Assembly (NCBI RefSeq): GCF_900637855.1
Contig: NZ_LR134440.1
Coordinates: forward strand, 1,736,001-1,800,000
Length of the DNA: 64,000 nt
DNA from: Neisseria animaloris
GTDB taxonomy: Bacteria > Pseudomonadota > Gammaproteobacteria > Burkholderiales > Neisseriaceae
Reading direction: 5' to 3'
Shown: piece after piece, positions 1-64,000 of the stretch
Position numbering within the stretch: position 1 is the stretch's first letter
Layout: every line of letters starts with the position of its first letter
Program-made: the position numbers and the translations under genes
The notes under the pieces: model-generated
Databases searched by the model: none
Told to the model about the DNA's origin: nothing
Seen by the model: the letters and a program-made list of their open reading frames with translations, nothing else

Positions 1-1
1 T

Positions 2-1357
2 GCCGGTTTACGTCAGCGCACGTTGGCAGGTGAAATTCAGCCAATGTTGTGTGGATCCGCTTTCAAAAACAAGGGTGTTCAACGTATGTTGGATGCCGTA
101 GTGGAATTGTTGCCATCTCCGGTAGATATTCCTCCTGTGCAAGGTGAAACACCTAATGGCGAAAAAGCCAGCCGTGAAGCCAGCGATGAAGCGAAGTTTT
201 CTGCATTGGCATTCAAAATGTTGAATGACAAATATGTAGGTCAGCTTACTTTCATCCGTGTTTATTCTGGTGTCGTTAAATCTGGTGATACCGTAATCAA
301 CTCAGTAAAAGGTACGCGTGAACGTATTGGTCGTTTGGTGCAAATGACTGCTGCCGACCGAACTGAAATCGAGGAAGTGCGTGCGGGTGATATTGCTGCG
401 GCTATCGGTCTGAAAGATGTAACTACCGGTGAAACTTTGTGTTCAGAAGATGCTCCGATTATTTTGGAGCGCATGGAGTTCCCCGAACCGGTTATTCACG
501 TTGCTGTCGAGCCCAAAACTAAAGCAGACCAAGAAAAAATGGGTATTGCTTTGAACCGTTTGGCAAAAGAAGACCCCTCTTTCCGAGTGCGTACTGATGA
601 AGAATCAGGCCAAACAATTATTTCCGGTATGGGTGAGCTGCACTTGGAAATTATTGTAGACCGTATGAAGCGTGAATTCGGAGTGGATGCAAACGTAGGC
701 GCACCTCAAGTGGCTTATCGTGAAACCATCCGTAAAGAAGTCGAAGCTGAAGCCAAACACGTTAAACAATCTGGCGGTAAGGGTCAGTATGGCCACGTTG
801 TCATTAAAATGGAGCCGATGGAACCGGGTGGTGAAGGCTACGAGTTTATCGATGAGATTAAAGGTGGTGTGATTCCACGTGAATTTATCCCGTCTTGTGA
901 TAAAGGTATTCGCGATACATTGGCAAATGGTATTGTTGCAGGTTACCCTGTTGTGGATGTGCGTGTTCGTTTGATTTTCGGTTCATACCATGATGTTGAC
1001 TCTTCGCAAATCGCCTTTGAATTGGCAGCTTCTATGGCTTTCAAAGAAGGTATGAAAAAAGCCTCTCCGGTTCTGCTTGAGCCGATGATGGCTGTAGAGG
1101 TAGAAACTCCAGAAGAGTACATGGGCGATGTGATGGGTGATTTGAATCGTCGTCGCGGCATTGTTCAGGGTATGGATGATGACGGTATTGGCGGTAAGAA
1201 GATTCGCGCCGAAGTACCTTTGGCAGAGATGTTTGGTTACTCTACTGACTTACGTTCTGCCACCCAAGGTCGTGCAACTTACTCAATGGAATTCAAGCAA
1301 TATGCTGAAGCTCCTGCGCATATAGCTGCACAAGTAACAGAGGCCCGTAAAGGCTAA
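2..1357 (+). CDS. fusA: Elongation factor G, C-terminal part (5' truncated by window edge)
   Basis: EF-G is the GTPase that moves tRNA and mRNA through the ribosome after each peptide bond. The reading frame is already open at base 2 and the first visible residues ([15 protein letters not shown]) belong to the end of the G domain, so the start lies upstream of the window. About 452 residues are visible, against roughly 700 for the whole protein; they cover domain II, the domain III region, domain IV ([11 protein letters not shown]) and domain V ([13 protein letters not shown]). It is followed by tuf, the usual str operon order. A DUS hairpin lies directly behind the stop codon. Seen: sequence motifs and order. 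Known: the family role. Confidence 0.97.
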
Positions 1358-1365
1358 TGTATGAT

Positions 1366-1393
1366 CAGGCCGTCTGAAAGATTCAGATGGCCT
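1366..1393 (+). terminator. DUS inverted pair between fusA and tuf
   Basis: One AG-DUS (AGGCCGTCTGAA) faces a one-mismatch copy (TTCAGATGGCCT) three bases away, giving a short hairpin. There is no T run, so it may only attenuate read-through into tuf. Inverted DUS pairs commonly double as terminators in Neisseria. Confidence 0.5.
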
Positions 1394-1441
1394 CCGTTGA
1401 TGTTCTTTACTTAATTGTGTTCTTTATAAAGGAATTAGCTC

Positions 1442-2626
1442 ATGGCTAAAGAGAAATTCGAGCGGAGCAAGCCGCACGTAAACGTTGGCACCATTGGTCA
1501 CGTTGACCATGGTAAAACCACTTTGACAGCTGCACTGACAACAATTTTGTCAAAAAAATTCGGTGGTGCGGCCAAAGCTTACGACCAAATTGACAATGCC
1601 CCGGAAGAAAAAGCCCGTGGTATTACCATTAACACCTCGCATGTAGAGTACGAAACGGCAACCCGCCACTACGCTCACGTAGACTGTCCGGGGCACGCCG
1701 ACTACGTTAAAAACATGATTACCGGTGCCGCCCAAATGGATGGTGCTATTCTGGTATGTTCGGCTGCAGACGGTCCTATGCCGCAAACCCGCGAGCATAT
1801 TCTGTTGGCCCGCCAAGTAGGTGTACCTTATATCATCGTATTCATGAACAAATGTGATATGGTTGATGATGCTGAGTTGCTGGAATTGGTTGAGATGGAA
1901 ATTCGTGACTTGCTGTCAAGCTACGATTTCCCCGGTGACGATTGCCCGATCGTACAAGGTTCTGCATTGAAAGCGTTGGAAGGCGATGCTGCTTACGAAG
2001 AAAAAATCTTCGAATTGGCTGATGCATTGGACAGCTACATTCCGACTCCTGAGCGTGCAGTAGACAAACCGTTCCTGTTGCCGATTGAAGACGTATTCTC
2101 GATTTCTGGGCGTGGTACGGTAGTTACCGGTCGTGTAGAGCGCGGTATCATTCATGTAGGTGACGAGATTGAAATCGTTGGTTTGAAAGATACTCAAAAA
2201 ACCACTTGTACCGGTGTGGAAATGTTCCGCAAACTGCTGGACGAAGGCCAAGCAGGTGATAACGTGGGCGTACTGCTGCGCGGTACTAAGCGCGAAGAAG
2301 TTGAGCGTGGTCAAGTATTGGCAAAACCCGGTACCATCACTCCGCACACTAAATTTAAAGCTGAAGTGTATGTGTTGAGTAAAGAAGAAGGTGGTCGTCA
2401 TACACCGTTCTTTGCAAACTACCGTCCTCAATTCTACTTCCGTACAACTGACGTTACTGGTGCGGTTACACTGGAAGAGGGAGTTGAAATGGTAATGCCT
2501 GGTGAGAACGTGGCGATTACTGTTGAATTGATTGCGCCGATTGCGATGGAAGAAGGTCTGCGTTTTGCGATTCGTGAAGGTGGTCGTACGGTAGGTGCCG
2601 GTGTGGTGTCTTCTGTTATCGCTTAA
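1442..2626 (+). CDS. tuf: Elongation factor Tu
   Basis: EF-Tu carries aminoacyl-tRNA to the ribosomal A site in a GTP-dependent way. The 394-residue length is the family norm. Visible G-domain motifs are GHVDHGKT (P loop, about residues 18-25), RGITIN (switch I), DCPGHADY (G3) and NKCD (G4). Domains II and III follow ([23 protein letters not shown]). It starts with ATG after AAGGAATTAGCTC. It sits 84 bp after fusA and 34 bp before rpsJ, so it probably belongs to the str operon. Neisseria usually has a second tuf copy elsewhere, which cannot be judged from this window. Confidence 0.98.
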
Positions 2627-2660
2627 TCTTAATGGTCTTAATAGAAGGATACTTAAATAA

Positions 2661-2972
2661 ATGGCTAATCAAAAAATCCGCATTCGCTTGAAAGCATATG
2701 ACTACAGCCTGATTGACCGTTCTGCACAGGAAATCGTAGAAACGGCAAAGCGTACAGGAGCTGTCGTAAAAGGTCCAATTCCGTTGCCTACTAAAATTGA
2801 GCGTTTCAATATTCTTCGTTCTCCTCATGTAAATAAAACTTCACGTGAGCAGTTGGAAATCCGTACACATCTTCGCTTGATGGATATCGTGGATTGGACA
2901 GATAAAACAACTGATGCACTCATGAAATTAGATTTGCCTGCAGGCGTTGATGTTGAAATTAAAGTACAATAA
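2661..2972 (+). CDS. rpsJ: 30S ribosomal protein S10
   Basis: S10 (NusE) is a small-subunit protein that also acts in NusB/boxA antitermination. The 103 residues match the family length, and [15 protein letters not shown] at the N terminus plus GPIPLPTK and [15 protein letters not shown] are diagnostic. It follows tuf closely. A promoter and hairpin separate it from rplC, so here S10 seems to be transcribed with the str operon rather than with the L3-S17 group. Confidence 0.98.
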
Positions 2973-2996
2973 TTTACGCCAGATTAAAAGATTTTC

Positions 2997-3026
2997 TTGA
3001 TTTAATTTGGAAAAATATTGTATAGT
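2997..3026 (+). promoter_or_regulatory. Putative promoter upstream of rplC
   Basis: TTGATT (2997-3002) and TATAGT (3021-3026) are separated by 18 bp in the rpsJ-rplC gap, which fits a housekeeping sigma-70 promoter for the L3-S17 genes. It directly abuts the hairpin at 3028-3055. Confidence 0.55.
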
Positions 3027-3027
3027 A

Positions 3028-3059
3028 ATGGACTTGGCAATTTTGCCAAGTCCATTTTT
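3028..3059 (+). terminator. Strong hairpin with T run before rplC
   Basis: Two 13-base complementary arms (3028-3040 and 3043-3055), containing GGACTTGGCAA and its complement, are followed by a run of T. This has the form of an intrinsic terminator. The start point predicted from the adjacent promoter falls inside the left arm, so the hairpin should act mainly on transcripts arriving from tuf-rpsJ. Confidence 0.65.
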
Positions 3060-3115
3060 GTGTAATTAATGGCTGATCAATCGTAATCAGCCCCTTTGTT
3101 CATAAGGAAAAAATC

Positions 3116-3760
3116 ATGACTTTAGGTCTGGTTGGGCGCAAAGTTGGCATGACACGCGTGTTTAACGAGCAGGGTGCTTCTGTTCCGGTAACTGTGTTGG
3201 ATATGTCTGCTAATCGCGTCACTCAAGTGAAATCCAAAGATACCGACGGCTATACAGCAGTACAGGTTACCTTTGGTCAGAAAAAAGCAAATCGCATTAA
3301 TAAAGCCGAAGCTGGGCACTTTGCGAAAGCAGGTGTTGAGGCCGGTCGTGGTTTGATTGAATTTGCTTTAACTGAAGAAAAGCTGAGCGAACTGAAAGCT
3401 GGCGATCAAATCGTTGTTGATATGTTTGAAGCTGGTCAGTTGGTAGATGTAACCGGTACCTCAAAAGGTAAAGGTTTCTCTGGTACGATTAAACGCCACA
3501 ATTTTGGTGCGCAACGTACTTCTCATGGTAACTCGCGTTCACACCGTGTTCCCGGTTCTATCGGTATGGCTCAAGATCCTGGTCGCGTATTTCCTGGTAA
3601 ACGCATGGCTGGTCAATATGGCAACACCAAATCTACTGTTCAAAACTTAGAAGTGGTGCGTGTAGACGTTGAGCGTCAGCTGCTGCTGGTTAAGGGTGCT
3701 GTTCCCGGTGCGGTAAACAGTGATGTTGTGGTGCGTCCTAGCGTGAAAGTAGGTGCGTAA
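3116..3760 (+). CDS. rplC: 50S ribosomal protein L3
   Basis: L3 is an early-assembling large-subunit protein whose long loop reaches towards the peptidyl-transferase centre. The 214 residues start with [13 protein letters not shown] and contain the conserved central stretch [12 protein letters not shown] and [20 protein letters not shown]. Its stop overlaps the rplD start by one base, indicating translational coupling. It is the first gene after a promoter-like site and hairpin, so it probably heads the S10-type operon here. Confidence 0.98.
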
Positions 3761-4380
3761 TGGAATTAAAAGTAATTGATGCTAAAGGGCAGGTTTCAGG
3801 CAGCTTGGCTGCTTCTGATGCATTGTTTGCCCGTGAATACAATGAATCTTTGGTTCATCAGCTGGTTACTGCATTTTTGGCGAATGCCCGTTCAGGCAAT
3901 CGTGCTCAAAAAACACGTTCAGAAGTTAATCACTCAACTAAAAAACCATGGCGTCAAAAAGGTACAGGCCGTGCCCGTTCAGGTATGACTTCTTCTCCGC
4001 TGTGGAGAAAGGGTGGTCGCGCGTTCCCTAATAAACCAGATGAGAACTTTACTCAAAAAGTAAACCGCAAAATGTACCGTGCCGGCATGGCAACCATTTT
4101 GTCTCAGTTGGTTCGTGACGAACGTTTGTTTGTTATTGAGACGCTTAACGCACAAACGCCTAAGACCAAAGAATTTGCTGAACAAGTGAAAAATTTGGGT
4201 CTGGAACAAGTTTTGTTTGTAACTAAGCAGTTAGATGAAAATGTTTATTTGGCTTCGCGCAACCTGCCTAATGTGCTAGTTTTGGAAGCTCAGCAAATTG
4301 ATCCATATAGCTTGCTGCGTTATAAAAAAGTAGTCATCACTAAAGAAGCGGTAGCGCAGTTAGAGGAGCAATGGGTATGA
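3760..4380 (+). CDS. rplD: 50S ribosomal protein L4
   Basis: L4 is a large-subunit protein lining the exit tunnel; in Enterobacteria it also represses the S10 operon. The 206 residues contain the tunnel-loop stretch [15 protein letters not shown] and [12 protein letters not shown]. It overlaps L3 by one base, and its end overlaps rplW. No E. coli-like S10 leader precedes this gene cluster, so autoregulation as in E. coli cannot be assumed. Confidence 0.97.
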
Positions 4381-4691
4381 ATCAACAACGTTTAACACAA
4401 GTGATTTTGGCTCCTGTTGTCTCTGAGAAAAGTAATCTGTTGGCAGAAAAACGCAATCAGATGACTTTTAAAGTATTGCCTAATGCAACTAAACAGGAAA
4501 TTAAGGCTGCTGTGGAGTTTTTGTTTGGTGTAGAAGTTGCTTCTGTAACTACTGTTACCACTAAAGGTAAAACCAAACGTTTCGGTCGTACCATCGGTCG
4601 CCGCAGTGATGTTAAAAAAGCTTATGTAAGCTTGGCTGCCGGGCAAGAATTAGATTTGGAAGCCGCTGCTGCAGCTGCAGATAAGGAATAA
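4371..4691 (+). CDS. rplW: 50S ribosomal protein L23
   Basis: L23 sits at the tunnel exit and is the docking site for SRP and trigger factor. Two in-frame ATGs lie at 4371 and 4377; the longer form gives 106 residues starting [12 protein letters not shown], which I recall as the neisserial form. Either overlaps the end of rplD. Conserved elements are LAPVVSEKS and [22 protein letters not shown]. The C-terminal tail is alanine-rich and ends in DKE. Confidence 0.95.
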
Positions 4692-4696
4692 GTGAC

Positions 4697-5530
4697 ATGG
4701 CTATTGTAAAAATGAAGCCAACCTCTGCTGGTCGCCGCGGCATGGTTCGTGTAACCACTGAAGGTTTGCATAAAGGTGCTCCGTACACTGCACTGCTGGA
4801 AAAGAAAAATTCTACTGCTGGTCGCAATAATAATGGTCATATTACTACCCGTCACAAAGGCGGTGGGCATAAACATCATTATCGTATCGTAGACTTCAAA
4901 CGTAATAAAGACGGTATCCCTGCTAAAGTAGAGCGCATCGAATACGATCCAAACCGTACTGCGCATATCGCGTTGTTATGCTACGCGGATGGTGAACGCC
5001 GTTACATCATTGCTCCGCGTGGTATTAAAGCCGGTACGGTATTGGTTTCCGGAGCTGAATCTGCAATTAAAGTAGGTAATACTCTTCCGATTCGTAATAT
5101 TCCTGTTGGTACTACGATTCATTGCATTGAGATGAAGCCTGGCAAGGGTGCTCAAATTGCCCGTTCTGCCGGTGCATCTGCGGTATTGTTGGCTAAAGAA
5201 GGAATCTACGCCCAAGTGCGTTTACGCTCAGGTGAAGTTCGTAAGATTCATGTTGACTGTCGTGCCACCATTGGTGAAGTTGGTAATGAAGAGCAAAGTC
5301 TGAAGAAAATTGGTAAGGCTGGTGCAAACCGCTGGCGTGGTATTCGCCCGACTGTTCGAGGTGTTGTAATGAATCCTGTAGATCACCCGCATGGTGGTGG
5401 TGAAGGACGTACTGGTGAAGCTCGCGAACCTGTTAGCCCATGGGGTACACCTTCTAAAGGCTACCGTACTCGTAACAATAAACGCACGGACAATATGATT
5501 GTTCGCCGCCGTTACTCAAATAAAGGTTAA
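4697..5530 (+). CDS. rplB: 50S ribosomal protein L2
   Basis: L2 helps join the subunits and is needed for peptidyl-transferase activity. The 277-residue protein carries the classic RNA-binding region [18 protein letters not shown] and the C-terminal [15 protein letters not shown], with the essential histidine context visible. It lies six bases after rplW and five before rpsS, inside the operon. Confidence 0.98.
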
Positions 5531-5535
5531 TTAAT

Positions 5536-5814
5536 ATGGCTCGTTCATTAAAAAAAGGTCCATATGTAGACCTGCATTTGCTGAAAAAAGTAGATGTGGC
5601 TCGTGCAAGTAATGATAAGCGTCCGATTAAAACTTGGTCGCGTCGTTCTACTATTTTGCCTGATTTTATCGGTTTAACCATCGCTGTTCATAATGGACGT
5701 ACTCATGTTCCTGTTTTTATCAGTGATAATATGGTTGGTCATAAATTGGGTGAGTTCTCATTGACCCGTACCTTTAAAGGCCATTTGGCTGATAAAAAGG
5801 CTAAAAAGAAATAA
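5536..5814 (+). CDS. rpsS: 30S ribosomal protein S19
   Basis: S19 is a head protein of the small subunit that contacts S13 and 16S rRNA. The 92-residue sequence has [12 protein letters not shown] at the start and [17 protein letters not shown] and [18 protein letters not shown] further in, the standard family blocks. It lies between rplB and rplV with gaps under ten bases. Confidence 0.97.
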
Positions 5815-5822
5815 GGTGAATC

Positions 5823-6152
5823 ATGAGAGTAAGTGCACAACATAAAAATGCCCGTATCTCTGCACAAAAGGCTCGCTTAGTGGCAGATTTGATTCGTGGT
5901 AAAGGCGTTGCCCAAGCTTTGAATATCTTGGCATTTAGCCCTAAAAAAGGCGCTGAGCTTGTTAAGAAAGTGCTGGAATCTGCAATAGCAAATGCAGAGC
6001 ATAACGAAGGTGCTGATATTGACGAGTTGAAAGTGGTGACCATTTTTGTTGACAAAGGTCCAAGTTTGAAGCGTTTTCAAGCTCGTGCCAAAGGTCGTGG
6101 TAACCGCATTGAAAAACAAACTTGCCACATTAATGTGACAGTAGGTAATTAA
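5823..6152 (+). CDS. rplV: 50S ribosomal protein L22
   Basis: L22 lines the nascent-chain exit tunnel with an extended beta hairpin, here around [18 protein letters not shown]. At 109 residues it is of normal length. A GGTGA motif precedes the ATG. It is packed between rpsS and rpsC. Confidence 0.97.
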
Positions 6153-6161
6153 GGAAAAGCT

Positions 6162-6863
6162 ATGGGACAAAAAATTAATCCTACCGGCTTTCGCTTGGCG
6201 GTAACTAAAGACTGGTCTTCAAAATGGTTTGCTAAAAGCAACGAATTTTCGACTGTATTGAAACAAGATATTGATGTTCGTAACTATTTGCGTAAACGGT
6301 TGGCAAATGCTTCTGTAGGTCGAGTGGTTATAGAACGCCCTGCCAAATCTGCGCGCATTACCATTCACTCGGCTCGACCAGGGGTTGTGATTGGTAAAAA
6401 AGGAGAAGATATCGAAATATTAAAACGTGACTTGCAAGCTCTGATGGGGGTTCCTGTTCATGTTAATATTGAAGAAATTCGTAAGCCTGAGCTGGATGCG
6501 CAAATTATTGCTGATGGCATTGCATCTCAGTTGGAAAAACGCGTTATGTTCCGCCGCGCTATGAAACGTGCAATGCAAAATGCGATGCGTGTTGGTGCAA
6601 AAGGTATCAAAATCATGACTTCAGGTCGTTTGAATGGTGCTGATATTGCTCGTAGTGAATGGTATCGTGAGGGCCGTGTTCCCCTGCATACATTGCGTGC
6701 TAATGTTGATTATGCTACTAGTGAGGCACATACAACTTATGGTGTTTTAGGTCTGAAAGTTTGGGTTTACACAGGTGAGGGAAATGAAAAAACTTCACAA
6801 GTAAAATCCGAACAAGAAAAGAAACAGAGAAAGGCAGGTGGTCGTCATGCTGCAGCCAACTAG
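6162..6863 (+). CDS. rpsC: 30S ribosomal protein S3
   Basis: S3 helps form the mRNA entry site on the small subunit. The 233 residues begin [11 protein letters not shown] and contain the KH domain GxxG motif in [14 protein letters not shown], then the C-terminal S3 domain ([26 protein letters not shown]). The lysine-rich tail overlaps the start of rplP, which suggests coupled translation. Confidence 0.97.
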
Positions 6864-7263
6864 ACTTAAATACCGTAAACAGCACAAAGGACGTAATACA
6901 GGAATTGCTACACGTGGCAATAAAGTTAGTTTTGGTGAGTTTGGGCTAAAAGCCGTTGGTCGTGGTCGCTTGACAGCGCGTCAAATTGAAGCAGCACGTC
7001 GTACAATGACTCGTCATATTAAACGTGGTGGCCGCATTTGGATTCGAGTATTCCCTGATAAACCGATTACATCTAAGCCTGCAGAAGTTCGTATGGGTGG
7101 CGGTAAGGGTTCTCCTGAATACTACGTTGCCGAAATTCAACCGGGTAAAATGTTGTATGAAATGGATGGAGTTCCTGAGACTTTGGCTCGTGAAGCATTT
7201 GAACTTGCATCTGCTAAACTGCCTATTCCCACGGTATTTGTAGTAAGACAGGTAGGTCAATAA
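6847..7263 (+). CDS. rplP: 50S ribosomal protein L16
   Basis: L16 binds near the A-site tRNA elbow and the L7/L12 base. I chose the ATG at 6847 ([17 protein letters not shown], 138 residues, the family length) over the in-frame one three codons upstream. It overlaps the end of rpsC by 17 bases. Conserved [15 protein letters not shown] and [14 protein letters not shown] are present. The last base of its stop codon is the first of the rpmC start codon. Confidence 0.96.
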
Positions 7264-7454
7264 TGAAAGCGAATGAATTAAAAGACAAATCTATTGAGCA
7301 ATTAAATGCAGATTTGCTTAATTTGTTGAAAACTCAATTTGGCCTACGCATGCAAAATGCTACTGGTCAATTAGGTAAATCTAGCGAGTTGAAACGTGTA
7401 CGTCGTGATATTGCTCGTATTAAGACCATTCTAACTGAAAAGGGTGCCAAGTAA
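7263..7454 (+). CDS. rpmC: 50S ribosomal protein L29
   Basis: L29 is a small helical protein next to L23 at the tunnel exit. The 63 residues show the usual [14 protein letters not shown] opening and the second helix [17 protein letters not shown]. It overlaps both neighbours by one base (TAATG junctions). Confidence 0.96.
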
Positions 7455-7717
7455 TGAGCGAAGTAAAAAATGTTCGTACTTTGCAAGGCAAAGTTATTGG
7501 CGACAAAATGGATAAAACAGTAACTGTTTTAGTAGAACGCAAAGTTAAACATCCGCTTTATGGTAAAATCATCCGTCGTTCGACTAAAATCCATGCTCAT
7601 GATGAGCAAAATCAATATGGTGCTGGTGATGTGGTAGTTATCGCAGAAACTCGGCCATTGTCAAAAACCAAATCTTGGGTAGTAAGAGAGTTGGTGGAAA
7701 AAGCACGTACTGTTTAA
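7454..7717 (+). CDS. rpsQ: 30S ribosomal protein S17
   Basis: S17 is a primary 16S-binding protein with an OB fold. The 87 residues include [20 protein letters not shown] and the loop [19 protein letters not shown]. It is the last gene of the S10-type group; a 237-bp structured gap follows before rplN, the point where many proteobacteria start the spc operon. Confidence 0.97.
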
Positions 7718-7954
7718 ATTTTGGTACAGTATAGTTGCTTATTAAAGAAACGAAGTCTTGCAGCAAAGAGGATTTGCATGTAAACTTCGTTTCTTATCTT
7801 TCAATTTCTCTTTGAAAGTTTCTTCCCTTCGGGATCCAAGACTGGTTTGCTAGAACCTTATTGTAGGTTTCAGAATTGGTTTGCAATAATTGAAAATTAT
7901 TGTAGGTCATCTCTGAAAAGGGTAAATTAAGTTGGTTTATTTAAAGGTAATAAC
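7718..7954 (+). promoter_or_regulatory. S10/spc operon boundary with hairpin and direct repeats
   Basis: This gap holds no gene. A 12-base inverted repeat (7745-7756 with 7784-7795) encloses a smaller GCAAA/TTTGC stem. After a short TCCC-TTC-GGGA hairpin, two copies of a composite repeat follow: TGGTTTGC (7843-7850 and 7877-7884), each followed by TTATTGTAGGT (7858-7868 and 7897-7907). It could hold the S10 operon end plus an spc leader, but no clear -35/-10 pair was identified. Confidence 0.45.
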
Positions 7955-8323
7955 ATGATTCAGATGCAGACCATCTTAGATGTGGCTGATAACTCTGGTG
8001 CCCGTCGTGTGATGTGTATCAAAGTTTTAGGCGGATCTAAGCGTCGCTATGCTTCGGTTGGCGACATTATTAAAGTTGCAGTTAAAGATGCGGCTCCTCG
8101 TGGTCGTGTAAAAAAAGGCGATGTATATAACGCTGTTGTGGTGCGTACCGCTAAAGGTGTTCGTCGGCCTGATGGTGCATTGATTAAGTTTGATAATAAT
8201 GCGGCAGTGTTATTAAATAACAAACTTGAACCTTTGGGGACTCGTATTTTTGGTCCGGTTACTCGTGAGTTGCGTACAGAGCGCTTTATGAAGATTGTTT
8301 CATTAGCACCTGAGGTTTTATAA
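7955..8323 (+). CDS. rplN: 50S ribosomal protein L14
   Basis: L14 forms intersubunit bridge B8 with 16S rRNA. The 122 residues open [18 protein letters not shown] and contain [22 protein letters not shown], both family hallmarks. It heads the spc gene order (L14, L24, L5, S14, S8, L6, L18, S5, L30, L15, SecY) after the structured gap. Confidence 0.97.
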
Positions 8324-8336
8324 GGATATAACGGCG

Positions 8337-8660
8337 ATGAACAAAATTATTAAAGGCGATCAAGTAGTAGTTATTGCCGGTAAAGATAAGGGTAAGCAGG
8401 GTCAGATTTTAAGAGTTTTGGGTGATAAGGTTATCGTAGAAGGCGTGAATACTGTAAAACGCCATCAAAAACCTAATCCTTTGCGTGGTGTTGAGGGTGG
8501 TATCATTGTAAAAAATATGCCTTTGGCTATTTCAAATGTGGCTATTCTTAATCCTGAAACAAATAAAGCAGACCGTGTGGGTATTAAGTTGGTAGAAAGT
8601 GAAGGCAAAGTAAAACGTGTTCGCTTTTTTAAATCTAACGGCTCTGTTATTGGTGTATAG
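8337..8660 (+). CDS. rplX: 50S ribosomal protein L24
   Basis: L24 is an assembly initiator for the large subunit. The KOW motif is visible at the N terminus ([16 protein letters not shown]), and the 107 residues are a standard length. GGATATAACGGCG precedes the ATG. It lies 13 bases after rplN and nine before rplE. Confidence 0.96.
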
Positions 8661-8669
8661 GGAGGTAGT

Positions 8670-9209
8670 ATGGCTCGTTTGAGACAGTTTTATAACGATA
8701 CTGTGGTTCCTGAGTTAATGAAACAGTTTGGTTATAAGTCAATTATGGAAGTGCCTCGGATTGAAAAAATTACCTTGAATATGGGTGTTGGTGAGGCTGT
8801 TGCTGATAAAAAAGTAATGGAGCATGCAGTTGCAGATTTGGAAAAAATTGCAGGTCAAAAACCTGTTGTAACAGTGGCTCGTAAATCGATTGCAGGTTTT
8901 AAAATTCGTGATAACTATCCAGTAGGTTGTAAAGTGACTTTACGTCGCAATCAAATGTTCGAATTTTTGGATAGATTGGTTACTATTGCGTTGCCTCGAG
9001 TTCGTGATTTTCGTGGTGTAAGTGGTAAATCATTTGATGGTCGTGGTAATTACAATATGGGCGTTCGCGAACAAATAATTTTTCCAGAAATTGAATATGA
9101 TAAAATTGACATTTTGCGTGGTTTAAATATTACGATCACTACTACTGCTAAAACAGATGAAGAAGCAAAAGCATTATTATCATTGTTCAAATTTCCGTTT
9201 AAAGGATAA
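8670..9209 (+). CDS. rplE: 50S ribosomal protein L5
   Basis: L5 binds 5S rRNA in the central protuberance. The 179 residues include [36 protein letters not shown] and [20 protein letters not shown] good ribosome-binding site (GGGAGG) lies just upstream of the ATG. Confidence 0.97.
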
Positions 9210-9211
9210 TC

Positions 9212-9517
9212 ATGGCTAAAAAAGCACTTATTAATCGCGAATTGAAACGCATTGCATTAGCGAAAAAATATGCCGTTAAACGTGAGGCCATTTTTGCTGT
9301 TATCAATGATACAAATTCTTCAGATGAGGAACGTTTTGAGGCGCGTTTAAAACTTCAAGCGATTCCTCGTAATGCTGCTCCAGTTCGTCAACGTCGTCGT
9401 TGTGCATTGACTGGTCGTCCCCGTGGCACTTTCCGTAAATTCGGTTTGGGTCGTACTAAAATCCGTGAAATTGCTATGCGTGGTGAAATTCCAGGTGTTG
9501 TTAAAGCTAGCTGGTAA
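9212..9517 (+). CDS. rpsN: 30S ribosomal protein S14 (zinc-independent form)
   Basis: S14 lies in the small-subunit head. This is the long 101-residue type lacking the CxxC-x12-CxxC zinc ribbon of the short form; the C-terminal half reads [21 protein letters not shown]. It starts two bases after the rplE stop. Confidence 0.96.
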
Positions 9518-9531
9518 TAGGAGTAATAATT

Positions 9532-9924
9532 ATGAGTATGCATGATCCTATTTCCGATATGTTGACTCGTATCCGAAATGCGCAACGTGCAAATAAAGTT
9601 TCCGTTGTTATGCCTTCTTCTAAATTGAAGTGTGCAATTGCAAAAGTTTTGAAGGAAGAGGGTTATATCGAAGATTTTGCAGTTTCCACTGATGTGAAAC
9701 CTCTATTAGAAGTTCAATTAAAATATTACGCAGGGCGCCCGGTAATTGAGCAAATTAAGCGTGTTTCTCGACCTGGTTTGCGTATTTATAAAGCTTCAAG
9801 TGAAATTCCTAGTGTAATGAATGGGCTGGGTATTGCAATAGTGAGTACTTCTAAAGGTGTAATGACTGATCGTAAAGCTCGCTCTGAAGGAGTGGGTGGT
9901 GAGTTATTATGCATTGTTTCCTAG
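9532..9924 (+). CDS. rpsH: 30S ribosomal protein S8
   Basis: S8 is a primary 16S-binding protein and, in E. coli, the spc operon translational repressor. The 130 residues include [16 protein letters not shown] and the C-terminal [31 protein letters not shown] precedes the ATG. The rplF start follows 11 bases after its stop. Confidence 0.96.
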
Positions 9925-9935
9925 TGGAGAATATT

Positions 9936-10469
9936 ATGTCACGCGTAGCTAAGAATCCAGTGACTGTTCCTGCTGGGGTTGAAGTTAAATTTGGAACAGA
10001 TTTGTTGACTGTCAAAGGTAAAAATGGTGAGTTATCACTTCCATTGACATCTGATGTGGTTATTGAATTAAATGATAACCAATTGACTTTTACTGTAAGA
10101 AATAATACTAAGTATGCTAGTGCTATGTCTGGTACTGTGCGTGCATTAGTTAATAATATGGTTAAAGGTGTTGCTGAGGGTTTTGAGAAGAAGCTGCAGT
10201 TAATTGGTGTTGGTTATCGTGCTCAGGCTCAAGGTAAAATATTGAACTTATCTTTGGGTTTTTCTCATCCGATTGTCTATGAAATGCCTGAAGGCATCTC
10301 CGTTCAGACACCTAGTCAAACAGAAATTATTTTGACAGGTGCTGATAAACAAGTTATTGGTCAAGTTGCTGCTGAAATCCGTTCTTTCCGTTCACCAGAA
10401 CCTTATAAAGGTAAAGGCGTTCGTTATGTGGGCGAAGTAGTAGTAATGAAAGAAACTAAGAAAAAATAA
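9936..10469 (+). CDS. rplF: 50S ribosomal protein L6
   Basis: L6 binds near the sarcin-ricin loop, the factor-binding site. I start it at ATG 9936 ([17 protein letters not shown], 177 residues) because it has GTGGAGA upstream and matches the family N terminus; an in-frame upstream ATG would overlap rpsH with no homology. The two L6 folds and the C-terminal [14 protein letters not shown] motif are visible. Confidence 0.97.
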
Positions 10470-10482
10470 TTGAGGTTTACTC

Positions 10483-10836
10483 ATGGATAAACATATAACC
10501 CGACTTCGTCGTGCTCGTAAAACTCGTGCACGTATTGCGGATTTAAAAATGGTTAGATTGTGTGTATTCCGTTCAAATAACCATATTTATGCTCAGGTTA
10601 TTAATGCGGAAGGCAATCAAATTTTGGCACAAGCCTCTACTTTGGAAGCAGAGGTTCGTAATAATTTGAAATCAAGTAGTAATGTTGAAGCTGCTGCTGT
10701 AGTAGGTAAGCGTATTGCTGAAAAGGCAAAGGCTGTCGGTATAGAAAAAGTTGCTTTCGATCGTTCTGGTTTTCAATATCATGGTCGTGTGAAAGCTTTG
10801 GCCGAAGCTGCACGTGAAAATGGTTTAAGCTTCTAA
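10483..10836 (+). CDS. rplR: 50S ribosomal protein L18
   Basis: L18 mediates 5S rRNA attachment with L5. The 117 residues have the basic N terminus ([12 protein letters not shown]) and the C-terminal [26 protein letters not shown] block. It is spaced 13 bases from rplF and 18 from rpsE. Confidence 0.96.
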
Positions 10837-10854
10837 AAATTTCGGAGACTTCAG

Positions 10855-11373
10855 ATGGCAAAACATGAAATTGAAGAACGCGGTGATGGCTTTATTGAAA
10901 AAATGGTTGCTGTTAATCGTGTAACAAAAGTAGTTAAAGGTGGTCGTATTATGGCTTTTTCTGCTTTGACTGTGGTTGGTGATGGTGATGGCCGTATTGG
11001 TATGGGCAAGGGGAAATCCAAAGAAGTTCCTGTTGCAGTGCAAAAGGCAATGGATCAAGCTCGTCGATCTATGATTAAAGTACCATTAAAAAAAGGTACT
11101 ATTCATCATGAAGTAATTGGTCGTCATGGTGCTACTCGCGTATTTATGCAACCAGCAAAAGAAGGTAGCGGCGTAAAAGCAGGTGGTCCAATGCGTTTAG
11201 TGTTTGATGCAATGGGTATTCATAATATATCTGCAAAAGTTCACGGATCTACTAATCCATACAATATTGTGCGTGCTACTTTGGATGGATTAGCAAAATT
11301 ATATACTCCGTCCGATATTGCTGCTAAACGCGGTTTGACGGTTGAAGATATTTTGGGAGTCAACAATGACTGA
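10855..11373 (+). CDS. rpsE: 30S ribosomal protein S5
   Basis: S5 lies at the mRNA entry and affects decoding accuracy. The 172 residues include the double-stranded RNA-binding-like domain ([19 protein letters not shown]) and [18 protein letters not shown]. Its end overlaps the start of rpmD by eight bases. Confidence 0.97.
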
Positions 11374-11551
11374 GCAGAAGAAAATTAAAGTAACCTTAGC
11401 TAAGAGTTTAATTGGTACTCTTCAATCCCATCGAGCTTGTGCTCGTGGTTTGGGTTTACGTTACCGTGAGCATACGGTAGAAGTATTGGATACTCCTCAA
11501 AATCGAGGCATGATTAATAAAATCAGCTACCTTTTGAGAGTGGAGGTATAA
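11366..11551 (+). CDS. rpmD: 50S ribosomal protein L30
   Basis: L30 is a small peripheral large-subunit protein. I use the ATG at 11366, inside the rpsE end, giving 61 residues ([17 protein letters not shown]), the family length. An earlier ATG in this frame would lie well inside rpsE without homology. GGGAG precedes the start. Confidence 0.95.
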
Positions 11552-11552
11552 A

Positions 11553-11987
11553 ATGTATTTGAATACTATTCAGCCTGCTGAGGGTGCTACACATATCAAA
11601 CGTCGTATAGGCCGTGGTATTGGCAGTGGTTTAGGTAAAACAGGTGGTCGTGGTCATAAAGGACAAAAAAGCCGTTCAGGTGGGTTCCATAAAGTAGGTT
11701 TCGAAGGAGGACAAATGCCTTTGCAACGTCGTCTTCCTAAGCGAGGTTTTAAATCATTGTCGTCTGCTAACAACGTAGAGGTTCGTTTAAGTGAACTGGC
11801 TTTAGTTGCTGTGAATGAGATTGACCTATTGGTCTTGAAACAATTAGAGTTGGTGGGTGCTAATGTACTGAATGTTAAAGTAATTGCTTCTGGCTCTATT
11901 GAAAAGGCAATTATTTTAAAGGGTATAAAAGCTACCAAAGGTGCTAGAGCTGCTATCGAAGTTGCAGGTGGAAAAATAGAAGAATAA
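11553..11987 (+). CDS. rplO: 50S ribosomal protein L15
   Basis: L15 is a late-assembly large-subunit protein. The N-terminal glycine/arginine-rich extension ([20 protein letters not shown]) and [15 protein letters not shown] are characteristic; 144 residues is normal. It directly precedes secY, as in most proteobacteria. Confidence 0.97.
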
Positions 11988-12000
11988 GGCTTGAATTAAA

Positions 12001-13314
12001 GTGGCTAATCAACAATCTTTATCAGGACTGACAAAATTGGGTGACTTAAGAAAGCGTTTGCTGTTTTTGTTGGGTGCATTAATTGTTTTTCGTATTGGTG
12101 CACATATTCCTGTACCAGGTGTTGATGCAATTGCTTTGGCTAAACTATATGAAAGCGCCAGTAGTGGTATTCTAGGCATACTGAATATTTTTTCTGGAGG
12201 ATCGCTGGAGCGCTTTAGTATATTTGCTATTGGTATTATGCCTTATATTTCAGCATCAATTATTGTTCAATTGGCCTCAGAAATTCTTCCTTCTTTAAAA
12301 GCCTTAAAGAAGGAAGGTGAAGCTGGACGAAAAATTATTACGAAATATACCCGTTACGGTACGGTTTTATTAGCTATTCTCCAAAGCTTTGGTGTTGCCA
12401 CTTTTGTTTATCAACAAAATATTGTGGTTGTTGCTCAATTAGAGTTTTATATTTCAACAGTAGTTTGTTTGGTAACTGGCACCATGTTTTTGATGTGGCT
12501 GGGTGAGCAGATGACTGAGCGTGGGGTGGGTAATGGCATTTCTTTAATCATTACTGCAGGTATCGCGGCTGGTATTCCGTCTGGAATTGCTCAGTTACTG
12601 ACATTAATCAGTCAGGGTTCTATGAGTATGCTTACAGCTATTTCAATAGTGCTAGGGGCATTATTACTCGTTTATGTTGTTGTATATTTTGAAAGTGCTC
12701 AACGCAAAATACCAATTCATTATGCTAAGCGTCAATTAGGGCATAGAGTGGTTCATGGACAAAACACTCACATGCCTTTTAAGTTAAATATGGCAGGGGT
12801 AATTCCTCCTATTTTTGCTTCTAGCATTATTTTATTCCCATCTACATTATTGAGTTGGTTTGGTTCTGGGGATATAGATAGTTGGTTGCATAAGGTTTCT
12901 GGTTTATTACAGCATGGTCAGCCTATTTATATTTTATTATTTGCAACTTCTATTATATTTTTCTGTTATTTTTATACAGCTCTAGTATTTAGTCCTAAAG
13001 AAATGGCAGAAAACTTAAAAAAAAGTGGTGCATTTGTACCTGGTATAAGACCAGGAGGGCAAACATCTAGGTATTTGGAAAAAGTAGTATTAAGGTTAAC
13101 TTTTTTTGGAGCTTTATATATTACTATTATCTGTTTAATTCCAGAGTTTTTGACTACTGCATTGAATGTTCCTTTTTATTTAGGAGGCACTTCTTTGCTC
13201 ATTATTGTAGTTGTTACTATGGATTTTAGTACTCAAATTGCATCATATCGGATGACTCAGCAGTATGAACATTTAATTAAGCAACCTGATATGAAATCAT
13301 TATCACGTAAGTAA
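12001..13314 (+). CDS. secY: Protein translocase channel subunit SecY
   Basis: SecY is the pore of the Sec translocon in the inner membrane. The 437-residue protein has about ten membrane segments; family blocks seen are FRIGAHIPVPGVD, FSGGSLERFSIFAIGIMPYI and FVPGIRPGGQTSRYLE. The start is GTG at 12001 with only a weak ribosome-binding site (AAGGCTTGAATTAAA), so translation is probably coupled to rplO. infA follows six bases after its stop. Confidence 0.97.
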   Translation: MANQQSLSGLTKLGDLRKRLLFLLGALIVFRIGAHIPVPGVDAIALAKLYESASSGILGILNIFSGGSLERFSIFAIGIMPYISASIIVQLASEILPSLKALKKEGEAGRKIITKYTRYGTVLLAILQSFGVATFVYQQNIVVVAQLEFYISTVVCLVTGTMFLMWLGEQMTERGVGNGISLIITAGIAAGIPSGIAQLLTLISQGSMSMLTAISIVLGALLLVYVVVYFESAQRKIPIHYAKRQLGHRVVHGQNTHMPFKLNMAGVIPPIFASSIILFPSTLLSWFGSGDIDSWLHKVSGLLQHGQPIYILLFATSIIFFCYFYTALVFSPKEMAENLKKSGAFVPGIRPGGQTSRYLEKVVLRLTFFGALYITIICLIPEFLTTALNVPFYLGGTSLLIIVVVTMDFSTQIASYRMTQQYEHLIKQPDMKSLSRK

Positions 13315-13320
13315 AAAATT

Positions 13321-13539
13321 ATGGCTAAAGAAGATACCATACAGATGCAGGGAGAGATTCTTGAAACCTTGCCAAATGCAACCTTTAAAGTAAAGCTTGA
13401 AAATGACCATGTTGTTTTAGGGCATATTTCAGGGAAAATGCGAATGCATTATATTCGTATTTCTCCTGGAGATAAGGTAACTGTTGAGCTAACTCCGTAT
13501 GATTTGACTCGTGCACGCATTGTGTTTCGAGCAAGATAA
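13321..13539 (+). CDS. infA: Translation initiation factor IF-1
   Basis: IF-1 occupies the A site during initiation. The 72-residue OB-fold protein reads [20 protein letters not shown] and ends [18 protein letters not shown], as in the whole family. No clear ribosome-binding site precedes it, consistent with coupling to secY. The secY-infA-rpmJ order is typical of betaproteobacteria. Confidence 0.97.
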
Positions 13540-13557
13540 ATTAAGAAAGGAAATAAA

Positions 13558-13671
13558 GTGCGTGTGCAACCTTCTGTAAAGAAAATTTGCCGTAACTGCA
13601 AAATTATTCGTCGTAATCGTGTAGTTCGTGTAATTTGTACTGATCCTCGTCATAAGCAACGTCAAGGGTAG
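13558..13671 (+). CDS. rpmJ: 50S ribosomal protein L36
   Basis: L36 is a zinc-ribbon protein of the large subunit. It reads from GTG at 13558 to TAG at 13671: 37 residues starting [17 protein letters not shown] and ending HKQRQG. The C-x2-C ... C-x4-H zinc pattern (CRNC, CTDPRH) is intact. A GAAAGG site precedes the GTG. Length and sequence fit the family exactly despite the non-ATG start. Confidence 0.95.
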
Positions 13672-13698
13672 TTTGTATTTTATTTAGATTTGATTTTG

Positions 13699-13707
13699 TG
13701 GTATAGT
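13699..13707 (+). promoter_or_regulatory. Extended -10 promoter before rpsM
   Basis: TGG-TATAGT fits an extended -10 element 30 bp before rpsM, in the AT-rich gap after rpmJ; no good -35 is visible. It would give the alpha operon (rpsM-rplQ) its own start. Confidence 0.45.
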
Positions 13708-13736
13708 GACGAAATTTTGCCCGTAAAGGAAAAAAT

Positions 13737-14099
13737 ATGGCTCGTATTGCAGGGGTAAATATCCCTAATAATGCCCATATCGTAATTGGTTTACAAGCTA
13801 TTTACGGTATTGGTTCTACTCGTGCTAGATTAATTTGTGAGGCTGCAAATATTGCGCCAAGTATCAAAGTAAAAGATTTAGACGAGTCTCAGTTAGAAGC
13901 TTTGCGTGAACAAGTTTCTAATTATGAAGTAGAAGGCGATTTACGTCGTGAAGTAACAATGAGTATTAAACGTTTGATGGATATGGGCTGCTATCGCGGT
14001 TTTAGACATCGTCGTGGATTACCTTGTCGTGGTCAGCGTACTCGCACTAATGCACGTACTCGTAAGGGTCCGCGCAAAGCAATCGCCGGTAAAAAATAA
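13737..14099 (+). CDS. rpsM: 30S ribosomal protein S13
   Basis: S13 lies in the small-subunit head and contacts P-site tRNA and the large subunit. The 120 residues open [19 protein letters not shown] and end in the tail [20 protein letters not shown]. It starts the alpha-operon gene set after a short AT-rich gap with a putative promoter. Confidence 0.97.
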
Positions 14100-14117
14100 T
14101 TTTTAAGGATTTGATTA

Positions 14118-14513
14118 ATGGCTAAAGCAAACACAGCTTCACGTGTACGCAAAAAAGTACGTAAAACCGTGAGTGAAGGTATTGTGCATGTGCATGCATC
14201 TTTTAATAATACCATCATAACTATTACCGATCGTCAAGGCAATGCATTATCTTGGGCTACCTCTGGCGGTGCTGGTTTTAAAGGTTCTCGTAAAAGTACA
14301 CCTTTTGCTGCTCAAGTAGCAGCGGAAGCCGCTGGTAAAGTTGCCCAAGAGTATGGCGTTAAAAATTTAGAGGTTCGTATTAAAGGCCCAGGTCCAGGTC
14401 GTGAATCTTCTGTACGTGCGCTTAATGCTCTTGGATTCAAAATTACTAGTATTACCGACGTTACCCCGTTGCCTCATAACGGTTGCCGTCCACCTAAGAA
14501 ACGTCGTATTTAA
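14118..14513 (+). CDS. rpsK: 30S ribosomal protein S11
   Basis: S11 forms part of the platform near the E site. The 131 residues contain [36 protein letters not shown] and the C-terminal [17 protein letters not shown]. It is 18 bases downstream of rpsM. Confidence 0.97.
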
Positions 14514-14533
14514 TATTTGGAGTGATTTAAGAT

Positions 14534-15154
14534 ATGGCACGTTATATTGGCCCAAAATGTAAATTGGCACGTCGTGAAGGTACAGATTTATTTTTAAAGA
14601 GTGCACGCCGCTCTTTGGAATCAAAATGTAAAATGGATTCTGCTCCTGGTCAGCATGGTTCTAAAAAGCCCCGATTATCAGACTATGGTTTGCAGTTGCG
14701 AGAAAAACAGAAAATTCGTCGTATTTATGGTGTTTTAGAGCGTCAATTTCGTCGTTATTTCGCTGAAGCAGCGCGTAGAAAAGGTTCTACAGGTGAATTG
14801 CTATTGCAACTTTTGGAATCTCGTTTGGATAATGTAGTATATAGAATGGGATTTGGTTCTACTCGTGCAGAGGCACGTCAATTGGTATCTCACAAAGCAA
14901 TTGTTGTGAATGGTCAAGTAGTAAATATTCCTTCTTATCAAGTTAAAGCGGGCGACATTGTAAGCGTTCGTGAGAAGGCAAAAAAACAAGTCCGAATTCA
15001 AGAAGCATTGGGACTAGCAACACAAATTGGTTTACCTGGCTGGGTTTCAGTTGATGTAAACAAAATGGAAGGTATATTTAAAAATATGCCTGATCGTTCA
15101 GAATTGACTGGCGATATTAATGAACAGCTGGTGGTAGAGTTTTACTCTAAATAA
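14534..15154 (+). CDS. rpsD: 30S ribosomal protein S4
   Basis: S4 nucleates 16S assembly and, in E. coli, represses the alpha operon. The 206 residues include [16 protein letters not shown], the S4 RNA-binding domain ([21 protein letters not shown]) and the C-terminal LPGWVSVD. It lies 20 bases after rpsK and 25 before rpoA. Confidence 0.97.
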
Positions 15155-15179
15155 TACTAGCTCAGTGAGGGACAGTTAA

Positions 15180-16166
15180 ATGCAAAATAGCACTTCCGAA
15201 TTTTTGAAACCTCGTCAAATTGATGTGGATACACTCTCGGCTACTCGTGCCAAAGTATCTATGCAACCATTTGAACGTGGTTTCGGTCATACTCTTGGTA
15301 ATGCTTTGCGTCGTATCTTACTGTCATCCATGAATGGTTTTGCACCTACTGAAGTCGCTATTACCGGTGTATTGCATGAATATTCCACTGTAGATGGTGT
15401 TCAAGAGGATGTTGTTGATATTCTCTTGAACATTAAAGGGGTAGTATTTAAATTGCATGGTCGGAATCAGGTTCAATTAACGTTGAGAAAATCAGGGTCA
15501 GGTCCTGTGTTGGCTAGTGATATTAGCTTGCCACACGATGTGGAAATTATTAACCCTGAACATGTAATTTGCCATCTTTCTGATGATGGTCAGATTGAGA
15601 TGGAAATTAAAGTTGAACAAGGTCGTGGCTATCAGTCTGTTTCTGGCCGTCGCGTGATGCGAGATGAAAACAAACAGATTGGTGCAATTCAGTTGGATGC
15701 GAGCTTTTCGCCCATTAATCGAGTGAGCTTTGAGGTTGAGCCTGCACGTGTAGAGCAGCGAACGGACTTGGATCGTCTTGTTTTAGATATTGAAACAGAT
15801 GGCTCCATTGAACCAGAGGAAGCTGTTCGCAGTGCTGCACGTATTTTGATTGACCAAATGTCCATTTTTGCTGATTTGCAAGGCACACCAGTTGAGGAAA
15901 TTGAAGAGAAAGCACCTCCTATTGATCCGATCTTGCTTCGTCCAGTGGATGATTTGGAATTGACTGTGCGTTCAGCTAATTGCCTTAAAGCTGAAGATAT
16001 TTATTATATTGGCGATTTAATTCAGCGTACTGAAACTGAGCTTTTAAAGACTCCTAATTTAGGCCGTAAATCTTTGAATGAAATTAAAGAAGTATTGGCC
16101 TCTAAAGGATTAACATTAGGGTCGAAATTGGAAGCTTGGCCACCGGTGGGCTTAGAAAAGCCGTAA
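15180..16166 (+). CDS. rpoA: RNA polymerase alpha subunit
   Basis: The alpha dimer scaffolds RNA polymerase and its C-terminal domain binds UP elements and activators. The 328 residues show the N-terminal assembly domain ([22 protein letters not shown] with one substitution) and the alpha-CTD helix-hairpin region ([40 protein letters not shown]). GTGAGGGACAG precedes the ATG. It lies between rpsD and rplQ. Confidence 0.98.
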
Positions 16167-16190
16167 GTTTGAACATTAAAGGATTATGAC

Positions 16191-16568
16191 ATGCGTCATC
16201 GTAATGGTAATCGTAAATTGAACCGTACAAGCAGCCATCGTGCTGCAATGTTACGTAATATGGCGAATTCTTTGCTAAGCCATGAAACTATCGTAACTAC
16301 TCTGCCTAAGGCTAAAGAACTGCGTCGCGTTGTGGAACCGTTGATTACCTTAGGTAAAAAGCCTTCTTTGGCAAATCGTCGCTTGGCGTTTAACCGCACT
16401 CGTGATCGTGAAGTTGTTGTGAAATTGTTTGACGAATTAGGTCCGCGTTTTGCAGCTCGTAACGGTGGCTATGTACGTATTTTAAAATATGGCTTCCGTA
16501 AAGGTGATAATGCTCCATTAGCTCTAGTTGAACTTGTTGAAAAAGCTGAATCTGCTGCTGAAAAATAA
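16191..16568 (+). CDS. rplQ: 50S ribosomal protein L17
   Basis: L17 is a tunnel-exit neighbour of L22. The 125 residues open [20 protein letters not shown] and include [20 protein letters not shown]. It is the last gene of the alpha group; a DUS inverted pair 50 bp downstream is the likely terminator. Confidence 0.97.
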
Positions 16569-16621
16569 GTTTAAGTGAGGTGTTGGAGTAGTTTGTTACA
16601 CGGATATGTTTATATCTTGAA

Positions 16622-16654
16622 AAGGCCGTCTGAAAATAAATTTCAGACGGCCTT
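16622..16654 (+). terminator. DUS inverted-pair terminator after rplQ
   Basis: Two perfect AG-DUS copies (AGGCCGTCTGAA and its complement) face each other with a few bases between, so the transcript can form a stable GC-rich hairpin 54 bp behind rplQ. It also works as a DNA uptake site. Confidence 0.75.
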
Positions 16655-17113
16655 GTCTCATAAATACATTTTTTTAATTGGTTTTAATTCAGTTAATAAT
16701 GGTAGAAATTACGAATATTTAAAATATTTATTTCTCTGTTGGTATGAATTTTCCGAGTAGACATAGTATTTTTGTAGAAGAGAGGAAACAAGAATTAAGT
16801 TTGCCAATAATAATTATATAAGTTTCCTTATATCTCTTTAAGAGGTTGAAAATTATTAGCTTATTTTTTGTTTGATTTTGTATGTAAGGGTAAAGTATTT
16901 TTTATCAGTTAAAACTTTAAAAAATATTAGTTATGTATAAGCTACATTGTGATTTAAAGTTTAGTGGATTTCATAATAGATAAGTACGCCGATAGGGAAT
17001 GTTTAAATAGACCAATACTCAGTTGATTAAATAGATGCTTTTGATGTTTTTTTAAAATCAATGATTTAGGATAATTTATTTGAGATTTGGAGAGGATAAA
17101 AATAGTAATATTA
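16655..17113. other. AT-rich intergenic region, no gene seen
   Basis: About 460 bp of strongly AT-rich DNA separates rplQ from the convergent ABC transporter genes. I see no supported ORF, RNA gene or clear repeat. A short frame overlapping the DUS hairpin was rejected. Confidence 0.6.
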
Positions 17114-18061
17114 TTATTTAAAATATATTATTTTATCTTCGTCAATTAATAGATTTAGCTCATCATTTATTTGTAAGTTATATTGCATAGCGAACTCCCA
17201 AGTCAAATTTAATATGATTTCCCCATGTTCAGGATGAAGTAAGGTAAAGCGACAGTATTCGGGTTGTCGAAAAATATGAAGAATGCGGGAAAGAGCACCT
17301 TGAGAATGTTGAAAATGCAACGCCTGTTGAGGGATATAGTATGTTTCCTTAACGTTAATTGCCCCGATTAAGCGGGCGGACCAAGCATTAGTGGGTGCAG
17401 TGAGTAATTCGTTAGATGTGCCGTACTGAACGATACGTCCTCCCTGCATTAAGGCTAAATGGTCGGCTATATCAAAAGCTTCCTTCGGATCGTGTGTGAC
17501 CAATATGGCAGGAATATTGTGCCTTTGTATATGTTGTGAGGTTTGTTGTCGTAATTGTTGCCTTAATCCTGTATCGAGGCTTGAAAATGGTTCATCCAGT
17601 AGAAGGAGCTTTGGTTCTGTGACTAGGGCGCGAGCGAGGGAGACGCGCTGTTGTTCTCCTCCGGATAGATTATTAATATTCCGTATATTTTCCCCAGATA
17701 AACCTACTTCTTCCAATGCCGCTTCGGCACGTTTTTTTGCTTCCTGAGCATTTATACCCCTCATTTTTAAACCAAAAGTAACGTTATCCAAAGTGTTAAG
17801 ATGAGGTAGAAGGGCATAATCTTGAAAAACCATAGCGATATTTCGTTTTTCTGGCGGTGTAAAAGTATGGTTTTGTCTATTTATCCATATTTCACCTCTA
17901 TCCGGCTGCACAAGGCCTGCAGCAATATTAAGTAGAGTTGATTTACCACAGCCTGATGGGCCAAGGATTGCAAGAATCTTACCGTTTTCTATAGATAAGT
18001 TGATATTGTCGGAAACGGTCTTGTTACCAAACTGTTTATGGATATTTTTCAATTCGAGCAT
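17114..18061 (-). CDS. ABC importer ATP-binding protein (iron/thiamine/spermidine type)
   Basis: This is the ATPase of an inner-membrane uptake system. The nucleotide-binding domain is complete: Walker A GPSGCGKST (about residues 34-42), Q-loop VFQDYALLP, signature LSGGEQQR and Walker B LLLLDEPFSSLD. At 315 residues it is longer than ThiQ (about 230), with a C-terminal extension of some 90 residues that includes YYIPQQALHF and may be a regulatory fold as in FbpC-like ATPases. It lies 59 bp downstream of the permease on the same strand, so the two are probably co-transcribed. No periplasmic binding protein gene is adjacent, so the substrate is undecided. Confidence 0.85.
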   Translation of the reverse strand: MLELKNIHKQFGNKTVSDNINLSIENGKILAILGPSGCGKSTLLNIAAGLVQPDRGEIWINRQNHTFTPPEKRNIAMVFQDYALLPHLNTLDNVTFGLKMRGINAQEAKKRAEAALEEVGLSGENIRNINNLSGGEQQRVSLARALVTEPKLLLLDEPFSSLDTGLRQQLRQQTSQHIQRHNIPAILVTHDPKEAFDIADHLALMQGGRIVQYGTSNELLTAPTNAWSARLIGAINVKETYYIPQQALHFQHSQGALSRILHIFRQPEYCRFTLLHPEHGEIILNLTWEFAMQYNLQINDELNLLIDEDKIIYFK

Positions 18062-18120
18062 AGTAATAATTCCTTTACGGTTGGCCTATCAGAGGCCATC
18101 TGAAAAGAAGAATATTGAAA

Positions 18121-19665
18121 TCAAATGATTTTTGTGGATACCTTGTTTGTTCTATCCGCGTTATCTAATAACATAAACACGGATAATGCCAAAATCATTA
18201 AGGAAACGGTTAGAACCATTGCTCTGTCGTGATTATCAGAGCCTGCTGTGCTGAGATGGCGGTAAATCAAGGTGGTAAGTGTTTGCCATTCAGGGCGAGA
18301 TAGAAATAGAGTGGCGGCAAATTCACCAACGCAGGTTGCTGCGGCTAGGGTAAGGCCGCGACGTAAAGCAGGAAGTAATAATGGAATGGTTACGTATAAG
18401 GCCGTCTGAAAAGGTGTTGCTCCTATGCTTCTGGCGGCTGACGTATAACTCTGCGGTAACGCATCCCATGCTGAAATTAAATCTTTAGCAATAAAAGGAT
18501 ATGCAAGTAAGGCATAAGTAGAAATAAGTAGCGGTAACGAAGCTGTCCATTCCGGATAGAGTAGTAAGACACCGAAAGCAATACAGATCGGTGAGACCAT
18601 AAATGGTAAAAATGTCAGGCTGCGAACCCAAGGAACTAAACGGGCAAGGCAGGTGTGTAGAATACCGAGTAAGAGTGCAATCAGCATGGCAAAAAATGTA
18701 AACCGCAAGGTGTTCCAAACTGCGAGCAAGGTGTCGATTTCCAGTAAAACACCCCATGAGTTACCAGCCCGTGCAGCTTGTAACAATATGGCAATCAGTG
18801 GTAGCCCACAGCAAGCGAATAGTAATACTAAGGCAACCGTCAATAAGATTTTTTCTATATAGGTTTGAGCCGGTTTGGGAGAGAGGGGATAAATGTTTTT
18901 ATCGGAAGCGGTGCGACGGCTAAGGTATGCATATAGAAATCCTGCCAGAGCATTAATTGCTAGTACTATCCATACTAAAACGGCCGCTTGTGCCATATCC
19001 AGTTCGTATGCAACCAATTGGTAGATTTCTACTTCGATAGTAGTATAGTGGCTGCCGCCAAGCAGCAAGGCTAAGCCAAAGCCCGAAAAACAATACAAAA
19101 ATACCAGGCACAGTCCTCCTGCCAGCCAAGGTTTCAATACAGGCAAGTCGATATGGCAAAAACGTTGCCATGTTCCTGCTCCCAGCGTTTGTGCCGTGTA
19201 CAAACGAGTAGCAGGAACCTGTAGAAAACCTTGATACGCCGAACGTATTAATACGGGGAGATTGAAGAAAATATTGCCGTAGAGCAGTAAATATGGAGAA
19301 TCTTCCCAGCCGGGCCATAATAGCCCATGAGGGCCGAATAATGCTAATACTCCGATACCCGCAACTAATGTGGGCATCACGAATGGTAGCATTATTAAAC
19401 GGAGAATCCAGAGCCTTCCACGGAAATCGACACGGGCTAATACCCAAGCTATCGGCACGCCGAGGATAAGGGTAGAAATGCAGGTAATGGCGGCTTGGAG
19501 TGTTGTCCAGCCAATCTTTATTTGAATATAGTCATCTTGCAGTACCGCCCATGCCAAACTCTCATTTTCATAGGTAGCCAGCGCAATAAGAGGAGCAATG
19601 ACCATCACGGCTAAAAAGCCGAGTGATAATAGTGCTAGTATGGAGGCAATAACGATACGGGACAT
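18121..19665 (-). CDS. ABC importer fused permease, ThiP/FbpB-like
   Basis: A 514-residue inner-membrane protein with around twelve hydrophobic segments and two copies of the binding-protein-dependent transport domain. EAA-like loops are seen at TLGAGTWQRFCHIDLPVLKP (first half) and SIGATPFQTALYVTIPLLLP (second half). The block LLLGGSHYTTIEVEIYQLV resembles ThiP closely, but FbpB-type iron permeases share the architecture. It starts at ATG 19665 on the minus strand, upstream of the ATPase gene. A separate substrate-binding protein is required for function and is not in this neighbourhood. Confidence 0.82.
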   Translation of the reverse strand: MSRIVIASILALLSLGFLAVMVIAPLIALATYENESLAWAVLQDDYIQIKIGWTTLQAAITCISTLILGVPIAWVLARVDFRGRLWILRLIMLPFVMPTLVAGIGVLALFGPHGLLWPGWEDSPYLLLYGNIFFNLPVLIRSAYQGFLQVPATRLYTAQTLGAGTWQRFCHIDLPVLKPWLAGGLCLVFLYCFSGFGLALLLGGSHYTTIEVEIYQLVAYELDMAQAAVLVWIVLAINALAGFLYAYLSRRTASDKNIYPLSPKPAQTYIEKILLTVALVLLFACCGLPLIAILLQAARAGNSWGVLLEIDTLLAVWNTLRFTFFAMLIALLLGILHTCLARLVPWVRSLTFLPFMVSPICIAFGVLLLYPEWTASLPLLISTYALLAYPFIAKDLISAWDALPQSYTSAARSIGATPFQTALYVTIPLLLPALRRGLTLAAATCVGEFAATLFLSRPEWQTLTTLIYRHLSTAGSDNHDRAMVLTVSLMILALSVFMLLDNADRTNKVSTKII

Positions 19666-19834
19666 GAGAGTTAGGAAAATAAAAAGATGAGATAAATATT
19701 TTATGTTATGTATGGTTTTGGAGTTATATCATAATTCGGTGTATCTGTTGATAGATGTAAGCACTACGTAAAAGCAAGAATAGTAGAGGAGATAGAGCTG
19801 ATTCTTATGCAGAGGGTTTATTTGGGAAAAATGA

Positions 19835-19863
19835 TTGACAAGATGTAAATCAATCTGTATAGT
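19835..19863 (+). promoter_or_regulatory. Promoter of the initiator tRNA gene
   Basis: A consensus TTGACA (19835-19840) and TATAGT (19858-19863) are separated by exactly 17 bp, ending 12 bp before the tRNA. This is a strong sigma-70 promoter. Confidence 0.8.
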
Positions 19864-19875
19864 TTAATCTTCTGA

Positions 19876-19952
<77 letters not shown>

Positions 19953-19964
19953 AAATATAAAATA

Positions 19965-19998
19965 AAGCATCCATCATTAGTGGGTGCTTATTTTTTTC
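19965..19998 (+). terminator. Hairpin plus T run after tRNA-fMet
   Basis: Complementary AAGCATCC/GGGTGCTT arms (19965-19989, small loop) are followed by seven T in a row, a typical intrinsic terminator for the tRNA transcript. Confidence 0.75.
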
Positions 19999-20289
19999 AA
20001 AAATAAACATACGTTGTATTAATCTTACAAAATTATAATTTAAATTACATTTGTCATATTTTTTATATTATTATTCTCTTAATTTTTTTAAGATTAATTT
20101 TTAGTATATTTAGTTTTTAATTTTAAAAATATATCTTTTCTGGAAATTAAAAACCCAAAAAGTAGCAAATTATAATAATAATTTATTGGCATCCGTTTTG
20201 TTTCTCCTTACTTTTTCATGGCTTAATATTGATATAAGTAATTGTTCAGGATACGATACGGCTAATAACAACCAACAGACTGACAAGAT
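19999..20289. other. AT-rich upstream region of the LytTR regulator
   Basis: About 290 bp with extreme A+T content and no ORF. It probably contains the promoter of the response-regulator gene, but no element could be assigned with confidence. Confidence 0.4.
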
Positions 20290-21021
20290 ATGCTGAGTGC
20301 CATTATTGTTGAAGACGAAGTGTTGGCAGCAGAGCGTTTGCGGGTTCTGCTGGAAGAGTGCAACGTCGTATTATTAAAAATATTCCATCATGCGCAGCCG
20401 GCTTTGGATTGGCTGAGTGTGCATGAAGTAGATATTGTATTTGCTGATATTGGTCTGCCGGAAATTACCGGATTGGATTTGGTTGAGCGAATTAAACGCA
20501 TTGCCAAAAAGCAGCCGGATGTCATTTTCACGACTGCTTATGAAGAGCATGCTTTACGTGCATTTGAGTTGGCTGCGGCCGATTATTTATTAAAGCCCAT
20601 TAAAGTATCGCGGCTGCAAACTGCTTTGGAGCGGTTGAATGAAAAACATAAAGAAAAGGCTGATGATTTTACACACTTTAAGGTGTTTAACCGTAACCGT
20701 ATGGTAGAGATTCCATGGCAGCAGGTGCGTTATCTCTTGGCTGAACATAAAACGGTATTTCTATTCACGGGAGACGGCCAAAGTTATGAATTACCTAAAA
20801 CTTTGGTTTATTGGGAAGAGCTGTTGGGGGATAAAATTATCCGCATCCATCGTAATGCTTTGGTGTTCCGCCATACTTTAGACTGTTTGATTCGTTTGGA
20901 TGGCGGAGACGAAGATGAGAGCAATGCAACTTGGGGCGCGCGGGTGCTGGATGTGGATAAACCGCTTGCAGTAAGCCGCCGCCAGTTGGCTGCGATTCGT
21001 AAGATTTTGCGTGAACATTAA
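20290..21021 (+). CDS. LytTR-family response regulator
   Basis: A 243-residue two-domain regulator. Residues 1-120 are a receiver domain with the acidic pair ED (8-9), phospho-acceptor Asp53 in FADIGLPE, Thr in FTTAYEEHA and Lys in DYLLKPIK. Residues about 140-240 form a LytTR DNA-binding domain (FTGDGQSYELPKTL, IIRIHRNALV, AVSRRQLAAIRKIL). LytTR proteins usually control exported or surface functions, often alginate or pili in AlgR relatives. No histidine kinase gene lies beside it, so its partner is unknown. A 27-bp-arm hairpin follows the stop. Confidence 0.9.
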   Translation: MLSAIIVEDEVLAAERLRVLLEECNVVLLKIFHHAQPALDWLSVHEVDIVFADIGLPEITGLDLVERIKRIAKKQPDVIFTTAYEEHALRAFELAAADYLLKPIKVSRLQTALERLNEKHKEKADDFTHFKVFNRNRMVEIPWQQVRYLLAEHKTVFLFTGDGQSYELPKTLVYWEELLGDKIIRIHRNALVFRHTLDCLIRLDGGDEDESNATWGARVLDVDKPLAVSRRQLAAIRKILREH

Positions 21022-21036
21022 GCGGATTGAATTTTT

Positions 21037-21102
21037 ACAAGCCTGCTAATAAAACAGCCGAAATGCTAAAAAGCGTTTCGGCTGTTTTATTAGCAGGCTT
21101 GT
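21037..21102 (+). terminator. Perfect 27-bp-arm palindromic terminator
   Basis: Arms 21037-21063 and 21076-21102 are exactly complementary over 27 bases with a 12-base loop. It lies 15 bp after the LytTR regulator stop. It is much longer than needed for termination and contains no DUS. Confidence 0.7.
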
Positions 21103-21249
21103 AGGGATTGATGTCGGAAATAGCAGCGACATGTACATTTTCTCTTTTGTATAGAGATCCTTTCTTAGGGGAGGAGATTGCCCAAATGCCGTAAAGTATC
21201 AAGAAGCACTATAATGTTTGATAATTTATAAAATCATTCCTTAAAAAAA

Positions 21250-21399
21250 TATAGCAAATAAACTTAACTTGTTACGGCGTTGCTGAGCCTTAGCTCAAAG
21301 AGAACGATCTTATGAGCCGCTGGGCAACAAAATTGGTTCCGTACTACTTGTACTGTTTGCAGCTTGTCGTTTTGTATCAAAAATAAGTTTATTTCTATA
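21250..21399. mobile_element. 150-bp MITE with TA ends
   Basis: Near-identical terminal inverted repeats (TATAGCAAATAAACTTA at 21250-21266; complement of TATAGAAATAAACTTA at 21384-21399) enclose about 117 bp with no coding capacity. The ends begin and finish in TA, consistent with TA target duplication as for Correia-type and IS5/Tc1-like non-autonomous elements. The internal run GTTACGGCGTTGCTGAGCC resembles interiors of neisserial small repeats. Confidence 0.65.
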
Positions 21400-21444
21400 A
21401 CACCTGTTTAGGTATGAAAGTATAAGTACCTCAATTTTAATACT

Positions 21445-21478
21445 CAGGCCGTCTGAAAACTTTTTTAGACGGCCTTTT
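21445..21478. terminator. DUS inverted-pair terminator after argJ
   Basis: AGGCCGTCTGAAAA faces TTAGACGGCCTTTT, one of them slightly degenerate. The pair lies just beyond the 3' end of argJ (minus strand) and probably terminates it. Confidence 0.65.
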
Positions 21479-21491
21479 TAGAAGGTGTAAT

Positions 21492-22712
21492 TCAACTGCG
21501 GTAATCTGCGTTAATCGATACATAATCATGTGATAAATCGCATGTATAGATAACGGCACGTTCACGACCACGTTGCAAATCAACACGAACAGTGATTTCG
21601 GGTTGATTCATTACCATTTGGCCGGCTTCTTCGGTGTAGCTGTCCGCCCGTCCTCCGTTTTCCGCGACCAGCACTTCACCCAGCCACATGCGTACTTTTT
21701 CGGTGTCGAAGTTGGGGAGACCTGAGTAGCCGATAGCAGCCAATAATCGGCCGAGATTGGGGTCGGAAGCAAAAAAGGCCGTCTTAATTAAAGGTGAGTG
21801 GGCGATGGCATAGGCCACTTGCCGCGCTTCAGTACGATCGCCTGCATTTTCGACTTGAACAGTAATGAATTTGGTAGCTCCTTCGCCGTCGCGCACAATG
21901 GCTTGGGCAAGCTCCAGTGCGAGGCTGCCAAGCAGGGTCTTAAGTTGGTCGTAGCGTGGATCAGCGATGTTGTCGATCTCATTCTGACCGCACTTGCCGG
22001 TAGCGACGATAACAAAGCTGTCATTGGTGCTGGTATCGCCATCTATCGTGATGGCATTAAACGATTGGTCGGCGATTTCTTGTGTGAGCATCTGTAAAAC
22101 CGGTTGTGCTATGTTGGCATCACATACGATAAAGCCGAGCATGGTTGCCATATTGGGGCATATCATGCCTGCTCCTTTGGCAATGCCGGTGGCGTGTACA
22201 ATATGGTGGTTACCGATTTTCCCTTCACGACTGGCAGCTTTTGGTACGGTGTCAGTGGTCATAATGGCACGGGCGGCATCGTTCCAAAACGCAGGTTTGA
22301 CACGGGGTAGGGCATCGATGATTTTTTGTGCGGGCAGCGGTTCGAGAATAACACCGGTGGAAAACGGCAGTATTTGTGAAGTTTTGCAGCGGATTTGTTT
22401 CGCTACAGCTTCGCACACTGCTTGAGCGTCCTCCCGTCCTTTTATTCCGGTGCCGGCGTTAGCGTTGCCAGTGTTGATAATCATCGCACGTACGCCGTCT
22501 TCATCGAAAAGGTGCTGCTTGGCTACATGCACGGGTGCGGCGCAGAATTGGTTTTGTGTGAATACGGCACCGACGGTATTGTCGGGGTTGAAAACCATCA
22601 GTGTGATGTCGTTGTGGCCGGATTTTTTGATGCCCGCTTGTCCGACAAATACTTGCACACCGTCTATCGGTAATAATTCCGCCGCATCTTTTTCTCGTAA
22701 GTTGACTGCCAT
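21492..22712 (-). CDS. argJ: Glutamate N-acetyltransferase / amino-acid acetyltransferase
   Basis: ArgJ moves the acetyl group from N-acetylornithine to glutamate in the cyclic arginine pathway; bifunctional forms also use acetyl-CoA. The 406-residue precursor has the autocleavage context KGAGMICPNMATMLGF, where the Thr becomes the N-terminal nucleophile of the beta chain, plus FNAITIDGDTSTNDS. The length is normal. Its start abuts the end of the ClC gene, whose stop lies one base upstream, so the two may be co-transcribed. DUS pairs follow the gene. Confidence 0.96.
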   Translation of the reverse strand: MAVNLREKDAAELLPIDGVQVFVGQAGIKKSGHNDITLMVFNPDNTVGAVFTQNQFCAAPVHVAKQHLFDEDGVRAMIINTGNANAGTGIKGREDAQAVCEAVAKQIRCKTSQILPFSTGVILEPLPAQKIIDALPRVKPAFWNDAARAIMTTDTVPKAASREGKIGNHHIVHATGIAKGAGMICPNMATMLGFIVCDANIAQPVLQMLTQEIADQSFNAITIDGDTSTNDSFVIVATGKCGQNEIDNIADPRYDQLKTLLGSLALELAQAIVRDGEGATKFITVQVENAGDRTEARQVAYAIAHSPLIKTAFFASDPNLGRLLAAIGYSGLPNFDTEKVRMWLGEVLVAENGGRADSYTEEAGQMVMNQPEITVRVDLQRGRERAVIYTCDLSHDYVSINADYRS

Positions 22713-24107
22713 CTATTTCTCCTTATCAACAGCATCTGCCTGCTGTGTGGCTGCTTCTTCTTGAACCCGTTGCCGATAGCGTGTTCCTGCCGCATGGTAA
22801 AACGGTTTCGGTGAAAATTGGCGCGATACCTGAGAAGCGAAAATAGCACCAATCAGTAACCAAAACAACAAATTCTGCCCGCCCGTCATTTCCATTACCA
22901 CCACGCTGGCGGTTAAGGGAGATTGTGTAGCAGCTGCCAAAAAGGCAGTCATACAGATTAGCACCAATACGTTCACACCTGTTTGAACATCAGCAATTTG
23001 CGCGATATGCTGTCCAATCATTGCCCCTATGGTAAGAGAGGGGGTGAAAATGCCGCCCGGAATGCCGGCCCAATACGACAACACGGTTGCTCCCCATTTG
23101 GCCGCAGCCACACCGAACGGCGCATCATGTGTTCCACGCAGTGCCGCAGACGCTTCGTGATAGCCCGTACCGAAAGTTTGCCCTTGATAAAGCGTACCGA
23201 TTAAAGCCAGCAGCAGGCCGATGGTGCCAGCGAGTAAAACGGGATGATTGCGTATCCAGTTGCGGTATTTTTCGGGCGCAAATGCCGCTGTACCTTTATA
23301 GAGGCAGCGGGCAAACAAGCCGCCGGCCACGCCGCATACCAAACCGCTCAATAGCACCCATATCAGCATGTCGGGCAATTCGCTTCCGTTAAACCCCGAA
23401 AAATAAGGGTTGTTGCCCTGTATGGCCACTTGGATAAAACCTGCAGCCAACACACCGATGAAAATCTGGCGTTCCCAACGCAGCAGAATGCCGCGTCCCA
23501 ATTCCTCAATCGCAAACACCACGCCGGCCAGCGGCGCATTGAATGCCGCGGCCAAACCACCTGCCGCGCCTGCTGCAATCAAATCGTTTTCCTGCATGCC
23601 TTTAAAGGCGAGATTGTGTTTTTTACACCATGCCCCCCACGCTGCCATTACTGCGGCTCCTACTTGCACCGACGGCCCTTCCCGTCCGATAGAGGCCCCC
23701 GCCAGCATGCCCAAAAAAGTTAAGGGGATTTTCAACATGGTTTGCCGTAATTGCAAAAGCCGTGTTTTCTGGGCACCGAAAGGCAGTGATAGGGAAGCTA
23801 ACACTTGTGGGATGCCGCTGCCTGCCGTGTAAGGGGCAAACCTTCGGGTGAGCCATACAATCAGCGGCAACCCGAGCGGCAGCACCACCCATGCGAACCA
23901 CGGGTATTGCTGCACCAGTCGGGCATTTTCTTCCAATGCCCAGTCTGCCATTTTTGCAAATGCCAGTGACACCAATGTCACCAGCGCCGCACCGGCCAGT
24001 AGAAAGCCGAATGCGGCCGTTTTTCGTGAAAGGCGTTGAGTCTGTTTGATTTTATGGGAAATTTTCCGTCCTATCAGACGGTCGAAAGAGGAAAGAGTAC
24101 GTTTCAT
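22713..24107 (-). CDS. ClC-type chloride/proton antiporter
   Basis: A 464-residue inner-membrane protein of the ClC family. Selectivity-filter motifs are GSGIPQV, GREGPSVQVGA with the gating Glu, and GGIFTPS. The internal proton Glu is present in FNAPLAGVVFAIEEL, which favours an exchanger over a channel. Such antiporters aid acid resistance or chloride homeostasis. It ends directly at the argJ start. The N terminus is basic and cytoplasmic, and the tail is short with no CBS domains. Confidence 0.93.
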   Translation of the reverse strand: MKRTLSSFDRLIGRKISHKIKQTQRLSRKTAAFGFLLAGAALVTLVSLAFAKMADWALEENARLVQQYPWFAWVVLPLGLPLIVWLTRRFAPYTAGSGIPQVLASLSLPFGAQKTRLLQLRQTMLKIPLTFLGMLAGASIGREGPSVQVGAAVMAAWGAWCKKHNLAFKGMQENDLIAAGAAGGLAAAFNAPLAGVVFAIEELGRGILLRWERQIFIGVLAAGFIQVAIQGNNPYFSGFNGSELPDMLIWVLLSGLVCGVAGGLFARCLYKGTAAFAPEKYRNWIRNHPVLLAGTIGLLLALIGTLYQGQTFGTGYHEASAALRGTHDAPFGVAAAKWGATVLSYWAGIPGGIFTPSLTIGAMIGQHIAQIADVQTGVNVLVLICMTAFLAAATQSPLTASVVVMEMTGGQNLLFWLLIGAIFASQVSRQFSPKPFYHAAGTRYRQRVQEEAATQQADAVDKEK

Positions 24108-24225
24108 TTACCCGCTCGTTTATTATCGTAAATTGTTTTTGGAAAATTGTTTTTCAGACGGCCTGAAATAGAATAAGTGATATTATGAACAGATTTATCA
24201 AATGAATAAAGCCGCAACCGTGCAA

Positions 24226-24258
24226 AGGCCGTCTGAAAACCGGTTTTTCAGACGGCCT
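24226..24258. terminator. DUS inverted pair between hpf and the ClC gene
   Basis: Two perfect AG-DUS copies in inverted orientation with about nine bases between, in the gap behind hpf and ahead of the ClC gene. It can act as a secondary terminator and as an uptake site. Confidence 0.6.
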
Positions 24259-24304
24259 GTTGTTTTTAGCCGGGCTACGCTATTTCAAGAGCCGGACGGA
24301 GAAA

Positions 24305-24332
24305 CAAAAAACACCCCGCAAAACGGGGTGTT
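24305..24332 (-). terminator. Intrinsic terminator of hpf
   Basis: On the minus strand, arms ACACCCCG/CGGGGTGT with a four-base loop (24311-24331) are followed by a T run (seen as A on the plus strand). It lies 19 bp past the hpf stop. Confidence 0.75.
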
Positions 24333-24350
24333 GAATCTTGTTAAAACAAA

Positions 24351-24671
24351 TTATTCGGTATCGGGTTCCGGTTTGGGAGTGGCGCGCACATCGTTGCTTT
24401 TTTCTTTATGTTTCAAGATGGCACGGTCAACTTTGTCCATGAGCACATCAATCGCAGCATACATATCGGATTCAACAGTTTCCACATGCAGGTCTTTACC
24501 GGCCAAGTGCACATCAGCTTCAGCCTTGTTGTTCAGCTTTTCTACCGAAAGGGTGATGGCTACAGAAATCAAATTGGCGGCATGACGGTTGATGCGCTCC
24601 AACTTGCTATTGACATGATTTTTGATGGCTTCGGTTACGTCGAAATTCAGGCCGGTGATTTTCAGGTTCAT
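24351..24671 (-). CDS. hpf: Ribosome hibernation-promoting factor, short form
   Basis: HPF binds the decoding region of idle ribosomes and favours 100S dimers in stationary phase. The 106-residue short type shows MNLKITGLNFDVTEAIKNHV and the HL.GKDLHVE strand (DVHLAGKDLHVETVE). It lies 59 bp behind rpoN on the same strand, the usual rpoN-hpf pairing. A good terminator follows. It lacks the C-terminal dimerisation domain of long HPF. Confidence 0.94.
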   Translation of the reverse strand: MNLKITGLNFDVTEAIKNHVNSKLERINRHAANLISVAITLSVEKLNNKAEADVHLAGKDLHVETVESDMYAAIDVLMDKVDRAILKHKEKSNDVRATPKPEPDTE

Positions 24672-24730
24672 GGCTTTACTCCTTCGGTTAAGTTAAACCG
24701 CCTGATTTAGGCAGTCTGAAAAATGGTTAA

Positions 24731-26083
24731 TCATAGTCTGCGTTGTGTGGCAGACGGAATGTTCAATGATTCTCGATATTTGGCTACGGTGCGGCGGGCG
24801 ATATCGATGCCTTGCTGTTTCAAAAGTTTACTCAACATTTCATCAGAATGCGGTTTGAATTTGTCTTCCGACTCGACCAACTGAGTGATTACGGCTTTGA
24901 CCGCATTTTGGCTCACCCCCTCGCCGTCTTCAGCACAAACGGCCTGTGTGAAGAAATAGCGTAACGCAAACACTCCGCGCGGGCAAGACAAATATTTATG
25001 GTTGACGGCACGGGATACGGTGCTTTCAGCTACCCCGAGTTCGGCAGCGGCATCTTTCAGCAGCATGGGTGTCAGGCCGATTTCGCCGAATACGAAAAAA
25101 TCTTCCTGCTTTTCAACAATGTACTCTGCCAAACGGATTACTGTACTTTTACGCAGTTCCAAGCTGTCGATTTTCTGCCTCGCTTCGCTTAATTTTTCTT
25201 TCCACTCCGGGCTGACTTCTCCAGCTTCTTTCAACAGGTCGCAATATTCACGATTGAGCTGTACTTTCGGCCATGCGTTGTCGTTGCCGATGACCGTCCA
25301 GCCGGTTTTGGTTTCTTTCACCCATACATCGGGCTGTACATAGGCTGTCGGCTCGGCGGAAGCAAATCCATAGGCCGGGTAGGGATTGAGTTTCGATATC
25401 AGGTCTAAGGCCGTCTGAATGGTATCGATATCGGAATCAGGAAACATTTTGCGGGCTTTGGCCAGATTTTGCTGGCGGCTTCTGCTTAGGCTGTCCAGCG
25501 ACTGTTGAACGATTTTGGCAGCCAGTTGGCGTTCAGGAGAGGCGGGCAAGCGTAAGAGTTGCAGCATCAGAGACTCGGTTAAATTTGAGGCCCCTACACC
25601 TGCGGGATCGAAGGTTTGCAGCAGATCGAGTGCTTCCTGCAAATCGTTTTCGTTGAGCATCCATTCCAGCGGGGTGTGGTCGATTACCTCACCCAAGCTG
25701 TCGGTGAAATAACCTTGGTCGTCGAGAAAATCAATGAGGATATGTATCCGTGCAGCTTCTTCTTCGCTTAGGGGATGTTCGCAAACTTGTTTGTGCAGAA
25801 AAGCATTGAAGTCGTCTTCGCCGGCGATGGTGGCCCATACGTCTTCGGCATCATCTCCGCCGATTTGGTTGCTCCTCGGCAGAGAGGCGGAAATTTGAGA
25901 AAATTCGGTATCGCCCGCATCATCGGCGGGCTCGGGGCGCTCCAGCAGAGGGTTGTCTTGCAACCAGTCGTCTACTTCGCGCTCAAGTTCCAGCCCGGAC
26001 ATTTGCAGTATACGCAACGACTGCTGAAGGTGTTGGTTCAGCTGCTGGGTTTGTTTGAGTTTTAGTCCAAAATTTTGGCTCAT
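24731..26083 (-). CDS. rpoN: RNA polymerase sigma-54 factor, apparently intact
   Basis: Sigma-54 directs polymerase to -24/-12 promoters and needs an AAA activator. The 450-residue protein has all regions: glutamine-rich region I (LKQTQQLNQHLQQSLRILQM), an acidic region II, the core-binding middle, a helix-turn-helix (LKDAAAELGVAESTVSRAV, about residues 340-360) and the C-terminal RpoN box ARRTVAKYRE (about 429-438). This contrasts with pathogenic Neisseria, where, as I recall, the rpoN-like gene is deleted for the helix-turn-helix. It sits between lptB and hpf as in many proteobacteria. No sigma-54 activator is visible in the window. Confidence 0.95.
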   Translation of the reverse strand: MSQNFGLKLKQTQQLNQHLQQSLRILQMSGLELEREVDDWLQDNPLLERPEPADDAGDTEFSQISASLPRSNQIGGDDAEDVWATIAGEDDFNAFLHKQVCEHPLSEEEAARIHILIDFLDDQGYFTDSLGEVIDHTPLEWMLNENDLQEALDLLQTFDPAGVGASNLTESLMLQLLRLPASPERQLAAKIVQQSLDSLSRSRQQNLAKARKMFPDSDIDTIQTALDLISKLNPYPAYGFASAEPTAYVQPDVWVKETKTGWTVIGNDNAWPKVQLNREYCDLLKEAGEVSPEWKEKLSEARQKIDSLELRKSTVIRLAEYIVEKQEDFFVFGEIGLTPMLLKDAAAELGVAESTVSRAVNHKYLSCPRGVFALRYFFTQAVCAEDGEGVSQNAVKAVITQLVESEDKFKPHSDEMLSKLLKQQGIDIARRTVAKYRESLNIPSATQRRL

Positions 26084-26145
26084 ATTATTGTTTTATAGAG
26101 AGTAATACATAATGTGTCGGTTCGGTAAGGTGTGTCTGCCGCCTG

Positions 26146-26877
26146 TTAATAATTAAAGTTTTCGCCCAGATATACTGCCCGCACTTGTTCGTTGTTGACC
26201 AGTTCTTCAGGATGCCCCGAGGCGAGTACGGCCCCTTCACTGATGATGTAGGCACGGTCGCAGATGCGCAGGGTTTCGCGCACATTGTGGTCGGTAATCA
26301 GTACGCCGATGCCGCGCGATTTCAGAAACTCAATGATTTTTTGGATGTCGATAACGGCAATCGGATCGACTCCGGCAAACGGTTCGTCGAGCAGGATAAA
26401 GCGCGGCTGCATGGCAAGCACACGGGCGATTTCTACACGGCGGCGTTCGCCTCCCGAAAGCGACGGAGCGGGGTTGTTGCGCAGGCGTTCGATGTTCAGG
26501 TCGGCAAGTAGCCGTTCCAGCTCGCTGTCGATTTTACTTTTGTCTTTCAGGCTGATTTCCAGAATGGCGCGGATGTTTTGCTCGACCGTCATTTTGCGGA
26601 AAATCGATGCTTCCTGCGGCAGATAGCCTAATCCCAAGCGAGCGCGTTCGTGAATCGGCAGGTGGCGGATTTCTTTGTCGTCGAGCATTACGCTGCCCGC
26701 ATCGGCGGAAATCAAGCCGACAATCATATAAAAACTGGTGGTTTTGCCTGCTCCGTTGGGCCCGAGCAGGCCAACTACTTCACCGCTTTCGATATCAAGC
26801 GAAAAGTTTTTGACGACTTGGCGCTTTTTGAAACTCTTTTGTAGGTTTTGTACGTTTAAGCGGCTGTGGTGATTCAT
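26146..26877 (-). CDS. lptB: LPS export ABC ATPase LptB
   Basis: LptB powers LPS extraction from the inner membrane with LptFG. The 243 residues hold Walker [12 protein letters not shown], signature [15 protein letters not shown] and Walker [16 protein letters not shown], and the C-terminal [19 protein letters not shown] block typical of LptB. It lies between lptA and rpoN on the minus strand, with a gap of about 260 bp full of DUS copies separating it from lptA. Confidence 0.96.
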
Positions 26878-27137
26878 GGTATAGCCTTTGAGTTATGGTT
26901 ACTATTGTAATCTTTTTGCAGGCCGTCTGAAAAGGTTGTTTGCGGTTTCGAAGGCAGGCAGGTGTTTTCAGACGGCCTGAACGGTGTTTATATGGCAAAT
27001 ATGATACAACTCATTGTTTATATTATGATGTGTAAATATTTGACATAAAGCAAAGACCGTCTGAAAAAATCTTGGTGGCGGGCTGTTGTCCGATCCGTTC
27101 AACGGCCTGAAGAATGTTTTCAGACGGCCTCTCGAGG
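26878..27137. repeat. DUS-rich gap between lptB and lptA
   Basis: This gap holds several AG-DUS copies in both orientations, around 26921-26935, 26969-26981, 27052-27066 and 27118-27130. Two of them can pair across about 35 bases. No gene is seen. The cluster probably terminates lptA transcripts while serving uptake. Confidence 0.6.
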
Positions 27138-27659
27138 TTATTTGCTTTTACCGGTGCTGCCGGGTTGGATGACAACGGTTACACGTTTACCGGCCTTGCC
27201 TTTGCTACCCTTACTGCCATTAACGGTATAAACCTCGGTGCGGGTGTTGTAGACGATGCTGGCTCCTTCGGCCAAGTCGCCGCCGCGTTGTACTTTGGCA
27301 TTGCCGGTCAGTTTCACGATGCCGGTGGCGGATGAAAATTCCACTTGGTTGGCCTGCCCGTTTACCGTGCCTTTGCCTCCGTCAAGTGTTTGGCCGAAGC
27401 GCACAGGGCTGCCGCTTGCAGACATAAACTGTTCGCCTTTGTCGTTACGCGATACGCGCACGCTTGCGGCACGTATGTTCAGAGAGCCTTGTTTGATGAT
27501 GACGTTGCCGCTGAAGGTGGTTACTTGATTGGCTTGGTCAAGAGAACCTTGATCGGCTTCGATCTGAATGGGCTGCTTGCGGTCGCTCTCCAGCGCATAG
27601 GCGGGTGCGGCGGCAATCAAGGCGGCAAGGGCGGCGGTGTTAATGATGTTTCGGGTCAT
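27138..27659 (-). CDS. lptA: LPS periplasmic bridge protein LptA
   Basis: LptA forms the periplasmic bridge that carries LPS to the outer membrane. The 173-residue protein has a Sec signal peptide ending AAAPAYA, then the OstA beta-jellyroll (PIQIEADQGSLDQANQVTTF, GNVIIKQGSLNIRA). The basic tail KGKAGKRVTVVIQPG is poorly conserved. Its start overlaps the end of lptC by 20 bases, so translation is probably coupled. Confidence 0.95.
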   Translation of the reverse strand: MTRNIINTAALAALIAAAPAYALESDRKQPIQIEADQGSLDQANQVTTFSGNVIIKQGSLNIRAASVRVSRNDKGEQFMSASGSPVRFGQTLDGGKGTVNGQANQVEFSSATGIVKLTGNAKVQRGGDLAEGASIVYNTRTEVYTVNGSKGSKGKAGKRVTVVIQPGSTGKSK

Positions 27660-28221
27660 AAATAGTCGCTTTCACTCGTGAAGGCAGATTCAGGAATCCT
27701 TTTTTGTGGTCGTAAACCAAACCGTTCGCCGTGCCGTGCGAATCGCCGTATTGATAATGCACGGGAGCATCGGTGCGGGCGGTTTCGGTGTTGGTGTCGA
27801 CGGTGAGGTTACCGGTTTTCAGAACACCGGCGGGGCGTTCGGCATCGGCGGCTTTGGTTAGGACAACATCTTGCTGGAATATTACTTGGCGGTTGTCTGT
27901 GTTGTAGCGGGCGGTTTCACTTTTCACGTTATAAAGCAGCCTGCCGCTGCCGTAAAGTGATAGCTGCGGTTTGTTGAATGTTACATCATTGCTTTTGGGC
28001 AACTGCCATGCCGACTCCGCACTCAGGTTTTCTTTCAGACGGCCGCTTTCATCGAAGCGTCTGCCGTCAATACCTTGCATGGCATATTGTGGCTCGTTTG
28101 GATTCAGCGCAGCTTCTTCAATATCAATTTGGCTGATACGCCCCAACCATGCGGACAAACCGCCGAGGCTTACCGCTAAGATAAGCGGGAACAGCCAGCC
28201 GTAACGCCATTTCTTGGTCAT
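27640..28221 (-). CDS. lptC: LPS export protein LptC
   Basis: LptC is the single-pass inner-membrane protein handing LPS from LptB2FG to LptA. The 193 residues have one N-terminal membrane helix (WLFPLILAVSLGGLSAWL) followed by a periplasmic jellyroll (LNPNEPQYAMQGIDGRRF and the YDHKKGFLNLPSRVKATIYD end). It overlaps kdsC by four bases upstream and lptA by 20 downstream. Confidence 0.93.
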   Translation of the reverse strand: MTKKWRYGWLFPLILAVSLGGLSAWLGRISQIDIEEAALNPNEPQYAMQGIDGRRFDESGRLKENLSAESAWQLPKSNDVTFNKPQLSLYGSGRLLYNVKSETARYNTDNRQVIFQQDVVLTKAADAERPAGVLKTGNLTVDTNTETARTDAPVHYQYGDSHGTANGLVYDHKKGFLNLPSRVKATIYDPKHH

Positions 28222-28754
28222 TTAACGTACTCTTGTAAAGCAGGTTCAAGCGTACCTTGCGCCTGCATGATTAAATCGCACAACTCACGCACCGCCCCTT
28301 TTCCGGCAGTTTTGCGGGTAACGTAGGCGGCGTGTTGCAAGGCGAACCAATGCGCTTCGGGCACCGCTACGGGCAGACCGCAACGCACCATCACGGGCAG
28401 GTCGACCACATCGTCGCCAATAAAAGCGCATTCGTGCTCTTCCACACCGGCTTTTTCACGTAAATCGGCATAAGCAGCACGCTTGTCGTGAATGCCTTTA
28501 TAGTAGTGGTTGATGCCGATCTGTTTGACGCGGATACCGACGGAAGGCGCATCGCGGCCAGTGATAATGGCCGTCTGAACGCCGCTGGCTTGCAGCATTT
28601 TCAGGCCGTGGCCGTCGAGCGTATGAAAAGGTTTGATTTCTTCGCCATTGTCGCGGATATAAATGTGCCCGTCGGTGAGTACACCGTCTACATCCATAAT
28701 CAGCAGCTTGATTTTGGCGGCACGGGATTGGATTTCGGGAGATATGTTCTGCAT
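28218..28754 (-). CDS. kdsC: 3-deoxy-D-manno-octulosonate 8-phosphate phosphatase
   Basis: KdsC removes phosphate from Kdo-8-P, giving Kdo for LPS inner core. The 178-residue HAD enzyme shows motif I LLIMDVDGVLTDG, motif II TAIITGRDA, the Lys context and motif III FIGDDVVDLPVM. It is first in the minus-strand set kdsC-lptC-lptA, so Kdo synthesis and LPS export are linked. Confidence 0.96.
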   Translation of the reverse strand: MQNISPEIQSRAAKIKLLIMDVDGVLTDGHIYIRDNGEEIKPFHTLDGHGLKMLQASGVQTAIITGRDAPSVGIRVKQIGINHYYKGIHDKRAAYADLREKAGVEEHECAFIGDDVVDLPVMVRCGLPVAVPEAHWFALQHAAYVTRKTAGKGAVRELCDLIMQAQGTLEPALQEYVK

Positions 28755-28985
28755 GGTTGGTTTTTTCAGACGGCCTGTAAAATAGATATTTTAACATTAA
28801 AGGATATTAAAGGCCGTCTGAAAATGTAAGGGTGGCAGGTTTATAGCCGTTTGTGTTTTTGTCGGATGTTTTTTTGTGCTTGGTTTATTTACCATTTCAC
28901 AACAATTGTTTTATCTAAAGTGATTATTTGGCTGTGTTTCAAAGCAGTTCGGACAGCCTATGCTAAAATTCTACCCAAAGGGGCA

Positions 28986-29015
28986 AGGCCGTCTGAAAAC
29001 TTTTTCAGACGGCCT
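28986..29015. terminator. DUS inverted pair upstream of moxR
   Basis: Two perfect AG-DUS copies face each other with about four bases between. It lies in the divergent 306-bp gap between kdsC and moxR. Single DUS copies also lie at about 28766 and 28812. No other element was identified in this gap. Confidence 0.55.
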
Positions 29016-29060
29016 GATTATGCCTGATAAACCACTGAAATCCTAATAGAAAATATAATC

Positions 29061-29972
29061 ATGAATCCATCCGTACAAGACGCATTACACCAGCTTAACT
29101 CGCTGATTCTGGGTAAGGAAACCGTTTTAAAACAATTGATGGCCGCCGTGCTGGCCGGCGGGCATGTGCTGCTCGAAGATGTGCCCGGTGTCGGTAAAAC
29201 CACATTGGCGCACGGCTTGGCTGCGGTGTTGGGGTTGGATTACCGCCGCGTGCAGTTTACCAACGATATGCTGCCTTCGGATTTGCTCGGCGTGAATGTG
29301 TTCCGCCCGAACGAGGGTCGCTTCGAGTTTCACCCCGGCCCCGTTTTCCACTCTCTCTTGCTGGCCGACGAAATCAACCGCGCATCCCCCAAGCTGCAAT
29401 CCGCCTTGCTGGAAGCGATGGAGGAACATCAGGTATCGGTGGACGGTAAAACCTATGCTTTACCCGAGCCGTTTATCGTGGTGGCAACGCAAAACCCGAC
29501 CGAGCAGTTGGGTACGTTTCCGCTGCCCGAATCCCAACTCGACCGCTTCATGATGCGCCTGAGCATGGGCTATCCTATTGCTGAATCCGAAAAACAGCTT
29601 TATTTTCAAGGTGATCGCCGTCAAGCGCTTCCCGCTTTACAGGCGGTGTGCGACGGGAAAACGCTGCAACAGTGGCAGCAGCAGGCGGCGCAGGTGAAAT
29701 TTGCCCAAGCCGCTGCCGATTATGTATACCGTTTGGTACATGCCACACGCCAACCCGGTCGTTTTGTGCTGGGTTTAAGTCCGCGTGCAGGCTTGGCCGT
29801 AGTCAATGCCGCCAAAGCGTGGGCGTTCATGCAGGGGCGCGGGCATGTGCTGCCGGAAGACATCAAAGCCGTGTGGGTGCCGGTGGCGAACCACCGTTTG
29901 CAGCCGGTGCAGCAAGGCATGACCAGCACACAGATTCTGGCGGATTTACTCAATCATGTGGCCGTCGCGTAA
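29061..29972 (+). CDS. MoxR-family AAA ATPase
   Basis: MoxR ATPases act as chaperones for protein complexes and usually sit next to DUF58 and transglutaminase-like genes. The 303 residues carry Walker A EDVPGVGKTTLA (about residues 39-50), Walker B LLLADEINRASPK, sensor 1 VATQNPTEQLGTFPLPESQ and the arginine-finger region QLDRFMMR. Its end overlaps the DUF58 gene by 17 bases, so both are translated together. The precise client is unknown. Confidence 0.92.
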   Translation: MNPSVQDALHQLNSLILGKETVLKQLMAAVLAGGHVLLEDVPGVGKTTLAHGLAAVLGLDYRRVQFTNDMLPSDLLGVNVFRPNEGRFEFHPGPVFHSLLLADEINRASPKLQSALLEAMEEHQVSVDGKTYALPEPFIVVATQNPTEQLGTFPLPESQLDRFMMRLSMGYPIAESEKQLYFQGDRRQALPALQAVCDGKTLQQWQQQAAQVKFAQAAADYVYRLVHATRQPGRFVLGLSPRAGLAVVNAAKAWAFMQGRGHVLPEDIKAVWVPVANHRLQPVQQGMTSTQILADLLNHVAVA

Positions 29973-30903
29973 ACCGCCCCAGCCGGCAGCGATAGGACGT
30001 TCACTAGATTTGGCTGTACTGCATTGCCGTCCTACCCGTTTGGGTACCGGCCTGCTGGTAACGATTTTGCTGTTGTGGCTGGTAGGGCTGAATTATCAGG
30101 CGAATCTGGCTTACGCCGCCGCATTTTGGCTGGCAGGATTCTTGGCGGTAGCCGTGCTGCTTAATTTACGCCAACTGCTCGATATGCAGATAGACGTTTC
30201 CATGCCGGATGAAGTGTTTGCCGGTGGCACGGCAGTTTTGTCGCTCACCGCCACAAACAACACCCGCCGCCGCTGGCTGTGGCTGTGCAGCGAAGACGAT
30301 TTTCTCCGTGCAGACAAAACAGACGACAAACTCTGGCAGCCTTGGCATATTGTTTCAGACGGCCTCTCTGTGCACCAATGGCCAATTCCTGCATTGATGC
30401 GAGGCTATTTGCGCGTACCGCCGTTGCGTACCGCCGCCGTTGCACCGTTCGGCATGAGCATGGTGCAGTGTGTGTGGCATTGGCCGAGTGATGCGGTGGT
30501 GTTTCCCGCGCCGATTCCCCATGAGTTACCCAACGGCCGTGAGCACGGCGGTGAAACCGACCGCAAACGCCCGCCCGTGCAAGGCGGCGATGATTTGTCT
30601 TATTTGCAGCCTCATCAGCAAGGAGCATCGTTGCAGCATGTGGCCTGGAAAACCTATGCAAAAACCGGCCAAATGCTGGATAAACGCTTTGAAGAGCCGC
30701 AAACCGCCGTCCGCAATACCGTGATTTCTTATTTGGATTACCCCGCCGGCACATCTAAAGACCGCTTGGCAGGGTTGCTGTGTTTCCGCGTTTTGGAGGC
30801 CGAACGCCGCGGGCAGATTTACACGCTGGAACTGCCGCAACGGGTGATTGCCCCTCAGAAAGGGCAGCGCGAAATCTGCCTGACGGCCTTGGGATTGTGG
30901 TAA
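29956..30903 (+). CDS. DUF58 domain membrane protein
   Basis: A 315-residue protein with two N-terminal membrane segments (about residues 33-75) and the DUF58 block near the C terminus (GGDDLSYLQPHQQGASLQHVAWKTYAKTG). DUF58 proteins resemble von Willebrand A domain folds and pair with MoxR. The ATG at 29956 lies inside moxR. It precedes a TraB-like gene and the transglutaminase gene, so the usual MoxR-DUF58-TgpA trio is interrupted by one gene. Confidence 0.88.
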   Translation: MWPSRKPPQPAAIGRSLDLAVLHCRPTRLGTGLLVTILLLWLVGLNYQANLAYAAAFWLAGFLAVAVLLNLRQLLDMQIDVSMPDEVFAGGTAVLSLTATNNTRRRWLWLCSEDDFLRADKTDDKLWQPWHIVSDGLSVHQWPIPALMRGYLRVPPLRTAAVAPFGMSMVQCVWHWPSDAVVFPAPIPHELPNGREHGGETDRKRPPVQGGDDLSYLQPHQQGASLQHVAWKTYAKTGQMLDKRFEEPQTAVRNTVISYLDYPAGTSKDRLAGLLCFRVLEAERRGQIYTLELPQRVIAPQKGQREICLTALGLW

Positions 30904-30981
30904 TCAGGATTTTTCAGACGGTCTGGATGATGTTTTCAAAGAGGCTGTCTGAAAGCCTATCGCGGAAAAAGGAAGATAATT

Positions 30982-31953
30982 TTGAAAAAATTTCTGCATT
31001 TTTTATTCAAATGTATATGCCTTTTCGGTTGTTGGATTGCCGTTTTCCCAGCGTGGGCTGGTGAAGCAGTACTGCTTGACTGGCGGCAGCCGGAATTGAG
31101 CAGCAATGTTTGGAAAATCAGCAAAGCAGGGCAGCCGGATTCTTATTTGCTGGGCACGATACATCTCGGGCGCAGCGGCGATCAACTGGGCAGTCGGGCG
31201 CAAGCCTTGTTAGGAAAAACCGATTTGCTGCTTACCGAAGTAGACATGCTATCGGATGAAAGCCGGATGAAAGCGGAAACGGAAAAACTGGCAAGGCAGA
31301 TGATGTCGCCGAAATCATTGCGTAACGCTCTGGGTAAGAAAGATTTTGCCGCATTGTCGCGATATTTCCGCAAATCGGAACATACGGCGGTTTGGGAACC
31401 GTTGCTGGATTCTATGAAACCGTGGGCAGTGGTCATGCTGACGCTGAATTTACAACCTGAGGAATACAGCTATCAGAGCGGAGTGGATATTCTGCTTTCC
31501 CAAACCGCACAAAAAGCCGGAAAACCACGCGGCAGCTTAGAAAGCATGCAGGAAAGCAGCCGCCTTTTCCGCAAATTGCCCGACGATTTAGCGCTGGCAG
31601 CGGTTAAAAGCATGTTGAAGCACCAAAAAGCGGGTGAAGCCGACACACGCAAAATACATCGTTTGTATGCAGAAGGCCGTTTTCGCGAATTGCAAGGCTG
31701 GCTGCCGCAAACATTTTCGCAAGGGCGCATGAAGCCTGAAGATGAAGCCGCCATCCGCCGTTGGATCGAGCAGGACGGCATTGTTGTGCGCAACCGTGCG
31801 TGGCTGCCGGAAATCAAAGAGGCTACACGACGGCAGAAAACCTTGATCGCCGTGGGTATCGCACATTTGATGACACGAGAGGGTTTGATCGAATTGCTGC
31901 GTCGCGAAGGGTACACGGTTACACCCGAGCCGGCATTGAAAGTATGGAAATAA
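30982..31953 (+). CDS. TraB/GumN-family protein with signal peptide
   Basis: A 323-residue protein that starts at TTG 30982 after GGAAG. It has a signal peptide (about residues 1-26, ending PAWA) and TraB/GumN motifs SYLLGTIHLG, LLLTEVDM and the C-terminal IAVGIAHLMTREGL. Related proteins are proposed periplasmic metalloproteases of the Tiki/TraB superfamily. It sits between the DUF58 and transglutaminase genes with gaps of 78 and 163 bp containing DUS copies. Function here is not established. Confidence 0.82.
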   Translation: MKKFLHFLFKCICLFGCWIAVFPAWAGEAVLLDWRQPELSSNVWKISKAGQPDSYLLGTIHLGRSGDQLGSRAQALLGKTDLLLTEVDMLSDESRMKAETEKLARQMMSPKSLRNALGKKDFAALSRYFRKSEHTAVWEPLLDSMKPWAVVMLTLNLQPEEYSYQSGVDILLSQTAQKAGKPRGSLESMQESSRLFRKLPDDLALAAVKSMLKHQKAGEADTRKIHRLYAEGRFRELQGWLPQTFSQGRMKPEDEAAIRRWIEQDGIVVRNRAWLPEIKEATRRQKTLIAVGIAHLMTREGLIELLRREGYTVTPEPALKVWK

Positions 31954-32116
31954 ACTGGAGATACCTTTGCAGGCCGCCTGAAAAGACACATACATATTTT
32001 CAGACGGCCTCTTTAGAAGAGAAGTGATTACATACACAACATAGAATACGGGATGCCGTGTATACAAACACCGGCTATCCGCCATCCATAATGCTCACAT
32101 TACGTTCAAACACATC

Positions 32117-34093
32117 ATGCTGATTCTTACCCCTTCTTTTCTCAAACAGCCGCCGCCACGCGCTGTTGCTTTCGCCGTGCTTCTCGCTTTGTTGTGGACT
32201 GCGCTGCCGCTGGTGTCTTCACTGCCAGTTGTGATCATGGCGTTGTTCGGCGGCATGTGGCTGCTGCGCTTGGTTTTGCTGCGTTTGGGCATTGCCAAGC
32301 TGCCCGTGCCGGCATTGATTTTATTGATGGTCATCGGCGGCGCGCTGGTGTGGCAGCAGCTCGGTACGGTAATCGGGCGCGACGGCGGGGTGTCTTTTCT
32401 GCTGCTGATGGTGATGCTCAAGGCTTTTGAAGGCAATACCCGCCGTGATTGGCAGGTGCTGCTGTTGGCGATGCTGTTTTTAATCGGTTCGTCGGTGCTG
32501 TTCGACCAAAGCCTCGCCGTCGGCCTGTGGCTGCTGCTGGCCTTGCCGATGGTGGGCGTATGCTTTGCCGTGTTGTGCGGTCTGAATGTGAAAGAAGCCG
32601 CCAAACAAACCGGCCTGGCCCTGCTGCTCACCTTGCCGCTGGCCGCCGTGCTGTTTGCCGCCGTGCCGCGCCTGAGCGAACCGCTGTGGCGCATTCCTCA
32701 GCCGCAGCGAGGGCAGGCCAAAACCGGTTTGTCCGACTCGATGGAGCCGGGCAGCATCAGCAATCTGGTGCAGAGCGACGAATGGGTGGCGAACATTACC
32801 TTTTCAGACGGCCTCAAGCCGCAGCGCAGCGACATGTATTGGCGCGCCATCATCATGGCCGACTTTGACGGCGTGCGTTGGCGTGCACTCGACAACACCT
32901 ATATAGACGAAGCCCGCAGCGCAGCCAACCCCGCGCGCACCGTTGAATATCAAATGATTATCCGCGACCAAAACGGTGCGCTACCCGCTTTGGACTACCC
33001 CGTCGGCCAGCTGCACGGCAGCCTCACCAAACGCATGGGGCAGATTGTACGCGCCCACCGCAGCCTCGAAGGTTTGCGCCGCATCACCTTGCAGGCATCG
33101 TTAAGCGACACTCTACCGCATGCCCTCAGCCGAAACGAACACGATTTCTACACCCGCCTGCCCGAAGGCAACCTGCAAACCCGCCTGCTCGCCGACACAT
33201 TGGCCAAGCAGTCTGCCAACGAACGCCAGTTTATCGACAAAGTGCTGCATCACTACCGCAGCAAAAAGTTCGGCTACACCCTGCAACCGCCGCGCACCCC
33301 CGGGCGTAACGGCATCGACGAATTTATGTTCCGCACGCAGCAAGGCTTTTGCGAACACTATGCCCAAAGTTTCGTGGTGATGATGCGCGCCGTCGGCCTG
33401 CCTGCCCGTGTCGTTACCGGCTATCAAGGAGCCGAATACAACGAACAAGCCGGCTTCTGGCAAATCCGTTCCAAAGACGCACACGCATGGGCGGAAGTGT
33501 GGCTGCCGCAAGAACAAGCATGGCTGCGCGTCGACCCCACCGCTGCCGTATCCTCCGTGCGTGCCGAAAGCGGCATCAGCCAAGCCCTGCCCGAAGCCGA
33601 ACGCAATATGGTTTCAGACGGCCACAGCCTCTTCGCCCGCTGGCGCGATACCGGCCAATTTTACTGGCAGCAATGGGTGGTGAATTACGACCAAAGCAAA
33701 CAAAACAACCTCTTCGAGCTGCTCAGATTGGGCGGATTCAACTGGAAAACCCTGCTGCTCGTTCTGCCTGCGGGCATCGCCTTGGCATTGCTGCCCCTGC
33801 TGAAATGGTGGTTCGGCAACCGCAACCGCGAACGCGATTACCTAAACGAAGGCTTCGCACAACTCAAAACCGCCTTACTGGGCGAAGAAGACGAAACCGC
33901 CCCCGCCGTCAGCGCAGGCGAACTGCACAAACTGCTCGACGGCAACGGCATCGAAAACCCCGAACTCACCCGCCTGCTCAAACAATACGAACACTGGCTC
34001 TACGCCGCCGACCGCCCGACATTGCGCACCCAAAAACGCTGGTATCGCGCAGTACGGAAAATCGTTAAAAAGCATTACCGGCAGCAGCATTAA
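32117..34093 (+). CDS. TgpA-type membrane transglutaminase-like protein
   Basis: A 658-residue protein with several N-terminal membrane helices (residues about 15-190), a periplasmic transglutaminase-like core and another helix near 555-575. The catalytic triad is visible: Cys in QGFCEHYAQSF, His in KDAHAWAEVW and Asp in LRVDPTAAV. A DUF4129-like tail (ELTRLLKQYEHWLYA) follows. TgpA is essential in Pseudomonas. Clustering with MoxR and DUF58 is the usual context. A large DUS hairpin follows the stop. Confidence 0.92.
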   Translation: MLILTPSFLKQPPPRAVAFAVLLALLWTALPLVSSLPVVIMALFGGMWLLRLVLLRLGIAKLPVPALILLMVIGGALVWQQLGTVIGRDGGVSFLLLMVMLKAFEGNTRRDWQVLLLAMLFLIGSSVLFDQSLAVGLWLLLALPMVGVCFAVLCGLNVKEAAKQTGLALLLTLPLAAVLFAAVPRLSEPLWRIPQPQRGQAKTGLSDSMEPGSISNLVQSDEWVANITFSDGLKPQRSDMYWRAIIMADFDGVRWRALDNTYIDEARSAANPARTVEYQMIIRDQNGALPALDYPVGQLHGSLTKRMGQIVRAHRSLEGLRRITLQASLSDTLPHALSRNEHDFYTRLPEGNLQTRLLADTLAKQSANERQFIDKVLHHYRSKKFGYTLQPPRTPGRNGIDEFMFRTQQGFCEHYAQSFVVMMRAVGLPARVVTGYQGAEYNEQAGFWQIRSKDAHAWAEVWLPQEQAWLRVDPTAAVSSVRAESGISQALPEAERNMVSDGHSLFARWRDTGQFYWQQWVVNYDQSKQNNLFELLRLGGFNWKTLLLVLPAGIALALLPLLKWWFGNRNRERDYLNEGFAQLKTALLGEEDETAPAVSAGELHKLLDGNGIENPELTRLLKQYEHWLYAADRPTLRTQKRWYRAVRKIVKKHYRQQH

Positions 34094-34117
34094 TTTGTTA
34101 GGTTTTGCCTATAACAG

Positions 34118-34169
34118 AGGCCGTCTGAAAACAGCTCCCAATCGGGTGAAAGCTGTTTTCAGACGGCCT
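34118..34169 (+). terminator. Extended DUS hairpin between tgpA-like gene and cas3
   Basis: Inverted DUS copies are extended by ACAGCT/AGCTGT to 19-base arms (34118-34136 and 34151-34169) around a CCC/GGG mini-stem. It should terminate the upstream cluster and insulate the cas operon. Confidence 0.75.
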
Positions 34170-34265
34170 TTGTTTTGCAGTGAAAGGGTGTGCAAATTTC
34201 TCAATTGTTATGATATATTTCTCACTTGGTAGTTAATGCAGAAATAATAAAAAATACATTGGAGA

Positions 34266-36579
34266 ATGTCTGTGGATAATCAAACTATCCAAACTTACTA
34301 CGCCCATTCCGCTGAAAACCAACCTTACGAATACTGGCAAACCATGCGCAGCCATGCCCACAATGTGGGTGAATGCGGCCGCAGGGTTTGCCGCTTTTTT
34401 TGGCGCACAGGAAATGGCGCGTTATACCGGCCAATTGCACGATTTGGGCAAATACACGCCGCAATTCAACCGCCGCCTGCATGGCGGCCCATCGGTTGAC
34501 CATGCTACCGCCGGTGCAAAAATCGCTTTCGAGCGTTGGGGGTTGTCGGGCAAATTGATGGCGTTTTGCATCGCCGGCCATCACGCAGGCTTGGCCAACG
34601 GAGACGGCGAGGGCGATAACCGCCGCACCTTAACCCAACGCTTGGCCGTGCCGTTCGGCACAGGCATTCACGATATTCCCGAGCCGGATGAAGTATGGCG
34701 GCAAGAGATTCAACTGCCTGAAAAATTGGCGATGCCGGGCGTCAAGTTTGGCGATGCCGATTCTGCAGATCAATATGCCAAGTCCTTCAGCGTGGCTTTT
34801 TTTACCCGCATGCTGTATTCCTGCTTGGTCGATGCCGATTATCTCGACACCGAAGCCTTTTATGCGGGGCTGGAAGGCAAAACCGTGCAGCGCGGCGGTC
34901 ATCCCGATTTATTGCAACTGCAACAACATTTTAACCGCTTTATCGGCGATTTCAGACGGCATATTGCCGAAAAGCCGCAGCACACAGAAGAAGAAAAGCG
35001 CAATGCCGCCCTAAACCGCCTGCGCAGCGACATTCTCGACCACGCCGTGAGTCAGGCGGAGCAAGCGCCGGGGCTGTTTACCCTTACCGTACCCACCGGC
35101 GGCGGCAAAACCTTCACTTCGATGGCCTTCGCTCTCGAACATGCCAAGCAGCACGGTATGCGCCGCGTGATTTATGTGATTCCCTTTACCAGCATCATCG
35201 AGCAAAACGCCGCCGAGTTCCGCAAGACTTTTGGCGATTTGGGCGAAGCTTCCGTGCTTGAGCACCACAGCACATTTGACGACAGCAAACTCAAAGACCA
35301 ACACAGCAAAGACAAACTGCGCCAAGCTTCCGAAAACTGGGATATGCCCGTTATCGTAACTACCGCCGTGCAGTTCTTCGAGTCGCTGTTTGCCGACCGT
35401 TCTTCCCGCTGCCGCAAGCTGCACAACATCAGCGGCAGCGTGATTATTCTCGACGAAGCACAAATGCTGCCGCTCCAACTCTTGCTGCCCATCATGCAAG
35501 CCGTTAAAGAGCTGGCGCGCAACTACCATTGCTCCGTGGTCATGTGTACCGCCACCCAGCCCGCCATTCAAGCCGAACACGGCTTTTACCGAGGCTTGGA
35601 AAACACACGCGAGCTTGCCCCCAATCCCACCGAGCTGTTCGACACGCTGCGCCGCACCACCGTGCAACATATCGGCACACAAACCGATGCCGATTTGCTC
35701 GAAAAGCTCGCACAGCACAGGCAAATCCTCATTATCGTCAACAACCGCCGCCACGCCCGCAGCCTGTACGACAGCGCCAAACAGCTTGAGGGCGTTTTCC
35801 ACCTCACCACCTTGATGTGCGCCAAACACCGCTCCCAAGTGTTAGAAACCATCAGAGGCCGTCTGAAAAATGGCGAACCCTGCCACGTGATCGCCACATC
35901 GCTTATCGAAGCCGGCGTAGATGTCGATTTCCCCTTGGTGATGCGTGCCGAAGCCGGATTGGACAGCATCGCCCAAGCCGCCGGACGCTGCAACCGCGAA
36001 GGCAAAAGGCCGTCTGAAAGCAGCTTCGTTTGGGTATTCAAACCCGAAGAACAATGGAAAGCTCCGTCCGAAATCGGTCTGCTTTCCGCCGCCATGCGCG
36101 AAGTCGTTCGCCACCACGCGGACGACCTGTTGTCGCCACAAGCCATCCGCCGCTATTTCCAGCGCGTTTACGAAGAAAAAGGCAAAGAGTTAGATGGCAA
36201 AGGCATTCTTGAAATGCACAAGAAGGCAGGCAACAGCCTCGATTTCCCCTTCCAAACCATCACCCAAAAATTCCGCATGATCGAAACCCATATGCAGCCG
36301 CTGATTATCCCGTTCGACCAAGAAGCCGAACGCCTGATCGACAGCCTGCGCCACACCGACCAAATCGGCAGCATTTTGCGTGAACTTCAATATTACACCG
36401 TACAAATCCCCGAAAACGCCTTGCAAGCCCTGTTCAAAGCAGGGCGGATAGAAACGGTTAATGAAAAGCGGTTTGGGAAACAGTTTTATAGCCTGATTGG
36501 GTTGGATTTGTATGATGAAGTGGCGGGGTTGAGTTGGGAGGATGTGGGGTTTTTTAGGGTGGAGGAATTGGTGTTTTGA
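34266..36579 (+). pseudogene. cas3: Type I-C Cas3 helicase-nuclease, frameshifted in the HD domain
   Basis: Cas3 is recruited by Cascade to nick and degrade target DNA. The reading starts at 34266 (MSVDNQTIQTYYAHSAENQP) and shifts by one base at about 34374: removing T34374 joins RSHAHNVGE to AAAGFAAFFGAQE with the normal family spacing. After the shift the HD motif (HDLGKYTPQF) and helicase motifs are intact: TVPTGGGKTF (I), IILDEAQML (II), MCTATQPA (III), AQAAGRCNREGKR (VI). Downstream of the shift 741 residues stay open, so the damage is recent or a sequencing error. A shorter product from ATG 34354 would lack the first HD histidine region. Confidence 0.88.
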
Positions 36580-36674
36580 ATTGAATCAGTTGTTCGTAAT
36601 TTTAGTAAAAGGTAAATGTTTTTATTGCCTCTTTACTTATCTATTTCTATTAGTTAACTAAAAAGGAGAATGTT

Positions 36675-38126
36675 ATGTTCATTAAAAGTCTTTGTTTATC
36701 CAACTTTAAAGGTTTTATTGGGGATAACCATCAAATGAACTTCAAGATTCCAGATGGTGAAACAGCGGGTAGTGGATTAAATATCTTTGTTGGAGAAAAT
36801 AATTCGGGTAAATCCTCCATCTTTGAGGCTATTGATTTTTTGCGTAATGGCATTAAGGAGGATTTGATTCATTTTGTGAAAAGCAAGTTAGAAAGCGGCG
36901 AGCAGCCTAATGATGCTTATGTAGAGTTAACTTTTTGTGGAAATATTCAAAATACAATCTCTTGCTTTGTTCCGGGAAATAAGCAGGCTTCTTTTGTAAA
37001 TTTAATTAATCAAAGCCAAGAGTTAAGAGCTAAACGGAATACGGCTACATTCAAGAAATTAGACTTATGGGATGACGATGCACAAACGTATACTAATCCT
37101 AGTGGAATTGACGCACCTTTTAAAACTCTTTTTGAAACAAATTTTATTTGGGCAGATACCAATCCTAGCGATGAGGCAGCGTTTGGCTCTACAACACTTT
37201 GCGGAATGTTATTGAAAGAAATTGCTAAGGCTCACATTGATTCAGCTGAATATAGAGAATTTCAAGACAGTTTTAATCGAGTATTCAATTCTTCTGAATC
37301 AGAGTTGCGCCAACAGATTGCTGTTGTCGAACAAAAAGTTAAGCGTATTTTTACCGAGCAATTTGGCCAAGCAGACATTTATTTTAAATTTGATGAGTTA
37401 AAAATAGATTCATTCTTTAAGAATGCTTCAATATTTATCAATGATGGTGTTGATATTCCTATGTCGGAGAAGGGTAATGGAATGCAGCGTTCGGTTGCGT
37501 TGGCATTGCTTCAAGTTTATGCAGAAGAATTGGCTCATGATTCTGAGCAGAATCAAACCAAACCTTTTTACTTGTTTATTGATGAGCCTGAAATCTGCTT
37601 GCATCCGAAAGGACAAACAAAATTGCTTGAAGCTTTGCTGGAAATATCTAAAACTAAACAGGTATTTTTAACTACTCATTCACCATATTTCTTGGCTACG
37701 CCAAATCTAAGAAATGTTGGTTTATTTATTTTTAGAAAAGAAGGTATTAGTAATGTTGTTGAGGACGCTTCATTGGAGCCAATGTTCCCATGGAGTCCGA
37801 CTTGGGGGGAAATTAATTTTAAGGCGTATAAATTGGCCACAGTAGAATTGCATAATGAATTGTATGGTCGACTACAGGAAAAAAGCGGCAAATTTTTTGA
37901 GAGGGATTTTGAACAGTGGCTTAATGGGCAAAATATCTCATGTTCTAAACAATGGATTCGCGAGAGAGAAGGAAAGGCACAAACCCCACAAAATGTAACG
38001 CTACAAACATTTATCCGCAATCATATACATCATCCTGAAAATAGAACCATGCAGGCTACACCTTATACAGTAGAAGAGCTAAAGCAATCCATTGAAGAGA
38101 TGATCGGATTGTTGTGGTGTGATTAG
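36675..38126 (+). CDS. AAA ATPase (ABC/SMC-like, AAA_15/21 type) inserted in cas operon
   Basis: This gene is not part of a normal type I-C operon. The 483-residue protein has an SMC-like ATPase head: Walker A FVGENNSGKSS (about residues 42-52), signature-like SEKGNGMQRSVALALLQ (about 262-278), Walker B FYLFIDEPEICLHP and the switch His in TTHSPYF. The C-terminal tail holds R448-N-x3-H453 (RNHIHHPEN), which resembles the HEPN RNase Rx4-6H pattern. No TOPRIM domain is seen. It is far richer in A+T than the cas genes, which suggests transfer. Such ATPases often act in defence, alone or with an HNH partner as in Septu-like systems. Function is inferred only. Confidence 0.85.
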   Translation: MFIKSLCLSNFKGFIGDNHQMNFKIPDGETAGSGLNIFVGENNSGKSSIFEAIDFLRNGIKEDLIHFVKSKLESGEQPNDAYVELTFCGNIQNTISCFVPGNKQASFVNLINQSQELRAKRNTATFKKLDLWDDDAQTYTNPSGIDAPFKTLFETNFIWADTNPSDEAAFGSTTLCGMLLKEIAKAHIDSAEYREFQDSFNRVFNSSESELRQQIAVVEQKVKRIFTEQFGQADIYFKFDELKIDSFFKNASIFINDGVDIPMSEKGNGMQRSVALALLQVYAEELAHDSEQNQTKPFYLFIDEPEICLHPKGQTKLLEALLEISKTKQVFLTTHSPYFLATPNLRNVGLFIFRKEGISNVVEDASLEPMFPWSPTWGEINFKAYKLATVELHNELYGRLQEKSGKFFERDFEQWLNGQNISCSKQWIREREGKAQTPQNVTLQTFIRNHIHHPENRTMQATPYTVEELKQSIEEMIGLLWCD

Positions 38127-38178
38127 AGGCCGTCTAAAAAATTAAGATGTGTATCAATCAAAGAAAAACGGAGAATCT

Positions 38179-38859
38179 ATGGCAAACAAAATACGCTTAC
38201 ACATCTGGGGCGATTACGCCTGCTTTACCCGACCGGAAATGAAAGTGGAGCGTGTCTCTTACGATGTGATCACGCCGTCGGCGGCGCGGGGGATTTTGGC
38301 GGCGGTGCATTGGAAGCCGGCGATTCGTTGGGTGATTGACCGCATTCATGTGTTGAAGCCGATTCGCTTTGAGTCGGTGCGGCGCAATGAGCTGGGCAGC
38401 AAGATTTCGGCCAGCAAGGTCAGCGGGGCGATGCGACGCAAAAGTGTGGAAGGCTTATATGTATTAGCCGATGATCCTTCAGAACGTCAGCAGCGCGCGG
38501 CAACGGTGTTGAAGGATGTCGGCTATGTGATTGAAGCGCATGCCGTGTTAACGCCGCAGGCGGGCGAGGGCGAAACGATTGCCAAGCATATCAAGATGTT
38601 CAAGCGCCGCGCCACAAAAGGGCAGTGCTTCCAGCAACCTTGCATGGGTGTGCGTGAGTTTCCGGCGCATTTTGCGTGGGTGGATGAGGATTCACTGCCG
38701 GAGTCGGAGCTACCTGAAAACGAGCGCGACCGCGATTTGGGCTGGATGTTGCACGATATTGATTTCGACCACGGCAATACGCCGTATTTTTTTCGTGCGG
38801 AAATGATAAACGGGGTGATTGAGGTGCCGCCGTTTGATGCGGAGGAGGTGAAAAGATGA
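38179..38859 (+). CDS. cas5c: Type I-C Cas5c, pre-crRNA processing endonuclease
   Basis: In type I-C, Cas5c replaces Cas6 and cuts the repeat, staying on the 5' handle. The 226-residue protein starts at ATG 38179 (MANKIRLHIWGDYACFTRPEMK), which has a GGAGAATCT site; an upstream in-frame ATG adds ten unlikely residues. The RAMP fold features ERVSYDVITPSAARGILAAVHWKP and the C-terminal GNTPYFFRAEMING are standard. It overlaps cas8c by four bases. It contains the DUS-like GAGCTACCTGAA, not the local dialect. Confidence 0.95.
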   Translation: MANKIRLHIWGDYACFTRPEMKVERVSYDVITPSAARGILAAVHWKPAIRWVIDRIHVLKPIRFESVRRNELGSKISASKVSGAMRRKSVEGLYVLADDPSERQQRAATVLKDVGYVIEAHAVLTPQAGEGETIAKHIKMFKRRATKGQCFQQPCMGVREFPAHFAWVDEDSLPESELPENERDRDLGWMLHDIDFDHGNTPYFFRAEMINGVIEVPPFDAEEVKR

Positions 38860-40646
38860 TTTTGACCTCTCTTGTGCGTTATTACCGCCGTTTGGCGGCT
38901 GAAAATGATGTGGCGGGCAATCCGAAAGTGCCGCCTTATGGGTTTAGCGAGGAAAAAATCGGCTGGGTGCTGGTGCTCAATTCAGACGGCCTGTTGGTGG
39001 ATATGGTGCCGCATTTTACGACTGAGGGCAAAAAGACGCAGCCCCGCTTGATGAGTGTACCGCGTCCTGAAAAGCGCACGTCGGGCGTGAAGCCCAATTT
39101 TTTGTGGGACAAAACCGCCTATGCGCTGGGTGTAGAAGCCAATAAAGATAAAGCCACGGCCAAAGAGCAGCCGTTTAGGCCGTCTGAAAAAACCTTTGCC
39201 GCTTTCCGCGAGCTGCATTTGGAAGCCCTGAAAGACACGCAGGATGAGGGCTTGCTGGCCTTGCGCCGTTTTTTGGAGCGCTGGCAGCCCGAGCAGTTTG
39301 TCCATCCGCCGTGCCAGCCTGACATGCTGGATGCCAACGTGGTATTCAGGTTGGATGGCACGCACGGCTATATCCATCAGCGCGAAGCGGCACAGGCATT
39401 GTGGGCAGGCCGTCTGAAAAACGATGAAGCGGAGCAGGGCTTGTGTTTGATTAGCGGCGAGTCAGCGCCGATTGCGCGGCTGCATCCGGCGATTAAGGGC
39501 GTGTTCGGCGGGCAGAGTTCGGGCGGCTCGATTATCTCGTTCAATAAAGAATCGTTCACTTCTTTCGGTAAAGAGCAGGGCGCAAATGCGCCGGTGTCGG
39601 AAGTGTCTGCTTTTGCCTATACCACCGCACTCAATTACTTGTTGCGCCGTGAAAACGGCCATTGCCTGACCATCGGCGATGCTAGCACCGTTTTTTGGGC
39701 GGAGGCCAATACCCCCGAACAAGCCGCCGCTGCCGAAGCCTGTTTTGCCGATATGCTTGATCCGCCTGACGACGAGCAAGAAAACCAAAAAATCTTCAAT
39801 ATTTTGGCGCAAGTGGCCAAAGGGCGCCCGCTTCGGGAAATCGATCCGAATTTGGACGACCAAACCCGCTTTTACATTCTGGGCTTGGCACTCAATGCCT
39901 CGCGCATTTCCATCCGTTTTTGGCTGGATACCACGTTTGGCAAGCTGGCGGAACATTTGGAGCAGCACTGGCGGGATTTGGCACTTGAGCCGCGTGCATG
40001 GAAAACGCCGCCGTCGATTTGGCGTTTGCTGGTTCAGACGGCTCCTTTGGGTAAGAGCGAAAACATATCTCCCGTGTTGGCCGGCGAGATGACCCGCGCC
40101 GTGATCGGCGGCACACCCTATCCCATGAGTTTGTTGTCACAACTGATTGCCCGCATCCGTGCCGACGGCGATGCCAACAGCCTGCGCGTTGCCATGATTA
40201 AGGCTGTGTTGCAGCGGCGTTTCAGAAAATGTTTGATTAAAGAGGAGATTCCCATGAGTTTGGAAACCGAAAACCGCAACACGGCTTATTTGCTCGGCAG
40301 GTTGTTTGCCGTGCTGGAGCGCATTCAAAATCAGGCATTGGGCGATTTGAATGCCGGTATTGCCGACCGTTATTACGGCTCCGCTTCCGCCGTACCGTTT
40401 TCCGTATTTCCGCGTTTATTGAGCGGCGCAAAACATCATCTGTCGCGCCTGCGCAAAGACAAGGCAGGCATGGCCGTGAACTTGGATAAAGATTTGGGCG
40501 GCATCATCGCAGGGCTACCTGAAACCTTTCCGCGCCATTTGAGCATAGAAGAACAAGGCCGCTTCGCCATCGGCTATTACCACCAAAAACAAAGCTATTT
40601 CGCCAAGAAAGATTCCGCAGAAACCCAATCACATGAAGGAGAATGA
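38856..40646 (+). CDS. cas8c: Type I-C Cascade large subunit Cas8c (Csd1)
   Basis: Cas8c recognises the PAM and stabilises the target duplex in the type I-C Cascade. The 596 residues begin [19 protein letters not shown], the usual Csd1 N terminus, and carry the family block [14 protein letters not shown]. The start overlaps the cas5c stop (ATGA). An internal ribosome-binding site and ATG at 40254 would yield Cas11c. Three native AG-DUS copies lie inside, plus one GGCTACCTGAA at 40513. Confidence 0.94.
40254..40646 (+). CDS. cas11c: Cas11c small subunit from internal start in cas8c
   Basis: Type I-C systems make a small subunit, Cas11c, from an internal start near the end of cas8c. Here an AGAGGAG site lies seven bases before an in-frame ATG at 40254, giving 130 residues beginning [20 protein letters not shown], largely helical. 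The position and size fit the known arrangement. Translation is inferred from sequence only. Confidence 0.72.
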
Positions 40647-40648
40647 AA

Positions 40649-41518
40649 ATGTCTATTCAAAACCGCTATGAATTCGTGTTTTTCTTCGACGTAAGCAACG
40701 GCAACCCCAACGGCGACCCCGATGCAGGCAATATGCCGCGCCTCGATCCCGAATCCAGCAAAGGCTTGGTAACCGATGTGTGCCTGAAACGCAAAATCCG
40801 CAACTTTGTCGAACTGGCCAACGAAAACCAAGCAGGCTATGAAATTTATGTGAAAGAAAAAAGCGTGCTCAACTTGCAAAACAAACGCGCTTACGAAGCC
40901 CTCGGTATTGAGCCTAATACTAAAGAGAAAAAACTGCCCAAAGACGAAGCCAAAGCCCGCGACATCACCGCATGGATGTGCAAAAACTTTTTCGATATCC
41001 GCACCTTCGGCGCAGTGATGACCACCGAAGTTAACAGCGGCCAAGTGCGCGGCCCCGTACAGCTCGCTTTCGCCCAATCCATCGACCCTATCGTGCCGCT
41101 GGAAATATCCATCACCCGCATGGCCGTAACCAACGAAAAAGACCTCGAAAAAGAGCGCACCATGGGGCGCAAATACATCGTCCCCTACGCACTCTACCGC
41201 GTACATGGCTTCGTTTCCGCCAACCTTGCCGCCAAAACCGGTTTCTCCGATGAAGACCTGCAACAGCTGTGGAACGCCTTAAAGCTCATGTTCGAGCACG
41301 ACCGCTCCGCCGCCCGTGGCGAAATGGCCGCCCGGAAACTCATCGTCTTCAAGCACGACAGCGCACTCGGCAATGAACCGGCGCATAAACTGTTTGAAGC
41401 CGTCAAAGTCGAGCGCATCCACGGCGAAAGCGGCACACCCGCTGCCGCATTCAGCGATTACCGCATCAGCGTGGATTCAGACGGCCTGAAGGGTGTAACC
41501 GTAGAAGAACTGTTGTGA
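40649..41518 (+). CDS. cas7c: Type I-C Cascade backbone Cas7c (Csd2)
   Basis: Cas7 copies polymerise along the crRNA spacer. I start at ATG 40649 ([15 protein letters not shown], 289 residues) because AAGGAG lies seven bases upstream; ATG 40643 overlapping the cas8c stop is too close to that site. The family motif [15 protein letters not shown] and the loop [20 protein letters not shown] are intact. An AG-DUS copy lies near the 3' end. Confidence 0.95.
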
Positions 41519-41609
41519 TAAAAATTCTCGTAATAAGCGCTTATTGGTGATAAAAACAGATCTTATAAAGCGCTTTATATAGAGGTTTTTTATCAATATA
41601 AGCGCTTAT
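41515..41609. repeat. Three AAGCGCTT palindromes with 32-33 bp period before cas4
   Basis: Palindromes centre at 41538/41539, 41571/41572 and 41603/41604 (AATAAGCGCTTATT; TATAAAGCGCTTTATA; ATAAGCGCTTAT). GTGATAAAAA occurs at 41515 and 41547, 32 bp apart, and inverted at 41586. The spacing is about three helical turns, so regulators would bind on the same DNA face. It fills the whole cas7-cas4 gap and breaks the otherwise tight operon. Confidence 0.7.
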
Positions 41610-41626
41610 GGATGAGAAAAAATACC

Positions 41627-42232
41627 ATGACAAGTATCCCACTCTCCGCCCTGCAACACTACGCCTTTTGTCCGCGTCAGTGTGCCTTGATTCATAACGA
41701 GCAAGTATGGGCGGAGAATTTTTTGACCGCACAAGGCCGTGCTTTGCATGAGCGGGTGGACGGCGGCGAGCCGGAAACGCGCAAGGGCGTGCGCTTCGAG
41801 CGCAGCGTGCATGTGTCGGCGGAGAACTTGGGCGTGCATGGTGTATTGGATATGGTCGAGCGCGATATTCAGACAGGCCGTCTGAAACCCGTCGAATACA
41901 AACGCGGCAAACCCAAGCCCGAACCGTTCGACGAAATCCAGCTCTGCGCCCAAGCCTTGTGCTTGGAGGAAATGACAGGGCAAGCGGTGGAAGAGGGCGT
42001 ATTGTGGTACGGGCAAACCTGCCACCGCGTGCCGGTTGTCTTTTCAGGTAGCCTGCGGGCACAAACGCTTACGGTGATTGGTGAAGTACGCGAGCTTTTG
42101 GAAAGCGGCATCACCCCGCTGCCCGAATATGGTAAACGCTGCAAAGCCTGTTCGTTGGTGGAGGTTTGTCAGCCGAAGTTGATGGAGAGGGATAGGTCGG
42201 TAGGGTATGTGGCGGGGTTGTTTGGGGAGTAA
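41627..42232 (+). CDS. cas4: Cas4 adaptation nuclease (PD-DExK, Fe-S)
   Basis: Cas4 trims prespacers and sets PAM and orientation with Cas1-Cas2. The 201-residue protein (ATG 41627) has Cys15 and Cys19 in FCPRQC and a C-terminal cluster RCKACSLVEVC, the iron-sulfur ligands. Nuclease residues are in HGVLDMVERD and VEYKRGKPK, followed by a Gln-Tyr-like motif (IQLCAQAL). It contains a DUS variant TTCAGGTAGCCT near 42043. It is the first adaptation gene, separated from cas1 by the HNH gene. Confidence 0.92.
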   Translation: MTSIPLSALQHYAFCPRQCALIHNEQVWAENFLTAQGRALHERVDGGEPETRKGVRFERSVHVSAENLGVHGVLDMVERDIQTGRLKPVEYKRGKPKPEPFDEIQLCAQALCLEEMTGQAVEEGVLWYGQTCHRVPVVFSGSLRAQTLTVIGEVRELLESGITPLPEYGKRCKACSLVEVCQPKLMERDRSVGYVAGLFGE

Positions 42233-42263
42233 ATAACGTTTTTCTTATAATAGTGAGCTAAGT

Positions 42264-43511
42264 ATGAAATGCTTTTTGTGTGAAAAAGATAATGTTGAAA
42301 TGTCATTGGAACATTCTATTCCACGGTTTCTTGGTGGAAAGAAAAGTGATGATAAATTTAAAAGATTAAACTTGTGTCGGTCATGCAATAGTGGATTGGG
42401 TACACATGTAGATGCAAGATTTGCTCGTTCGTTTATAAATGTAATGGAGCTAAATAAGCTTAATAATGAAGTATTTTTTGGTCAATTTACGTCTATAGAT
42501 TTTGAAGATGATGATGAAATTTATGACTTAATATCTAAAAATAGTCATGTGGAAATGATGAGTAATGATAAGTCGTTTGCGTTTTGGGTTAAGGAAAATA
42601 CTGAAGAATTTCTTGGCTTGGTAGGAGGTCACGCACCTTTAAGTAAGAGTAAAAAATCTCAGTTATTTTTATTTTTAACAAAAGAACTGGGTAAGGAAGA
42701 AATCCAGCAGTTATTAAATGATATTAGAATAAAATTTAAAGATTATAAGAAATTAGAAATTTTGCTTTGTGTTGATTTTTTATGTGATTCAATTTTTAAT
42801 GAAGAACAAATGGTTTTGTATCGTAAGCAAATAAAAGATGAATTGGGTGTTAGGGGCTTAAAGTTTATTTGGGAGTTTACTGAACAAGAAGAAAAAATAA
42901 AAGAAAGATTAAGTCCTTCGGCTGCAAAAAACTCTGCAGGGTTTAAGTCAAGCCTGTTGATTGATTTAAATGATTATGTGCGTTTTTTATCTAAACTGTA
43001 TTTGGGTGTTTTGTGTGGATTTATGGGGAATGACTTCATTTATCATAATATTGCTATTAAGTTAATAGAAATTGTTAGATCATATTCTTCAAGAGCAGTC
43101 TTGTCTGATTATGATATAGGGCGATTCAAGATGTTTTTGAAATCGGAAGAGAATAGATCTTTCTTATCCGAAGATGGGGCAATCGTAATTTCAATTTTTC
43201 AAACTGGAAAAGATGTAATAGGCTACTTAAGTATCAATCACAACGAGTTTGCACTAAAAATATGTGAGCATTCAGACTTACCAGATGGAGCAAGAAAAAT
43301 CTTATATATAGATTCTACTTTTTGCAAAATACCCGAAGGAGTTGGTTTAATATTAAAATCAGATGCTGAAAAATATGTAGAATTTAATGTGAAAAAATTT
43401 CTTTTGAGTAAAATCATAAAAGAAAATTTTCCGCATATCTCTGAAGAACAAAAAAAGGAAGTTTGTGAGTGTGTTAGTAGTAGCCAGTTGACAAATGCTG
43501 GCTTGGTCTAA
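42264..43511 (+). CDS. HNH-type endonuclease-like protein inserted between cas4 and cas1
   Basis: The N terminus is a zinc-type HNH domain: C3-x2-C6, EHSIPRFLGG with the Glu-His pair (residues 15-16), then C38-RS-C41-N42. The remaining 370 residues are not recognised; they are rich in Lys, Glu, Phe and Ile with no clear motif. The 415-residue gene is strongly AT-rich, unlike cas4 and cas1 around it, so transfer is likely. A TATAAT-like element lies at 42246-42251 before its ATG. It may form a defence pair with the AAA ATPase gene 4 kb upstream, or act alone. A DUS of a different dialect (TGCCTGTCTGAA) follows the stop. Confidence 0.78.
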   Translation: MKCFLCEKDNVEMSLEHSIPRFLGGKKSDDKFKRLNLCRSCNSGLGTHVDARFARSFINVMELNKLNNEVFFGQFTSIDFEDDDEIYDLISKNSHVEMMSNDKSFAFWVKENTEEFLGLVGGHAPLSKSKKSQLFLFLTKELGKEEIQQLLNDIRIKFKDYKKLEILLCVDFLCDSIFNEEQMVLYRKQIKDELGVRGLKFIWEFTEQEEKIKERLSPSAAKNSAGFKSSLLIDLNDYVRFLSKLYLGVLCGFMGNDFIYHNIAIKLIEIVRSYSSRAVLSDYDIGRFKMFLKSEENRSFLSEDGAIVISIFQTGKDVIGYLSINHNEFALKICEHSDLPDGARKILYIDSTFCKIPEGVGLILKSDAEKYVEFNVKKFLLSKIIKENFPHISEEQKKEVCECVSSSQLTNAGLV

Positions 43512-43534
43512 CATAAGCTGCATTTAAACCGTTT

Positions 43535-43600
43535 TCAGGCAGGCATTACCTATCTAATGCCTGTCTGAAAACAATACGTTATTTTTCAGACGGCCTAAAC
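43535..43600 (+). terminator. Inverted repeat and DUS pair after the HNH gene
   Basis: TTTTCAGGCAGGCATTA pairs with TAATGCCTGTCTGAAAA around six bases, forming a stem behind the HNH gene. A native DUS (TTCAGACGGCCT) follows near 43585. The first pair uses the TGCCTGTCTGAA dialect. Confidence 0.6.
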
Positions 43601-43653
43601 GGCGAGCCGTTCTCAAATGAAAGCGCGGTCAAAATCAAGGGAATTTTACAAAT

Positions 43654-44827
43654 ATGCGCAAACTGCAAAACACACTCTACATCACCACGCAAGGCAGTTA
43701 TCTTCACAAAGAACGGGAAACGCTGGTGGTGGAGCAGGAGCGCAAGAAGGTGGCGCAGTTGCCGGTGCATGCGATCGGGCATATTTTTTGTTTCGGCAAT
43801 GTATCAGGGCGAGCCGACCATTCATGATGGCATCTTTTCCGCGCTAAACACGCATCTACTGCGTTAAAAATGCTCGCAAGGTGTGCAACCTTGCTGCGCT
43901 TTTTGCCTTGTATCTGCATGCTTATCGCGAAAAATCCGAGCTATCCTGAATGGTCGGCTCGCCCTTGTGTCGCCCTTTTTGATGGGGTTTTGCGGTGAAA
44001 ACAATGTGAATTTGGCGTTTTTTACTGAAAACGGGCGGTTCTTGGGGCGTTTGCAGGGGCGGCAGAGTGGTAATGTGTTGTTGCGGCGGGCGCAGTATCG
44101 GCTGTCGGAGCAGAATCCTGTGCCGATTGCGCGGCATATTATTGCGGCGAAGATTCAGTCGGCCAAGCGGGTGTTGCAGCGGCGTTTGCGTAATCATGGC
44201 GAGCATGCGGAAGTGCGGGCGGCGGTAACGGCGTTGAATTTCAGTTTGCAGCAGTTGCAGCGGGCGGAGTGTTTGGACAAGGTGCGCGGGATTGAGGGCG
44301 ATGCGGCGGCGCGTTATTTCGGGGTGTTCCGGTATTTGCTTGCGGAGAAAAGCGGTTTTGATTTTGACGGTCGCAACCGCCGTCCGCCGCGCGATGGGGT
44401 GAATGCGCTGCTGTCTTTTCTGTATGCGGTGCTGGGCAAGGACATCAGCGGGGCGTTGCAGGGCGTGGGCTTGGATCCGCAGGTGGGCTTTCTGCATGCC
44501 GACCGGCCGGGGCGCGACAGTTTGGCGCAGGATATTTTGGAAGAGTTCCGCGCGTGGTGGGTGGATAGGTTGGTGCTTTCCCTGATTAACCGCGGACAAA
44601 TCAAGCCGCAGGATTTTGTGCATGAGGCCAGCGGCGCGGTGAGTATCAAACCCGAAGCGCGCAAACTGGTTTTTCAAGCCTTGCAGGCGAAAAAGCAGGA
44701 GAAGATTGTGCATCCTTTTTTGCAGGCGGAGGTGGAAATCGGCCTGCTGCCGTATATTCAGGCGATGCTACTGGCGCGCCATTTGCGCGGGGATTTGGCG
44801 GAATATCTGCCGTTTTTGATGCGTTGA
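43654..44827 (+). pseudogene. cas1: Type I-C cas1, interrupted by a 160-bp MITE
   Basis: Cas1 is the integrase of spacer acquisition. The 5' part (43654-43805) encodes MRKLQNTLYITTQGSYL to FCFGNV; reading through meets a stop at 43825. The 3' part (43966-44827) resumes at VSPFLMGFCGENN and is complete to the end, including the metal-site Glu and His region (HAEVRAAV, LHADRPGRDSLAQDILEEFR with the family's HxxxxGRxSLA pattern). Removing 43806-43965 exactly gives FGNVSVSPFLMGFC, the family sequence, in frame. So the gene was intact until the insertion. Spacer acquisition is probably dead. Confidence 0.92.
43806..43965. mobile_element. 160-bp MITE-like element inside cas1
   Basis: Perfect 19-bp terminal inverted repeats (AGGGCGAGCCGACCATTCA and its complement) bound a 160-bp element with no coding capacity. 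Its interior includes ACTGCGTTAAAAATGCTCGC and AAGGTTGCACACC-like inverted pieces. No clear target duplication is visible. Precise removal restores cas1. Confidence 0.82.
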
Positions 44828-44905
44828 GTTTTTCAGACAGGCATTTTTAGACGGCCTTTCCGCTTATATTTGAGGCCGTCTGAAAAATAAATAAGGGAAA
44901 ATGGC

Positions 44906-45199
44906 GTGTTGATGTTGATTACTTATGATATTTCGCTGGAAGACGCGGCCGGGCAGGCGAGGCTGCGGCGCATCGCCAATCATTGTTTGGATTACGGCGT
45001 GCGCGTGCAATATTCGGTATTCGAGTGCGACATTACGCCGGATCAGTGGGTAAAACTGAAGGCCAAGCTGCTGGATACTTACCAGCCCGAAACCGACAGC
45101 TTGCGCTTTTATCATCTGGGCAGCAAATGGCGGCGCAAGGTGGAACATCACGGCGCGAAGGCAGCAGTGGATGTGTTTCAGGATACGCTCATAGTGTGA
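44906..45199 (+). CDS. cas2: Cas2 adaptation protein
   Basis: Cas2 dimerises between two Cas1 dimers during spacer integration. The 97 residues start at GTG 44906 (MLMLITYDISLEDAAG; ATG 44912 is an alternative) after AAGGG. The ferredoxin-like pattern LITYDIS...RRIANHCLDYGVRVQYSVFEC is standard. It seems intact, but its partner Cas1 is broken. The CRISPR leader follows directly. Confidence 0.93.
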   Translation: MLMLITYDISLEDAAGQARLRRIANHCLDYGVRVQYSVFECDITPDQWVKLKAKLLDTYQPETDSLRFYHLGSKWRRKVEHHGAKAAVDVFQDTLIV

Positions 45200-45388
45200 A
45201 TCGCTAACCTGCGGTTCTCATGAAAATGCGGGGTGGTTAGCGATGCAGGATTGTTCTTTAACAATCAGGAAATTAGGAAAGCGAGTGTAGCGGAAAAGGC
45301 TGTGTTATACTCGCTTTTCTCATTTTCGGAGAGCTTTAGCGAATCAGGGCTAAGCAAGCCTTGATGGATAAAGGTTTCCGAGAAGGCT
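45200..45388 (+). promoter_or_regulatory. CRISPR leader region
   Basis: The region between cas2 and the repeat has a hairpin (45200-45209 with 45235-45244), a boxA-like TGTTCTTTAACA (45252-45263), a palindromic AAAGCGAGT/ACTCGCTTT pair (45278-45286; 45309-45317) and an extended -10 (TGT-TATACT, 45303-45311). Transcription from this site would begin about 70 bp before the repeat, downstream of the boxA. Confidence 0.55.
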
Positions 45389-45480
45389 TCAGCCGCCTTC
45401 GGGCGGCTGTGTGTTGAAACATCCATGAAAGGTTTATTTTCTTCATCTCGGACCCAGCCGCTTTCGGGTGTTGAATTAGA
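45389..45480 (+). CRISPR. Type I-C array reduced to one spacer
   Basis: One 32-base repeat (45389-45420) has an 8-bp stem (CAGCCGCC/GGCGGCTG) with a TTCG loop and the type I-C 3' handle GTGTTGAAAC. A 33-34-base spacer follows (45421 to about 45454), then a degenerate terminal repeat (to about 45480) that keeps CAGCCG, TTCGGG and TGTTGAA but lost the second stem arm. No other repeats are seen in the window. Confidence 0.82.
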
Positions 45481-45481
45481 C

Positions 45482-45513
45482 AAGGCCATCTGAAAAAATT
45501 TCAGACGGCCTTA
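45482..45513. terminator. DUS inverted pair between array and ffh
   Basis: A one-mismatch DUS (AAGGCCATCTGAA) faces a perfect one (TTCAGACGGCCTT). It lies between the plus-strand array and the minus-strand ffh end and could terminate both. Confidence 0.65.
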
Positions 45514-45564
45514 TTTCTGTTTAATCAGTAAAAAATAGAAAATGATTTAACAGATGGATAGAAA

Positions 45565-46938
45565 TTACAAGCTGGGGAACATGCCTTTCATTCCCTTCAT
45601 TCCTTTTGCCATGCGCATCAGTTTTGCCATGCCTTTGCCGCTAAACATTTTCATCATCTGTTGCGATTGTTCAAACTGCTTAAGCATTTTGTTAACTTCT
45701 TGTACCGAAGTGCCTGAACCTTCGGCAATGCGGCGTTTGCGGCTTGCTTTGATCAATGTTGGGTTAGCACGTTCTTTAGGCGTCATGGAATTGATGATGG
45801 CTTCGACATGTCCCATTGCTTTTTCTGCCGTACCTTCGGGGATTTGTTTGGAAAGTTGGCCCAGTTCACCCGGCATTTTCGACATCAGGTTTTCCAGCCC
45901 GCCCATATTGCGCATTTGTTGGATTTGTTCTTTGAAGTCGTTGAGGTCAAAGCCTTTGCCTTTATTTAGCTTTTTGGCCATTTTAGCGGCGGCTTCTTCA
46001 TCAATGCCTTTTTGTACGTCTTCAATGAGACTCAATACGTCGCCCATGCCGAGGATACGGCTGGCAATGCGGTCGGGATAAAAAGGCTCAAGGCCGCTGA
46101 TTTTTTCACCTACACCAATAAATTTAATTGATTTCCCAGTTACTTGGCGTACTGATAATGCCGCGCCGCCGCGTGAGTCGCCATCCATTTTGGTTAGAAT
46201 TACACCGGTTAGCGGTAGAGCTTCGTTGAATGCTTGAGCGGTATTTACGGCATCTTGGCCGAGCATGGCATCGACAACGAACAGTGTTTCAACAGGATTA
46301 ACCGCTGCATGCAGGGCTTTAATTTCGTTCATCATTTCTTCGTCAATTGCCAGGCGGCCTGCGGTATCAACCATTAATACGTCATAAAAATGCCGTTTGG
46401 CGTGGTCTACGGCGGCTTTTGCAATTTCAACAGGTTGCTGGCCTGTATTGGACGGGAAAAAATCTACGCCTACTTGTTCTGCAAGTAATTTCAGTTGCTC
46501 AATAGCGGCAGGGCGGTAAACGTCGGCAGAAACAACTAGAATTTTCTTCTTTTGGTTATTATTTTTTAGTAAGCGGGATAATTTACCAACGGTAGTTGTT
46601 TTACCTGCACCCTGTAAGCCGGCCATCAAAATAACGGCAGGAGGTGATACAGCTAAGTTTAGTGTGCTGTTTTCTTTGCCCATCAATTCTATGAGTGCAT
46701 TATTCACAACGCCGATAAACGCTTGATCGGGAGTAAGGCTGCCGGCGATTTCTTGGCCAAGGGCTTTTTCTTTGACGTTATTGATAAATTCTTTGACAAC
46801 AGGTAGGGCAACGTCAGCTTCAAGTAATGCGAGGCGCACTTCCCGTAAGGCATCTTTAATATTGTCTTCAGTTAATTTGGCTTGGCCGCGAATATTTTTC
46901 AGTACATTACTGAAGCGGTTGGTTAAGTTGTCTAACAT
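45565..46938 (-). CDS. ffh: Signal recognition particle protein Ffh
   Basis: Ffh with 4.5S RNA delivers membrane proteins to FtsY. The 457 residues show the N domain, G1 AGLQGAGKTTTVGKLS, DVYRPAAIEQL, DTAGRL, TKMDGDSRGGAALSV, and the methionine-rich M domain (MRNMGGLENLMSKMPG ... GKGMAKLMRMAKGM). It lies divergent to the CcsA-like gene, as in many betaproteobacteria. Confidence 0.97.
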   Translation of the reverse strand: MLDNLTNRFSNVLKNIRGQAKLTEDNIKDALREVRLALLEADVALPVVKEFINNVKEKALGQEIAGSLTPDQAFIGVVNNALIELMGKENSTLNLAVSPPAVILMAGLQGAGKTTTVGKLSRLLKNNNQKKKILVVSADVYRPAAIEQLKLLAEQVGVDFFPSNTGQQPVEIAKAAVDHAKRHFYDVLMVDTAGRLAIDEEMMNEIKALHAAVNPVETLFVVDAMLGQDAVNTAQAFNEALPLTGVILTKMDGDSRGGAALSVRQVTGKSIKFIGVGEKISGLEPFYPDRIASRILGMGDVLSLIEDVQKGIDEEAAAKMAKKLNKGKGFDLNDFKEQIQQMRNMGGLENLMSKMPGELGQLSKQIPEGTAEKAMGHVEAIINSMTPKERANPTLIKASRKRRIAEGSGTSVQEVNKMLKQFEQSQQMMKMFSGKGMAKLMRMAKGMKGMKGMFPSL

Positions 46939-47056
46939 GCGTATCCTTAGATAATTGAGAATAGCTGCCCGAATCGGGCGTTATTTGATAAAATTGCTAT
47001 ATTTTACACCACGTGTGCGTTGATGAATATGTACACATAAGATAAGAAAGTTTGTC

Positions 47057-47863
47057 ATGCCATATGTATTGATTTGCCTCATGTTAGTGTATGCCGGACT
47101 GGCAGGGTTTGTATGGCTGCATCACAAAAAACGTAACGATAAACCATATCCGTTAAAAACCGAGTTGGGCATACTTATGCCGGCATTAGTTACGCATGGG
47201 GCAGTATTGTCTTTACCGGTGCTGCAAGACCAAGTTTTGATAATGGGATTCGGATATTCAATCAGTTTGATTGTATGGTTGATGCTGATGATGTATTGGA
47301 TGGGTAGTTTTTTTTACTGTTTGAGAGGGTTGCAGTTATTGCTATATCCTTGCGCTGCTTTGTCTTTATTACTTGGTTTGGTGTTTCCGGGTAAATTTAT
47401 CGGTTATCAAATCAGCGACTGGCCATTTATGTTACATATCAGTACTTCATTATTGGCTTATGGATTATTTGGTATCGTAACTTTGCTGGCAGTGTTGATT
47501 TTATTGTTGAATCACGACCTACATAAAAAAAGATTCTCGCCGCTCGTATCATTCTTACCGCCATTGCTCAGTCTGGAAAAATTGATGTTTCAAGGCATGT
47601 GGGCGGGGTTCATACTTTTAACTTATTCCGTTGTGAGCGGTACGTTTTTTGCAGAAGCCGTATTTGGCAGGCCGGTATCATTCACTCATAAAACGGTGTT
47701 TGGTGTATTGTCATGGCTGATTTATGGTGGATTATTGCTAAACCACAGTATGACCGCATGGAGGGGCAAAAAAGCAGCAGTTTGGACAATAGTTGGTTTT
47801 ATCAGCCTGTTGCTTGCATATATTGGTAGTAAATTTATATTAGAAGTAGTGTTACATAAATAA
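47057..47863 (+). CDS. CcsA/YpjD-type cytochrome c assembly-like membrane protein
   Basis: A 268-residue protein with about eight membrane helices and CcsA-family features: HISTSLLAYGLFGIVTLLA and the C-terminal HKTVFGVLSWLIYGGLLL, with His residues likely facing heme. YpjD relatives are usually divergent from ffh, as here, with 118 bp between. The exact role is unproven. Confidence 0.85.
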   Translation: MPYVLICLMLVYAGLAGFVWLHHKKRNDKPYPLKTELGILMPALVTHGAVLSLPVLQDQVLIMGFGYSISLIVWLMLMMYWMGSFFYCLRGLQLLLYPCAALSLLLGLVFPGKFIGYQISDWPFMLHISTSLLAYGLFGIVTLLAVLILLLNHDLHKKRFSPLVSFLPPLLSLEKLMFQGMWAGFILLTYSVVSGTFFAEAVFGRPVSFTHKTVFGVLSWLIYGGLLLNHSMTAWRGKKAAVWTIVGFISLLLAYIGSKFILEVVLHK

Positions 47864-47896
47864 CAATAACATTAATATTTTTTCTCGTGGATATTG

Positions 47897-47965
47897 ATTT
47901 GTTCACATGTTAAGAAGGCCGTCTTAAAAATATCTTAAGACGGCCTTCTTAACATGTGAACAAAT
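47897..47965. repeat. Perfect 31-bp-arm palindrome containing an altered DUS
   Basis: Arms 47897-47927 and 47935-47965 are exactly complementary with a 7-base loop. The inner part reads AAGGCCGTCTTAA, a DUS with G changed to T in both arms. It lies 33 bp behind the CcsA-like gene and probably ends its transcript. Confidence 0.7.
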
Positions 47966-48370
47966 ACAAATTACGATTTCTCTCTCAATTTTTCTCAAGC
48001 CTTTGTGTACTTGGCGGTGTGAAATAAATCACTTTATGTAACAGAATTTAATCTATCCAAAATAAAAGAGCAAGCAATCAAGTCAGTAGGCAAAAAATAA
48101 AAAATAGAATCGAGAAAACACGTAGTAAGCTGGTTTTAAAAAGCTGATATTTAAATGTTTGTAGAATTTAATTTTATGTAAGCTGTAAAGACTTTTTAAT
48201 TTTATTGAGTAATTTTAAAATTATTAAAATCAGATATTTGATTCAGTTCTAAATAATCTTAATTTGGGCTGTGGATGAAGTCAGTTGATAAAGAGCATCA
48301 AAAAATAAATAAAATTTCTTGATAAAACAGTGGTCTGTTTGTTTTTCGGTCGGATTTTTCTGCTGTGGGG
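47966..48370. other. AT-rich region upstream of rRNA promoters
   Basis: About 400 bp without any supported gene. It is strongly AT-rich and may contain UP-element or Fis-type sites for the rRNA operon, but no site was assigned. Confidence 0.45.
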
Positions 48371-48400
48371 TTGACGTTATTGGGGGAGGGCGGGTATAGT
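48371..48400 (+). promoter_or_regulatory. rRNA operon promoter
   Basis: TTGACG (48371-48376) and TATAGT (48395-48400) are 18 bp apart. A GC-rich discriminator-like stretch with GCTTCGG follows about 10 bases after the -10. It lies about 220 bp before the 16S gene. Confidence 0.7.
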
Positions 48401-48492
48401 TCGGTTCTTCGCTGCTTCGGCGGTGTTTGAAAGCGAATATTCATTATAACAGATTTTGCGTTAGGCAGTATTGGTTGTGATGATGTTCGGGA

Positions 48493-48504
48493 CGCTCTTT
48501 AACA
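48493..48504 (+). promoter_or_regulatory. boxA antitermination site in rRNA leader
   Basis: CGCTCTTTAACA is one base off the TGCTCTTTAACA boxA consensus and lies in the leader before 16S. A second boxA-like CGATCTTTAACA lies at 50569-50580 before 23S. Confidence 0.7.
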
Positions 48505-48512
48505 GAACAGAT

Positions 48513-48532
48513 TACCGATAAGTGTGAGTGCG
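48513..48532 (+). other. 5' arm of 16S RNase III processing stem
   Basis: CCGATAAGTGTGAGTGCGAT pairs, with two G-U-type mismatches, with 50181-50200 beyond the 16S 3' end. This is the stem cut by RNase III in pre-rRNA. Confidence 0.7.
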
Positions 48533-48618
48533 ATTGGGCCTCACACTGCGACAAAAACAGACAAGATAAATATCTTTGTCGGTTTCTTTGAAGCAGACCA
48601 GAAGTTAAAGTTAGAGAT

Positions 48619-50163
<1,545 letters not shown>

Positions 50164-50261
50164 GAGAAAAAAGAGGTTTGGTCGCATTCACACTTATCGG
50201 TAAACTGTGTATTAAAGATGCAAGACTGGTTGGGAGAATCCCGACGAAGTTGGAGTAATCT

Positions 50262-50338
<77 letters not shown>

Positions 50339-50346
50339 AGAGATTG

Positions 50347-50422
50347 GGGGGCATAGCTCAGTTGGTAGAGCACCTGCTTTGCAAGCAGGGGGTCATCGGT
50401 TCGATCCCGTTTGCCTCCACCA
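50347..50422 (+). tRNA. tRNA-Ala (TGC)
   Basis: A 76-base cloverleaf with acceptor GGGGGCA/TGCCTCC including the G3-U70 identity pair, anticodon loop TTTGCAA (TGC) and encoded CCA. Eight bases after tRNA-Ile. Confidence 0.95.
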
Positions 50423-50784
50423 AATACTTTGCAAATCAAAGTATTTTTGTTTGTCTTTAGTCTTTAGATGTTTGGCATCTGAATAGATAAAGATGAAGTA
50501 AAGAATATTTTAATTTGTGTAGGTTAGAGAAGGAAAAGTTTACTTATTCCTTTTTTTAAGAAGCGCATCGATCTTTAACAAATTGGAAAGCCGAAATCAA
50601 CAAACAAAGACAATGTCGGCTTGCCGTAACAGGTAAGCCGCAGTATTTGGGTGATGATTGTATCGACCGGGCTGTGAAAGACAAAAGGCACAGTTCGGTA
50701 CACAACAAGCAGTAAGTTTTATCAAAGTAGAGGCCTTTAAGTTGCGAAGGTAGTCAACACTGTAGCAACGAAGTCAAAAAGGTA
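50423..50784 (+). other. Spacer between tRNA-Ala and 23S
   Basis: About 360 bp with no gene. It contains a boxA-like CGATCTTTAACA at 50569-50580 and AT-rich stretches. The 23S processing stem begins at 50785. Confidence 0.65.
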
Positions 50785-50798
50785 CTTCAAATGATAGA

Positions 50799-50804
<6 letters not shown>
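50785..50804 (+). other. 5' arm of 23S processing stem
   Basis: These 20 bases are perfectly complementary to 53675-53694 behind the gene; together they form the RNase III stem that brackets 23S. Confidence 0.85.
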
Positions 50805-53682
<2,878 letters not shown>

Positions 53683-53833
53683 TATCATTTGAAGGACTTT
53701 TGCACCGTAGTGGGTGTTGAGGCTTCGAAAATAAAGCTTATATCAGTCTTGAAGACGATACCCATCACCGTTGATTGAAGAATAAAGAGAAGGGATGCAT
53801 TTCCCTGACGGCTTTCCCGATTTGTACAGTTTA

Positions 53834-53949
53834 CGTCTGGCGGCCATAGCGAGTTGGTCCCACGCCTTCCCATCCCGAACAGGACCGTGAAACGACTCAG
53901 CGCCGATGATAGTGTGGATACCCATGTGAAAGTAGGTCACTGCCAGACA
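53834..53949 (+). rRNA. 5S ribosomal RNA
   Basis: The terminal stem GTCTGGCGGCC/CTGCCAGAC closes the gene, and CCATCCCGAACAGG is the conserved loop. About 115 bases. It lies about 150 bp after 23S. Confidence 0.93.
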
Positions 53950-53959
53950 CTCATTGCTA

Positions 53960-53991
53960 ACCCCTGATACTGAGAAGTATCGGGGGTTTTT
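53960..53991 (+). terminator. rRNA operon terminator
   Basis: Arms CCCCTGATACT/AGTATCGGGG with one bulged base are followed by TTTTT, just after 5S. Confidence 0.85.
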
Positions 53992-54197
53992 ACTTGGAGG
54001 GGAGGGACGTGGGTGTTGTCGCGGGAGGGCGACAGTGGGGGAGTGGGTCGGCAGCGTTGCGCTGAAAATGTTTGAGCGGGAGGGGAAATATGCTTATGAT
54101 AGCGCAGCTGTTTCTGCGATATGGAAGTATGTTTCCGGATTCGTGCGGTTATTGACAGCAATAAGATTATTTGAATTCATATTATGAAAGGGAAAAC

Positions 54198-54491
54198 ATG
54201 AAACGGTATGTATTGGCTCTGGTGGGTCTGCTGGTATCGGCGTGGTCGTTGGCGGCGGTGAACATCAATACGGCGACGGCGGAAGAATTGAAGGCACTGC
54301 CGGGAATCGGGCCGTCGAAGGCGGCGGCGATAGTGGAATACCGGACGCAGAACGGCAAGTTCAAGAGTGTGGACGAGTTGAAGAATGTAAAGGGAATCGG
54401 TGAGGGGATATTGTCGAAGCTGAAAGTGGAGGCGGTGGTATCCGGTCATGGATCGGCGAAAGGGAAGGCGCAGCCGGTGCTGAAGAAGTAA
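54198..54491 (+). CDS. comE: ComE/ComEA-type competence DNA-binding protein
   Basis: ComE binds incoming DNA in the periplasm during transformation. I start at ATG 54198 (97 residues), with GGGAAA upstream. A signal peptide (KRYVLALVGLLVSAWSLAA) precedes the helix-hairpin-helix pair VNINTATAEELKALPGIG and VDELKNVKGIGEGILSKL. In pathogenic Neisseria, as I recall, comE copies lie downstream of each rRNA operon, matching this site. The tail is basic and short. Confidence 0.95.
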   Translation: MKRYVLALVGLLVSAWSLAAVNINTATAEELKALPGIGPSKAAAIVEYRTQNGKFKSVDELKNVKGIGEGILSKLKVEAVVSGHGSAKGKAQPVLKK

Positions 54492-55071
54492 GGAAGCCTG
54501 GAAGGATGTTGGGGCTGTGGGGGTGACTCCGCAGCCTTTGGCGTTTGTGGGAGAGGCCGATGTGGCAGGAAAGAGGGTGATAATGGAGGTTGGGAGGGAT
54601 AATGTCGTGGGTGTTGATGAAGTCCTGTCATGAAAGCGGGCTCAACACCCGACCACCGGGCCGTTCGGGGCTTGAGGCAAAACGGCTATAGGAGGTGATA
54701 TTGGTTTTTTATCTGCTTTATATAAGAAACTCATGGATTTATGATATCAAGATTATTAAATTACAAAAGAATAAACTGAAGATTAAAAAAACAATGGTAT
54801 ATAAATAAAATAACTGTTGAAATTACAATATTATTTATAGAGTTATATCGGTATTTAAGATGGAATCGATGAGAAATTATTTTTTGTTCTCGAGAAGTAA
54901 TTTTCATAAAACCATCATAAATTTCTATTAGGCTATTTCTTATATATTGAATATTTTTAATTTATATAAATCAAAAGGATATAAATATAGTTCGAAAAAT
55001 TTTTAGTGTTGAGTAAGAAACACCGTTATTGGTCGTCTACTTAGCATAACATTAATTTTCAGGAAAAAATT
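54492..55071. other. Intergenic region between comE and the RiPP operon
   Basis: About 580 bp without a supported gene. A GC-rich first part includes a 9-base inverted repeat (54609-54617 with 54642-54650, no T run). From about 54700 it is extremely AT-rich. A possible ECF-type promoter lies at 55013-55039. Confidence 0.55.
55013..55039 (+). promoter_or_regulatory. Possible ECF sigma promoter before doxX gene
   Basis: GTAAG (55013-55017) and CGTCTA (55034-55039) are 16 bp apart, the shape of many ECF promoters (AAC-like -35, CGTC -10). It is 33 bp before the first gene of the operon that ends with an ECF sigma gene. CGTCT also occurs in every DUS, so the match is weak evidence. Confidence 0.3.
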
Positions 55072-55533
55072 ATGATTAAAGCCGCTTGTTTAAGCCGTTT
55101 TTCGGATACTTGGGGTAAAGATATTGCTCTTTTAGGATTACGTCTATTCGTAGCTTATGAATTCTGGGAAGCAGGTTTTGAAAAGTGGAATGGTGAAAAC
55201 TGGTTTGCGAGTATCCAAGATTCATTCCCTTTCCCTTTTAATCTGTTTTCTGCAGATTTCAATTGGGTATTAGCAATGGGAACTGAACTAGTCGTACCTA
55301 TTTTGTTGATATTGGGGCTAGCTGGCCGTTGGGGAGCATTAGCACTGATGGGTGTGACCATAGTAGCTTGGGTTGCTGTGCATGGTGAAAATGGTTACAA
55401 CGTATGTAGCAATGGTTACAAAATGGCTTTGATCTACCTAGTGGCTTTGCTGCCGTTAGTTATGCAAGGTATGGGGCGCTTATCATTGGATCATGTAATT
55501 TTCAGACGAGTGGATAAGAAAAATTCCTTATGA
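55072..55533 (+). CDS. DoxX-family membrane protein
   Basis: A 153-residue four-helix inner-membrane protein of the DoxX/SURF4-like family (LLGLRLFVAYEFWEAGFEKW, LAMGTELVVPILLILGLAGR). DoxX genes often accompany MNIO/bufferin-type RiPP clusters, and this one sits 98 bp before the first precursor gene. A single Cys near residue 117 (NVCSNGY) lies between helices. Its role may be redox or membrane coupling of the system; this is inference. AGGAAAAA precedes the ATG. Confidence 0.85.
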   Translation: MIKAACLSRFSDTWGKDIALLGLRLFVAYEFWEAGFEKWNGENWFASIQDSFPFPFNLFSADFNWVLAMGTELVVPILLILGLAGRWGALALMGVTIVAWVAVHGENGYNVCSNGYKMALIYLVALLPLVMQGMGRLSLDHVIFRRVDKKNSL

Positions 55534-55631
55534 CCTAATAATGAAATAGTTCATTAAAAAATTTTATCCAATCATATTTTTTAAATTTCAAATTTTTAAT
55601 CTAATTAAAATTTATTCAGGAGCATTAAAAC

Positions 55632-55964
55632 ATGAAAACAACTTCTTCTTTGATTGCATTAGCTGGTTTTTTGGCATTAGCTGGTTGTCAGGGGCAGTCA
55701 AATGGTTCAGCAGAATCAACACCTGCCGCTAGTGTTTCAGCACCTAAAGCTGAAGAAGGTAAATGCGGCGAAGGTAAGTGTGGAGCCTCACATGCTGGCG
55801 AAAAAGCTGGTGAGGGTAAATGCGGCGAAGGTAAGTGTGGAGCCTCACATGCTGGCGAAAAAGCTGGTGAGGGTAAATGCGGCGAAGGTAAGTGTGGAGC
55901 CTCACACGCTGGCGAAAAAGCTGGCGAAGGTAAATGCGGTGAGGGCAAGTGCGGTAGCCATTGA
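55632..55964 (+). CDS. Lipoprotein RiPP precursor with eight EGKCG motifs (HvfA/bufferin-like)
   Basis: This 110-residue protein is a precursor of the EGKCG class that MNIO enzymes modify at Cys. It has a lipoprotein signal (LALAGC, Cys19), a short Ser/Ala linker, and from residue 42 four 19-residue units, each with two EGKCG motifs joined by ASHAGEKAG; the last unit ends in SH. The Cys pairs are at 45/50, 64/69, 83/88 and 102/107. HvfA-type products in Haemophilus carry modified Cys and bind copper. Lipid anchoring would hold this one on a membrane. A 57-bp DNA repeat underlies the units. GGAGC precedes the ATG. Confidence 0.88.
   Translation: MKTTSSLIALAGFLALAGCQGQSNGSAESTPAASVSAPKAEEGKCGEGKCGASHAGEKAGEGKCGEGKCGASHAGEKAGEGKCGEGKCGASHAGEKAGEGKCGEGKCGSH
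55755..55961 (+). repeat. 57-bp tandem repeat in precursor gene
   Basis: Three nearly identical 57-bp units and a partial fourth encode the EGKCG blocks, with starts at residues 42, 61, 80 and 99. The few differences are synonymous, so the array is recent and could vary in copy number by slippage or recombination. Confidence 0.85.
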
Positions 55965-56076
55965 TTTTTTAGTTCGGGCCGTTTGAATAGGCAAGTTTTT
56001 CAGATTTAAACGACCTGATTTGACAAGTGAGCTGTGATATAAATTCTTTTTCTCTCAATAAAACTAAGGAGTATCT

Positions 56077-56439
56077 ATGAAAAAATCTTCATCTTTAATT
56101 GCATTGGCCGGTGCATTGGCCTTGTTGGGTAGTCAAGCTGCATTTGCTGAAAGCAAACATGCTTCTTCTAACATCGTGAAAACTGCTGCTAAAAAGGCAC
56201 ACGAAGGTGCGTGTGGCGAAGGCAAATGCGGTGCTCACGGTAAGAAGAAATCTGCTAAAGCCGGTGAAGGTAAATGCGGCGAAGGTAAGTGTGGCGAAGG
56301 TAAATGCGGTGCACATGGTAAGAAATCATCTAAAGCTGGCGAAGGCAAATGCGGTGAAGGCAAATGCGGAGCACACGGTAAGAAGAAATCTACTAAAGCC
56401 GGTGAAGGTAAATGCGGCGAAGGTAAATGCGGCGGTTAA
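56077..56439 (+). CDS. Periplasmic RiPP precursor with nine EGxCG motifs (HvfA/bufferin-like)
   Basis: A 120-residue second precursor. Its signal peptide (MKKSSSLIALAGALALLGSQ ... AAFA) is a near copy of the first precursor's, but the lipobox Cys19 is Ser19 here, so it should be cut by signal peptidase I after AAFA and be free in the periplasm. The mature part has one EGACG and eight EGKCG, grouped in clusters of 2, 3, 2 and 2, joined by AHGKKKSAKAG-type linkers rich in Lys and His. CTAAGGAG precedes the ATG. It is 112 bp behind the first precursor and 172 bp before the MNIO gene. Confidence 0.88.
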   Translation: MKKSSSLIALAGALALLGSQAAFAESKHASSNIVKTAAKKAHEGACGEGKCGAHGKKKSAKAGEGKCGEGKCGEGKCGAHGKKSSKAGEGKCGEGKCGAHGKKKSTKAGEGKCGEGKCGG

Positions 56440-56489
56440 ACCGCTAAACTGAAGCAGTAAACAAATCGACACCTTTTAAATATCTTGGA

Positions 56490-56518
56490 AAGGCCGTCTG
56501 AACCTTTCGGACGGTCTT
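56490..56518 (+). terminator. DUS hairpin between precursor and MNIO genes
   Basis: AAGGCCGTCTGAA faces TTCGGACGGTCTT, a partly degenerate pair. It may attenuate transcription so that the precursors are made in excess over the modifying enzymes. Confidence 0.5.
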
Positions 56519-56611
56519 CCGCTATTAAACGGGTATTTCTCTATCAATGTGTTTAGACATGCTACAGTAAGCATTTTGATACGGATATATCTATTTTCTA
56601 AGGAGCACAAA

Positions 56612-57463
56612 ATGAAAACCTTACACGGAGCAGGTTTAGGTTATAAACGTAGTATGGCCGATGACTTTCTGAATCTGAATCTTGAAACCAGTGCGATTCA
56701 ATTTATTGAAATCGCCCCTGAAAATTGGTTAAGAATGGGGGGAGCTGCGCGTAAAAAATTTGATGCAGTTGCTGAGCGTTTTCCTATTGCTTGTCACGGT
56801 CTATCTTTATCTTTAGGTGGGCAAGATCCATTGCAGATTGATTTTTTAAGACAGGTTAAAGCGTTTCTACAACAATATGATATTGAATTCTTTTCTGAAC
56901 ATCTGAGTTATTGCAGCCATCACGGACATGTTTATGATCTACTGCCGCTGCCGTTTACTGAAGAGTCAGTTCACCACACTGCTGCTCGTATTCGTTTAGT
57001 GCAAGATATTCTTGAGCAGCGCATTGCAATAGAGAATACATCTTATTACGCTCACAGCCCGATTGCGGAGATGGATGAAGTTGATTTTTTGAATGCTGTT
57101 GTACGTGAGGCAGATTGTAACATTCATCTTGATGTGAATAATGTTTATGTGAATGCTGTTAACCACGGTATTGTGCAGCCAAACGATTACATCAATCGCA
57201 CTGATTTAAATCGAGTGTGCTATATGCATATGGCAGGGCATGATGAAGAAAGTGAAAACCTATTGATAGATACACACGGGCAACCTGTTTGTGCTGATGT
57301 TTGGGACTTGTTCGCCTATACTTGTCATAAGTTACCACATAATGTGCCTACATTACTAGAGCGAGATAGTAATTTCCCGCCGTTTGCAGAGCTTGAAGCT
57401 GAAGTCTCCCGTATTGCTGCAATTCAGCAACAAGCAGAGGAGGCTCGTCATGCAGCAGCGTAG
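56612..57463 (+). CDS. MNIO-family (DUF692) multinuclear iron oxidase, HvfB/BufB-like
   Basis: MNIO enzymes oxidise Cys of precursor peptides using a cluster of iron ions. I start at ATG 56612 ([19 protein letters not shown], 283 residues) because TAAGGAGC lies upstream. The TIM-barrel metal motifs are visible: [59 protein letters not shown] and [11 protein letters not shown]. It follows the two precursors and overlaps the partner gene by 14 bases. Confidence 0.93.
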
Positions 57464-58187
57464 TGTTTTAACAACACCTATAAGTAGTGCGGATTTTCAG
57501 TCTGTTTTAGCCGATCATGTGCGTGATCCTTCATTGCCTGCACCGGAAGGTATCGCTTCTGAACGTCTTGCCGTGTATACCCGTTTAGTGCGGAATAATT
57601 TGCGTAGTTTTTTGGATTTGTGTTTCAGTGACAGCAGTGAATTTGCAGATGCGGCCCTCTGGCAAGAACTGCAAAACCGATTTCTGATTGAGGCGCGTCC
57701 TGAGTCGCCATTTTTTAATGATATTCCTACACAATTTCTTGAATATGCACGTACTAGAGAAGGTTTGCAACGCTTACCTGATAATGTGTTGGAAATGATG
57801 GATTTCGAAACAGCTTTGCTTCATGCTGAAACTATGGTTCAACCTGCTTCAGACGGCCGATGGGAAGATAACACTGTATTATCATGGGCTCCAGCTGCTC
57901 AAATCAGGCACTACAATTATAATTTTGTTGACAGTCATTTGGAAAGTATCGAAGAGGAGCCGAGTATAGTATTAACTTGGCGCAACCTTGATAATGAAGT
58001 GTATTATCGTTCAGTAGAAGATGCAGATTTGTTTTTATTGGAACATTTCAGAAAGCAAAGTGATACGTTTATCAATGTTTTAAATAATTTGAAAGAAATG
58101 TTGGATGGACAAGACATTGAGGCATGGTTAAGAGAAAATATAGACGGTTGGGTTGAAGCGGGCGTATTACTGCCTACCCATATGTAA
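57450..58187 (+). CDS. DUF2063-family partner protein, HvfC/BufC-like
   Basis: DUF2063 proteins bind the precursor and work with the MNIO enzyme. The 245-residue product starts at ATG 57450, preceded by GGAGG inside the MNIO gene. The N-terminal helical domain ([36 protein letters not shown]) is typical. It has DUS-like TTCAGACGGCC at about 57849. The coupled start implies equal amounts with the enzyme. Confidence 0.9.
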
Positions 58188-58285
58188 ATATAGAGAAATA
58201 CCATATTGTGGAGACGAGAAAAAAGTCGTCATGAAGTAGTAAAAGCTTTACAATACGCTACTCGATTAAAAACTCAAATCCCAAA

Positions 58286-58861
58286 ATGGAAAATTTCAAG
58301 AAGCTACTCACTTCGATACAACCCGATATTTTGCGTTTTGCCCGTATCCAGCTGCGTGATGATCATCTTGCCGAAGATATTGTGCAAGAGACATTAGCTG
58401 CTGCTATTGATAAGTATAGCCAGTTTCGCGGCGATGCGGGTTTGAAAACGTGGGTTATGACCATCCTTAAAAACAAAATTACTGATTATTTCCGTAGTAA
58501 GAAAAATATTGTCAGCATTGAAGGGCTGCAAGAAGAAAATGCAGCTATTGATGATGCATACAATGAATGTTTTGATGAAACCGGTCATTGGTTTGCATCT
58601 GCCAGCCCGCAACAATGGCGGGAGGCTCCTGAAGAATTTACCCGACAGCAGGATTTCTTCCGAACGTTGGAAAACTGTATGCAAGGACTGCCTGAAGATA
58701 CTGCGCAAATTTTTTATTTGCGTGAAATCATGGGATTGGAAATAACAGAAATTTGTAGCCGTTTTGACATCAGTAAAGATAACTGCTACGTTATTTTACA
58801 TCGAGCCCGAAATGGTTTAAGAAATTGTTTGCAGCATCGTTGGTTTGATCTGAACGAATAA
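58286..58861 (+). CDS. ECF RNA polymerase sigma factor
   Basis: A 191-residue ECF sigma factor. Region 2 is ILRFARIQLRDDHLAEDIVQ with KTWVMTILKNKITDYFR, and region 4 is LPEDTAQIFYLREIMGLEI with a helix-turn-helix around FDISKDNCYVILHRARNGL. It lies 98 bp after the HvfC-like gene and 49 bp before a zinc-finger anti-sigma gene. In N. meningitidis a sigma-E/anti-sigma pair of this type controls oxidative-stress genes, as I recall. It probably controls this operon; this is inference. Confidence 0.92.
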   Translation: MENFKKLLTSIQPDILRFARIQLRDDHLAEDIVQETLAAAIDKYSQFRGDAGLKTWVMTILKNKITDYFRSKKNIVSIEGLQEENAAIDDAYNECFDETGHWFASASPQQWREAPEEFTRQQDFFRTLENCMQGLPEDTAQIFYLREIMGLEITEICSRFDISKDNCYVILHRARNGLRNCLQHRWFDLNE

Positions 58862-58910
58862 CAATTGGTTTAATTTGAACCGATAACAATTATTAAGGGA
58901 GAAATATACT

Positions 58911-59096
58911 ATGTTGAATTGCAAGCAAGCTTGTGTTTTGCTTTCAGAAGAACAGGATCGAAAACTGACTCTGAGTGAACGTAGCCTGGTCTTGCTGCAT
59001 TTGGCTTTTTGTCCTCATTGCCGCCGTTATAAAAAGCAATTGACATTTATACGTAAGAATATTTCTGATTGGCAGAACGGTATCAGTAAAAGATAA
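58911..59096 (+). CDS. Small zinc-binding anti-sigma factor (ZAS/zf-HC2 type)
   Basis: A 61-residue cytoplasmic protein with the anti-sigma zinc motif H30-x3-C34-x2-C37 (HLAFCPHC) and two more Cys near the start (CKQAC). It has no membrane helix, so it is a soluble, redox- or metal-sensing type, as for RsrA-like ZAS proteins. GGGAG precedes the ATG. It directly follows the ECF sigma gene. A DUS hairpin terminates the set. Confidence 0.85.
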   Translation: MLNCKQACVLLSEEQDRKLTLSERSLVLLHLAFCPHCRRYKKQLTFIRKNISDWQNGISKR

Positions 59097-59118
59097 TCCT
59101 TGTCGGTTCGATATTATG

Positions 59119-59174
59119 AAAAGGCCGTCTGAAAAGGTTTTGACTTTAGTTAAAGCTTTTTCAGGCGGCCTTTT
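59119..59174 (+). terminator. DUS-based terminator after the anti-sigma gene
   Basis: AAAAGGCCGTCTGAAAAG pairs with GCTTTTTCAGGCGGCCTTTT over most of its length, closing the operon. Arms are GC-rich with a T run. Confidence 0.65.
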
Positions 59175-59374
59175 ATTGTGTTTCTATTTTTCAATATGTT
59201 CTACTTTCTTTTTTCAAACGGCCTTGTACAATATCACACAGAAGCGGGTCATACCTTGAAACCCAAGTATTCGAGGACATTGCTAAGTTGTATTACCTGA
59301 TTTGCCCGCTATATTTGCCGGTGGAAATAGAAGCAGGAAAAACGGTTTTGTCCTTCTAAAATTTTTGAACCTGT

Positions 59375-60232
59375 ATGGAAAAACAGAAAAACGATTCCCG
59401 TCGAGTCCGCCGTGTCAAAAGTCATCGCCCTCCGTTTTGGCAGGCTGATAAGCCGTATCTTCACGAGCATCATATCAGTGATGTGCGCTTTCGTGTGCTT
59501 GGCTATGTAATGGCTTTTTTGGCGGGGGCCATTAATGCTGGCGGTTTTTTTGCAGTGGCGCGTTACACTTCGCATGTTACGGGTGAGATGTCGTATGCGG
59601 CAGATATGGCTTATTTAGGGGAGTGGAAGGCCGTGAGTATGGCCATGTTAGGTGTTGTGTCGTTTATCTTGGGGGCGGCTCATTCCAGTTGGGTGATTTT
59701 ATGGACTAAGCGTCAGCGTTTTCGAGGTAGTTTCGGTTTGTCGATGTGGCTGGAAGCGGTGTATCTGTTGCTGTTTGGTTTGATAGGGGTGGCGGCTTTG
59801 AAATGGGGAGGAAGTGAAATGCCCTCGGTTGCCATGTTACTGCTGTGTTTCATCATGGGCATGCACAATACGGTAATGACGATTCTTTCTGGAGGGGCGA
59901 TACGTTCTACCCATATGACCGGTACGGCCACTGATTTGGGTATTGAAATCTCAAAGATGTTGTATTACCGCCGCAGTGATAATCCGAAGTTACCACATGT
60001 GCACGTGAACAAGCCTAAAGCCAAGTTGTTTGCCGGATTGATGATTGCTTTTCTGCTAGGCGGAGTTGTTGGTGCATGGGGTTATCATACGGTGGGCCAT
60101 CACTTTACTTTGCCTGTTGCTGCCGTATTGTTTGTTTTGGGTTTCGGTTCCGTGGGCTATGATGTACGGCTGAGGATTAAATTTATACTGGTACGTCGTT
60201 TCAATCTGCGTAGACAGAGAACAAAGCAATAA
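59375..60232 (+). CDS. DUF1275 (YoaK-like) membrane protein
   Basis: A 285-residue protein with about six membrane helices and a basic N-terminal tail. DUF1275 hallmarks are LAGAINAGGFFAVARYTSHVTGE and GMHNTVMTILSGGAIRSTHMTGTATDLG. The function of the family is not known. It has its own upstream gap of about 200 bp past the DUS terminator and no close partner. Confidence 0.88.
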   Translation: MEKQKNDSRRVRRVKSHRPPFWQADKPYLHEHHISDVRFRVLGYVMAFLAGAINAGGFFAVARYTSHVTGEMSYAADMAYLGEWKAVSMAMLGVVSFILGAAHSSWVILWTKRQRFRGSFGLSMWLEAVYLLLFGLIGVAALKWGGSEMPSVAMLLLCFIMGMHNTVMTILSGGAIRSTHMTGTATDLGIEISKMLYYRRSDNPKLPHVHVNKPKAKLFAGLMIAFLLGGVVGAWGYHTVGHHFTLPVAAVLFVLGFGSVGYDVRLRIKFILVRRFNLRRQRTKQ

Positions 60233-60438
60233 ATGTGTTTGTATCAAAAAAGATACGCTCCTCTGTTTTCAGACGGCCTGAAGCGATAGGAAAAGTTAGC
60301 GACTGATTGTCTGTGTAATATCAAGTTAAGCAAACTTTTAAGCCTGAATGATGTTCTATATAGTGGATTGCAGAGTGCGGCTGGTGCCGTAACAGAACAA
60401 TCAGATCAAATAACTGATTTACATTGAAAGGAAATACC

Positions 60439-61125
60439 ATGAAAGTGTTGAAACCCCTAACCGTATTGACCATGAGCGGTGTGCTGGCATTGGCCGGCTG
60501 TGTAACCGATCCGACCACAGGCCAACCGAGAGCTAGTAAAACTGCCATATATGGTTTGGGCGGCGCAACTGTTTGCGGCATTATCGGTGCACTCACTCAC
60601 GGCGGTAAAGGTGCGCGTAATTCGGCTTTAGCTTGTGGTGCGGTAGGTGCGGGTATCGGCGGTTACATGGACTACCAAGAGAAGAAATTGCGTGAAAGTT
60701 TGGCCAACACTGATGTGGAGGTGCAACGCCAAGGCAACCAGATCAAATTGGTGATGCCTGAAAACGTAACTTTTGCCACTAACAGTTCGGCTTTGAGCGG
60801 TAATGCAATGGATGCATTGAGCAAAGCTGCACAAACGTTGGTGCAATATCCTGACACCACCCTGACGGTTGCCGGCCATACGGACAACACCGGTAACGAT
60901 CGGATCAACGAGCCTTTATCGCGCCGCCGTGCCCAATCGGTTGCCGATTATTTGAACCAACGCGGTGTTGCAGCTTCGCGTTTGAGCACCATCGGTTATG
61001 GTTCGCGCCAGCCTATCGCCGGTAACGATACTGTTGAAGGCCGCGCGAAAAACCGCCGTGTGGAAATCTTGATTAATCCCGATCAAGAAAAAGTACGCGC
61101 TGCCCAACAGCAGTTGCAACAATAA
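60439..61125 (+). CDS. OmpA-domain lipoprotein with glycine-zipper region
   Basis: This 228-residue outer-membrane lipoprotein starts at ATG 60439 (MKVLKPLTVL) after AAAGGAAA. The lipobox is LALAGC with Cys21. A glycine-rich zipper (about residues 39-75: YGLGGATVCGIIGAL, GAVGAGIGGYMDY) precedes the OmpA C-terminal peptidoglycan-binding domain (AGHTDNTG, LSRRRAQSVADYL, RAKNRRVEI). Similar to YiaD/YfiB. It anchors the outer membrane to the wall. Confidence 0.93.
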   Translation: MKVLKPLTVLTMSGVLALAGCVTDPTTGQPRASKTAIYGLGGATVCGIIGALTHGGKGARNSALACGAVGAGIGGYMDYQEKKLRESLANTDVEVQRQGNQIKLVMPENVTFATNSSALSGNAMDALSKAAQTLVQYPDTTLTVAGHTDNTGNDRINEPLSRRRAQSVADYLNQRGVAASRLSTIGYGSRQPIAGNDTVEGRAKNRRVEILINPDQEKVRAAQQQLQQ

Positions 61126-61144
61126 GCATCGGTAGAAGTATGCA

Positions 61145-61176
61145 AGAGGCCGTCTGAATATTTTCAGACGGCCTCT
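61145..61176. terminator. DUS inverted-pair terminator between convergent genes
   Basis: AGAGGCCGTCTGAA and its complement face each other between the OmpA-like gene (plus) and the nitroreductase (minus), and can serve both. Confidence 0.75.
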
Positions 61177-61194
61177 TTGTTGCTTGGCGGCAAA

Positions 61195-61926
61195 TTATCG
61201 TTTTGCCAGCCCTTTACGTTGTAAGAACGGTAACACGTCTGGGCGCACTTCATGACATAAAGTGTCGCGTACTTGTCGGCTAAAATCCAAATCCAGATTG
61301 CTGCGGCGTTTGTAATAGTCTTTAACCACGGCGTTGTATTCGGTGTAGACCGCATCATCCAAACCGCGGTAACCGTTTTCGGATACCACGCATTCGGTAG
61401 GCAGGCGCGGACGCATCAGAGGTTCTTGCGCGGGATGGCCCAAACACAGGCCGAACAGCGGCACGACGTTTTCGGGCAGGTTGAGGATGTTGTCGGTGGC
61501 GTTGATGTCGTCGCGCAGACAGCCGATATACACGCCGCCCAAGCCCAGCGATTCCGCCGCCAACAGCACATTTTGCGCCATGATGCCCGCATCTACCGAA
61601 CCCATCAGTGTCATTTCCATCCAGTCGGTTTGGGCATCGGGGGCGATGTGTTTATGTTTGGCGAAGTCGATACAGAACACCAGAAACTCGGCGCAGGTTT
61701 CGATATAGTGCTGGTTTGCACCGACGGCACGGAGCTGTTTGCGCATGTCGGTGTCGGTAACGCGGATAATATGGGTGGACTGCAAAAAACTCGAAGTAGA
61801 AGCTGCCTGACCTGCTTTTAAGACGGCATCCAGCATGTCGGGAGCAATTGCTTCTCCGGTGAATTTACGGATGGAACGGTGGTTTAACGCGGTTTCCAGC
61901 GCGGGTTTGCTAGGTAAAGGTATCAT
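61195..61926 (-). CDS. NfsA-like FMN nitroreductase
   Basis: A 243-residue flavoenzyme of the nitroreductase family, NfsA-like. The start at 61926 follows AGGAGAACGCTC; an upstream frame adds 36 unlikely residues. Hallmarks are LNHRSIRKFTGEAI, QAASTSSFLQS, LGLGGVYIGCLRDD and LCLGHPAQEP. It reduces nitro and quinone compounds with NAD(P)H. It lies near the WrbA-like gene on the same strand, so both may protect against quinones. Confidence 0.9.
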   Translation of the reverse strand: MIPLPSKPALETALNHRSIRKFTGEAIAPDMLDAVLKAGQAASTSSFLQSTHIIRVTDTDMRKQLRAVGANQHYIETCAEFLVFCIDFAKHKHIAPDAQTDWMEMTLMGSVDAGIMAQNVLLAAESLGLGGVYIGCLRDDINATDNILNLPENVVPLFGLCLGHPAQEPLMRPRLPTECVVSENGYRGLDDAVYTEYNAVVKDYYKRRSNLDLDFSRQVRDTLCHEVRPDVLPFLQRKGLAKR

Positions 61927-62097
61927 GAGCGTTCTCCTGTTTTGAGGTATTTGGAAGAATGGTTGAAAATGGTGTCGGATCAGTGGCAGTTTGGCGGCAC
62001 GTTTGCTTTGATAAGCGTTTGGGCATACCAGCACTGTTTTTCAGACGGCCTTTTGGCATTTTATCTACCGTAGGCCGTCTGAAAATATATCTCGGTT

Positions 62098-62715
<618 letters not shown>

Positions 62716-62751
62716 TTACAATTGCACTTCGATTGATAATTGAGGAAGATT

Positions 62752-63996
62752 ATGCCTAATTTATCGTGGTGGCAAGATTTGCGTGCATCGCGCCTGAGCG
62801 GATTCGTATGGTTTTTGTACAAACGCTTCAATGAGGTGCGTGTGCCGCAGGTGTCCGCCAGTCTCACTTTTACCACTTTGCTGGCACTTGTGCCGGTGCT
62901 GACGGTTACGCTGGTCGTGGTGTCGGCGTTTCCAATGTTCGACAATCTTTCCAATGCTTTTGTGCATTTTGTCAACCGTACCATTGTGCCGCAAGGTGCG
63001 GATACGGTGTTTGAATATATCAACGACTTCCAATCCAAGGCCAGTAAGCTCACAGCCATCGGTATCATTATGTTGGTGGTAACGTCGCTGATGTTGATTC
63101 AAACCATCGACCAAACATTCAACCGTATCTGGCGTGTGAGTACGCAGCGACCGCTGTGGATGCAGTTTTTGGTGTATTGGGCGTTACTTACGTTCGGGCC
63201 TGTTACTTTGGGTATCGGCTTATCGTTATGGTCTTCGCTGCTCACTTATAGCCGGTTTGGCGAGAGTTTTCCGTTGTTTGCCGGTGTTTTGCGCGTGTCG
63301 TTTTCGATAGCGTTTACTACGGTTTTGCTGTGGTTGCTTTACCGGTTGGTACCCAACCGTTTCGTGCCCGCGCGGCATGCTTTTGTCGGTGCGATGCTGA
63401 CGGCTCTGTTGCTGGAAGCCGCCCGCTACGGTTTTGCATGGTATGTGAGTACGTTTAACGGCTACACGCTGATTTACGGTGCGTTTGCCGCCATTCCGTT
63501 TTTTCTGTTGTGGCTGAATTTGTTGTGGATGCTGGTGTTGTCGGGCGCGGTGCTGACGGCTTCACTGTCTTATTGGCAGGGCGAGGCGTTCCGGCGCAGT
63601 TTCGATGTGCGCGGCCGTTTCGACGATGTATTGAAAATCCTGCTGCTGCTTCACGAGGCTCAGAAAAAAGGTTCGTCATTGAAGGTGCAGGATTTCCGGC
63701 CGCACATCAATATGGGCTACGATGAATTGGGCGAGCTGCTTGAAAAACTTGCCCGCCACGGCTACGTGTATCACGGCAAACAAGGTTGGGTATTGAAAAC
63801 CAATGCTGCTTCGATTGAGTTGAGCGACTTGTTTAAATTCTTCGTTTACCGCCCGACACGTTTGAATCGGAATGAAGTGAATGCAGCGATAGATAAAATC
63901 ATGCATCCGTGTTTGGATACTTTGAACATCACGTTGGCAGAATTCGAAACCCGTGCACGGATTGGGGACGAAGCAGGGCAGCATGGGAAGCCTTGA
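62752..63996 (+). CDS. YihY/BrkB-family membrane protein
   Basis: A 414-residue protein with about six membrane helices in the YihY/BrkB domain (VSASLTFTTLLALVPVLTV, RIWRVSTQRPLWMQFLVYW, YGAFAAIPFFLLWLNLLWM) and a cytoplasmic C-terminal winged-helix-like part (residues about 300-400). I start at ATG 62752 after GAGGAAG. The family was first named RNase BN in error; its true role is unclear. It is complete and ends four bases before the window end. Confidence 0.92.
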   Translation: MPNLSWWQDLRASRLSGFVWFLYKRFNEVRVPQVSASLTFTTLLALVPVLTVTLVVVSAFPMFDNLSNAFVHFVNRTIVPQGADTVFEYINDFQSKASKLTAIGIIMLVVTSLMLIQTIDQTFNRIWRVSTQRPLWMQFLVYWALLTFGPVTLGIGLSLWSSLLTYSRFGESFPLFAGVLRVSFSIAFTTVLLWLLYRLVPNRFVPARHAFVGAMLTALLLEAARYGFAWYVSTFNGYTLIYGAFAAIPFFLLWLNLLWMLVLSGAVLTASLSYWQGEAFRRSFDVRGRFDDVLKILLLLHEAQKKGSSLKVQDFRPHINMGYDELGELLEKLARHGYVYHGKQGWVLKTNAASIELSDLFKFFVYRPTRLNRNEVNAAIDKIMHPCLDTLNITLAEFETRARIGDEAGQHGKP

Positions 63997-64000
63997 TGTT

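Follow-up and report, generated by a model that had tools for sequence, protein, structure and literature searches.

The sigma-E operon of Neisseria meningitidis, NMB2140 to NMB2145, has been in print since 2010 (PMC2893595, PMC3240639). Sigma autoregulation and anti-sigma function were shown in relatives of the present locus (PMC2893595, PMC3240639), and the published Neisseria sigma-E consensus is GTMAGBWTT and CGTCTAAH separated by 12-13 nt (PMC2893595). In the same genus, gonophorin of N. gonorrhoeae (ngoABC), a captophorin, carries 5-thiooxazoles and takes up 1-2 Cu, copper binding being general in its class (PMC13097082). NedA of N. dentiae, a RiPP-lipoprotein with three motifs, was modified in E. 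coli and found to be triacylated with a mass change of -12 Da (PMC12636315).

The locus described here shares gene order, promoter consensus and the ECF sigma factor with NMB2140-NMB2145 and its gonococcal counterpart NGO1948-NGO1943 (PMC2893595, PMC3240639), and also the ZAS anti-sigma factor with Cys4, His30, Cys34 and Cys37 (PMC2893595). However, those operons have six genes, whereas seven genes with two precursors were found here. The EGKCG precursor, MNIO and DUF2063-RRE partner are shared with gonophorin and other captophorins; one precursor is described for gonophorin (PMC13097082), and the products of the two here are predicted from their genes. The combination of a lipoprotein EGKCG precursor, MNIO and partner is that of NedA and NedBC (PMC12636315). 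All four biosynthetic families and a related ECF sigma control are found in HvfABC-HvfX of Haemophilus influenzae (PMC13419390, PMC7907618), but there rpoE2 lies near msrAB, away from the doxX cluster (PMC7907618), and the single precursor has a Sec signal peptide (PMC13419390). Bufferins (BufABC) likewise have an MNIO, a DUF2063 partner, DoxX, a signal-peptide precursor and a relation to copper; tandem precursors are known among them, with lipoprotein signals in about 16% of Buf2 (PMC12452194).

Gene content and family assignment

The window, i.e., the whole stretch of 64,000 nucleotides of Neisseria animaloris DNA that was analysed, carries seven co-directional genes on the + strand at 55072-59096. 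Their order in the ORF list and their family matches agree with the earlier note; most of the other ORFs listed in this interval overlap the seven in other frames or on the opposite strand. Family calls were judged as bits against curated NCBIfam cut-offs, and Pfam was also scanned. The first gene, hvfX (55072..55533), encodes a DoxX-like membrane protein of 153 aa (NF050144, 139 bits against 80; PF07681). Two EGKCG precursor genes follow, i.e., hvfA1 (55632..55964, 110 aa, lipoprotein type; NF050188, 107 bits against 95) and hvfA2 (56077..56439, 120 aa, soluble type; NF050137, 80 bits against 19.5, and an alignment of 9). The MNIO (DUF692) enzyme of 283 aa was assigned to hvfB (56612..57463; NF003818, 387 against 360; PF05114, 336 bits), with the start taken as ATG 56612 in a listed ORF that opens at GTG 56549. 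The start of hvfC (57450..58187) overlaps the end of hvfB by 14 nt, and its product of 245 aa is the DUF2063 and RRE partner (NF050145, 168 against 142; PF09836, PF22106). An ECF sigma factor of the sigma-E type (58286..58861, 191 aa; TIGR02943, 208 bits against 162) and a ZAS anti-sigma factor of the MseR type (58911..59096, 61 aa; NF052368, 74.6 bits against 50; PF13490) come last. An intrinsic terminator at 59123..59170 (+), with a 20-pair stem and a T-tail (z -8.77), closes the operon.

In a PDB sequence search, HvfB matched the solved DUF692 protein 3bww (E 9.4e-104). A solved relative of HvfC was 3dee (E 9.5e-34), which is the N. gonorrhoeae protein NGO1945 (PMC12452194). The anti-sigma factor gave only chance-level matches to PDB sequences.

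The NCBIfam names read HvfX, HvfA-type precursors, HvfB and HvfC, then ECF sigma and ZAS anti-sigma. The sequence features of the HvfABC/captophorin group, i.e., an HvfB-type MNIO, an HvfC with DUF2063 and RRE, EGKCG precursors with signal peptides, and HvfX, were all found, and the profile search thus bears out an HvfABC-type cluster. The further description as bufferin-like does not hold: by curated cut-off the enzyme is HvfB and not BufB (BufB model 273.5 bits, below the cut-off of 310), and the precursors are EGKCG repeats, unlike those of bufferins. On the whole the earlier reading is partly supported and largely right, and the locus is the known Neisseria sigma-E operon. It is mostly not new, because that operon is in print, gonophorin has been characterised (PMC13097082) and NedA has been made in E. 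coli (PMC12636315).

The hairpin behind the precursor genes

For the junction between the precursors and hvfB (56470-56560), a folding energy of -27.4 kcal/mol (z -4.58) was computed, which 0/200 shuffles equalled. Its hairpin (56487..56520, +) contains one DNA uptake sequence and was not listed in the terminator scan, having no T-tract. The whole spacer between hvfA1 and hvfA2 in the window folded no better than shuffles (z -0.14). Among the Neisseria loci, the stem at the precursor-hvfB junction beat all 20 shuffles in 31 of 34, against 4/34 and 3/27 at two other junctions.

We infer that the hairpin gives an excess of precursor over enzyme. It could instead be a chance repeat of the uptake sequence, or an mRNA end, with no role in gene dosage. 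Uptake sequences do lie inside the hairpin in the window and in several relatives, the window copy lacks a T-tract, and meningococcal RNA-seq gave similar fold inductions on both sides of the junction, i.e., 12.0 and 13.1 with no fall (PMC3240639). However, a strong stem recurs at this place and is rare at the two other junctions, and the stems of relatives are of several unrelated sequences, some of them having T-rich tails and no uptake sequence. In the meningococcal anti-sigma mutant, moreover, the first two genes show the largest absolute transcript change (PMC3240639). A hairpin with no role is rather unlikely, though it deserves more weight than the other alternatives considered below.

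Two precursors before one enzyme pair

Precursor 1 has the lipobox LAGC-Q and eight EGKCG motifs, and the repeat unit of hvfA1 is 57 bp in 3.7 copies. In precursor 2 the signal peptide lacks a lipobox, and eight EGKCG motifs follow an initial EGACG. Both exceeded the cut-off of NF050137, but only precursor 1 exceeded that of NF050188, the HvfA equivalog (precursor 2, 85.5 bits, below 95). No Pfam family, DUF2282 of the bufferin precursor Buf1 included, was found for either at E up to 0.1. Lipobox and signal peptide were called by pattern and eye. They bear out two precursors of which one has a lipobox, and from these sequences precursor 1 is predicted to be lipid-anchored and precursor 2 to be free. 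In the whole genome, PF05114 (MNIO) matched hvfB alone, and all six matches of the repeat model fell inside the two precursors; neither a second MNIO nor an extra EGKCG precursor was found by this genome-wide search. Therefore, one HvfBC pair should serve both precursors.

The same arrangement, a lipoprotein-type precursor and then a soluble one before a single HvfBC, was found in 9 of the 34 Neisseria loci. Signal-peptide L-x-ALA was invariant in both types. In N. dentiae (L064/G011) the soluble second precursor adjoins the lipoprotein-type gene, as it does in L066, where the first precursor and N. dentiae protein P0121 are identical; no mention of this second precursor was found in the available text of PMC12636315. 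By comparison, locus L085, which contains two published NMB2145 primer strings, has one soluble-type precursor. Among the 23 loci taken from genome contigs, no repeat precursor was found in L010 and L023, and L004 ends upstream of hvfB. Pairing was called unusual in the earlier note; the tandem pair is real, but its unusualness is modest, as it occurs in several related species and lipidated NedA is already published (PMC12636315). A crude lipobox pattern marked 8 of the 192 distinct listed proteins as lipoprotein-like, and the 192 came from the best 120 of 1436 and the best 120 of 1998 matches, so that rarity of lipoprotein-type precursors outside Neisseria is suggested rather than shown.

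The two precursors may be a redundant duplicate that serves dosage, with no division of labour and with anchoring that differs by drift. Motif numbers vary from 3 to 10 per precursor across the tandem species, and the single-precursor lineage of L076 and L086 is nested within the tandem group of the HvfB tree, a position with modest surrounding support that is consistent with precursor loss. A lipobox-like cysteine is also carried by two single-precursor species (L071 and L073). The features of each type are nevertheless constant. LAGCQ, a lipobox in an MNIO precursor as in RiPP-lipoproteins (DAG-RiPPs), was found by pattern in 9/9 type 1 precursors and no lipobox in type 2 (alignments of nine each), EG[A/T]CG is the first motif in 9/9 of type 2 and 0/9 of type 1, and the lipoprotein type stands first in 9/9 loci. 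Against such constancy, mere duplication seems unlikely, and delivery to two envelope sites, which we infer, is the preferred reading.

Sigma-E control and the proposed model

A predicted sigma-E promoter, GTAAG-N16-CGTCTA, lies before the DoxX gene at 55013-55039 (+), as judged by sequence match. Strict GTMAG-N16/17-CGTCTA was found before hvfX in 29/34 loci, and of the others four have ATAAG and one CGTCCA. An ECF sigma match was present in 34/34 MNIO-bearing Neisseria genomes and in 2/12 other Neisseria genomes. The anti-sigma residues, C4 and H30-x3-C34-x2-C37, are the positions mutated in NMB2145 of N. meningitidis (PMC2893595), and HxxxCxxC with Cys4 was conserved in 32/32 orthologues read, including the window's own. 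That the sigma factor turns on its own operon is supported by the orthologues in print (PMC2893595, PMC3240639) and the promoter here, and that the ZAS protein holds it, by those orthologues and by family and residues. An internal sigma-70 promoter was rejected for want of a signal: 54500-59400 contains 11 promoter-like sites, and shuffled sequence has 12.8 +/- 3.0.

The operon was also described as self-contained, which is too strong. The msrAB gene is preceded by a sigma-E-type promoter, GTAAGGATT with the -10 element CGTCTTCT, and candidate promoters lie before dsbD, a thioredoxin-family gene and yceI in this genome and in a relative (G027). The sigma gene is downstream of hvfC in 32/34 loci and elsewhere in two. 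In relatives, sodC, which encodes a copper enzyme, has candidate promoters (two genomes), and DUF302 and DUF417 genes may belong to the regulon. These candidates rest on exact promoter spacing and recurrence in a relative; 56 exact-spacing matches were obtained outside the window genome and G027, of which 14 were hand-picked for inspection. A pattern with loose spacing was discarded as regulon proof (10 matches against 16 in the reversed control).

The redox- or metal-sensing role first proposed for the anti-sigma factor is too strong, because neither H2O2 nor diamide nor singlet oxygen drew a response from sigma-E of N. meningitidis, although the gonococcal operon genes respond to H2O2 (PMC2893595). 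Haemophilus homologues are HOCl-induced via RpoE2 (PMC7907618). No test of copper as an inducer was found, and neither PMC2893595 nor PMC7907618 contains the word copper.

That oxidant protection by cysteine or thiooxazole scavenging, e.g., of HOCl, is primary and copper binding secondary would fit co-regulation with msrAB in relatives, the candidate promoters before dsbD, the thioredoxin-family gene and yceI, and the HOCl induction in Haemophilus, but it is the least probable alternative against the Cu bound by the gonococcal product and its class (PMC13097082) and the candidate promoters before sodC, by which oxidant and copper roles overlap.

For the model as a whole, it is very probable that one HvfBC pair of a Neisseria sigma-E operon here makes two captophorin-class (oxazolin/gonophorin) RiPPs that bind copper, with two-site anchoring and hairpin dosage. 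Oxidation or other envelope or thiol stress may inactivate the small zinc-type anti-sigma factor, and the freed sigma-E would transcribe its operon from 55013-55039, and also msrAB and probably further envelope redox genes elsewhere. HvfC would bind the precursors, probably via their common signal-peptide core; full-length HvfA including the signal peptide is the preferred substrate (PMC13419390). Before export, HvfB would oxidise the EGKCG cysteines to 5-thiooxazoles, presumably in precursor 2 as well. A Cys-modified copper-binding product is supported by characterised orthologues (PMC13097082) and the families here. Precursor 1 would be cleaved at the lipobox and lipid-anchored in a membrane, precursor 2 would become a soluble periplasmic peptide, and both may take up excess copper at different envelope sites, while the hairpin would hold enzyme mRNA below precursor mRNA. 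A bolder version, somewhat doubtful, is that HvfBC deliberately feeds two compartments, the anchored and the free product having been retained side by side through selection in the tandem group, that the hairpin, divergent in sequence but constant in position across Neisseria, sets the precursor:enzyme ratio, and that in this group sigma-E control has spread to envelope genes for thiol repair and copper (msrAB, dsbD, thioredoxin and yceI; sodC, DUF302 and DUF417 in relatives).

The conserved tandem pairing and the strong post-precursor hairpin are the parts of which no description was found in the available text of the cited literature. The operon joins the meningococcal sigma-E regulon (2010-2011), the copper-binding thiooxazole peptides (2025-2026) and the RiPP-lipoproteins (2025). 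Its tandem pair is a natural side-by-side comparison of what a copper-binding peptide gains from a lipid anchor, and the hairpin may be a simple means, open to test, of keeping precursor in excess.

The hvf operon and its published relatives

The plus strand from 55072 to 59096 was filled by seven genes in the ORF listing, in the order hvfX, hvfA1, hvfA2, hvfB, hvfC, sigma factor and anti-sigma factor. This cluster, proposed in the earlier note together with its likeness to HvfABC operons, was confirmed, with curated NCBIfam and Pfam families in agreement. The NCBIfam models of HvfX, HvfA, HvfB and HvfC were all above cut-off, followed by an ECF sigma factor (TIGR02943) and an anti-sigma family protein. 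Pfam domains were DoxX, MbnB_TglH_ChrH, DUF2063 with NGO1945_C, sigma-70 regions 2 and 4, and zf-HC2. The second precursor passed the repeat-domain model NF050137 and scored below the cut-off of the full-length HvfA model NF050188 (85.5 vs 95 bits). HvfB, the DUF692 enzyme (MNIO), resembled the solved DUF692 protein 3bww (E 9.4e-104), and HvfC resembled 3dee (E 9.5e-34), which is the N. gonorrhoeae protein NGO1945 (PMC12452194). A strong terminator was placed at the operon end (59123-59170). Upstream lies an rRNA operon (16S 48620-50160, 23S 50798-53683, 5S 53836-53948), and directly 3' of it, before the hvf operon, 54198-54491 encodes a short secreted protein that by eye resembles ComEA.

Much of this system has been described. 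Hopman et al. (2010) reported NMB2140-2145 as a single autoregulated sigma-E operon with NMB2145 as the anti-sigma factor, in which Cys34 is essential and Cys4 and Cys37 are important; msrA/msrB was a meningococcal sigma-E target, and no function was known for NMB2140-2143 as of 2010 (PMC2893595). These findings were confirmed by RNA-seq (Huis in 't Veld et al. 2011, PMC3240639). In the 2026 captophorin paper, gonophorin was produced from N. gonorrhoeae ngoABC, 5-thiooxazoles were assigned (PMC13097082; preprint PMC12668002), and 1-2 Cu were bound (PMC13097082). According to Chen et al. (2025), some oxazolins carry lipoprotein signals; NedA of N. dentiae, expressed with NedBC in E. coli, became triacylated with a -12 Da shift, matching three motifs (PMC12636315). 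The N. dentiae precursor P0121 (64 aa, three motifs), identical to the first precursor of the tandem locus L066, fits that description of NedA. Tandem precursor genes are also reported in bufferin clusters, and about 16% of Buf2 bufferins have lipoprotein signals (MNIO landscape paper, PMC12452194). These papers therefore already cover control by the sigma factor, the chemistry, the binding of copper and the lipidation of a precursor. The operon was correctly observed, and the system is a known one.

The tandem precursor pair

The window genome, a single contig of 2,338,721 bases, was compared within a set of 46 Neisseria genomes, and its closest relative was Neisseria sp. MVDL19-042950 (G027; HvfB identity 96%). 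An identical protein links G020 to N. musculi. MNIO was present once each in 34 of the 46 genomes, and all 34 loci (the window and 33 fetched) were compared. Two precursors were found in nine, i.e., L060-L067 and the window. In all nine, the first-placed precursor (hvfA1, 55632-55964 in the window) is of lipoprotein type with invariant LAGCQ. The second (hvfA2, 56077-56439) carries no lipobox in any of the nine; its V..KKA block is conserved, and its first motif is EG[A/T]CG, which is absent from the first type in the alignments of nine; there, L001 and L003, copies of the loci, stood in for G027 and G029. Signal peptide residues L7, A9, L10 and A11 are invariant across both types, which fits the reported preference of HvfBC for HvfA with its signal peptide attached (PMC13419390). 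The lipoprotein precursor of L067 (G029; from about 3589, or L003:4120-4464) has six GEANCG replacing EGKCG, while its soluble partner retains EGKCG; it falls outside the EGKCG motif search and was found by separate inspection of the locus. In L083 (G022), a single precursor is apparently split across two reading frames inside the repeat region.

The HvfB tree (40 rows) showed the tandem loci clustered, with three changes (0/500 shuffles as low), but not as one clean clade. One change comes from L004, scored as pair-less with its upstream part cut off, and another from the single-precursor lineage formed by L076 and L086. Tree support around L076/L086 is modest, so a single gain and a single loss of the pair is the simplest reading but falls short of demonstration. 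No second repeat precursor was found in L006-L023, a small sample of 18 loci whose titles name no Neisseria; 16 had one, and L010 and L023 had none.

Hairpins between the genes

The strongest 46-base fold per spacer was compared with 20 dinucleotide shuffles. Between the last precursor and hvfB, the fold was better than all shuffles in 31/34 loci (mean -21.6 vs -10.4 kcal/mol), and between hvfA1 and hvfA2 in 9/9, whereas this held in 4/34 for the hvfX-precursor spacer and in 3/27 for the hvfC-sigma spacer (those near and long enough); many of the 34 loci are closely related, so these counts are not independent. Stems of clearly differing sequence occupy the precursor-hvfB junction among loci. 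In the window, the hvfA2-hvfB stem (z -4.58) is without a T-tract, and the hvfA1-hvfA2 spacer folded whole was not unusual (z -0.14). L086 (G012) was an exception: its strong hairpin lies between hvfX and the single precursor, and the one preceding hvfB is weak, an arrangement that may be left over from a first precursor since lost.

In L085, a single-precursor locus carrying two published NMB2145 primer strings, a T-run follows the precursor-hvfB stem. By our arithmetic from published anti-sigma mutant reads (PMC3240639) over L085 gene lengths (precursor 309 nt; hvfB 831 nt, from 276 aa), the precursor had about 196 reads per nt and hvfB about 76. The authors of that RNA-seq study reported the largest absolute differences for the first two genes. 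Speaking against an effect of the hairpin, fold induction was similar across the junction (12.0 and 13.1). Therefore, any hairpin effect is a constant ratio, not a regulated switch. The read ratio fits partial termination or differential stability and proves neither.

Sigma-E promoters and the candidate regulon

Strict GTMAG-N16/17-CGTCTA was found 5' of hvfX in 29/34 loci, with ATAAG in four more and CGTCCA in one. The sigma gene was 3' of hvfC in 32/34 stretches, at a distance of about 970 nt in L079. In G007 (L063) and G006 (L078), the sigma and anti-sigma genes are apart from the hvf cluster, and the sigma-E-type promoter before hvfX is retained. The sigma factor was present in all 34 MNIO genomes and 2/12 without MNIO (36/46).

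The inducing signal is the weakest link of the proposed mechanism, in which the earlier note had a redox- or metal-sensing anti-sigma factor release the sigma factor. Meningococcal sigma-E reportedly showed no response to H2O2, diamide, singlet oxygen or SDS-EDTA, the gonococcal operon genes were H2O2-responsive (PMC2893595), and homologous Haemophilus genes were RpoE2-dependent and HOCl-responsive (PMC7907618).

Sigma-E-type sites beyond the hvf operon are predicted promoters. The exact-spacing pattern matched 68 times in the 46 genomes (reversed control, 38) and 12 times in the window genome and G027 summed (reversed control, 1). Window genome sites preceded yceI (227 nt from the start), a thioredoxin-family gene, dsbD and a fabG-like gene; these and the hvfX site, five of five, recur in G027. 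All 11 core bases are identical in the five pairs, which is uninformative because a pattern match was required of both sites (spacer identity 59/80); the recurrence itself is the informative part. G027 also had sites before a DUF417 gene and a DUF302 gene (L106, L109), for which the pattern listed none in the window genome. Outside these two genomes there were 56 matches, including hvf ones, from which 14 non-hvf sites were picked by hand and fetched: by BLAST against the window genome's genes, ten precede msrAB and one yceI; two precede sodC and one, L116, a sigma-70-like gene, where the match may be chance. The sodC (Cu/Zn superoxide dismutase) sites, L111 and L112, belong to tandem-group genomes (G010, G011), with the Pfam check made on L112 only. 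Upstream of msrAB, GTAAGGATT with the -10 CGTCTTCT lies outside the strict pattern.

No description of the pairing, the post-precursor hairpin or the wider regulon was found in the open-licence literature searched. The remaining new points are the conserved pairing of a lipoprotein-type and a soluble precursor, the hairpin after the precursor genes and the candidate wider regulon.
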